From: Patescibacteria group bacterium
GTDB taxonomy: Bacteria; Patescibacteriota; Patescibacteriia; Buchananbacterales; GWA2-38-13
DNA: 39,393 nt
Direction: 5' to 3'
Assembly: GCA_028712155.1 (NCBI GenBank)
Contig: JAQTQO010000011.1
Span: 1 to 39,393, forward strand
The notes below the pieces were generated by a model. The model was not told the origin of the DNA. It did not search any database and saw nothing but the letters and a program-made list of their open reading frames with translations. Below are positions 1 through 39,393 of this stretch, one piece after another (positions within the stretch are counted from its first letter, which is position 1; the number at the start of each line of letters is the position of its first letter). The position numbers and the translations under genes are program-made.

Positions 1-1
1 G

Positions 2-406
2 ATGTTTTCCTACCCGTTCCGGTATATGGATAACATTTTCAACGGTGCGTTGAGTCCCATCCGGCAGGGTTTCACGCCGGCCGTGGATGTCTACCAGACC
101 AAGGATGCCGTCATCGTGGAGACGCCGCTGGCAGGCGTTGACCCTAAGGATGTTGAGATCACTGTGGAGAACGACGTGCTCACCATTCGCGGTGAAATGA
201 AGAAAGAGTCGGAGGTCGAGGATAAGGATTACTACCGCAAGGAAGTCCGCGCTGGCAGTTTCTATCGTTCCGTGGCGCTGCCGACCCGCGTGGTGAGCGA
301 CAAGGCGTCCGCCGAGTCGCACGAGGGAATGCTCAAGATCACCATTCCCAAAGCAGCCGAGGTCAAGCCCAAGACCGTGAAGATCGTTGCGAAAAAGAAG
401 AAATGA
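2..406 (+). CDS. Hsp20/alpha-crystallin family small heat shock protein (start codon at window edge, true start may lie upstream)
   Basis: ORF 134 aa; 'FTPAVDVYQTKDAVIVETPLAGVDPKDVEITVENDVLTIRGE' and 'GSFYRSVALP' are typical Hsp20 signatures. Confidence 0.93.
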   Translation: MFSYPFRYMDNIFNGALSPIRQGFTPAVDVYQTKDAVIVETPLAGVDPKDVEITVENDVLTIRGEMKKESEVEDKDYYRKEVRAGSFYRSVALPTRVVSDKASAESHEGMLKITIPKAAEVKPKTVKIVAKKKK

Positions 407-424
407 CCGCCACGGTCATCCCGA

Positions 425-460
425 CCTTCGTCGGCCGAAGCCGACTACGGTCGGCGAAGG
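425..460. repeat. REP-like intergenic hairpin downstream of hsp20
   Basis: CCTTCGTCGGCC (425-436) pairs with GGTCGGCGAAGG (449-460) with two G-U pairs; internal alternative GTCGGC-CGAA-GCCGAC (430-445). Confidence 0.6.
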
Positions 461-626
461 CCGAGCCCGCCTGCCCACCGTAGCCCCTTGACCGTCCGTA
501 GTTTTACGCGTAGGAGGCTTGGCGAAGGTGGGGTCGAGGGATCTCATCCAGTTAGTTGAGCACTTGACATCGAAATGAATGGGTAGGATTTGCATGGTAA
601 CGTAAATCTTGGGCTAAACGGCGTTT

Positions 627-650
627 CCGGTCCCGCGGCCGCGGGACCGG
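627..650. repeat. Perfect 24-bp palindrome
   Basis: CCGGTCCCGCGG|CCGCGGGACCGG, read directly. Confidence 0.95.
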
Positions 651-718
651 CGCTGCCGGAGCTCATTCGCTGGTTCCTACATAGCGCCAGGCGGGTGGGC
701 TCCGGGAGCGCACATTAC

Positions 719-753
719 AAAAAAAGACTCCCATCAACGAAAGTGATGGGAGT
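719..753 (-). terminator. Rho-independent terminator of galT
   Basis: On the minus strand ACTCCCATCA-CTTTCGT-TGATGGGAGT followed by C and a run of 7 T. Confidence 0.9.
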
Positions 754-772
754 GCGGAGAGGCAAAGGGCGT

Positions 773-1801
773 TCAGGCGACCGGAACGGCCGCAGGCGTT
801 GCCGCAGTAAAAGCCGCGGTGGCGTCCACTTCACGCAGACGCTTGGCCGCCTGTTCCGGCGGTACGCTGTTGATGAAACAGCCGGTGGCGAATTCGAAGC
901 CCGCCATACAGGTGAGGCGCGGCACGATACGGATGCGCACCCGGTAGAAACGGTCGCAGTTCCGGTGCTGCTTGGTCGGTCCCTCATCGAGGAACAGGTT
1001 GAACGGCGGCAGGAACCCGACGGCGAGTTCGAGCAGGTGGAAGGTTTTGGCGAGCATGCTCGCCAGCTGGCCGTACGACGCAGAGAGGTCGTCGAAGTGG
1101 GCGATGTTGTCATTCGGGAGGATCCACATTTCGAACGGGACGCGGGACTCGTACGGACAGTAGCAGATGAAGCGGTCGTTTTCCAGCACGACGAGCTTCT
1201 CGATGCGCGCTTTTTGCAGCGCACGCGCAAAGCACGAGACGCCATGCTGGTAGTAGTCCTTCTCCAGGCGGTTCCACCGTTCCAGAAGCTTGGCCGGTAT
1301 GAACGGCAGCCCGATGATCTGCGTGTGGGGGTGCGGAAGCGACGCGCCGGCTGCCAGGCCGAAATTCTTGAAAACGACCAGGTAGTGGAGGCGCGTATCG
1401 CCGCGCAGATCGTTGGTCCGGTTGCGGATGGCCCACAGGATGTCCTGGTGTTCGGCGACCGACAAGGTCGCATGCGTGGCATCATGCCGCGGGGTTTCGA
1501 CCAGGATGTCGTGCACGCCGTGGGCATCGGCGATACCGAAACCGGTGCTGTCCACCAGGAACGTCGAATTGCCCTCGACACGAACCGCCGGGAACTTGTT
1601 GGGGATGACCCGGAGTTTCCAGCGGCGACGGTCGTCCTTCCATTCCAGCTGCGGATCGGGCGCGAGGTGCTCGTTGCCCGGACAGAACGGACAGGGCGAT
1701 TCCTCCCCGTCTTTGGGGAGGAAATGGTTGGGACGCAAGTCGCGTCCCGTTGCGAGAATGATCTCGCTGCCGACCATAAGGGTACGACGGATATCTGTCA
1801 T
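773..1801 (-). CDS. galT: Galactose-1-phosphate uridylyltransferase (GalT/HIT superfamily)
   Basis: 'MTDIRRTLMVGSEIILATGRDLRPN', 'CPFCPGNEHLAP', 'LPHPHTQIIGLPFIP'; start taken at the internal ATG of the 1813 ORF. Confidence 0.85.
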   Translation of the reverse strand: MTDIRRTLMVGSEIILATGRDLRPNHFLPKDGEESPCPFCPGNEHLAPDPQLEWKDDRRRWKLRVIPNKFPAVRVEGNSTFLVDSTGFGIADAHGVHDILVETPRHDATHATLSVAEHQDILWAIRNRTNDLRGDTRLHYLVVFKNFGLAAGASLPHPHTQIIGLPFIPAKLLERWNRLEKDYYQHGVSCFARALQKARIEKLVVLENDRFICYCPYESRVPFEMWILPNDNIAHFDDLSASYGQLASMLAKTFHLLELAVGFLPPFNLFLDEGPTKQHRNCDRFYRVRIRIVPRLTCMAGFEFATGCFINSVPPEQAAKRLREVDATAAFTAATPAAVPVA

Positions 1802-1859
1802 AGGACTCCTCACGTTGCGGTGTTGTGGGATTGTCGAAGACCAGCGAACCTGAAGTCAC

Positions 1860-1887
1860 ATAGTACGCGCTTGCGCATGATTGTCAA
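1860..1887 (-). promoter_or_regulatory. Putative sigma70-type promoter for galT
   Basis: Minus strand TTGACA (1887-1882), 16-nt spacer, TACTAT (1865-1860). Confidence 0.65.
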
Positions 1888-1969
1888 TGGAAGTTGAAGG
1901 TTGTCACGGCCGGCCGATTGCCGGCGATGAAAGTCTTTAACTTAAAAGGACTCATAAATTGAATTTAGT

Positions 1970-3874
<1,905 letters not shown>

Positions 3875-3892
3875 TTTGTAGGATTTTTGAAA

Positions 3893-3918
3893 GGGCGGGG
3901 CCAGGAGGGGCCCCGCCC
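3893..3918 (+). repeat. 10-bp all-GC hairpin with AGGAGG loop between dnaK and the TIR gene
   Basis: GGGCGGGGCC-AGGAGG-GGCCCCGCCC. Confidence 0.9.
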
Positions 3919-3925
3919 AAAGAAT

Positions 3926-4942
3926 ATGGATCCGATAGTTGAAACGCTCCAAAATATTTTGTTATTAAAAGGACATAGCTACCTTTCGAGTTTGTTGTAT
4001 GATTCAAGTTACGAGATTATTCAATCTGGCCAGTATGGGAGTAAATGGAATTCCATAATTTCCAAGTTTGTAATTTATTTACCAGTACAAAATTACTTCA
4101 AACTTAGAAATTACTTTGATTCTGCAAAGGAATTGTTATTAGAGTGTGTACGCGATATATACCCAGTTACCGACGATGCACCCGAAATTGTAGCTGTTGA
4201 GTTTCGGATATTAATACCGGGCACGAATACTAAGGTTGATTTTTCAAGTCAGGCTATAAATGAGGAGTCACTACGTAAGGTATTCATTAGTTACTCCACT
4301 CAAAACAGCGCGCTCGCCGGTCAATTAAAAATAATTTTAGAGGAGATGGGATTTGATGCTTTTTTAGCCCATGAAGACATCAATCCTTCAGCTGAATGGC
4401 AGGAAACAATTTTGAATATTCTTGGTGAGTCAGGAATATTTATTCCCATTATTACAGAAAGTTATCATGGATCAAATTGGACAGACCAAGAATCCGGGAT
4501 TGCGATGTATACAAAAAAAATTGTGTTGCCAATCTGTGTCGTTGGTTGTAAACCATATGGATTTTTATCTAAGTACCAGGCTATGTTTATTGCAGCGAAT
4601 GATGTTAATTCTATTACCGCAGATAGTATTTATAGGGTTTTGGTAAAAGTAAATCCAGTGATTGCGAAACGGTTGTTATCACAACTGCTTATTTCATTTT
4701 CGGAAAGTCAAAATTATTTTCAATCAGGCGCAAAATCGGAATTAATATTAAGATTATTCAGTGAAAAGCTTGACAAGAAGGATGTGAATAAAATATTCGA
4801 AAGTTTTCTTGCAAATTCACAGATTAGAGAATGCATATTGGCACGACCAAATTTGTATAGTCTTTTTCAGCGGCACAGAAAAGCAATTAGTCCAACCATA
4901 CTAAATAGAATAAGAGATGTCGTTCCGAAGTGGTTTTCTTAA
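3926..4942 (+). CDS. TIR-domain protein with uncharacterised N- and C-terminal regions; AT-rich, probably horizontally acquired
   Basis: 'KVFISYSTQNSALAGQLKIILEEMGFDAFLAHEDINPSAEWQETI...SGIFIPIITESYHGSNWTDQESGIA' matches the TIR pattern including the SxW..xE region; start at ATG 3926. Confidence 0.85.
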   Translation: MDPIVETLQNILLLKGHSYLSSLLYDSSYEIIQSGQYGSKWNSIISKFVIYLPVQNYFKLRNYFDSAKELLLECVRDIYPVTDDAPEIVAVEFRILIPGTNTKVDFSSQAINEESLRKVFISYSTQNSALAGQLKIILEEMGFDAFLAHEDINPSAEWQETILNILGESGIFIPIITESYHGSNWTDQESGIAMYTKKIVLPICVVGCKPYGFLSKYQAMFIAANDVNSITADSIYRVLVKVNPVIAKRLLSQLLISFSESQNYFQSGAKSELILRLFSEKLDKKDVNKIFESFLANSQIRECILARPNLYSLFQRHRKAISPTILNRIRDVVPKWFS

Positions 4943-4946
4943 CTGT

Positions 4947-5279
4947 ATGAAAACCTACAACAAGCTCATCCGCGATAGGATTCCGGAAATAATTGCTGCG
5001 AAAGGGGAGAAGGCGGTGACGCGGATTTTGAATGATGAGGAATTCGGCAGGGCGCTTATGGCGAAGTTGGTGGAAGAGGCAAAGGAAGCGGAAGCGACCG
5101 CCGGAGACAAAACCGAACTGACCAAAGAAATCGGCGATGTGTGGGAAGTCATCGAAGCGCTGATCACTCACTTTGGTTTAGACCAGCAGGAAATTGCCCG
5201 CATCAAAGCGAAACGCCGGGCTGAGCGCGGTGGATTTGCGAAGAAAATTTTTTTGGAGTCGGTCGGCGGGAATAAATAG
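4947..5279 (+). CDS. MazG-like / phosphoribosyl-ATP pyrophosphohydrolase-like nucleotide pyrophosphohydrolase
   Basis: 'YNKLIRDRIPEIIAAKG...KLVEEAKEAEAT...ELTKEIGDVWEVIEALI' all-alpha NTP-PPase pattern (EExxE...ExxD). Confidence 0.85.
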   Translation: MKTYNKLIRDRIPEIIAAKGEKAVTRILNDEEFGRALMAKLVEEAKEAEATAGDKTELTKEIGDVWEVIEALITHFGLDQQEIARIKAKRRAERGGFAKKIFLESVGGNK

Positions 5280-5360
5280 CGAAAAACGGGGCACGTTTGC
5301 AGAATTTTGAAGGCCGGAGTAAGCTACTGGTATTAATTCACCGCGAATAAATATTTCGTT

Positions 5361-6110
5361 ATGGAACAGGGAAAACCGATGGGGGGAGCGTCTGCGGGTC
5401 CGTCAAGCAACAAACCGTCCGGAGCGGGAGGCAATCGCGTGGTCATCGCGGTTATCATCGGTATATTAATTTTTGGCGTGGCATACGGTTTGCTGCTCCA
5501 GCGATCCAAGCAGACCGGTCAACCGACAACGGAACCGTCACCGAGTCCGACGGTTTCCGCTACCCCGACCGTACCGCCGCCGACGCCGACTGCCAAAGCG
5601 GAGCGGAAAACGTTCGGCAGCATGTCGGTGATGGTGCCGGCCGGAGCGTTGATGGTTGAACCGGCGGGTCTGAAAGAAGCCTTTGCGCTCAACGGCATCA
5701 CGCTGGTGGCCGCCGAGAGCATCAGCAGCATGACCGTCGAGGAAATCCAAAAGAAGATCGAAGTGGACAAACTGACGGAGGCCGATGCGCTCAAGGGATA
5801 CTGGCGGTTTGACATTTTGCAGGTGGCCAATGCCGATAAGCTGGCGTTGGCGGCCTGGATTACGAAGAACTGGCCGGAGTACGATGAAACGCAGGTGACG
5901 GTGGAGAAAAGCACGGAAAAGATCGGCAAGGTCAGCGTCTCGGTGCACAAGCTCGTGAACAAGACGGAGGGCGGCCTGCAGCAGACGATCTACTTCGCGC
6001 AACCGAAGAGTCAGGGCGACGTCGTGCTCTTCAGCACGTTCCTGCCGTCCGGTCAGGCCCTGAAAGGCACGCCGGTCGAGGGTCTTATCCAGAGCGCGCA
6101 GTTCGAATAA
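5361..6110 (+). CDS. Single-pass membrane-anchored protein of unknown function with Pro/Thr-rich linker
   Basis: TM segment 'VVIAVIIGILIFGVAYGLLL' followed by 'TEPSPSPTVSATPTVPPPTPT' linker. Confidence 0.7.
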   Translation: MEQGKPMGGASAGPSSNKPSGAGGNRVVIAVIIGILIFGVAYGLLLQRSKQTGQPTTEPSPSPTVSATPTVPPPTPTAKAERKTFGSMSVMVPAGALMVEPAGLKEAFALNGITLVAAESISSMTVEEIQKKIEVDKLTEADALKGYWRFDILQVANADKLALAAWITKNWPEYDETQVTVEKSTEKIGKVSVSVHKLVNKTEGGLQQTIYFAQPKSQGDVVLFSTFLPSGQALKGTPVEGLIQSAQFE

Positions 6111-6121
6111 ATTTTCCGTCT

Positions 6122-6430
6122 ATGGCCGAACAACAGTCCGGCGCACCCGGCGGCATCCAGGTGAAAGCCAGCGAAGAGCTGCTCAAGGGCAAGTACTCGA
6201 CGCATATGCAGGTGCTGCATACGCGCGAGGAATTCATTCTGGATTTCATGCTGATGGTGCCGCCGCTGGCGCAGCTGGTTTCGCGCTTGCTCGTCTCCCC
6301 GGCGCACTTCAAACGGCTGGTGCGCGCGCTGACGGAGAATCTCGCCCGCTACGAGAAGCAGTACGGGAAAATTGACGCGGGCGTGAAACCCTCCGACGAG
6401 CATCGGGAAGTCGGATTCCAGGTGGAATAA
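6122..6430 (+). CDS. DUF3467-family protein
   Basis: 'GKYSTHMQVLHTREEFILDFMLMVPP...LVSRLLVSPAHFKRLVRALTENLARYEKQYGKI'. Confidence 0.8.
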   Translation: MAEQQSGAPGGIQVKASEELLKGKYSTHMQVLHTREEFILDFMLMVPPLAQLVSRLLVSPAHFKRLVRALTENLARYEKQYGKIDAGVKPSDEHREVGFQVE

Positions 6431-6519
6431 GCGAAGCGAAAAGCGTAAAACGCAGAGCGTAAAACAGCCGGTAGGGTAATTCTTTTGCGTTTTTCGCTTT
6501 GCCTTTTACGTTTTTTATT

Positions 6520-7635
6520 ATGGCGAAAGATTTCTACGAAACACTCGGGGTCGGACGCAGCGCGACACCGGAAGAAATAAAGGTGGCGTTCCGCAAGCTG
6601 GCCCACCAGTACCATCCGGACAAGGCCGGCGGCAATGCGGAGAAGTTCAAGGAGATCAACGCCGCATACCAGGTGCTGTCCGATCCGGACAAACGTAAGC
6701 AGTACGACCAGTACGGCGCGACGTTTGAACAGGCGCGCGCCCGCGGCGGGTTCCAGGGTTTTGATAATTTCCGGGATTTCGCCGATTACGCGCAGGCGTT
6801 CCGCAACGGGGACCAGGGCAACCGGGTCGAATTTGATTTTGGCAATCTCGGCGATCTGTTCGGCGGGCTGGGCGATGTGTTCGGGTTTTCTTCCGGCGGA
6901 GGACGGAGGGCGGCGCAACGCGGCGGCGCCGATATGCAGGTGGAAATTGCCGTGCCATTCCGCGATGCCGTGTTTGGAACGGCCCGCGAGCTGATTTTGG
7001 AACGTCACCGTGCATGCGCGGAGTGCGGCGGCAGCGGGGCCCAGCCGGGCACCAAGAGTTCGCGCTGCCGCACGTGCGGCGGGCGCGGCCAGGTGGTCCG
7101 GTCCATCGGGTTGGGTTTCGGCATGCAGGCGGTCTGCCCGGATTGCGGCGGCGCCGGCAGCGTTGCCGAGCACCCGTGCAAGGCGTGCCGGGGGAAGGGG
7201 ACGCAGCGCACGCGCGAGAAACTGAACGTAAAAATCCCGGCCGGCATTGACGACGGCCAGGCGATTCGCCTGACCGGCCAGGGTGAATCCGCCGGTCGCG
7301 GCGGAAGTGCCGGTGATTTGTACGTCCGCGTCCGGGTCGTGCCGGATGAGCGCATCAGCCGCGAGGGCCAGGATTTGAAAATGGAGAACCCGATTTCTTT
7401 TGCGACCGCGGCGCTTGGCGGAACGATCGACCTGGAGACCCTGGATGGCACCGTGACGCTCAAAATTCCCGAAGGCACGCAGTCCGGGAAAGTGTTTCGT
7501 ATCCGCGGGAAAGGCGTACCGGATCTGGGCGGCCATGGCCGCGGTGATTTGCTGGTCCGCGTGGAGGTGCAGACTCCGACCCGTTTGAACCGCAAGCAGC
7601 GCGATATTCTCGAGCAGTTCCGGGACGCGGAATGA
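6520..7635 (+). CDS. dnaJ: Chaperone DnaJ
   Basis: J domain '[33 protein letters not shown]'; four CxxCxGxG-type zinc motifs. Confidence 0.96.
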
Positions 7636-7651
7636 CGCGAGAAACGTCTGC

Positions 7652-7680
7652 TTGACAGTCTAATAGTATTGGATTAGGGT
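7652..7680 (+). promoter_or_regulatory. Putative promoter for the gene at 7774
   Basis: TTGACA (7652-7657), 17-nt spacer, TAGGGT (7675-7680). Confidence 0.5.
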
Positions 7681-7773
7681 GCACGCATTGTCGCGTTGGT
7701 GGATGAACTGATCTTTGAGAAAGACCAGTTTTTTGTTGGAAACGAAGGCAGGGAAATATTGCGGAGGTGGTGG

Positions 7774-8541
7774 ATGAGCGAACCGAAAAGGTTTCTGCCC
7801 ACGGACGGGCTGCCGACGGCGGAGTTTGACATCGTCGAAGCGCTGCGGGCGGACGGCGTTTCGGAGATCCGGAACTTCGTGCTCGGCCCGAAAGTCGGGA
7901 TGAGCAGTATCTGCCAGGCCTGCCAGCGGTGGTTGATTCGGACCAGGCTGGCGAGTAAGGCGACCGTCATTACCGGCAACGACCCGGTCACCTACCTGGC
8001 GCAGGCGCTCGAAGTGCGCGAGGTCGGCGTGGTGCCGTTGTTCTGGACCAGCCCGGTGCTCGGCAACGAGAAGGACCTGTTCTTCGGTCCCGGTGCCGGA
8101 ACGCTGATGTTCTGGATCGTCGAGCGCATGCGCCTGGACGGCCTGCAGCTGGCGGCGCGTCCGCAGAACGCGACGTCGTTCGTGATCTCGGCACTGCAGA
8201 CCACGCACCGCGTGCCGCCGGACTGGCGGTACATCACCAGCCACCGGTCGCTGCAGCCGCTGCTGCTGGATGTGCTCCGGGCCAACCGTGACCTCGAATG
8301 GGTGCAAGCCATGAGCACCGGTCACGCCGCCGAGTTGTGCGCCGCCAAACAGGTGGACGCGTGCGTCTGCACGGAGGTGATGCGGCAGCAGTACCGGCTG
8401 GAGACCCTGCAGGAGTTCGGCTCGCCGGACATGCTCTTTTTCGGCGGACTGACTCCGCACGGCGCATCCGTCATCCGCGCGGCCTACGCAGGGATGCTGG
8501 CGCACCGCGACCAAACGTTCGTTCTCGAAGCGAACTGCTGA
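7774..8541 (+). CDS. Prephenate dehydratase-like (periplasmic-binding-fold) protein
   Basis: 'VLGPKVGMSS...' and 'STGHAAELCAAKQVDACVCTEVMRQQYRLETLQEFG' resemble PDT motifs; GGAGG Shine-Dalgarno precedes ATG 7774. Confidence 0.45.
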   Translation: MSEPKRFLPTDGLPTAEFDIVEALRADGVSEIRNFVLGPKVGMSSICQACQRWLIRTRLASKATVITGNDPVTYLAQALEVREVGVVPLFWTSPVLGNEKDLFFGPGAGTLMFWIVERMRLDGLQLAARPQNATSFVISALQTTHRVPPDWRYITSHRSLQPLLLDVLRANRDLEWVQAMSTGHAAELCAAKQVDACVCTEVMRQQYRLETLQEFGSPDMLFFGGLTPHGASVIRAAYAGMLAHRDQTFVLEANC

Positions 8542-8587
8542 CGGCAAACGTCGCCATCAGGCAACGGCCGGCATGTGGCTCTCAATC

Positions 8588-8631
8588 GGCGTCCGAAGAA
8601 CGCAGGTCGTTCTATCGGCGCCGTTTTTTTA
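8588..8631 (+). terminator. Terminator of the 7774 gene, overlapping the 3' end of the convergent HIT-like CDS
   Basis: CGGCGTCCGAAGAACG-cagg-TCGTTCTATCGGCGCCG followed by TTTTTTT. Confidence 0.75.
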
Positions 8632-9100
8632 TTTGCCAGGCGGAATCGGAAAATTTTGCCTGGCGGAAAATTTTTCTCATTGCATCGGCGATGGCGGAAA
8701 CGTCGCCGGCGTTGAGCGGCTCGTAATTTTTGTAGTATCCGGTTTCCGGATGCGGAAAATGCGCGGCGTCGCCGTACTTTTGAATTTTGGCGCTTTTGGC
8801 GCGGCCGTAGAGATGGATGTGGAGTACCGGACCTTTTGGCTTGAATACGCTCCAGTTGCCGTTGTCCTGGTAGTTGATGCGGCCGATATCAACGCCGCGT
8901 GCGTTCATCGCGCGGGTCATTGCCAGACCGGCTACCATCGTCAGGCGCATCAGCTCGATCGCATGCGCGGGAGTGAGTTTTGTCCGGTCCGGCACGGCAA
9001 CTTTCGGCCGGATGACGATGTGACCGCCGTCGGTGCGCGTGATGTGCGGCTGCTCGACAGATACGACGACGAAATTTTTTGTCTCCCAGATGCGTGCCAT
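8612..9100 (-). CDS. HIT-like domain protein
   Basis: 'GHIVIRPKVAVPDRTKLTPAHAIELM', 'VLHIHLYGRAKSAKIQKYG' resembles the HIT HxHxHxx region; start at internal ATG 9100. Confidence 0.55.
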   Translation of the reverse strand: MARIWETKNFVVVSVEQPHITRTDGGHIVIRPKVAVPDRTKLTPAHAIELMRLTMVAGLAMTRAMNARGVDIGRINYQDNGNWSVFKPKGPVLHIHLYGRAKSAKIQKYGDAAHFPHPETGYYKNYEPLNAGDVSAIADAMRKIFRQAKFSDSAWQIKKRRR

Positions 9101-9104
9101 AACG

Positions 9105-10196
9105 TCAGCGTTTTTTTCGCCAGTGCACCAGGCGCTGCAATGATTGGACCTGGTGCTGGGCCGCGTGCCGGAAACGCCGTTCAATTTGGCGGTATGATTT
9201 TTTCACGGCATCCTGCAGCGCTTGTTCAAACATCCGGCGGCGGGTAGTCGCAATGGGTACGCCGGCGAGTTCCAAAAATCCCACGCCATGAACCGGCTGC
9301 CCGTTGCACGTGCCGTTCACTTTCAGGCCGCCTTCCCAATAATTCAGGACGCCAAACACCATTTCCTGGCGCTCGTGCAGCGGCTGTACCGTCACGTCGA
9401 GATTGAATTCCGGCAGGCGTACCCGCCAGGCCAGTGAATACGCTGCGCCGGTTTGCCCGCTGCGCCACGTCGTACCGAGCGGCGTAAAGTGCAGGGTCGG
9501 CGTGGTTTTTGTCGTACCGTCTTGAAAGCTGGCCGTGGCCATCTCCGTCACGATTTTTCCGCCGTAGCGGAATGCCACGATTTCACAGCCGTTTTCCAGC
9601 TGCAGGGAAAACCACGTCCAGATGTCGTCGGACGGCTGCCAACCGCAGTTGGCCCACTGGTGGTCAAACCACGCGACGCCGTCGTCGACGGGTATGGTGC
9701 GATCACCCAGAGTGATATTTCCGCGCACGGCCAGACGGGTGAGCGAGTAGTAGTACGTGTCTTTCACGCGCAAATCAATATAGCCGGTCTGGTTTTCCAA
9801 CAGCGGCGGTTTTTTACTTTGCAGCGCGAGCGCGAGGTGCGGCGTGGTGAGCGCGTAAGCGAACGGCTGTTGCTCCGTCAGCGTCCAGCCGGCCGCCTGC
9901 ACGTGCAGGAGGGGGCGGGTGAAGCTGTCGGGAGTGGCGAGCGCCAGCGGAACGATCGTCCGGTACGTCCGTTTCGTTTGCAAGTCGGTAACAATTTCAT
10001 GGATGAAGTAGGCGGTCTTGAGCGGTATATATTTGAAGAACGGAAGCTTGATTTTATTCGGCTGGGCTTTGAACAGGCAGGTCATGAACTGAAAACGACT
10101 CCCGTCCGACGCGTGCAGGTGGCCGTTGAGATACCACCATTCGACAATCGTGGGGTGCGCTTGTTCGTCGCGCGGGAATTGGATGTCTTGGGGCAT
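9105..10196 (-). CDS. Lipocalin-like (CrtC/AttH-type) hydrolase/hydratase family protein
   Basis: 'DEQAHPTIVEWWYLNGHLHASDGSRFQFMTCLFK', 'DDGVAWFDHQWANCGWQPSDDIWTWFSLQLENG' match the AttH/CrtC pattern; start at internal ATG 10196. Confidence 0.75.
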   Translation of the reverse strand: MPQDIQFPRDEQAHPTIVEWWYLNGHLHASDGSRFQFMTCLFKAQPNKIKLPFFKYIPLKTAYFIHEIVTDLQTKRTYRTIVPLALATPDSFTRPLLHVQAAGWTLTEQQPFAYALTTPHLALALQSKKPPLLENQTGYIDLRVKDTYYYSLTRLAVRGNITLGDRTIPVDDGVAWFDHQWANCGWQPSDDIWTWFSLQLENGCEIVAFRYGGKIVTEMATASFQDGTTKTTPTLHFTPLGTTWRSGQTGAAYSLAWRVRLPEFNLDVTVQPLHERQEMVFGVLNYWEGGLKVNGTCNGQPVHGVGFLELAGVPIATTRRRMFEQALQDAVKKSYRQIERRFRHAAQHQVQSLQRLVHWRKKR

Positions 10197-10264
10197 AGGT
10201 TGGAAGAAATCGCTGTGGGCAGTATACCATATTTTTCCGGCCGGCTGCGTTATTTGCGCGTTGA

Positions 10265-10292
10265 TTGACGGGCAAAAAAGTGATAGGATAAT
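10265..10292 (+). promoter_or_regulatory. Putative promoter of the NHL-dockerin gene
   Basis: TTGACG (10265-10270), 16-nt spacer, GATAAT (10287-10292); 7-bp hairpin AATGCAC-ggtgg-GTGCATT (10304-10322) in the 5'UTR. Confidence 0.6.
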
Positions 10293-10362
10293 TGTTGGCC
10301 ATGAATGCACGGTGGGTGCATTTAGCCTGCACATTCACAACGGTATACCAAGGGGGTATATC

Positions 10363-12156
10363 ATGCACCGACTGGTACTTTCTCCATTTTTGTGGATCAC
10401 ATTGTTCGTCGCGCTGGCGACCGGTGCGATGTTCGCCCAGGACGGAATCCTGAGCACGACCGGAGGCACCGGAAATGTCGGCTACGACGGTGACGGGGGC
10501 CACGTGAGCGCCGCAACGTTTAGCACCGTGGTCGCGATCGCGCAGTCGCCCGTCGATGGGAGCACCTACCTCGTGGACGGGGAAGCCCATACCATCCGCC
10601 GAGTGGATGCCGACGGCATCATCACCACGATCTGTGGTGTTCCGGCCTGCGACGGCGGCAGCGGCGACGATGGGCCCGCCACCGAAGCCATGCTCAACGC
10701 GCCGCAGGATCTCGCGGTCGATCTCCAGGGCAACGTCTATGTTGCGGATTCGGTGAACCACGTGGTTCGGAAGATCGATGCCGCCATGGGCATCATCACC
10801 AGATATGCCGGTTCTCGGACGGGGTCGTTCAACGGTTTGAGCGGTTTGGCGGTCGATATCGATCTGAACAACCCGAGCGGGATCGCTGTTGACGCGGACG
10901 GCAACCTCTACATCGCCGATACCGGCAACTGCCTCATCCGCAAGGTGGACACGAGCGGCATGCTGACGACGATCGCCGGGATGTTCGAGCCGGACGGATC
11001 GTCGCGCGGAGATGGCGGTCAGGCGACCGAAGCCATGCTCAATCAACCGTGCGCGGTGACCGTCGCGGCAGATGGAACGTATTTCATCGCCGAATATGCC
11101 GGACTGCGGGTCCGACGGGTGGGTGTCGACGGGATTATCACCACCATCGCCGGTACTGGCACGGCCGGCTATGCGGGCGACGGCGGACCAGCCACCGATG
11201 CGCAGCTGAACTTTGTCGGCTACTTTTCCAGCAAGATCGGCGTGGATAGCGCCGGCAACTTGTTCATCGCCGACAGCGGCAACAACGTGATCCGACGGGT
11301 GGATACCTCGGGTACCATTAAGACGCTCGCCGGAAACGGCAACGAAGGATACGGAGGTGACGGCCTGTGGGCCTACAAGGGGCAGCTTGCGCTGCCGTAT
11401 GGACTGGCCACATTGCCATCGGGCGATGTCGCGATTGCCGATACCTTCAACGGCCGGATTCGTGAGGTGCAGCAAAACTTCGGCGCAACCGCCGGCACTA
11501 ACATACCCGTCGCCATTGGCAACGAGGCCACGGTGACCTTCAGTAAGGTTCAGGCCACGGGCGAGGTGACGGTCAATGTCCGCGACGCGATGGAACCGGC
11601 GGTCGTCGGCGATCTGCAGATGGGCAGCGAGTACGTCGACATCAATACCAGCGCGACGTTTATCGGAAAAATTCTGGTCAAGCTGCCGTACGACGACCTC
11701 GATCCGTCCGATCCGCCGGACGAACTCGCTTCATGGGACCTCGCTCAGAAGGTACTCCATTACACGAACCGCGGCTGGCAGGATGCCACCAAGGAGGTAT
11801 TGCCGGATACCAACGAAATCGTGGCAGAGGTCACGTCGCTTTCGCCGTTCGTGGTGGTTACCGCGTGGCCGGGATTTGATCCCGCGATTTTCCGTCGCGG
11901 CGACGCCAACAGCGATGGTGAAGATGACGTGTCCGACGCCGTTCGGATTCTGATTTACCTCTTCGTCGTGCCTTCGGCACCCATTTCGTGCGCCAAGGCA
12001 GCCGACGTCAACGATGATGGCCGCGTCAGCGTGACCGATGCCATTACCTTACTTCTCTGGATGTTTGGTCGGGGCGGCACTCCGCCGTACCCGGGACCGT
12101 TCGACGTCGGCGTCGATATGACTCGCGATGCGCTCGATTGCGTGTCGTATCCGTAG
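10363..12156 (+). CDS. Secreted NHL-repeat beta-propeller protein with C-terminal dockerin-like module
   Basis: Signal peptide 'MHRLVLSPFLWITLFVALATGAMFAQ'; repeated 'GNLYIADTGNCLIRKVDTSGMLTTIAG' NHL units; 'GDANSDGEDDVSDAVRILIYLF' and 'ADVNDDGRVSVTDAITLLLWMF' Ca-binding repeats. Confidence 0.85.
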   Translation: MHRLVLSPFLWITLFVALATGAMFAQDGILSTTGGTGNVGYDGDGGHVSAATFSTVVAIAQSPVDGSTYLVDGEAHTIRRVDADGIITTICGVPACDGGSGDDGPATEAMLNAPQDLAVDLQGNVYVADSVNHVVRKIDAAMGIITRYAGSRTGSFNGLSGLAVDIDLNNPSGIAVDADGNLYIADTGNCLIRKVDTSGMLTTIAGMFEPDGSSRGDGGQATEAMLNQPCAVTVAADGTYFIAEYAGLRVRRVGVDGIITTIAGTGTAGYAGDGGPATDAQLNFVGYFSSKIGVDSAGNLFIADSGNNVIRRVDTSGTIKTLAGNGNEGYGGDGLWAYKGQLALPYGLATLPSGDVAIADTFNGRIREVQQNFGATAGTNIPVAIGNEATVTFSKVQATGEVTVNVRDAMEPAVVGDLQMGSEYVDINTSATFIGKILVKLPYDDLDPSDPPDELASWDLAQKVLHYTNRGWQDATKEVLPDTNEIVAEVTSLSPFVVVTAWPGFDPAIFRRGDANSDGEDDVSDAVRILIYLFVVPSAPISCAKAADVNDDGRVSVTDAITLLLWMFGRGGTPPYPGPFDVGVDMTRDALDCVSYP

Positions 12157-12212
12157 CACCGCCACGGCGGTCGTCGTTGTTCTTTGCGCCAACCGGTAAC
12201 GGTTGCCGTAGC

Positions 12213-12247
12213 GCTCGCCGGGCCCATTGCCAGGCGAGCATTTTTTT
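12213..12247 (+). terminator. Rho-independent terminator of the NHL-dockerin gene
   Basis: GCTCGCC ... GGCGAGC followed by A and TTTTTTT. Confidence 0.85.
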
Positions 12248-12255
12248 GTTAGACT
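12227..12255 (+). promoter_or_regulatory. Putative tRNA-Glu promoter embedded in the upstream terminator
   Basis: TTGCCA (12227-12232), 17-nt spacer, TAGACT (12250-12255). Confidence 0.5.
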
Positions 12256-12317
12256 ATGAATCACTTCGAGTGCGCGTGTGCCCTCTTTATATCCCCCCAA
12301 GTTTTTACCGCCATTGT

Positions 12318-12389
12318 GCCGCCATCGTCTAACGGTTAGGACGCCAGGTTCTCAACCTGGTAATCGGGGTTCGATTCCCCGTGGCGGTA
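12318..12389 (+). tRNA. tRNA-Glu, anticodon CTC; 3' CCA not encoded
   Basis: Full cloverleaf by hand: GCCGCCA/TGGCGGT acceptor, GTCT/GGAC D stem, CCAGG-TTCTCAA-CCTGG anticodon arm, CGGGG-TTCGATT-CCCCG T arm. Confidence 0.95.
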
Positions 12390-12415
12390 AAAATTTGGGA
12401 GGAGGAGCGGCGGAA

Positions 12416-12501
12416 ACTTTGGTCATTCGACCGGCAAGGATTCGACCGCTGCGGTCGCCCCGTCGAATGACGGAGCAAATCCCCCTGGGCGGCGCCAAAG
12501 T
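12416..12501 (+). ncRNA. Candidate structured RNA (nested inverted repeats)
   Basis: ACTTTG/CAAAGT (12416-12421/12496-12501) encloses GTCATTCGAC/GTCGAATGAC (12422-12431/12462-12471), which encloses CGACC/GGTCG (12443-12457). Confidence 0.4.
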
Positions 12502-12554
12502 GCGCGGAAGAAGATGTTGAATGGGGAAGACTGGTGAAAGAAGTGGGAGGCCTC

Positions 12555-12583
12555 ACTGCCGGCGGGCTGCCGGTGGTTTTTTT
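12555..12583 (+). terminator. Rho-independent terminator downstream of tRNA-Glu/candidate ncRNA
   Basis: ACTGCCGGC-GGGCT-GCCGGTGGT with 7-T tract. Confidence 0.8.
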
Positions 12584-12645
12584 GGGTTGCCTTCACACCG
12601 GTGAGTTGATACAGTGGGATTACATTGATCGGATAATCGCATTCT

Positions 12646-13200
12646 ATGGCACCCTTTGTCATTGCGCTGTATGTCGTCGTTCTCGTCTTGATGCTATTGG
12701 TGCTGCTGTCTGCGGTCGTCTTTCTCACCCCGTTCGTGCTGCCGATGTTTGGCCGCGGTGCGCCGTACGTTCCTTCGGGGCGCAGGACAACGGAACGGAT
12801 GCTGGATCTGGGCGAACTGAAACCCGGTGAGCGAATGGTGGATTTAGGGTCGGGTGATGGCCGGATCGTGATTGCCGCCGCGCAGCGCGGCGCGCAGGCG
12901 CACGGGGTCGAGATCAACCCGTGGCTGATATGTTTTTCCCGTATGCGTGCGCGCTGGACCGGCGTGGGAACGCGCGCGTCGTTTCGCTGCGGCAGCCTGT
13001 GGGCCGAGCCGCTGGGCGCGTACGATGTGGTGACCGTTTACGGGCTGGGGCCGATCATGGGCAAGCTCGAACGGAAGCTCGAGGCGGAATTGAAACCCGG
13101 TGCACGGGTGGTCTCGCATGCCTTTCATTTTCCGCATTGGCTGCCGGTGAAAGAAAATGACGGGGTGTTTCTTTACGTAATGAAAAACGGCCGACCATGA
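12646..13200 (+). CDS. Membrane-anchored class I SAM-dependent methyltransferase
   Basis: N-terminal TM helix; 'ERMVDLGSGDGRIVIAAAQRGAQAHGVEINPWL'. Confidence 0.85.
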   Translation: MAPFVIALYVVVLVLMLLVLLSAVVFLTPFVLPMFGRGAPYVPSGRRTTERMLDLGELKPGERMVDLGSGDGRIVIAAAQRGAQAHGVEINPWLICFSRMRARWTGVGTRASFRCGSLWAEPLGAYDVVTVYGLGPIMGKLERKLEAELKPGARVVSHAFHFPHWLPVKENDGVFLYVMKNGRP

Positions 13201-14312
13201 CGCTGCGTTCCTATTTTCGTCAACTGCGCGACTTCGACTGGCTCATGGTTGCCGCCATGCTGCTGCTCAGTGCGTTCAGTTTGGCCGCGCTCTACGGCAT
13301 CGCGAGCGGCAAGGAGCCGCCCGACTATTTGAATTTGTTCAAGCAGCTTTTTTTTATTTTTGTCGGCCTGCTGGTCATGGTGGTGGTGGCATCCATCAGC
13401 GTGCAGCGGATAAGCCAGAGCGCGCTGGTCGGGTATGTGCTGGGAGTTGTCCTGCTGGTGGCCGTTCTGATCTTCGGACGGACCCTGAGCGGGACGACCG
13501 GGTGGTTTACCGTTTTTGGAGCAAGCTTTCAGCCGGTCGAGCTTGGTAAACTCGCGCTGATCGTCATGCTCGCGCGGGTTTTCAGCGAACCGAGTGCGCC
13601 GGGTGCTTTACGGCTGAGGACGTTGGCGGTCAGCGGCGCACTGACGGGGATGTACTTTATCTTGACGGTGCTGCAGCCGGATCTCGGGTCGGCCTTGCTG
13701 CTGCTGCTGTGCTGGGCCGGTATGGCGGTCGTTGCCGGCATGAGCCGCCGTCAGGCCGGAATAATACTCGTGGCGGTTATTCTGGGAGCAGCCCTCGCGT
13801 GGACCACCCTGCTGCAAAATTACCAGCGCGATCGCATCATGAGTTTCCTCAACCCGTCCGCGGATCCGTATTTCCGCGGCTACCAGGTGCAGCAGTCCAT
13901 TATTGCCGTCGGATCGGGGCAGCTGTTCGGGCGGGGATTGGGGTTGGGCTCACAGTCGCAGTTGAAATTCATTCCCGCCGCGCAAACGGATTTCATTTTC
14001 GCCGTCATTGCCGAGGAGCTGGGGTTTTTCGGCGCCATGCTGGTGATGACTGCATATGCGGTGCTGTTTGTGCGCCTGGCCGCGATTATCCGGCGCGCAA
14101 GTACAGCGTTCGGAGGCTACCTGGTGACCGGTATCTCCGTCGTCATGTTTTCCCAGGTGACCATCAATATCGGTATGAATCTTGGGGTGCTTCCGGTGAC
14201 CGGCATCGGTCTGCCGCTCCTGAGTTACGGGGGAAGTTATTTGGTGACAACCTTTGCCCTCCTGGGATTGGCGCAGGGCGTGGCGATCGCGAGCGTTAAG
14301 TACCGCACCTGA
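13197..14312 (+). CDS. rodA: FtsW/RodA/SpoVE family SEDS protein, likely RodA
   Basis: Multi-TM; 'FQPVELGKLALIVMLA', 'LQPDLGSALLLLLCW', 'KFIPAAQTDFIFAVIAEELGF', 'GIGLPLLSYGGSYLV'. Confidence 0.95.
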   Translation: MTLRSYFRQLRDFDWLMVAAMLLLSAFSLAALYGIASGKEPPDYLNLFKQLFFIFVGLLVMVVVASISVQRISQSALVGYVLGVVLLVAVLIFGRTLSGTTGWFTVFGASFQPVELGKLALIVMLARVFSEPSAPGALRLRTLAVSGALTGMYFILTVLQPDLGSALLLLLCWAGMAVVAGMSRRQAGIILVAVILGAALAWTTLLQNYQRDRIMSFLNPSADPYFRGYQVQQSIIAVGSGQLFGRGLGLGSQSQLKFIPAAQTDFIFAVIAEELGFFGAMLVMTAYAVLFVRLAAIIRRASTAFGGYLVTGISVVMFSQVTINIGMNLGVLPVTGIGLPLLSYGGSYLVTTFALLGLAQGVAIASVKYRT

Positions 14313-14378
14313 AGAGGAGGGTAAATTTCGCTCAATCGTCGCACGAATACGGCAGAGCAAGAGGTATCCGACGGCCAT

Positions 14379-14407
14379 TTGACGTCCGGTAACTTTTTTG
14401 ATACGGT
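14379..14407 (+). promoter_or_regulatory. Putative promoter for the zinc-ribbon gene
   Basis: TTGACG (14379-14384), 17-nt spacer, TACGGT (14402-14407); implies the TTG start in the ORF track is not the real start. Confidence 0.5.
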
Positions 14408-14426
14408 GCTAACAAGATTACGGGCT

Positions 14427-14780
14427 ATGACGACCCCATCGACCGGATTGTTTGCGAATGGGTTTGAGCACCTGCGTGTCATATCGAGTTGCCCGATCTG
14501 CAACGCGCGGTACCACACGGCGGAACTGAGGATCCTCGAGGAGCGCAATGATGCGCAATTGGTGTTCCTCCGCTGCCGACGGTGCCAGTCTTCGGTGCTC
14601 GCCGTCGTGTTATCTAACCAGCTCGGCGTGAGTTCGGTTGGGTTAGTGACGGACCTTTCGGGGGACGACGTGTTGAAATTCCGGCGTCATCCGGTGGTCA
14701 GCGGCGACGATGTCCTGAGTGTCCATGAGGCCCTGCAGCAGATCGATTTTCTGCAGCGGATGGTTGAAGGACCGCGGTGA
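14427..14780 (+). CDS. Small zinc-ribbon hypothetical protein
   Basis: 'SCPICNARYHTAELRIL...FLRCRRCQSS' two CxxC motifs; start chosen downstream of the putative promoter. Confidence 0.65.
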   Translation: MTTPSTGLFANGFEHLRVISSCPICNARYHTAELRILEERNDAQLVFLRCRRCQSSVLAVVLSNQLGVSSVGLVTDLSGDDVLKFRRHPVVSGDDVLSVHEALQQIDFLQRMVEGPR

Positions 14781-14870
14781 GATCGTGGCGCAGCGGACCG
14801 CGGATCGCAAGGGTTCCGTCAAATCGCTCGGTCTGTACCGGAAGCATTTTTTTTAACCACCAAGAACGCT

Positions 14871-15587
14871 ATGACGAACGCACAAATCAAGGCGAAAATT
14901 CGCACCGGCATCGGTTCGGCGAAAGTCGATCAGCTGCGGCAAGACGGTCAGTTACCGGCGGTTTTGTACGGCCATCGGGTGGCCAGCCGGAATATCGTAA
15001 TTCCGCACAACGATTTCATAAAAGTATACCGGCAGGCGGGTGCCAGCACGCTGGTGGACATCGTGATTGACGGCGGTGCGGCGGTCCCCGCGCTCATCCA
15101 GGAGGTGCAGGTTGATCCGGTCAGCCAGGCGGTTATCCACGTGGATTTCCACCAGGTGAACCTGCGCGAACGGATCACTGCCCGCATTAATTTGCATTTC
15201 GTGGGCGTATCGCCGGCCGTTAAGGAAGCCGGCGGCGTGCTGATGACCAACCTGACGGATCTGGAAGTCAGCAGCCTTCCGCAAGACCTGGTGCACGAGA
15301 TTACCGTGGACATCTCGAAACTCAAAACGTTCAGTGACTATATTCACGTATCCGACTTGAAACTGCCGAACGGTATCCAACCGACCGCGAAAACGACCAC
15401 GGTCGTGGCGCACGTCATACCGCCGAGAAGTGAAGAGGAATTGGCGGCGCTTCAGCAGCAGCCCGCGGCGACCGCCGCGGCGGCGGATGTACCGGTGGCC
15501 GGTAAGGAGGAGAAAGAACATGCGGAGGGGACCGGAGCGACCGCGGAAGGTGCTACCCCGCCCGCTCCAGGAAAGAAAACTGAATAA
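14871..15587 (+). CDS. rplY: 50S ribosomal protein L25/general stress protein Ctc
   Basis: 'GKxxxxQLRQDGQLPAVLYGHRVASRNIVIPHNDFIKVYRQAG...QEVQVDPVSQAVIHVDFHQV' pattern; Ala/Glu-rich C-terminal tail. Confidence 0.93.
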   Translation: MTNAQIKAKIRTGIGSAKVDQLRQDGQLPAVLYGHRVASRNIVIPHNDFIKVYRQAGASTLVDIVIDGGAAVPALIQEVQVDPVSQAVIHVDFHQVNLRERITARINLHFVGVSPAVKEAGGVLMTNLTDLEVSSLPQDLVHEITVDISKLKTFSDYIHVSDLKLPNGIQPTAKTTTVVAHVIPPRSEEELAALQQQPAATAAAADVPVAGKEEKEHAEGTGATAEGATPPAPGKKTE

Positions 15588-15600
15588 CCGGTTTGTCATT

Positions 15601-15625
15601 CGGCCGCGGCATCACGCCGCGGCCG
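15601..15625 (+). terminator. Hairpin terminator candidate after rplY
   Basis: CGGCCGCGGC-ATCAC-GCCGCGGCCG followed by TTGGTTGTT. Confidence 0.6.
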
Positions 15626-15654
15626 TTGGTTGTTGCGCCGGCAAGGACGGCCAG

Positions 15655-16731
15655 GTGTTGCCGCTCTGCCTCGCCGCGGCATTTGCCGGCGGGTTGTTTT
15701 TAATTTTGGCCGGCGCGATCTCGCTTGGCTTGTTACTGTGCAGTCCAAGGGTGCGGCGGGCGGCAGTGGTTTCTGCGGACGGTGCCGGGCAAACCGATGC
15801 AATCACACCGCGAGCGTCGGCATCGTTGCCCGCGCTGGTTTTTGGCGTCGCCACGGTTGGCGTGATGGTGGAAAATCATATCGATGCGCGGCCGCAATTC
15901 GGCCTGGATTCCGCCGTGATGGTGTATGAAGCGCCGGCCGAAGGCGGCATCAGCCGGTACCTGGCGATATTTCCCTCCAACCGTTTGCCCGAGAAAATCG
16001 GCCCGGTGCGCTCCGTGCGTCCGTATTATATTGATTGGGCCGAGGAATGGGATGCGACGTTGTTTCACAGCGGCGGCAGTCCGGATGCGCTGGCGGAATT
16101 AAAACGCGATCATCTGCCGAATTTGGATGAGATTTCCTACAACGGCCGGTACTACTGGCGCGATGACGCACGGGTGCGGCCGCATAATCTGTTCACGTCC
16201 GGCGCATTGATTACGCAGGCGTTAACTGATTATCACTTGCCGACGACGTCCGATGTAGTCTTGTGGCCATCCGTGGCAGAGTCACCGGTTTCCGAACGAC
16301 CCGCGGATTATCCGGTGGTACGCATCGCAACGCTGGATTCGGATTACTGCGTCGGATACCGGTATGAACAGGCGGATAACCGGTACGAACGGTGGCTGGG
16401 GGGAGAGCGGCATCGTACGGCGGACGGCACGCAGCTGTATGCGAAGACCGTGGTGGTGCAGGGGATTACCGGGCAGGTGCTCGACCGCGAGGGTCGCCTG
16501 AAACTGGATACGGATTCGAGCGGTCCGGCGGTCGTTTTTACTGACGGAAAAACCCTGCCCGGTCACTGGGAACGAACGAATTTGAGGACTGTGTTCAGCG
16601 ATGAGAGCGGTGATCGAATCGCGGTTCCTGCGGGACCGGTGTGGATCACCGTCACGCTGGATTTTGACGCGGTGCAAATATTCTCCCCGACGACGACCGT
16701 GACGGTTTCAGAGGCGTTTGGTTGTGCATGA
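15655..16731 (+). CDS. DUF3048 (YerB-like) domain protein; start uncertain (GTG 15655 or TTG 15658)
   Basis: 'VGVMVENHIDARPQFGLDSAVMVYEAPAEGGISRYLAIFPS...KIGPVRSVRPYYIDWAEEWDATLFHSGGSPDA'; start placed after the rplY hairpin. Confidence 0.8.
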   Translation: MLPLCLAAAFAGGLFLILAGAISLGLLLCSPRVRRAAVVSADGAGQTDAITPRASASLPALVFGVATVGVMVENHIDARPQFGLDSAVMVYEAPAEGGISRYLAIFPSNRLPEKIGPVRSVRPYYIDWAEEWDATLFHSGGSPDALAELKRDHLPNLDEISYNGRYYWRDDARVRPHNLFTSGALITQALTDYHLPTTSDVVLWPSVAESPVSERPADYPVVRIATLDSDYCVGYRYEQADNRYERWLGGERHRTADGTQLYAKTVVVQGITGQVLDREGRLKLDTDSSGPAVVFTDGKTLPGHWERTNLRTVFSDESGDRIAVPAGPVWITVTLDFDAVQIFSPTTTVTVSEAFGCA

Positions 16732-16751
16732 CCGGGCACGGGTATTGTGTC

Positions 16752-16777
16752 AGTACAATTGTACAGGGTATTGTACT
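16752..16777. repeat. Palindrome/inverted repeat cluster between convergent genes
   Basis: GTACAATTGTAC (16753-16764) and AGTACAAT/ATTGTACT arms (16752-16759/16770-16777). Confidence 0.8.
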
Positions 16778-16803
16778 TGAAGAAGAAAACGATTCTTTTG
16801 GTT

Positions 16804-17634
16804 TTACTGCTGCAGCTGAGTTATTGCGACGCCGTTGACGACCGTGGTTTGAAGCGTTGCGGTTGGCAGGGACTCGCGCGCCAGCGCCGTAAAAGCAGCG
16901 ATCTGGTTCTCTTCCATTTCGCAGATTATTAGGTGAGGCTGATTTTTTCGCTTTCTCATTTGTTGCAGAAACCGCCGGTACACGGCTAACCCGTCAGGAC
17001 CGCCCGCGATGGCCGCGGCCGGCTCATACCGCAGCGTCCGGTATGCCTTGCGCATTTGCACGGTCGTACCATACGGAAGATTTGCCAGTACGATATCCAG
17101 CCGAATTTTTTTGAGTGGGAAGAGTAAGTCTCCGTGACGGAAACGTACGGAAACACGGTGTTGGCGGGCGTTGTGCTTGGCAATGTTTATGGCCCGCCGG
17201 GAGCGATCCGTCGCCCAAACGGCGGCGTGCGGGCGCTGTTTGGCAATGGTGATGGCGATGTTGCCGCTGCCGGTGCCGAGATCGGCAACGACGACGGGTT
17301 GGTCTGACGGAATACGGCCAAGCGCCATCTCAACCAAGGATTCGGTTTCCGGCCGCGGGATCAGGACACTGGGAGTTACGCGGAAGGGCAAGCCGTAGAA
17401 TTCTTTGTACCCGCGCAGGTAGGCGACGGGCTCGCCGGCAGCGCGGCGAGAAACGAGCGCGCGAAAACGGCGGGATTGGTACGGCGTGAGTAGCTGCTCG
17501 GGGTGTGCCGCCAGGTACTCGCGGGATTTTTTTAGCGCGTAAGCCAGTAGCACCTCGGCGTCCAAAAACGGCGTCGTCAGGTGACGACGCGCAAATTGCC
17601 GGGCCGCAAAACGCAGTGCGTCATCAATGCGCAT
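16804..17634 (-). CDS. prmC: PrmC/HemK-type release factor glutamine methyltransferase
   Basis: '[24 protein letters not shown]', '[13 protein letters not shown]', 'LANLPYG' (NLPY in place of the usual NPPY); adjacent to prfA. Confidence 0.88.
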
Positions 17635-18688
17635 GGCTCTGGAGTTCGGCCTCGGCGTTCTGCAGCGCGGCAACGATGGCGCCGATGTCGCCGTCCATAA
17701 TCGTTTTAAGATTGTGCCAGCTTTGCTTGATGCGGTGATCGGTGATGCGGTCCTGGGGGAAGTTGTAGGTGCGGATCTTTTCCGCGCGGTCGCCGTTGCC
17801 GATCTGCGCCCGGCGTTGATCGCCGCGCACCCGCTGCTGTTCATCCTGCATGTGCTGGAAGAGCCGCGCGCGCAGCACCCCCATGGCTTTGATCTTATTC
17901 TGGCGCTGAGAGCGTTCGTCCTGGCATTGCACGACCAGGCCGGTCGGCAGGTGCGTGATGCGGACGGCCGAGTCGGTCGTGTTGACGGATTGGCCGCCGT
18001 GACCGCCGGCGCGGTAGACGTCGATTTTGATCTCCTCCGGTTTAATGTCAACTTCCACTTCCTCGGCTTCCGGCAGGACGGCGACGGTGATGGTGCTCGT
18101 GTGCACGCGGCCGGATTTTTCCGTCTCGGGAATGCGCTGGACGCGGTGGGTGCCGCTCTCGTATTTGAGATCGCCGTACGCGCCGCGCCCCGAGATCTTG
18201 AACACCACTTCTTTGTAGCCGCCGAGTTCGGTGCGGTTCGTATCGATCAGGCTGACGTCAAACCCGCGCCGCTCGGCATAGCGGCTGTAGAGGCGGAAGA
18301 GTTCGGCCGCAAACAGTGCCGACTCATCGCCGCCGGTACCGGCGCGGATTTCCATGATCAAGTTGCGGTTAGCCAGCGAGTCGGACTCGCGGCGCAACTG
18401 CGCGAGGTCGTTTTCGAGCGCCGTCTGGCGCTGCAAAAGATCCGCCAGTTCCGCCTGGGCCACCGCCAAAAGATCGGCGTCGGTTTCCTGCGCCAGCGCG
18501 GTGTTGGACTCTTCGACGGCGCGTTCCACGCGCTCGAGCTCGGCGATCTTTTCTGCCATCGGCCGGAGTTTCCCGAGTTCCTGGCCGAGCGTTTTCAACC
18601 GGTCCGGATTTTGGGCAACGGAAAACCCCTGCAGCTCGCGCTCAAGCTCTTGAAACCGCTGAAGGATATTTTTATTCTGCGCCTGCAT
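17624..18688 (-). CDS. prfA: Peptide chain release factor 1
   Basis: '[24 protein letters not shown]', '[26 protein letters not shown]' (PxT class). Confidence 0.96.
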
Positions 18689-18734
18689 AGTTCATCGGGT
18701 GAGAAACTCGCCGTTTTGATGTCTTAAGGATACC

Positions 18735-18766
18735 AAAAACCTCTGTTCTTGACGACCAGAGGTTTT
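18735..18766 (-). terminator. Terminator of rpmE
   Basis: AAAACCTCTG (18736-18745)/CAGAGGTTTT (18757-18766); minus-strand T tract from 18739-18735. Confidence 0.85.
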
Positions 18767-18818
18767 CCGAGATCATGATGGCATTGCGATGCCGGCGTTG
18801 CCTCAGTATGTTAGCCGT

Positions 18819-19151
18819 CTATTTGGCTGAGGCCGGCGGCGCCTTGGACAGCCCTTCCTCGCGTTCGAGCTTGGGTTTTTTTGATGCCTTCCGCAGTTCG
18901 GCTTTGACCCGCTTGGCTTTTTTGCCCTTGCGGATCCCTGCCGCGGCGGCCTGCTTGCTCACGCGCGCTTCGAACTGTTCGACGCGTCGGGCGGTATCCA
19001 TCAGTTTCTGCTTACCGGTGTAGAACGGGTGGCAGTGCGAGCAGATTTCCACGTGAATTTCCGGTTTGGTCGCGCCAACCGTAAACGCATGCCCGCAGGC
19101 ACAGGTAAACTTGGCGTCCGGATACCATTTCGGATGAATAGTGGGTTTCAT
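18819..19151 (-). CDS. rpmE: 50S ribosomal protein L31 with long basic C-terminal extension
   Basis: 'MKPTIHPKWYPDAKFTCACGHAFTVGATKPEIHVEICSHCHPFYTGKQKLMDTARRVEQF'. Confidence 0.95.
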   Translation of the reverse strand: MKPTIHPKWYPDAKFTCACGHAFTVGATKPEIHVEICSHCHPFYTGKQKLMDTARRVEQFEARVSKQAAAAGIRKGKKAKRVKAELRKASKKPKLEREEGLSKAPPASAK

Positions 19152-19255
19152 AAGATGATGTTATTTGCGTATGCATCAGCCTACCATAAATGGAAAACCT
19201 TTTCAAGGCCGATCGGCAGGCAAGGTTTTCACCTCAAAGAAGCGCGGTCCTTGCC

Positions 19256-19284
19256 TTGACATTCCCGGAAATGTTGGGTAGTAT
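19256..19284 (+). promoter_or_regulatory. Strong putative promoter of rpsB-tsf
   Basis: TTGACA (19256-19261), 17-nt spacer, TAGTAT (19279-19284). Confidence 0.75.
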
Positions 19285-19397
19285 AGCCGTAAAGGCTTAG
19301 ATTACCGCCTTTTTTCGTTTACACTAATTCATACGATCAACGTGCCGTCGGTGAGATTCCGGTCGGGCGTTGGTACATCACATACTGCTAGACGACC

Positions 19398-19465
19398 GGC
19401 GGAGCCTGTCCGCCCCAGGCGGATTCCACCGGTACGCAGTAGAGGGGTCCGGGTTATCCCGGGCC
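19398..19465 (+). promoter_or_regulatory. Structured rpsB 5' leader (candidate autoregulatory RNA)
   Basis: Hairpins GGCGGA-gcctg-TCCGCC (19398-19414) and GGTCCGGG-TTAT-CCCGGGCC (19446-19465) just upstream of AAAGGAA and ATG 19481. Confidence 0.45.
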
Positions 19466-19480
19466 AGAAAGGAACACCGT

Positions 19481-20251
19481 ATGCCGCAACTGCCGTCGCT
19501 TTTGGATTTGTTTAAGTCCGGGGTACACTTCGGCCATCAGCTGTCGAAGCGCTATCCGAAGATGCAGCCCTACATTTTCGGGGTCAAGAATGGCATCCAC
19601 ATCATTAACCTCGAGCTGACGCTGCAAAAGTTGTCGGAAGCGCTCGGGTATATCGAACAGACCGTTGCCGATGGCGGAACGGTTCTTTTTGTGGGTACGA
19701 AGGAGCAGGCCAAGCCGATCGTATCCAAGTATGCGGCTGCCGTCGGCATGCCGTACGTGACGGAACGGTGGCTCGGCGGAACCTTTACGAATTTCGGCGA
19801 AGTTTCCCGCGTGGTTCACCGTTTCCAGGATCTCAAGCGCAAGCGCGAGACCGGCGAACTGGAAAAGTACACCAAGAAAGAGCGGCTGGATTTTGACCGC
19901 GAGATCGAACGGCTTGAGCGGTTCGTCGGCGGCATCGAGCACATGAAAAAAATCCCGGAGGCACTCTTTGTGGTGGATGTGAAGTACGAAGAGATCGCGA
20001 TCGCGGAAGCCGACCGCAAGGGCGTCAACGTCGTCGCGATTTGCGATACCAATGTGAACCCCACCAAGGTGAAGTACATCATTCCGGGAAATGACGACGC
20101 GATCAAATCCATCGATCTGATTACCCGGCTGGCGTCCGAAGCGGTCAGTAGCGGGCTCAAGCGCCGCGAGGCAACCGGGGTGTCGGCGGTCGGTGCGAAG
20201 GTGAAAGCCGCCGCGCCGGCGAATGATGCGGCAAAAGTTTCAGCGGTGTAA
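19481..20251 (+). CDS. rpsB: 30S ribosomal protein S2
   Basis: 'LFKSGVHFGHQLSKRYPKMQPYIFGVKNGIHIINLELT', 'RWLGGTFTNF'. Confidence 0.97.
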   Translation: MPQLPSLLDLFKSGVHFGHQLSKRYPKMQPYIFGVKNGIHIINLELTLQKLSEALGYIEQTVADGGTVLFVGTKEQAKPIVSKYAAAVGMPYVTERWLGGTFTNFGEVSRVVHRFQDLKRKRETGELEKYTKKERLDFDREIERLERFVGGIEHMKKIPEALFVVDVKYEEIAIAEADRKGVNVVAICDTNVNPTKVKYIIPGNDDAIKSIDLITRLASEAVSSGLKRREATGVSAVGAKVKAAAPANDAAKVSAV

Positions 20252-20291
20252 CGTCGTGTCTCCGGCAAAAAAATCGTAATTCCTAAAAACT

Positions 20292-20879
20292 ATGGGCATT
20301 GACACCAAACAAATCGTAGCATTGCGGCAGCGCACCGGCGTTGGCTTGAGCGATTGTCAGAAAGCGCTTGAGCAGAGCAACGGCGATATGGAAAAGGCGA
20401 TCGAGATCCTTCGGAAGATGGGGGCGTTAAAAGCGGCCAAGAAAGACGCCGAGCGCACCGCCTCGCAGGGCGTGGTGGAGGCGTACCTGCATGCCGGCAG
20501 TAAAGTCGGCGCGTTGGTGGTGGTGAATTGCGAGACTGATTTCGTCGAACGCACGGAGGGTTTCCGGCAGTTTGCCCATGATTTGGCGATGCATGTGGCC
20601 GCGGCGAATCCGCAGTACCTCAAGCCCGAGGATATTCCGGCGGAAATCCTTGACAAGGAGAAGCAAATTTACCGGGCACAAGTGCCCGCCGGCAAGCCGG
20701 CCCAGGTGGTCGAGAAAATCCTTGAGGGCAAATTGCAGCAATTCTACCGGGAAAACTGTTTGCTCCAGCAGATGTTCATTAAGGATGACCACCGGACGGT
20801 CCAGCAGATGGTTGAGGAGCAGGTGCAAAAGACCGGAGAAAAGATCGTGATCCAGCGGTTTGTCCGGTTTCAGGTTTAA
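20292..20879 (+). CDS. tsf: Elongation factor Ts
   Basis: 'VALRQRTGVGLSDCQKALEQSNGDMEKAIEILRKMGALKAAKK', 'VVVNCETDFVERTEGF'. Confidence 0.97.
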   Translation: MGIDTKQIVALRQRTGVGLSDCQKALEQSNGDMEKAIEILRKMGALKAAKKDAERTASQGVVEAYLHAGSKVGALVVVNCETDFVERTEGFRQFAHDLAMHVAAANPQYLKPEDIPAEILDKEKQIYRAQVPAGKPAQVVEKILEGKLQQFYRENCLLQQMFIKDDHRTVQQMVEEQVQKTGEKIVIQRFVRFQV

Positions 20880-20900
20880 TGGAGGCGAATTATTCTGCGT

Positions 20901-22043
20901 ATGCGTCAGCTCTCAAAACTTTGGTGGCTGGTCGTCGCGTTGCTGATCGGCGTGAGCATGGCCGCGTGCAGCAGCCAGCGCGTCCCGCCGGCCGCCCAAC
21001 CGCGGGTCACCGCCAGTCCGGTGGTGGCCGAAACCGGTACGGTCATCGATCTGGCGGATCGCAGCGGCGATCTGGTCGTGGCCAAACCCGGCGATGTGCT
21101 GTCCGTACCGCTGATCGGAACCCCCGGCTATCAGTGGTCATTCCGTTCGCCGATCAACGGCGGAATTTTAACCATGAAACGTCACGTGGTGACGGAGAAT
21201 GATGCGCGGCTAAAAAAGGGAGAGGTGCTTTCGGAATGGGTATTCAAAATTGAAAAGGCAACGACGTTCACCCTCCAGCTTGACTACGAAGGATCAAATA
21301 CCCGGCGGCAGCCGGCCAAAACCTTCCGCGTCGAAGTGGTCGCCGACCGGACGCTCGAACAACTTCCCGCGGTTATCCTTGACGAGCCGGAACCGAATGC
21401 GGTCGCGCAAGGCAAGGTATCGATCTATGGGTACGCCCGCGCCACAGTGCCGTCGCTGACCTATCGGGTTTTGGACGGAGAGGGAAAGAGCGTGGCGCAA
21501 GGTAAGCTGGCAATCAGCGAACCGCGGAAAGATTTTTCCGTGTTCGAGTCGCAGGTAACGTTTGTAAAGCCGAATACGCCGGCGGGCAAGTTGGCGGTGT
21601 ACTCGGGTGCAGAAACGACCTCCGCTCAGGAAGTGCCACTCGTGTTCAATCCGCAGCTGACTACGGTGGAAGTCTATTTCATGAACAGCAAGCTCGCCGC
21701 ACCGGAGACCTGTAAGGAAGTTTTCCCGGTCAAGCGCTATATCCCGAAAACCGAAGCGATCGGAACGGCGGCGCTCAATCAGCTGATTGCCGGGCCGACG
21801 GCAGCGGAGCGAAGCGCCGGTTATACTTCGAGCATTCCTACCGGCGTGAAGCTCAACTCGCTGATCATCCGTGACGGCGTTGCCACGGCGGATTTTTCAC
21901 CCGCGCTGGACCGCAACGTCGGCGGCAGCTGCCGGGTCGCGGCGATCGCAGCGGAAATTATGCAGACGCTCAAGCAATTTCCGACCGTGAAAGAGGTCAT
22001 CATCGCAATCAACGGCAGAACGGAAGATATTCTGCAACCGTAG
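20901..22043 (+). CDS. Lipoprotein with chagasin-like, Gmad2-like and GerMN-like domains
   Basis: Lipobox 'LLIGVSMAACSS'; 'GDVLSVPLIGTPGYQWSF' (chagasin-like), 'EPNAVAQGKVSIYGYARA...' (Gmad2-like), 'GTAALNQLIAGPTAAERSAGYTSSIPTGVKLNSLIIRDGVATADFS' (GerMN). Confidence 0.75.
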   Translation: MRQLSKLWWLVVALLIGVSMAACSSQRVPPAAQPRVTASPVVAETGTVIDLADRSGDLVVAKPGDVLSVPLIGTPGYQWSFRSPINGGILTMKRHVVTENDARLKKGEVLSEWVFKIEKATTFTLQLDYEGSNTRRQPAKTFRVEVVADRTLEQLPAVILDEPEPNAVAQGKVSIYGYARATVPSLTYRVLDGEGKSVAQGKLAISEPRKDFSVFESQVTFVKPNTPAGKLAVYSGAETTSAQEVPLVFNPQLTTVEVYFMNSKLAAPETCKEVFPVKRYIPKTEAIGTAALNQLIAGPTAAERSAGYTSSIPTGVKLNSLIIRDGVATADFSPALDRNVGGSCRVAAIAAEIMQTLKQFPTVKEVIIAINGRTEDILQP

Positions 22044-22066
22044 AACCTTTGGTGGAGGAGGGAAGC

Positions 22067-22438
22067 ATGCTCTTTCTGCACACGACCTGGGGGTGGTGGA
22101 TTTCGGGCTATGCGGTGATCGGCCTGGTCGTCGCGAACACGCTGCGTCTGGGCAGCCGTCACCTCGACGCACGCACGCCGTTAGACATCCCTGCGTGGGT
22201 GAAAACGTTCTTCCCGCTGCATGTCAACTTCCGCTACTCCGGCGACCCGGACACCTATGGGACGGTGTTCTGGAACCGCAGCGCGCTGCGAACACTGCTC
22301 GGGATCGCCGTCGTGACGGCGGTATGGCCGCTGCGGATGTCAGGCTCGCTGTTCGGGTGGCTGATCATCTGCTTGTCGGATGGATGCGCCGCCGCGTGCG
22401 GTTGCGGAGACCGGACGGTCCAGTCGCGGTTTCCGTAG
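22067..22438 (+). CDS. Small membrane protein of unknown function
   Basis: 'GGAGGAGGGAAGC' RBS before ATG 22067; hydrophobic segments. Confidence 0.55.
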   Translation: MLFLHTTWGWWISGYAVIGLVVANTLRLGSRHLDARTPLDIPAWVKTFFPLHVNFRYSGDPDTYGTVFWNRSALRTLLGIAVVTAVWPLRMSGSLFGWLIICLSDGCAAACGCGDRTVQSRFP

Positions 22439-22454
22439 ACATTTTTCGTTCCGT

Positions 22455-22477
22455 AAGGGGTGGTCCACCCCTTTTTT
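22455..22477 (+). terminator. Rho-independent terminator upstream of gap
   Basis: AAGGGGTGG-T-CCACCCCTT plus TTTTTT. Confidence 0.8.
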
Positions 22478-22504
22478 GTTATGGGCGAACATTTTTGGTA
22501 TACT
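22476..22504 (+). promoter_or_regulatory. Putative gap promoter (extended -10)
   Basis: TTGTTA (22476-22481), 17-nt spacer, TGG-TATACT (-10 at 22499-22504). Confidence 0.65.
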
Positions 22505-22551
22505 GTGACTAACCCTTTTGGGTTAACCATAAGGAAATTTTTTAGCTACGT

Positions 22552-23568
22552 ATGCCCGTACGCCTTGGCATTAATGGGTTCGGAAGGATCGGCCGTGCCG
22601 CTTTCCGGATCGCCCGCAGCCGGAAAAATATTGAGGTCGTTGCGATCAACGATATCACGGAGCCCTCCATACTCGCGCATCTACTGCAGTACGACACGGT
22701 GTATCGGACCTTCGATGCGACGGTGAAAGCGAGCCGCGATGCGATTACCGTTGACGGCGAAAAATACCCGGTGAGCGCCATCAAAGAACCCGAGCAGCTG
22801 CCGTGGGGTGCGCTGAAAGTCGATGTGGTGCTGGAGTGCACCGGACGTTTTACGAAGTCCACGGAAGCCGCGCGCCATCTGAAAGCCGGCGCCAAACGCG
22901 TCATCATTTCAGCGCCGGCCAAAGACGAGGAGACGCAGACGCTGGTGCTCGGTACGAACGTGACGGTGAAAGCCGTGCGCGACAGGAAAGTCGCTGACGT
23001 AATTTCCAATGCCTCCTGCACGACCAATTGCATTGCGCCGGTGATCGAAGTGCTGCAGGACGCATTCGGCATTTCCAAAGCAATGATGACCACGGTGCAT
23101 TCGTATACGGCCGATCAGGTATTGGTTGACGGACCGCACCGCGATCTGCGGCGGGCGCGCGCGGCGGCAGCAAATATCGTGCCGACTTCGACCGGGGCGG
23201 CCCAGGCCACGGCTAAAGTGGTCCCGCCCCTCAAAGGTTTGTTTGACGGCATTTCCATTCGCGTGCCCACCCTGTGCGTTTCGCTCTCCGATATTACCGC
23301 CGTTTTGAAAAAGAAAGTGACGGTGGAGGTTGTGAACGACGCGCTGCGCAAAGCCAGCCGCGAACCGCGGTTTAAGGGGATTTTGCAGGTATGCGAGGAT
23401 CCGTTGGTTTCTTCGGATTTCATCGGTAATCCGTACTCGGCGATCGTGGATCCTGAATACACCCGGGTAGTGGGCGGCGATCTGGTAAAAGTTTTGGCCT
23501 GGTACGACAACGAGTGGGGATATGCGCATCGTTTAGTCGAACTGGCAGAAGCAGTGGGCGCTGCGTAG
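22552..23568 (+). CDS. gap: Glyceraldehyde-3-phosphate dehydrogenase
   Basis: 'VRLGINGFGRIGRAAFR', 'SNASCTTNCIAPV', 'WYDNEWGYAHRLVEL'. Confidence 0.97.
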   Translation: MPVRLGINGFGRIGRAAFRIARSRKNIEVVAINDITEPSILAHLLQYDTVYRTFDATVKASRDAITVDGEKYPVSAIKEPEQLPWGALKVDVVLECTGRFTKSTEAARHLKAGAKRVIISAPAKDEETQTLVLGTNVTVKAVRDRKVADVISNASCTTNCIAPVIEVLQDAFGISKAMMTTVHSYTADQVLVDGPHRDLRRARAAAANIVPTSTGAAQATAKVVPPLKGLFDGISIRVPTLCVSLSDITAVLKKKVTVEVVNDALRKASREPRFKGILQVCEDPLVSSDFIGNPYSAIVDPEYTRVVGGDLVKVLAWYDNEWGYAHRLVELAEAVGAA

Positions 23569-23583
23569 GCCAAGGGTGAAGAT

Positions 23584-24777
23584 ATGCGGCTGAAAAGTGT
23601 TCGCCAAATTCGCGGACTGCGCGGAAAACGGGTGTTGCTGCGGGTCGATTTCAACGTTCCGATCGGCAGCGGCGGGACCATTGACGCCGAAGGCGACGAA
23701 CGGATCTCCCGGGCGCTGCCGACCATTCAATACCTGCAAAAAAATCGGGCGGTTGTGGTATTAGCCACCCATTTGGGGCGGCCGGACGGTAAGGCGGTTG
23801 CGGCGTACCGCCTGCAGCCCGTGGCAAATTATTTGGCAAAACTCCTCGGCGGTCCGGTTACGCAGCTTGGTACGGTGCGGGAGAAGAAAACGGCGGCAGC
23901 TATCGGATGCGCCAAGCCCGGTGCCGTGCTGATGCTGGAAAACTTACGTTTCGACCCCGGCGAAGAAGAGAACGATCTGACTTTGGCGAAGGCGCTTGCC
24001 GGGACGGCTGATTATTATGTTGATGATGCGTTCGGCAATGCCCATCGCGTGCACGCGTCAATGGTGGGGGTGACGAAGTACTGCAAGAGCTATGCGGGGT
24101 TGCTGATGTCCGAAGAGGTGCGCGTGCTGTCCGAGCTTCTGCAGCGTCCGCGCCGCCCGTACTCTGCCATCATCGGCGGCGTCAAGCTTTCGACCAAATT
24201 GGCGGTCATTGAAACTTTCTTGCATCGTGCGGATCACTTGCTGCTGGGCGGTAATCTCGCCAACACCGTACTCAAAGCGCAAGGGGTTGCCGTCGGACGT
24301 TCTCCGGTCGAGAAAACAATTTTACCGAAACTGCGCAAGCTCAAGTCAACGAGCGTCAAACTCCATCTGCCGGTGGACGTGGTCACGGCCATTTCAAAAA
24401 ATCCGGGTGCAGCAGCGACCACCAAGGCGGTGGCCGGCGTGACGTCCAATGAGTTTATTCTTGATATCGGGCCGGATACGCTCCGGCTGTTTGACAGCAT
24501 CATGCGCGAGGCGAAAACGATCGTGTGGAACGGGCCAATGGGGATGTTCGAGCAGCCGGCGTATGCGGCCGGTACGGTCGGCATTATCCATGCGCTCGCG
24601 CACACCAGCGCACGCGTTATCGTCGGCGGCGGGGAAACCGTCACTGCCCTGCGCCAGTACCTGCCAAAACCGGTTAGCGAATACCCGCACCTGTACCTTT
24701 CCACCGGCGGCGGCGCGATGCTGCAGTTTTTGGAGAAAGGAACGCTGCCGGCGCTCGAACCGTTACGGGTGCGATAA
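23584..24777 (+). CDS. pgk: Phosphoglycerate kinase
   Basis: 'GKRVLLRVDFNVPI', 'LGRPDGK', 'VWNGPMGMFE', 'VGGGETVTAL'. Confidence 0.97.
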   Translation: MRLKSVRQIRGLRGKRVLLRVDFNVPIGSGGTIDAEGDERISRALPTIQYLQKNRAVVVLATHLGRPDGKAVAAYRLQPVANYLAKLLGGPVTQLGTVREKKTAAAIGCAKPGAVLMLENLRFDPGEEENDLTLAKALAGTADYYVDDAFGNAHRVHASMVGVTKYCKSYAGLLMSEEVRVLSELLQRPRRPYSAIIGGVKLSTKLAVIETFLHRADHLLLGGNLANTVLKAQGVAVGRSPVEKTILPKLRKLKSTSVKLHLPVDVVTAISKNPGAAATTKAVAGVTSNEFILDIGPDTLRLFDSIMREAKTIVWNGPMGMFEQPAYAAGTVGIIHALAHTSARVIVGGGETVTALRQYLPKPVSEYPHLYLSTGGGAMLQFLEKGTLPALEPLRVR

Positions 24778-24803
24778 GCGAAAAGTTTTAATTCATAATT
24801 TTA

Positions 24804-25595
24804 ATGTTTATGGGACAAGATTCCCAAATCGTCAAAATCGAACCGCCGCAGTGGATGATGGGGGTCGCGACCGTCGTCGCGCTATTTTTGCTGGCATTTC
24901 TCGTCGCGCTGACCCGCAATGCGTGGAAAGCGAATACCTATATCGGGCGGACGAACGAGGCGCCGCATGTGATCACCATTTCCGGCGACGGAAAAGTGAC
25001 GGCGATCCCGGATATCGCGGTCGTGTCGCTGGGCACGCAGACCGAGAAAAAAAACGTGGCCGACGCCCAGGCAGAGAATACGCGCAGCATGAACGCGCTG
25101 CGCGATCGCATCAAGTCGCTGCAGATCGCCGCGGAAGATATCACGACGTCGCAGTACAGTGTTTACCCGCAGTACGATTGGAATACCGGTAAGCAGACGC
25201 TGCGCGGCTATCAGGTGGTCAGCCAAGTGACGGTAAAAATCCGCGATTTCGACAAGATCTCGCCCGTGCTGGCTTTGGTGGGCGAGTTGAACCTTAACCA
25301 GGTCGGCGGGCTGAGCTTCACCATCGATGATCCGGAGACGTATCGTCAGCAGGCGCGGCTCAAAGCGCTCGCCCAGGCGAAAGCGAAGGCTGAGGCACTG
25401 GCACAAGCGGCCGGCGTGGCATTGGGGAGGATCGTATCGTTTGCCGAGAGCGGCAGCGGAAACGTTCCCCAACCATACTACGCCCGCGATGCTTACGGCA
25501 TGGGTGGCGGTGCGACCGCCGTACCCGCACCGGTAGTCGAACCGGGAAGTCAGGATATCACCGTTTCCGTGACCGTTGGCTACGAATTGCAGTAA
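24804..25595 (+). CDS. SIMPL domain (DUF541) protein with N-terminal TM
   Basis: 'ITISGDGKVTAIPDIAVVSLGTQTE...DITTSQYSVYPQYDW...LRGYQVVSQVTVKIRD'. Confidence 0.9.
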   Translation: MFMGQDSQIVKIEPPQWMMGVATVVALFLLAFLVALTRNAWKANTYIGRTNEAPHVITISGDGKVTAIPDIAVVSLGTQTEKKNVADAQAENTRSMNALRDRIKSLQIAAEDITTSQYSVYPQYDWNTGKQTLRGYQVVSQVTVKIRDFDKISPVLALVGELNLNQVGGLSFTIDDPETYRQQARLKALAQAKAKAEALAQAAGVALGRIVSFAESGSGNVPQPYYARDAYGMGGGATAVPAPVVEPGSQDITVSVTVGYELQ

Positions 25596-25602
25596 TTCCG
25601 CT

Positions 25603-26868
25603 ATGGCAGACGCAACCATTCAAAAGATCGTCGGCCGTGAAATTTTGGATTCCCGCGGCAATCCGACGGTTTCTGTAACCGTCGTGCTCAGCGACGGGAC
25701 GGCGGCGACCGCGGCGGTGCCTTCCGGCGCCTCAACCGGCGTGCACGAAGCGCATGAGTTGCGCGACGGAGATGCCAAGCGCTACGGCGGCAGCGGCGTG
25801 CTGCGTGCGGTCGCTAACGTCAACGGTCCGATCGCGACCGCGCTGCGGGGTACTGCGGTTCGTGATGTTAAGGTCATTGACCAGCGGTTGGTTACATTGG
25901 ATGGAACCCCGAATAAATCGAAACTCGGCGCGAACGCGATTCTGGGCGTATCGATGGCCGTGGTGCGGGCCGCCGCCGCCAGTGCCCGCCAACCGCTCTA
26001 CCGATTTTTGCGGTCGGTCTATTTTCCCGGTGTGTCGGGCTGGCGGTTGCCTACCCCGATGTGCAATATCATGAACGGTGGGGCGCACGCGAATTGGAGC
26101 ATCGACGTGCAGGAGTTCATGGTTTTACCGCAGCAGCAAAAAGTCAATGAACGCATCCGGTGCGGAGCCGAAATTTTCCACGTGTTGGGGAAATTGCTCA
26201 AGAAAAAACGCCTGCCGACCACCGTGGGTGACGAGGGCGGTTTTGCGCCGCGGCTGTCGGGCAACGAAGCGGCATTGAAACTGGTTTGCGCCGCAGTCGG
26301 ACAAGCCGGGTACCGGCTGGGGACCGACGTGCGCCTGGGGCTGGATGTCGCGGCGTCGGGTCTCTACCAGAAAGGAAAGTACCGGTTTAAAACGGACGGC
26401 AAAACGTACCGGGCGGAGCAGCTGGTCGAGCTTTACCGGCGCTGGACGCAGCGCTACCCGCTGGCGACCATTGAGGACGGTATGGCGGAAGATGATTGGG
26501 AGGGGTGGAAGGTGCTGACGACCGAGCTCAAGAAGTCGACGACCTTGATCGGTGACGATTTGTTCGTCACCAACACCGAGCGTTTGCAGCAGGGGATCCA
26601 ACGCGAGGTTGCCAACGCCATCCTGATCAAGCCCAATCAGGTCGGGACCGTGTCGGAGACGGCGGCGGCGATAAATTTGGCGCGCCAGCACCGTTACCAG
26701 ATCGCCGTGTCGCACCGTTCCGGTGAAACCTGCGATGATTTCATCACTGATCTGGCCGTCGCGGCCAACGCCGAGTATCTCAAGGCGGGGTCGTTTTCTC
26801 GCGGTGAACGTATGGCGAAGTGGAACCGGCTGATGGAAATTGCCGCGGAAGTCGAGGGAACATCATGA
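25603..26868 (+). CDS. eno: Enolase
   Basis: 'IQKIVGREILDSRGNPTVSV', 'VPSGASTGVHEAHELRDGD', 'IKPNQVGTVSETAAAI', 'SHRSGET'. Confidence 0.97.
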   Translation: MADATIQKIVGREILDSRGNPTVSVTVVLSDGTAATAAVPSGASTGVHEAHELRDGDAKRYGGSGVLRAVANVNGPIATALRGTAVRDVKVIDQRLVTLDGTPNKSKLGANAILGVSMAVVRAAAASARQPLYRFLRSVYFPGVSGWRLPTPMCNIMNGGAHANWSIDVQEFMVLPQQQKVNERIRCGAEIFHVLGKLLKKKRLPTTVGDEGGFAPRLSGNEAALKLVCAAVGQAGYRLGTDVRLGLDVAASGLYQKGKYRFKTDGKTYRAEQLVELYRRWTQRYPLATIEDGMAEDDWEGWKVLTTELKKSTTLIGDDLFVTNTERLQQGIQREVANAILIKPNQVGTVSETAAAINLARQHRYQIAVSHRSGETCDDFITDLAVAANAEYLKAGSFSRGERMAKWNRLMEIAAEVEGTS

Positions 26869-28472
26869 CATCGGATATGACCAAGGCCAAGGATCAGACC
26901 CGCCGGACACCGGGCAGCCCGGTCGTGCTGGTTATTTTGGATGGCTGGGGCATTGCGCCATCCAGCCGCGGGAACGCGGTGACGCTGACCAAGACACCGG
27001 TAATTTCTGCGCTCTGGCAGAATTTCCCGCACACCGAATTGCTGGCGTCCGGCACAGCGGTCGGACTGCCGCACGGGCAACCGGGAAATTCCGAGGCCGG
27101 CCATCTGAACCTGGGGGCCGGCCGGGTTGTGCTGCAGGATGCCGTCAAAATCAGCCGCGCCATTACCACCGGTGCGTTTTTCAAAAATGCGGCGTTCGCG
27201 CAGGCGATTACCCACGTCCGTCGGCGCCATTCCGCCCTGCATCTGATGGGGCTCTTGACCGATGAAGCGAGCGGTCACGCGTTCCCGGATCATTTGCATG
27301 CGCTCCTCGCATTGACGCGCCGCCGTCACGTGAAGCAAGTTTACCTGCACCTCTTCACTGATGGACGCGATTCGCCGCCTCATAGCGGTCTGAAGTACCT
27401 CAACGCGCTGATGCGGGTGCTGAAAGGCGAGCTGATCGCGACGGTGACCGGTCGATTCTACGCGATGGACCGCAAAAAGGATTGGGTGAAGACGCTTTTG
27501 ACCTACGATGCGATTACCAGCGGCACGGGACTGACTGCCGTCAGTCCGCAGGCGGCGATCACCGAAGCGTACAATCGCAACCAAACCGACGAGTACATTC
27601 CGCCGTGCGTGGTGCGCCGCCGTGGTCGGCCGATCGCCACCGTCAACGACGGTGATGCGGTGATTTTTTTCAATTTGCGGTCGGACCGGGCGCGGCAGTT
27701 GAGCAAACCCTTTGTCCAGACCAATTTCGAGAAAATGAATCCGGGCAGTTTCCGACGGCGCAAGATACTCCATGATGTGCAGTTCGTGGCGATGACCGAT
27801 TTCGGTCCGGATCTGGGAAATATCACGACGGCGTTTCCCAGCGAGGATGTCCAGCAGAGTTTACCGCGCGTCCTGCGAGGGTTGCGCCAACTGTACATCG
27901 GCGAGTCGGAGAAGTATGCGCACGTTACGTATTTTTTCAACGGTGGGTTTGCCGATCCGGTCGGCGGTGAAGAACGCCTGAAGATTGACTCACCGGATGT
28001 TCCCAATTACGCCGATACACCGGCGATGTCCGCCGTCGAGGTGACCAACCAAGTGGTCTGGGCGGTTCCGCGCTACGATTTCATTACCGTCAATTTTGCC
28101 AACCCCGATATGCTCGGCCATACCGGTGACATCAATGCGAGCATGAAAGCCATAGCATGTGTAGACCACTGCGTCGGTCGGATTTGGAACACCTTGCGAA
28201 AGCGTCTTGGGACCATGGTGGTGACCGCCGACCACGGGAATGTCGAAGAAATGCTGAACTTGAAGACCGGCGAAATCGATACCGAGCACAGCATCAACCC
28301 GGTGCCGTTCATACTGGCGTCCTCCCGACATTATCGTCTGCGCACCGGACGCAGTTCATTGGCGTCGGTGGCGCCGACCATTTGTCAGCTTTTTCAAATT
28401 CCCGCGCCGGCCGTCATGACCGGCGAGAGCCTGATCGCCGGAGTAAAAGGCAAGGAGAAAGCGGTGCGGTAA
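26865..28472 (+). CDS. gpmI: 2,3-bisphosphoglycerate-independent phosphoglycerate mutase, copy 1
   Basis: 'VLVILDGWGIAPSSRGNAV', 'GNSEAGHLNLGAGRVVLQD', 'LFTDGRDS', 'TADHGNVEEM'; ATGA overlap with the eno stop. Confidence 0.93.
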   Translation: MTSDMTKAKDQTRRTPGSPVVLVILDGWGIAPSSRGNAVTLTKTPVISALWQNFPHTELLASGTAVGLPHGQPGNSEAGHLNLGAGRVVLQDAVKISRAITTGAFFKNAAFAQAITHVRRRHSALHLMGLLTDEASGHAFPDHLHALLALTRRRHVKQVYLHLFTDGRDSPPHSGLKYLNALMRVLKGELIATVTGRFYAMDRKKDWVKTLLTYDAITSGTGLTAVSPQAAITEAYNRNQTDEYIPPCVVRRRGRPIATVNDGDAVIFFNLRSDRARQLSKPFVQTNFEKMNPGSFRRRKILHDVQFVAMTDFGPDLGNITTAFPSEDVQQSLPRVLRGLRQLYIGESEKYAHVTYFFNGGFADPVGGEERLKIDSPDVPNYADTPAMSAVEVTNQVVWAVPRYDFITVNFANPDMLGHTGDINASMKAIACVDHCVGRIWNTLRKRLGTMVVTADHGNVEEMLNLKTGEIDTEHSINPVPFILASSRHYRLRTGRSSLASVAPTICQLFQIPAPAVMTGESLIAGVKGKEKAVR

Positions 28473-28511
28473 GCAGCTGCACGCTCGTACTCCTTGCTCC
28501 CGTCCATACCT

Positions 28512-30086
28512 ATGCCTCGCCCGAAACCCGTCACCCTGGTCATTCTCGACGGTTGGGGAATTGCGCCGGCGTCGCCGACCAATGCCATCGCGCAAGCCCA
28601 TACGCCGTTTTTTACCCGGTTGATCGCCGATTACCCGGTGCTGACCCTGCAGGCTTCCGGCGAGGCCGTCGGTTTGGTCTGGGGCGAAATGGGAAACTCC
28701 GAGGTCGGCCACCTGTGCATGGGATCCGGACGCATCGTCTACCAGAGCTTGCCCAAGATTAACCGTGCGATCAGCGATGGAACGTTTGTGCAGACTCCGG
28801 CGTTGCTGGAAGCCTTTGCGCACATCAAAAAAACCCCGGGGGCAAAGCTTCACCTGATCGGGTTAGTTTCCACCGGCGGCGTCCATAGCCACCAGGAGCA
28901 CCTCAACGCGCTGCTGGACTGGTGCGAGTCGCAGGGCGTCCAGCCGTACGTGCACACGATTTTGGACGGACGCGATACCGCGCGGGACGACGGACTGGGG
29001 TTTGTGGATCAGCTGGCCCTGCGGCTCAAGGACTGCGGGGGAAAGATTGCGACGATTTCCGGCCGGTACTACGCGATGGACCGCGATAACCACTGGGAAC
29101 GGATCGAGTACGCGTACCGGGCGATCGCGGAAGGGAAAGGGGAAACCGCGACCGACCCGATCGCGGCGGTGAAGAATTCGTATGCGCGCGGGGTGTTCGA
29201 TGAGGAATGCGTCCCGGTGGTGTTGACGGAGCAGGGTAAGGCCATCGGCACCATTCAGGAACATGATGCGGTAATTTTCTTCAATTTCCGGGCGGACCGC
29301 GCCCGCCAGCTGACGGCAAGTTTCGTACTGCCCGGGTTTGCGAAGTTTGAACGGACGTACCTGCGCGATCTCTATTTTGTCACCATGACCGAATATGACA
29401 AGGATTTACCGGTGGCCGTCGCCTTTCCGCCCGAGTATGTCAAAGAGCCGGTCGCAAAAGTGATCGCCGAAGCCGGGCTGAAGCAGCTCCACATTGCCGA
29501 AACGGAAAAGTACGCCCACGTGACGTTTTTCTTCAACGGCGGCCGGGAGGAGCCTTTTTTAGGTGAGGACCGGGCGCTGGTGCCGTCGCCCCGCGTCGCA
29601 TCGTATGCGGAAAATCCGGCGATGGGCGCGTATGAAATTACCGAGCGGGTGCTCACCGAGCTCAAGCGCGAGACCTACGATTTCATCGTGGTCAACTATG
29701 CGAATGCCGATATGGTCGGGCACACCGGGAATCTGCCGGCAACGATCAAGGCGGTGGAAGTGATTGACGAATGCCTGGGGCGGATCACCGGTGCGGTGCT
29801 GGAACGCGGCGGCGTGCTGATCGTGACGGCCGACCACGGGAATGCGGAAGATATGGTCAACTTGCAGACCGGGGCGGTCGACAAGGAACACAGCACCAAT
29901 CCCGTGCCGTGCGTGCTCGTCGGTACGGCGTGGGTGGGACAGGCCGCATGGCGCGGGAGTGACGTCGTCGGCAACGACCTCTCGATCATCACGCCGTCCG
30001 GGGTTTTGGCCGATGTCGGGGCGACGGTGCTGCATATTATGGAACTTGGGATCCCCAATGAGATGACCGGCCGGCCGCTGCGTTGA
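28512..30086 (+). CDS. gpmI: 2,3-bisphosphoglycerate-independent phosphoglycerate mutase, copy 2
   Basis: 'TLVILDGWGIAPASPTNAI', 'GNSEVGHLCMGSGRIVYQ', 'GGVHSHQEHL', 'LDGRDT', 'TADHGNAEDM'. Confidence 0.95.
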   Translation: MPRPKPVTLVILDGWGIAPASPTNAIAQAHTPFFTRLIADYPVLTLQASGEAVGLVWGEMGNSEVGHLCMGSGRIVYQSLPKINRAISDGTFVQTPALLEAFAHIKKTPGAKLHLIGLVSTGGVHSHQEHLNALLDWCESQGVQPYVHTILDGRDTARDDGLGFVDQLALRLKDCGGKIATISGRYYAMDRDNHWERIEYAYRAIAEGKGETATDPIAAVKNSYARGVFDEECVPVVLTEQGKAIGTIQEHDAVIFFNFRADRARQLTASFVLPGFAKFERTYLRDLYFVTMTEYDKDLPVAVAFPPEYVKEPVAKVIAEAGLKQLHIAETEKYAHVTFFFNGGREEPFLGEDRALVPSPRVASYAENPAMGAYEITERVLTELKRETYDFIVVNYANADMVGHTGNLPATIKAVEVIDECLGRITGAVLERGGVLIVTADHGNAEDMVNLQTGAVDKEHSTNPVPCVLVGTAWVGQAAWRGSDVVGNDLSIITPSGVLADVGATVLHIMELGIPNEMTGRPLR

Positions 30087-30109
30087 GCGGACAAACCAAT
30101 ATTCGGTCG

Positions 30110-30137
30110 TTGCAAATACTGGCCATTTTGCTAGGAT
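30110..30137 (+). promoter_or_regulatory. Putative promoter of the GT2 gene cluster
   Basis: TTGCAA (30110-30115), 16-nt spacer, TAGGAT (30132-30137). Confidence 0.45.
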
Positions 30138-30143
30138 GAGCAC

Positions 30144-31631
30144 ATGCGTAACGGTCTGGGGCAACGGTTCCTGGAGATGATTCCAGGATTTTTCATCTGG
30201 GCGACCTTTGCAGGTGCCGTCGCCCTCATATTTTGGAATCCCCGCGGGATGATGATCCTCATCCTGCTGTTTGACCTCTATTGGCTGTTTCGGATGTATT
30301 ACATGATGCTGCATGTAGTTTCGGCCTGGCGTCAATATCGACAATGCGTACGCGTGAATTGGATTTCCCGTCTGGAGCGATCGTATCCGTCGGCCTGGCA
30401 CGATTACTGGCACTTAATTATCCTGCCGACCTACGGTGAACCGTACGCGGTGATCCAGCGGTCGCTCCGCAGCCTGGTGGACAGCCACTACGCGCATGAT
30501 CGCATGCTGGTGGTACTCGCGGGTGAAGCGCGGGACGCGGCGCGCTTTGCCCGCATCGCCCGACAGGCGGAAACGGAGTTCGGGCAAAAGTTCGCGCGCT
30601 TTCAGGTGACGGTGCATCCGGACGGGTTGCCCGGCGAATTACCGGGTAAAGGCAGCAATCTCAATTACGCGGGACGGCAGGCGCAGGCGATGGTGGACGC
30701 GCTCGGCATCCCGTATGCGCAAGTCATCGTTTCCAGCTTCGACGTTGATACGTGCCCGCATCCGCAGTATTTTGCGTTGCTGACCCTTACGTATCTGCAG
30801 CAGCCGGACCCTACGCGCGCCAGCTATCAGCCGATCGCCGTGTACCAGAATAATTTTTGGTCGTCCAATCCTTTGATCCGCGTGGTGGCGGGAACGACCA
30901 CCTTCTGGCTGATGACGGACTTGTCGCGGCCGGAACGTCTGTTCACGTTTTCCTCGCACAGTATGAGCCTGGCGGCGCTGGTCGAGGTGGGTTTTTGGGA
31001 CCCGACGGTGGTGACCGAGGACTCCCGGATTTTTTTGCAGTGCCTGGTGCATTACCACGGCGATTACCGAGTGGTGCCGATTTTTCTGACCGTTTCCATG
31101 CACACCGTCGACGTTGGTACTTTCTGGCGGAGTATGCTAAACCAATACCGGCAGATCCGGCGCTGGGCGTGGAGCGTTGAAAACTTTCCCTGGATGGCGC
31201 AAAAATTTTGGCGTAAAGGCGGATCGCGAATCCCACTCCTGCAGCGGGTGCGGTATTTTTGGAATCTCTCCGAAGGTCTGTACTCGTGGGTGACGGCGCC
31301 AATTCTTATTTTTATGGCCAGTCGGGTTTCTTTGGCGCTGGCTCAGGCGGCGACGCCCAACGGCATGGTTGATATCGTCGGCAGACAGCTGCAAGTGATG
31401 GCGAACCTTGGTCTGATCGGCTTGGCGGTGTTTTCGCTCGTGGCCTTTTTTATGTTACCGCAGCGCGCCGAGCGGCACACCACTTTCCGTTCCGCCGTGG
31501 TGCTGCTGCAGTGGATCCTTATGCCGTTTACGTTGGTGGTGCTGGGTTCGATCCCGGCCCTGGAATCGCAAACGCGTCTCATGCTGGGCGGGCGGTTCCG
31601 GCTCGGTTTTGATGTGACGGAGAAAACATAG
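30144..31631 (+). CDS. Membrane processive GT2 glycosyltransferase (cellulose synthase-like)
   Basis: N- and C-terminal TM helices; 'SSFDVDT', 'VTEDSR', 'QIRRWAW' GT2 motifs. Confidence 0.85.
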   Translation: MRNGLGQRFLEMIPGFFIWATFAGAVALIFWNPRGMMILILLFDLYWLFRMYYMMLHVVSAWRQYRQCVRVNWISRLERSYPSAWHDYWHLIILPTYGEPYAVIQRSLRSLVDSHYAHDRMLVVLAGEARDAARFARIARQAETEFGQKFARFQVTVHPDGLPGELPGKGSNLNYAGRQAQAMVDALGIPYAQVIVSSFDVDTCPHPQYFALLTLTYLQQPDPTRASYQPIAVYQNNFWSSNPLIRVVAGTTTFWLMTDLSRPERLFTFSSHSMSLAALVEVGFWDPTVVTEDSRIFLQCLVHYHGDYRVVPIFLTVSMHTVDVGTFWRSMLNQYRQIRRWAWSVENFPWMAQKFWRKGGSRIPLLQRVRYFWNLSEGLYSWVTAPILIFMASRVSLALAQAATPNGMVDIVGRQLQVMANLGLIGLAVFSLVAFFMLPQRAERHTTFRSAVVLLQWILMPFTLVVLGSIPALESQTRLMLGGRFRLGFDVTEKT

Positions 31632-31649
31632 TCAAACGGTTATCAGCCT

Positions 31650-32663
31650 ATGTCACGCGTTACCGTGGTATTACCCACCTGGAATTCGGGAAATTTTCTG
31701 CCGGCATGCCTGGGCGCGCTGCGCCAGCAGCAGTTCCGTGATTTCGTGTTGCAGGTGGTCGACAACGCTTCCAGCGACCGGACGCAACCAATTATCCGCG
31801 AACTGTATCCGGAAGCGCGGTTGCTCACCAATTTCAAAAATGTCGGATTTTCCCGGGCCGCTAACCAAGGTATCCGGCTGGCACGCACCGAGTACGTTCT
31901 CGTCTTGACGCCGGATGTCACGCTCACACCCGATTGTTTGTCGGAGCTGGTGGCGTTTGCCGACCATCACCCGGATGGGGCGAGCTTCGGACCAAAACTT
32001 TTCCGGGGCGAAGGTCAGGAGATTGAAGGGGAGCCGGTGTCCGTTGAACGCGGGATGATACTTGATTCGGCCGGATTGCGCATCGGGCGGAGCCGGCGCG
32101 CACGCAATCGCGGGGAAGGGGAGCCCGACGGACCGGCGTATCAACAGCCGCAGGCAGTCTTTGGCTGCAGCGGGGCGTGCGTGCTGTATCGAAAAAGCGC
32201 GCTGGAAGCGGTGGCACTCGACGGACAATTCTTCGATGAGGATTTTTTTGCGTATAAGGAGGACGTTGACCTGGCCTGGCGTCTCCAGTTGGCCGGATTT
32301 TCCGCCTGGTTTGTGCCGGCAGCGACCGGGTACCATGTACGCCGGTTCCGCGCTTCGCGCGGCTGGCTGGGAAAGCTGCAGACCCGCCGCAAGCTTCCGC
32401 GGCCGCTCCGCGCGTTGTCGTTTAAAAATCAGCGCTTGATGCTGGCGAAAAATGAACACTGGTATAATGCGCGCCGGGATGTGCTGCCGTTGATCGCCTG
32501 CGAGTTTTTCGCGCTGGTGTCGCTCGTGTTGGCCGAGCCATTTCTGTGGCGATCACTGATGACGCTGAGGCGACAACTGCCGGCGGCCATGCAAAAGCGC
32601 AGACGGATCCAGGCATTTACCCGGGTATCCCCCCAGGATATGCGCAAGTGGTTTCGTCGGTAA
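31650..32663 (+). CDS. Family 2 glycosyltransferase
   Basis: 'VTVVLPTWNSGNFLPACLGAL', 'VLTPDVTLTPDCL', 'FFAYKEDVDLAWRLQLAGF'. Confidence 0.9.
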   Translation: MSRVTVVLPTWNSGNFLPACLGALRQQQFRDFVLQVVDNASSDRTQPIIRELYPEARLLTNFKNVGFSRAANQGIRLARTEYVLVLTPDVTLTPDCLSELVAFADHHPDGASFGPKLFRGEGQEIEGEPVSVERGMILDSAGLRIGRSRRARNRGEGEPDGPAYQQPQAVFGCSGACVLYRKSALEAVALDGQFFDEDFFAYKEDVDLAWRLQLAGFSAWFVPAATGYHVRRFRASRGWLGKLQTRRKLPRPLRALSFKNQRLMLAKNEHWYNARRDVLPLIACEFFALVSLVLAEPFLWRSLMTLRRQLPAAMQKRRRIQAFTRVSPQDMRKWFRR

Positions 32664-32678
32664 GCTTTGGGTCGGTGT

Positions 32679-33530
32679 ATGCCAGTACCCGATATTTCCG
32701 TCGTTATTCTGAATTACCGTCAGCGCGGCCTGGTGCGTCAGTGCTTGCGCGGGGTGCTGTTGTCCAAACCGCGGTGCTCCTACGAGGTGATCGTCGTCGA
32801 CAACCATTCGCATGACCGGTGTTTGGAAATGGTGGCGGAGCAATTTCCCTGGGCGGTGCGCTTGCAGAGCCCGGTCAACGGCGGGTTCAGCGCCGGCAAT
32901 AACCTCGGCATTCGGACGGCGCGCGGGCGATATATTCTCATCCTTAACCCGGATATTGCGCTGCTGGAAGGCCAGCTTGATGCGCTGCTCGAGTTTTGTG
33001 AATCGCATCCGCGCGTCGGCGTGGTCGGCCCCCGGCTGACCTACCCGCTCGGTGCGCCGCAGGAATCATGCCGCCGGTTTCCCCAGTTATTCATTCCGCT
33101 GTACCGGCGGACGCTGCTGGGCCGGTTGCCGTCCGTCCAGCGCAAGCTCGATGCATTTTTGATGCGCGATTTTAACCACGCCGAATGCCGGCCGGTCGAT
33201 TGGCTGATGGGAGCGTGCCTGCTGGTGCGCCGGGAAACGTTCGATGCGGTCGGGCTCTTCGACGAGAAATATTTTCTATACTACGAGGACCTCGATTTTT
33301 GCCGGCGGTGCTGGGACGCTCATTGGGAGGTGTGGTACGTGGCGCATGTGGCGCCGGTGCACTACCATCAGCGCCTTTCCGCGCACGGCGGACGGTTAAC
33401 GGCGGTGGTCGCCAACCGCGCCGCCTGGCATCATCTTCGTTCCGCCTTACGCTACTACGGCAAATATGCCCGCAAGAGTTTTCCGGTTTCGAGCCCCTCT
33501 GGACAGGAAGCGGCGCGTAGCGTAGAGTAA
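32679..33530 (+). CDS. Family 2 glycosyltransferase
   Basis: 'DISVVILNYRQRGLVRQCL', 'LILNPDIALLEG', 'YFLYYEDLDFCRRCW'. Confidence 0.9.
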   Translation: MPVPDISVVILNYRQRGLVRQCLRGVLLSKPRCSYEVIVVDNHSHDRCLEMVAEQFPWAVRLQSPVNGGFSAGNNLGIRTARGRYILILNPDIALLEGQLDALLEFCESHPRVGVVGPRLTYPLGAPQESCRRFPQLFIPLYRRTLLGRLPSVQRKLDAFLMRDFNHAECRPVDWLMGACLLVRRETFDAVGLFDEKYFLYYEDLDFCRRCWDAHWEVWYVAHVAPVHYHQRLSAHGGRLTAVVANRAAWHHLRSALRYYGKYARKSFPVSSPSGQEAARSVE

Positions 33531-33627
33531 GGGAGCGGAAAAGCCGATTTATCGCTTCCCGTAGACATCTTTCGACCGTCAGAAATTTGCTTTGCGCGAT
33601 GGATGCGCGGCGGAATATCTCACCTGT

Positions 33628-34635
33628 ATGCTGATCAAGAAAATCGGCATTGACCTGGGTACCACCAATACGTTGGTGTATGTGCCGCGCCGCGGCATTG
33701 TCATTAATGAGCCGTCGGTGGTCGCGATGTCCATTTCGGATAGAAAGATTTTGACCGTCGGGCAGGAAGCCAAAGAGATGCTGGGGCGTACGCCGGATTC
33801 GATCGTCGCGGTGCGGCCGTTGAAAGACGGCGTGATTGCCGACTACAAGATGACGGCTGCGATGATCCGATACTTTGTCAATAAGGCGCTGGGCGGCGTT
33901 CACCTTTTCCGTCCGGAAGTCATGGTGGCCGTGCCCGCCGGAATTACCTCGACCGAGCGGCGCGCGGTGATCGATGCGACCGTTGCGGCCGGCGCCCGGG
34001 CGGCGTACATCATCAAGGAGCCGATCGTCGCGGCGATCGGTGCGGACGTTCCGATCGGTTCGGCGTCGGGGCATATGATCATTGATATCGGGGGCGGTAC
34101 GGCGGAAATGGCCATCATTTCTCTCGGTGGCATGGTGGCGAGTGCATCCGTGCGCATCGGCGGCAATAAATTTGACGCGGCGATCGCCGAGCATATCCGG
34201 CGCAAGTACAACCTCGCGATCGGCGAGCGGACGGCCGAGCGCATAAAGATTGATATCGGTTCGGCCATGTACCTCGAAGAGCGTCTGCCCAAGGAGATCC
34301 GCGGCCGTGATATCATCACCGGTTTACCCCGCTCCATTACCGTGACCTCCGATGACGTGACCGATGCGGTGCAGGAAGAGCTCGAGGGGATTATCGGTGC
34401 GGTCAAGGACGTGCTGCACCGGACGCCGCCGGAACTCGCCGCCGACGTGATCGATAAGGGCATGATTCTTTCGGGCGGTTCGGCGCAGCTGCGGAATATC
34501 GATCAGCTTTTGAGCCGGGCCACCGGTGTGTCAGCGTACGTGGCTGATGAGCCGATGCTGTGTGTGGCGAAAGGCACCGGCATCGCCCTGGAAAATTTGG
34601 AGAGCTACAAACGCAGCATTTTAGCCATGAAATAG
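33628..34635 (+). CDS. mreB: Rod shape-determining protein MreB
   Basis: 'KKIGIDLGTTNTLVYVPRRGIVINEPSVVA', 'MIIDIGGGTAEMAIISLGG', 'GMILSGGSAQLRNIDQLL'. Confidence 0.97.
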   Translation: MLIKKIGIDLGTTNTLVYVPRRGIVINEPSVVAMSISDRKILTVGQEAKEMLGRTPDSIVAVRPLKDGVIADYKMTAAMIRYFVNKALGGVHLFRPEVMVAVPAGITSTERRAVIDATVAAGARAAYIIKEPIVAAIGADVPIGSASGHMIIDIGGGTAEMAIISLGGMVASASVRIGGNKFDAAIAEHIRRKYNLAIGERTAERIKIDIGSAMYLEERLPKEIRGRDIITGLPRSITVTSDDVTDAVQEELEGIIGAVKDVLHRTPPELAADVIDKGMILSGGSAQLRNIDQLLSRATGVSAYVADEPMLCVAKGTGIALENLESYKRSILAMK

Positions 34636-34663
34636 GCGCAGAATATCTGCATTTTTTGACGCG

Positions 34664-34687
34664 CCCGGCGATTGCCGGGGTTTTTTA
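34664..34687 (+). terminator. Rho-independent terminator of mreB
   Basis: CCCGGC-GATT-GCCGGG + G + TTTTTT. Confidence 0.9.
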
Positions 34688-34700
34688 AATTCGGTACAAT
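34672..34700 (+). promoter_or_regulatory. Putative promoter overlapping the mreB terminator
   Basis: TTGCCG (34672-34677), 17-nt spacer, TACAAT (34695-34700). Confidence 0.55.
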
Positions 34701-34710
34701 GCATACACGT

Positions 34711-35778
34711 ATGGCAGGCATGCATCCGGAATGGCCGGTCGTGGGGCATCAGCCGGTCGTGGCATTTTTACGGCAAAGCGTGCAGAAGAAAAAAACGGCG
34801 CACGCCTATTTGTTCGTGGGCGCGTCACAGATCGGTAAAGCGACGGTGGCCAAGCACTTCGCCGCGGCGCTGCTGTGCGCACAGGGCAGCGACGGGGGGT
34901 GGTGCGACGATTGTTTGTCTTGCCATCAGCGGGCGCTGGGAGTGCATCCCGATTATCACGTCATTGTGCCGGCGCGGGCGACCGCAGACTCGACCGCGCG
35001 GCCGATCATCAGTCTCGAGCAAATTAAAGAGCTGCAGCAGCGCCTGTCCCGCCGGCCGGTGCTCGCTGCACGAACCGTCGCCATCATTAATGGCGCCGGT
35101 CTTCTCAATGAAAAGGCGGCCAACGCCTTGTTGAAAACCGTGGAAGAGCCGAATCCGGGAACGGTCATCATGCTCACGTGTGATGCGGCCGATCAAGTGC
35201 CGCTGACGCTGCAATCCCGCTGCCAACGTCTGTCGTTATCCGCGGTTCCGACGGCGGAAATTATTGGTGCGCTGCGCAAAGAGGGCGTCAGCCACAGCGA
35301 GGCGGAACGCATTGCAGCGCTGGCCGGGGGACGGCCGGGGCTGGCGTTTGCGTACGTGCAGGATACCCAGCTGCGCAAGGCCTGCGAAGAAGAGCTGGAA
35401 ACGTTCGACGAGCTGACGCGTCAGGCGTGGGGCGAACGGTTCCGGCTCGCCGCTGCGTGGTTTCAGCATGCCAATGCGGATCATACCCGTTCGGTTGCCG
35501 AGTCACTTCGCAGCCGTCTCGAAGTCTGGATGACGGCCGGACGGGACCGGTTGCTGGAAGCAGCCGGCTGCGGCCACATCTGCCAGCGAACGCGGGGGGA
35601 AATTGCTGAGGTCGCGACGATCGATTTGGCAGCGGTGCGGCAGTGGAGCCTGTTTTTGGACAAAGTCATTGCAACCATGGTAGCATTGCAGCAGAACGTC
35701 AACCCGCGGCTGGCCTATGAGTTATTATTGTTGGATATGCCCCGCCAGCGCCGAGCCGGAAAAGAAATGCCTGCGTAG
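34711..35778 (+). CDS. holB: DNA polymerase III delta' subunit-like clamp loader protein
   Basis: 'HAYLFVGASQIGKATVAKHFAAALLC', Cys cluster 'C...CDDCLSCH', 'LNEKAANALLKTVEEPNPGTVIMLTC', 'LTLQSRCQ'. Confidence 0.88.
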   Translation: MAGMHPEWPVVGHQPVVAFLRQSVQKKKTAHAYLFVGASQIGKATVAKHFAAALLCAQGSDGGWCDDCLSCHQRALGVHPDYHVIVPARATADSTARPIISLEQIKELQQRLSRRPVLAARTVAIINGAGLLNEKAANALLKTVEEPNPGTVIMLTCDAADQVPLTLQSRCQRLSLSAVPTAEIIGALRKEGVSHSEAERIAALAGGRPGLAFAYVQDTQLRKACEEELETFDELTRQAWGERFRLAAAWFQHANADHTRSVAESLRSRLEVWMTAGRDRLLEAAGCGHICQRTRGEIAEVATIDLAAVRQWSLFLDKVIATMVALQQNVNPRLAYELLLLDMPRQRRAGKEMPA

Positions 35779-35814
35779 TTTGACCGGAGCGGCTGGTTGG
35801 TAAATTTTTTCCAT

Positions 35815-36918
35815 ATGAAAAAAACATATCGGCAACGCCGGCGACTGGGCCTGATCGTGATTGTCGCCGCGTTTTTTTTGAGTGGTTGCGTTGGGTCGCT
35901 CGGCGGCGGGAAAAAGATCCCTCCTGTTGCCGGATTGTTTCAGTCCCGGCAGAATCAAGCGCAACCCCAACAACTCAAAGGAGATGTCTGGGAAGGGCGT
36001 CAGCGGTTGCTGGTGGCCGGTGGGTTCGGCAGTTTGGCGAATCTCAGCCTGCTGGAGTTGTATCCGGACCCGAAAGATTTCCGAACTTTTTATCTCTCGT
36101 CACCGGGGGTGGGTTTATTGTATACCTATGACGCCGCGCAGACCTGGCAGCAGGCACGGGAGATTACGAGCGGCACCGTGAACGATGTCGCGATTGACCC
36201 GCGCAGTACCTGTACCGTTTACGTTGCGATCGGTAATCAGATATTGAAAACCATCGACTGCAACCGGAATTACCGGGAAATTTACCTCGATTCACGGCCC
36301 AACGCGGTGATGACGGTTACGGTTGATGCCACGAATTCCGCGATCGTGTATCTTGGTACATCGGCCGGCGAACTGTTCCGGAGCGTCAACAGCGGAGAAA
36401 GTTGGTCGCGCGCCTACCAATTCGACAGCAGTTTGCGGTGGCTGGCGTTCGATCCGAATAATGCGCGCCGGGCGTATGCCCTGACGACCAAGAACGGACT
36501 GTGGCGGAGTACGGATGGTGCGCAGACCTGGCAGAGCCTGGCGAATGGTTTGCAGCCGTACAGCCAGGGTCAGGAAATCAACGTGGTCCAGTTCGTCAAC
36601 GACCAGCCCAATACCATGTATCTGCTGAATCGCTACGGCCTGCTCAAGAGCGGCGATGCGGGCGACACATGGCAGGCGCTCAGCCTGATTACGCTGCCGT
36701 TGTCAACCAAAATTCTGGCGTTTGCCGTCAATCCGAACAACAGTAAGGAATTATTCTATGCGACCGCGTCCACGTTCTACCGTTCGACGAACGGCGGCAG
36801 TAGCTGGGATACGCGGCGGTTGCCGGGACGGGGAGCGGCACCGCAGTTTCTCACCATGCACCCGCGTGACGCCTCGACGTTGTACCTTGGATTGTCCATC
36901 GTCACATCGAAAAAATGA
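35815..36918 (+). CDS. Lipoprotein with BNR/sortilin-like (VPS10/YCF48-like) beta-propeller
   Basis: Lipobox 'AAFFLSGC'; repeated 'LFRSVNSGESWSRAY', 'LWRSTDGAQTWQSL', 'LLKSGDAGDTWQAL', 'FYRSTNGGSSWDTR'. Confidence 0.85.
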   Translation: MKKTYRQRRRLGLIVIVAAFFLSGCVGSLGGGKKIPPVAGLFQSRQNQAQPQQLKGDVWEGRQRLLVAGGFGSLANLSLLELYPDPKDFRTFYLSSPGVGLLYTYDAAQTWQQAREITSGTVNDVAIDPRSTCTVYVAIGNQILKTIDCNRNYREIYLDSRPNAVMTVTVDATNSAIVYLGTSAGELFRSVNSGESWSRAYQFDSSLRWLAFDPNNARRAYALTTKNGLWRSTDGAQTWQSLANGLQPYSQGQEINVVQFVNDQPNTMYLLNRYGLLKSGDAGDTWQALSLITLPLSTKILAFAVNPNNSKELFYATASTFYRSTNGGSSWDTRRLPGRGAAPQFLTMHPRDASTLYLGLSIVTSKK

Positions 36919-36964
36919 TCTTTGATGGGCTTCGCTTACTTTGTAATTTCGTCGATGAACTTCT

Positions 36965-37519
36965 ATGCATCCCATAATTGAAAGCCACCGTACGCAGTTT
37001 ACCGCCGTCATTGACACGGCCAAGCGCGAACTCGGCGCAATCCGAACCGGCCGGGCAAATCCGTTAGTGGTTGAGCAGATATCCGTCGAAGCGTATGGCG
37101 CGCGTACCCCGCTGCGGCAAGTCGCCTCAATTTCGGTTCCGGAGCCATCCGTTATCGCGATTGAACCGTGGGACAAAAGCATCATCAAGGATATCGAGCG
37201 CGCGATCGTTGAAGCCCGGCTCGGCCTCCAGCCGTCGGTCAGCGGAACCACGTTGCGTCTGACGATGCCACCGCTCACGACGGAAACCCGCACGGAACTG
37301 ACGCGGACGGCCAAGCAGAAAATCGAACAATTCCGGGTGCGTATCCGGAGCCTGCGCGATAAAGTGCGCGAGGAGATCACCAAGGCGGAGAAAAGCAAAT
37401 CTATCACGCAGGATGACCGCTATGAGGCGTTCAAACATGCGGACGAGTTGACCAAGAATTTCACCGCCCAGCTGAAAGATCTCGAGGACCGAAAAGTGCA
37501 GGAAATCAATACCGTGTAG
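36965..37519 (+). CDS. frr: Ribosome recycling factor
   Basis: 'AIRTGRANPLVVEQISVEAYGARTPLRQVASISVPEPSVIAIEPWDKS'. Confidence 0.97.
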   Translation: MHPIIESHRTQFTAVIDTAKRELGAIRTGRANPLVVEQISVEAYGARTPLRQVASISVPEPSVIAIEPWDKSIIKDIERAIVEARLGLQPSVSGTTLRLTMPPLTTETRTELTRTAKQKIEQFRVRIRSLRDKVREEITKAEKSKSITQDDRYEAFKHADELTKNFTAQLKDLEDRKVQEINTV

Positions 37520-37664
37520 CGTTCCGTTGTTTTTAGCGGTGTACGGCAGCGGGTCTGACCATGGGATTCCCGCGGTCGTTTTATTTACGCATTCGCGCAG
37601 TTTCGGAACTTGTTTTGGCGGTATGCAAACGTCATATTCTGCGATTTGAAACCGGTTGAGGAGC

Positions 37665-37693
37665 TGGACAATATTGAAATTTTTTGGTATAGA
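37665..37693 (+). promoter_or_regulatory. Putative rseP promoter (extended -10)
   Basis: TGGACA (37665-37670), 17-nt spacer, TGG-TATAGA (-10 at 37688-37693). Confidence 0.55.
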
Positions 37694-37739
37694 TAGGTAT
37701 GTTACGTACGATGATTTTAACCGGTAAACGGGCTCCATT

Positions 37740-38873
37740 ATGGTACTCGCAATAATTTCATTTCTGGTGGTATTGGGGTTGCTGGTGCTGGTGCATGAGC
37801 TGGGACATTTTTTTGCGGCCCGGAATGCGGGGGTGGGCGTGGAGGAATTCGGGATTGGATTTCCGCCGCGGGCGATCGGCTTTTGGCGCGACCCGGACAG
37901 CAAAAAATGGCACCGGGCAGCTCGGAACACAAAACACGCGCCCTCAACGATCTACTCGCTGAACTGGGTTCCGATGGGCGGGTTTGTCCGGATCAAGGGC
38001 GAGCAGGGGGAGCAGGCCGCCGATCGGGACAGTTTTTCACACCAGGGGGTCGGTCGCCGGATTTGGATCATATCCGCCGGTGTGGCGATGAACGTGGTAT
38101 TGGCATTCGTGCTGATCAGCTTCGGGTATGCGGTGGGTACGCCGCAGGTTTTGCCGGACCAGCTGCCGGCGGCGGCGCACGTTTCGGATGTGAAAGTCGT
38201 GATCGCGGGCGTGTCGGCAAATTATCCGGCCGCGCGCGCGGGTTTACTGTCGGGTGACGCAATCGTCCGGGTGGACGGCCAGGCGTTTACGCAGATCGGG
38301 GACATCCAGAAGTACCTGGACGGTAAGCGCGGGACGGCCGTGACGGTTGATGTTGAACGGGATGGTAAGACCATTGCCGTGTCGGTGACGCCGGAACTGT
38401 TGCCGGAAGTCGGACGGGCGGGTTTTGGCGTGGAGCTGGTGCGGACGGGCTTGGTCCGCTATTCGTTACCGCAGTCCGTTATCCAGGGTGCGGTGAGTAC
38501 CGGCAGCCTGACCGTTGAGATTTTGCGGGCGTTCGGGTCGATTATTACCCGCTGGGTGTCGCGCCAACCGGTTGAGGTTGATATCAGCGGGCCGGTGGGG
38601 ATTGCCGTCATCAGCGCGCAGGTCGTGCGCATGGGTTGGCGATACCTTTTGCAGTTCGCCGCGCTCCTGTCGCTCAATTTGGCGATTATCAACTTTCTGC
38701 CGTTGCCCGCCCTCGACGGCGGCCGCGTGATGTTTTTACTGGTGGAACGGTTCCGCGGCAGGGCCGTGAGCGCCCGTCTGGAGACGCTGGTGCACAATAT
38801 TGGTTTCGCATTGCTGATGCTTTTGGTGCTGCTGATCACCTACCGGGACATCGCGCGTTTGCTGAGCTCGTGA
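37740..38873 (+). CDS. rseP: RseP-type site-2 protease (M50) with PDZ domain
   Basis: 'LVLVHELGHFFAARNAGVGVEEFGIGFPP', PDZ 'YPAARAGLLSGDAIVRVDGQAF', 'NFLPLPALDGGRV'. Confidence 0.95.
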   Translation: MVLAIISFLVVLGLLVLVHELGHFFAARNAGVGVEEFGIGFPPRAIGFWRDPDSKKWHRAARNTKHAPSTIYSLNWVPMGGFVRIKGEQGEQAADRDSFSHQGVGRRIWIISAGVAMNVVLAFVLISFGYAVGTPQVLPDQLPAAAHVSDVKVVIAGVSANYPAARAGLLSGDAIVRVDGQAFTQIGDIQKYLDGKRGTAVTVDVERDGKTIAVSVTPELLPEVGRAGFGVELVRTGLVRYSLPQSVIQGAVSTGSLTVEILRAFGSIITRWVSRQPVEVDISGPVGIAVISAQVVRMGWRYLLQFAALLSLNLAIINFLPLPALDGGRVMFLLVERFRGRAVSARLETLVHNIGFALLMLLVLLITYRDIARLLSS

Positions 38874-38955
38874 GTGCGGTCGGCTGGCACAGCTGAGGAA
38901 TGATAATGCAGCATGCGCCATTAACGATTCATCCATACTCGATTCGCCATATCGT

Positions 38956-39333
38956 ATGCGTCTACCGTTGCCGTCCTCGGCCCCGATCAATCTTCGTCAG
39001 TTCCTGCTCCGCTGTGGTTACGGCAGCCACTACAATCCGCTGGCGAATCGCATGAGCTTTGTCCGCCGACTGTCGGTGGCGGCGTATCCGCGGTATCACC
39101 TCTACCACGAAACCGACGTGACTGGCCGTGCCTATTTCAATCTGCATCTCGATCAGAAGCGGCCGAGTTATCCGGGCGTGCATGCGCACAGCGCGGAGTA
39201 CGACGGGGCTCTGGTCGAGCGCGAAGGGAAACGCATTTATCAATTGTTGCAGGCGTCGGTCGCCCCCACCCCTCCACCGGCGGATAAACCGCGGAAATTC
39301 TGGCCGTGGATCTTCGGCCAGCAGAACGAATAA
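38956..39333 (+). CDS. Conserved-looking hypothetical protein
   Basis: 125-aa ORF in a consistent plus-strand context; no family recognised. Confidence 0.6.
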   Translation: MRLPLPSSAPINLRQFLLRCGYGSHYNPLANRMSFVRRLSVAAYPRYHLYHETDVTGRAYFNLHLDQKRPSYPGVHAHSAEYDGALVEREGKRIYQLLQASVAPTPPPADKPRKFWPWIFGQQNE

Positions 39334-39351
39334 CGGAGTAATCATTACGGT

Positions 39352-39393
39352 ATGGCTTTTTCTATGCGTCAGAGCGCGCCCTTTACCCGCACC
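39352..39393 (+). CDS. 3'-truncated CDS; possibly prolyl-tRNA synthetase N-terminus
   Basis: 'MAFSMRQSAPFTRT' runs off the window; resembles ProS N-termini and follows frr/rseP, but only 14 residues are visible. Confidence 0.4.
   Translation, partial: MAFSMRQSAPFTRT

Follow-up and report, generated by a model that had tools for sequence, protein, structure and literature searches.

The DNA analysed here (the window, 39,393 nucleotides) carries a gene for a TIR-domain protein directly downstream of dnaK, and the window features given below with coordinates lie on the forward strand. dnaK (positions 1970-3874; 68-77% identity to 16 relatives) is the left neighbour of the TIR gene (3926-4942), which runs from an ATG at 3926 to a TAA at 4940-4942 and, as judged by translation, encodes an intact protein of 338 amino acids with neither a stop codon nor a frameshift in its reading frame. 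The first-pass annotation had set the start of the gene at 3893, where there is no start codon; ATG 3926 is the likely start, and an in-frame TTG at 3887 is a possible alternative. It had also described an insertion between dnaK and dnaJ. The position directly after dnaK is correct, but three genes precede dnaJ: a MazG/PRA-PH-like pyrophosphohydrolase gene (4947-5279), located 4 nt past the TIR stop codon and intermediate in GC content (51.5%), an ORF of 249 amino acids, and a DUF3467 gene (6122-6430), which is an ancestral neighbour in the dnaK-dnaJ interval. The 5′ junction of the insertion is occupied by a hairpin (3893-3918) with a perfect 10-bp GC-rich stem and an AGGAGG loop, which occurs once in the genome and has a folding z of -2.9. 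The loop is Shine-Dalgarno-like, with ATG 3926 standing 17 nt downstream of it, and the hairpin could hide or expose the translation of the TIR gene. A role of this hairpin as an intrinsic terminator was rejected in a terminator scan, as it has no T run.

The composition of the TIR gene differs sharply from that of its surroundings. The abrupt GC drop reported earlier at the 3′ side of dnaK is reproduced in positions 4081-4140 (26.7%) and 4741-4800 (25.0%), and the low-GC stretch begins just past the dnaK stop codon and ends at the next gene. The GC content of the whole gene is 35% (GC3 30.8%), compared with 59.6% (SD 1.8, minimum 56.2) and a GC3 of 71% (SD 3.5) for the remaining 29 long non-overlapping ORFs of the window. 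The GC content of the TIR gene, more than 13 SD under that of these 29 ORFs, is far outside chance. Such an abrupt change, in a metagenome-assembled genome (MAG) of 72 contigs with 2.8% contamination, might also arise if foreign reads had been joined into the contig during assembly or binning. This artefact is highly improbable, since the foreign stretch spans a single gene, its two ends coincide with gene borders, and the 39-kb contig continues with normal host sequence on either side.

The dnaK loci of 16 related genomes, all from other genera, were read over about 1.5 kb of flank each. No TIR gene follows dnaK over this distance in any of the 16, including a genome of the same family (G001), nor does a MazG-like gene; the latter may have come with the same insertion or with an older one. 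In the genomes with a sufficiently long flank, the next genes after dnaK are DUF3467 and/or dnaJ, or else other insertions. Gene content between dnaK and dnaJ varies across the order (L025-L034), with putative ion exchangers (as two genes or a single one), small ORFs and DUF3467 each present in some genomes and absent from others. A genome-wide search of 55 relatives returned one match besides the genome itself, to the N-terminal domain alone, and within its own 1.44-Mb genome the window ORF is the sole match to itself and the sole TIR_2 match. As the TIR gene is missing from the dnaK loci of the relatives, its acquisition is lineage-specific and recent, and the foreign composition together with this absence bears out the earlier suggestion of horizontal transfer. 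Neither a transposase nor a target-site duplication was found around the insertion. The location directly behind dnaK would also suit a role in the stress response instead of one against phage, but this position is not conserved.

The protein comprises an N-terminal domain, a central TIR domain and a C-terminal tail. The TIR domain (4277-4594; residues about 118-223) was delimited by the Pfam TIR_2 match (residues 119-220, 7e-15) and by alignment to SARM1, AbTir and plant TIR structures, and the TIR domains of SARM1 and SPARTA are matched by a full-length model built from 12 sequences (mean pLDDT 77), which substantiates the central TIR domain of the annotation. The junction between TIR domain and tail is partly weak in this model (residues 214-217, pLDDT below 50). 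The W-T-D-Q-E segment with a catalytic-type glutamate, as recognized previously, corresponds to W185 (codon 4478-4480) and E189 (codon 4490-4492), the latter at the place of the helix alpha-C glutamate of TIR NADases. E189 is conserved across the aligned TIR relatives, and the profile of the TIR-plus-tail family matches solved NADase TIRs (plant TIR 7xoz, AbTir, SARM1 and Cat1) with the WxxxE-type glutamate aligned. In this alignment SkWtdQE lies opposite SSWCLDE of the plant enzyme 7xoz, the segment that holds its catalytic glutamate.

Among curated families outside Pfam, the best match is NCBIfam ThcB4 (Thoeris type III; 5e-16, residues 115-249), and the PADLOC ThsB model also matches (8e-10). 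The protein shares with ThsB and ThcB4 the TIR domain and a similar overall length, raising the alternative of Thoeris-like signalling, in which the TIR domain would make a cyclic ADP-ribose signal activating a separate effector elsewhere in the genome. The ThcB4 score, however, reaches 58.5 bits where the family cut-off is 220, and the match is confined to the TIR region, leaving the flanks unmatched; the protein was therefore not filed as Thoeris. No ThsA-type or other effector gene is present among the immediate neighbours checked (dnaK, the MazG-like gene, the 249-aa ORF and the DUF3467 gene), in line with the stand-alone character first proposed. Moreover, where these flanks recur they are joined to HEPN-like or membrane modules, and such modules would act directly. 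On this evidence, Thoeris-like signalling is unlikely. No defence island or further defence gene was seen near the TIR gene in the window.

The N-terminal domain (3926-4240; residues 1-105) is an alpha+beta domain with a QYGS hairpin-turn motif (codons 4031-4042). An AlphaFold model from the single sequence (mean pLDDT 79) has the order helix-helix-strand-strand-helix-strand. The domain has no match in Pfam, and its fold has no significant match among PDB and viral structures. The regions at both ends had been described as matching nothing; relatives of the N-domain nevertheless occur in at least three other genomes, and the tail is common to a wider TIR family. The three genomes are two Patescibacteria and one Aenigmatarchaeota MAG, with 33-38% identity and an invariant core of QYGS, IY[VL]P and IYP....[AS]PE. 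In Kerfeldbacteria (L004/L007), the domain forms a protein of 174 aa with a C-terminal hydrophobic helix, and the gene adjoins an HsdS gene. In Berkelbacteria (L005/L008), it belongs to a protein of 467 aa, encoded by a gene that overlaps a type IIG restriction-modification (RM) gene at the latter's end; in L005 this RM gene lies downstream of a PLD/SNF2 (DrmD-like) helicase gene. The Aenigmatarchaeota protein (L006) has 179 aa and a terminal hydrophobic helix, and an AIPR gene is located on the same contig. Two uncharacterised, possibly HEPN-like proteins are encoded between this AIPR gene and the gene for the N-domain and membrane helix (L006, 4344-6178). The domain is rare, being detected in 2 of 381 genomes of the class (its own included) and 1 of 156 of the archaeal phylum. 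Five weak matches to its profile within the phylum (about 17 bits) were dismissed; some contained stops or were short stretches, and in the two that were inspected, L011 and L013, such a protein was absent. Matches to armadillo proteins were ignored, as they comprised 30 residues of designed repeat and failed as single stretches. Direct pattern scans with the whole protein found nothing in the genome and viral collections, and there was no match in phage records.

TIR relatives from plasmids and viral contigs differ in their N-termini, several of which carry YDNWxGG in place of QYGS. The YDNWxGG domain also precedes AbiJ_NTD3 plus Abi_C in Gemmobacter, a region in Burkholderia that weakly matches DUF559 and may be a nuclease, and an uncharacterised region in Haliscomenobacter. 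In an hhalign comparison, the N-domain aligned to the YDNWxGG profile with an E-value of 2e-4 and a score of 28.3, against 22.8 for the best of 200 column shuffles and 20.8 for the reversed profile, YDNW corresponding to QYGS. The N-domain is thus likely a divergent YDNWxGG domain of common origin. TRADD-N and the effector-associated adaptor domains, in which a small alpha+beta adaptor is joined to varied conflict effectors (PMC8195603), offer a further comparison: the N-domain is likewise small and alpha+beta, and has Gly-Ser in the turn between two hairpin strands as in TRADD-N, whereas the first beta strand is missing in its model. TRADD-N identity, considered for this Gly-Ser turn, was dropped after no match was obtained in Pfam, PDB sequences or the listed PDB folds.

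The C-terminal tail (4595-4939; residues 224-338) is all-helical and common to the TIR relatives. For two of these, L042 and L047, the tail gives matches of 1.6e-8 and 1.6e-6 to residues 329-422, the C-terminus of PD-T7-3. PD-T7-3 is a defence protein found by functional selection (PMC9519451) and is listed with a HEPN domain (PMC10952713). The window protein itself has no significant match to the PD-T7-3 model, neither at full length nor with the tail, and its link to PD-T7-3 is transitive, through the TIR relatives. A search for the PD-T7-3 family gave zero matches in 287 Patescibacteria, but also zero in 14 controls, and therefore says nothing on its absence. The proposal of an undescribed immune effector has to be revised in this light, as the tail is that of a TIR family with further matches to PD-T7-3, and relatives of the N-domain exist. 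Eight of 13 tail-bearing proteins (L047, L049, L050, L051, L052, L053, the Klebsiella plasmid protein P0011 and Berkelbacteria P0002) end in a [DE]x[ILVA]PF tip (DDIPF, DDAVPF, DDLPF or EAIPF), which resembles the C-terminal tip of bacterial SSB; no paper on such a tip in these tails was found. The tip is absent from the window protein and from L042/L043, as well as from two plasmid proteins. The missing tip and the isolated copy might suggest a catalytically dead TIR scaffold or a decaying gene. This explanation is very unlikely, considering that the frame is uninterrupted and that the TIR core and its glutamate are conserved.

The strongest evidence for effector exchange comes from the 467-aa Berkelbacteria protein, P0002. 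Its N-domain is 36% identical to that of the window protein over 99 aa (4e-15), and the tail profile aligns with its C-terminus at 2e-5 (hhalign; score 37.6 against 23.9 for the best of 150 shuffles). The centre contains RNSCSH (R225), which fits the R-x4-H motif of HEPN RNases; no Pfam model matched this region, and from the motif we infer it to be HEPN-like. P0002 thus has both flanks in common with the window protein, with a HEPN-like centre in place of the TIR domain.

Regarding the genomic context of the relatives, L050 (1341-9834) is a complete type I RM operon encoding HsdM, HsdS, an FRG-domain protein, a YDNW-TIR protein and HsdR, in which the two extra genes (FRG and TIR) sit between HsdS and HsdR. 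L042 adjoins a phage tail gene, and a Pseudarthrobacter relative is close to methyltransferase and helicase genes. In the viral contig L052 (1862-3728), a TIR gene is directly followed by a gene for a trypsin-like protease, which is a possible two-gene defence cassette. As no N6_Mtase match was detected in the whole genome of the window, the restriction-operon setting of the relatives is missing at its own TIR gene. The context of the relatives also bears on a host-directed role. Patescibacteria are mostly epibionts, and TIR proteins such as BtpA, which is among the fold matches, act on hosts, so that the target of the protein, as an effector or a regulator, might be the microbial host of a probably host-dependent bacterium. 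However, no obvious secretion signal is visible by eye in the N-terminal sequence, and relatives of both flanking modules are found in restriction operons, prophages and plasmids. A host-directed function, or the stress-response function considered above, is accordingly quite unlikely.

Taken as a whole, the gene is most plausibly read as encoding a stand-alone, horizontally acquired TIR NADase of the abortive-infection type, built on a chassis with exchangeable effectors; we assign this reading a probability of roughly 0.62. Weighing against it are the missing defence island and restriction-operon setting, the transitive link of its tail to PD-T7-3 and the weak part of the TIR-tail junction in the model. 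The N-domain and/or the helical tail would hold the protein in check and sense a cue of infection, upon which the TIR domains would be released or clustered. E189 would then cleave NAD+, and the cell would stop or die before phage are made. The flanking modules would constitute the chassis, paired elsewhere with a HEPN-like RNase, and the N-domain alone with a membrane helix. A known precedent is SpbK of Bacillus subtilis, a stand-alone TIR NADase abortive-infection protein whose TIR domains are clustered by a phage portal protein (PMC12847820). Both are single TIR proteins, SpbK being an NADase that aborts infection after TIR clustering and the window protein a putative one. In contrast, the portal-protein trigger is that of SpbK, which meets the window protein as a TIR fold match only, with the flanks outside that comparison. 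BxaP, a structural relative of PD-T7-3, is reported from type 3 BREX loci and from phage type I RM loci, and confers protection by itself with an abortive phenotype (PMC10799925). The likeness lies in the restriction-locus setting, as for the relatives of the window protein, and, for PD-T7-3, in the C-terminus matched by the tails of its TIR relatives; the effector differs, being HEPN (PMC10952713) or DUF4145-like in PD-T7-3 and BxaP and TIR in the window protein.

A broader and more tentative proposal, to which we give somewhat less than even odds, is that these proteins represent a general immune chassis across bacteria and DPANN archaea, in which TIR NADases and HEPN RNases are exchanged between an N-terminal sensor or adaptor and a helical tail. 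The N-domain alone would also be mounted on a membrane helix, many members would serve in restriction operons as a fail-safe, and several DDIPF-like tips would couple sensing to proteins of replication or repair. What makes the finding valuable is less the TIR domain itself than its modular flanks. Constant flanks with different effectors between them lead to the prediction that the flanks recognise the trigger and that this recognition can be swapped, and the lone TIR gene thereby becomes a testable case of modular immunity. In the papers searched, nothing was found on TIR antiphage defence in Patescibacteria; the present analysis connects PD-T7-3-type HEPN defence proteins with a TIR family and adds a putative defence effector for Patescibacteria.
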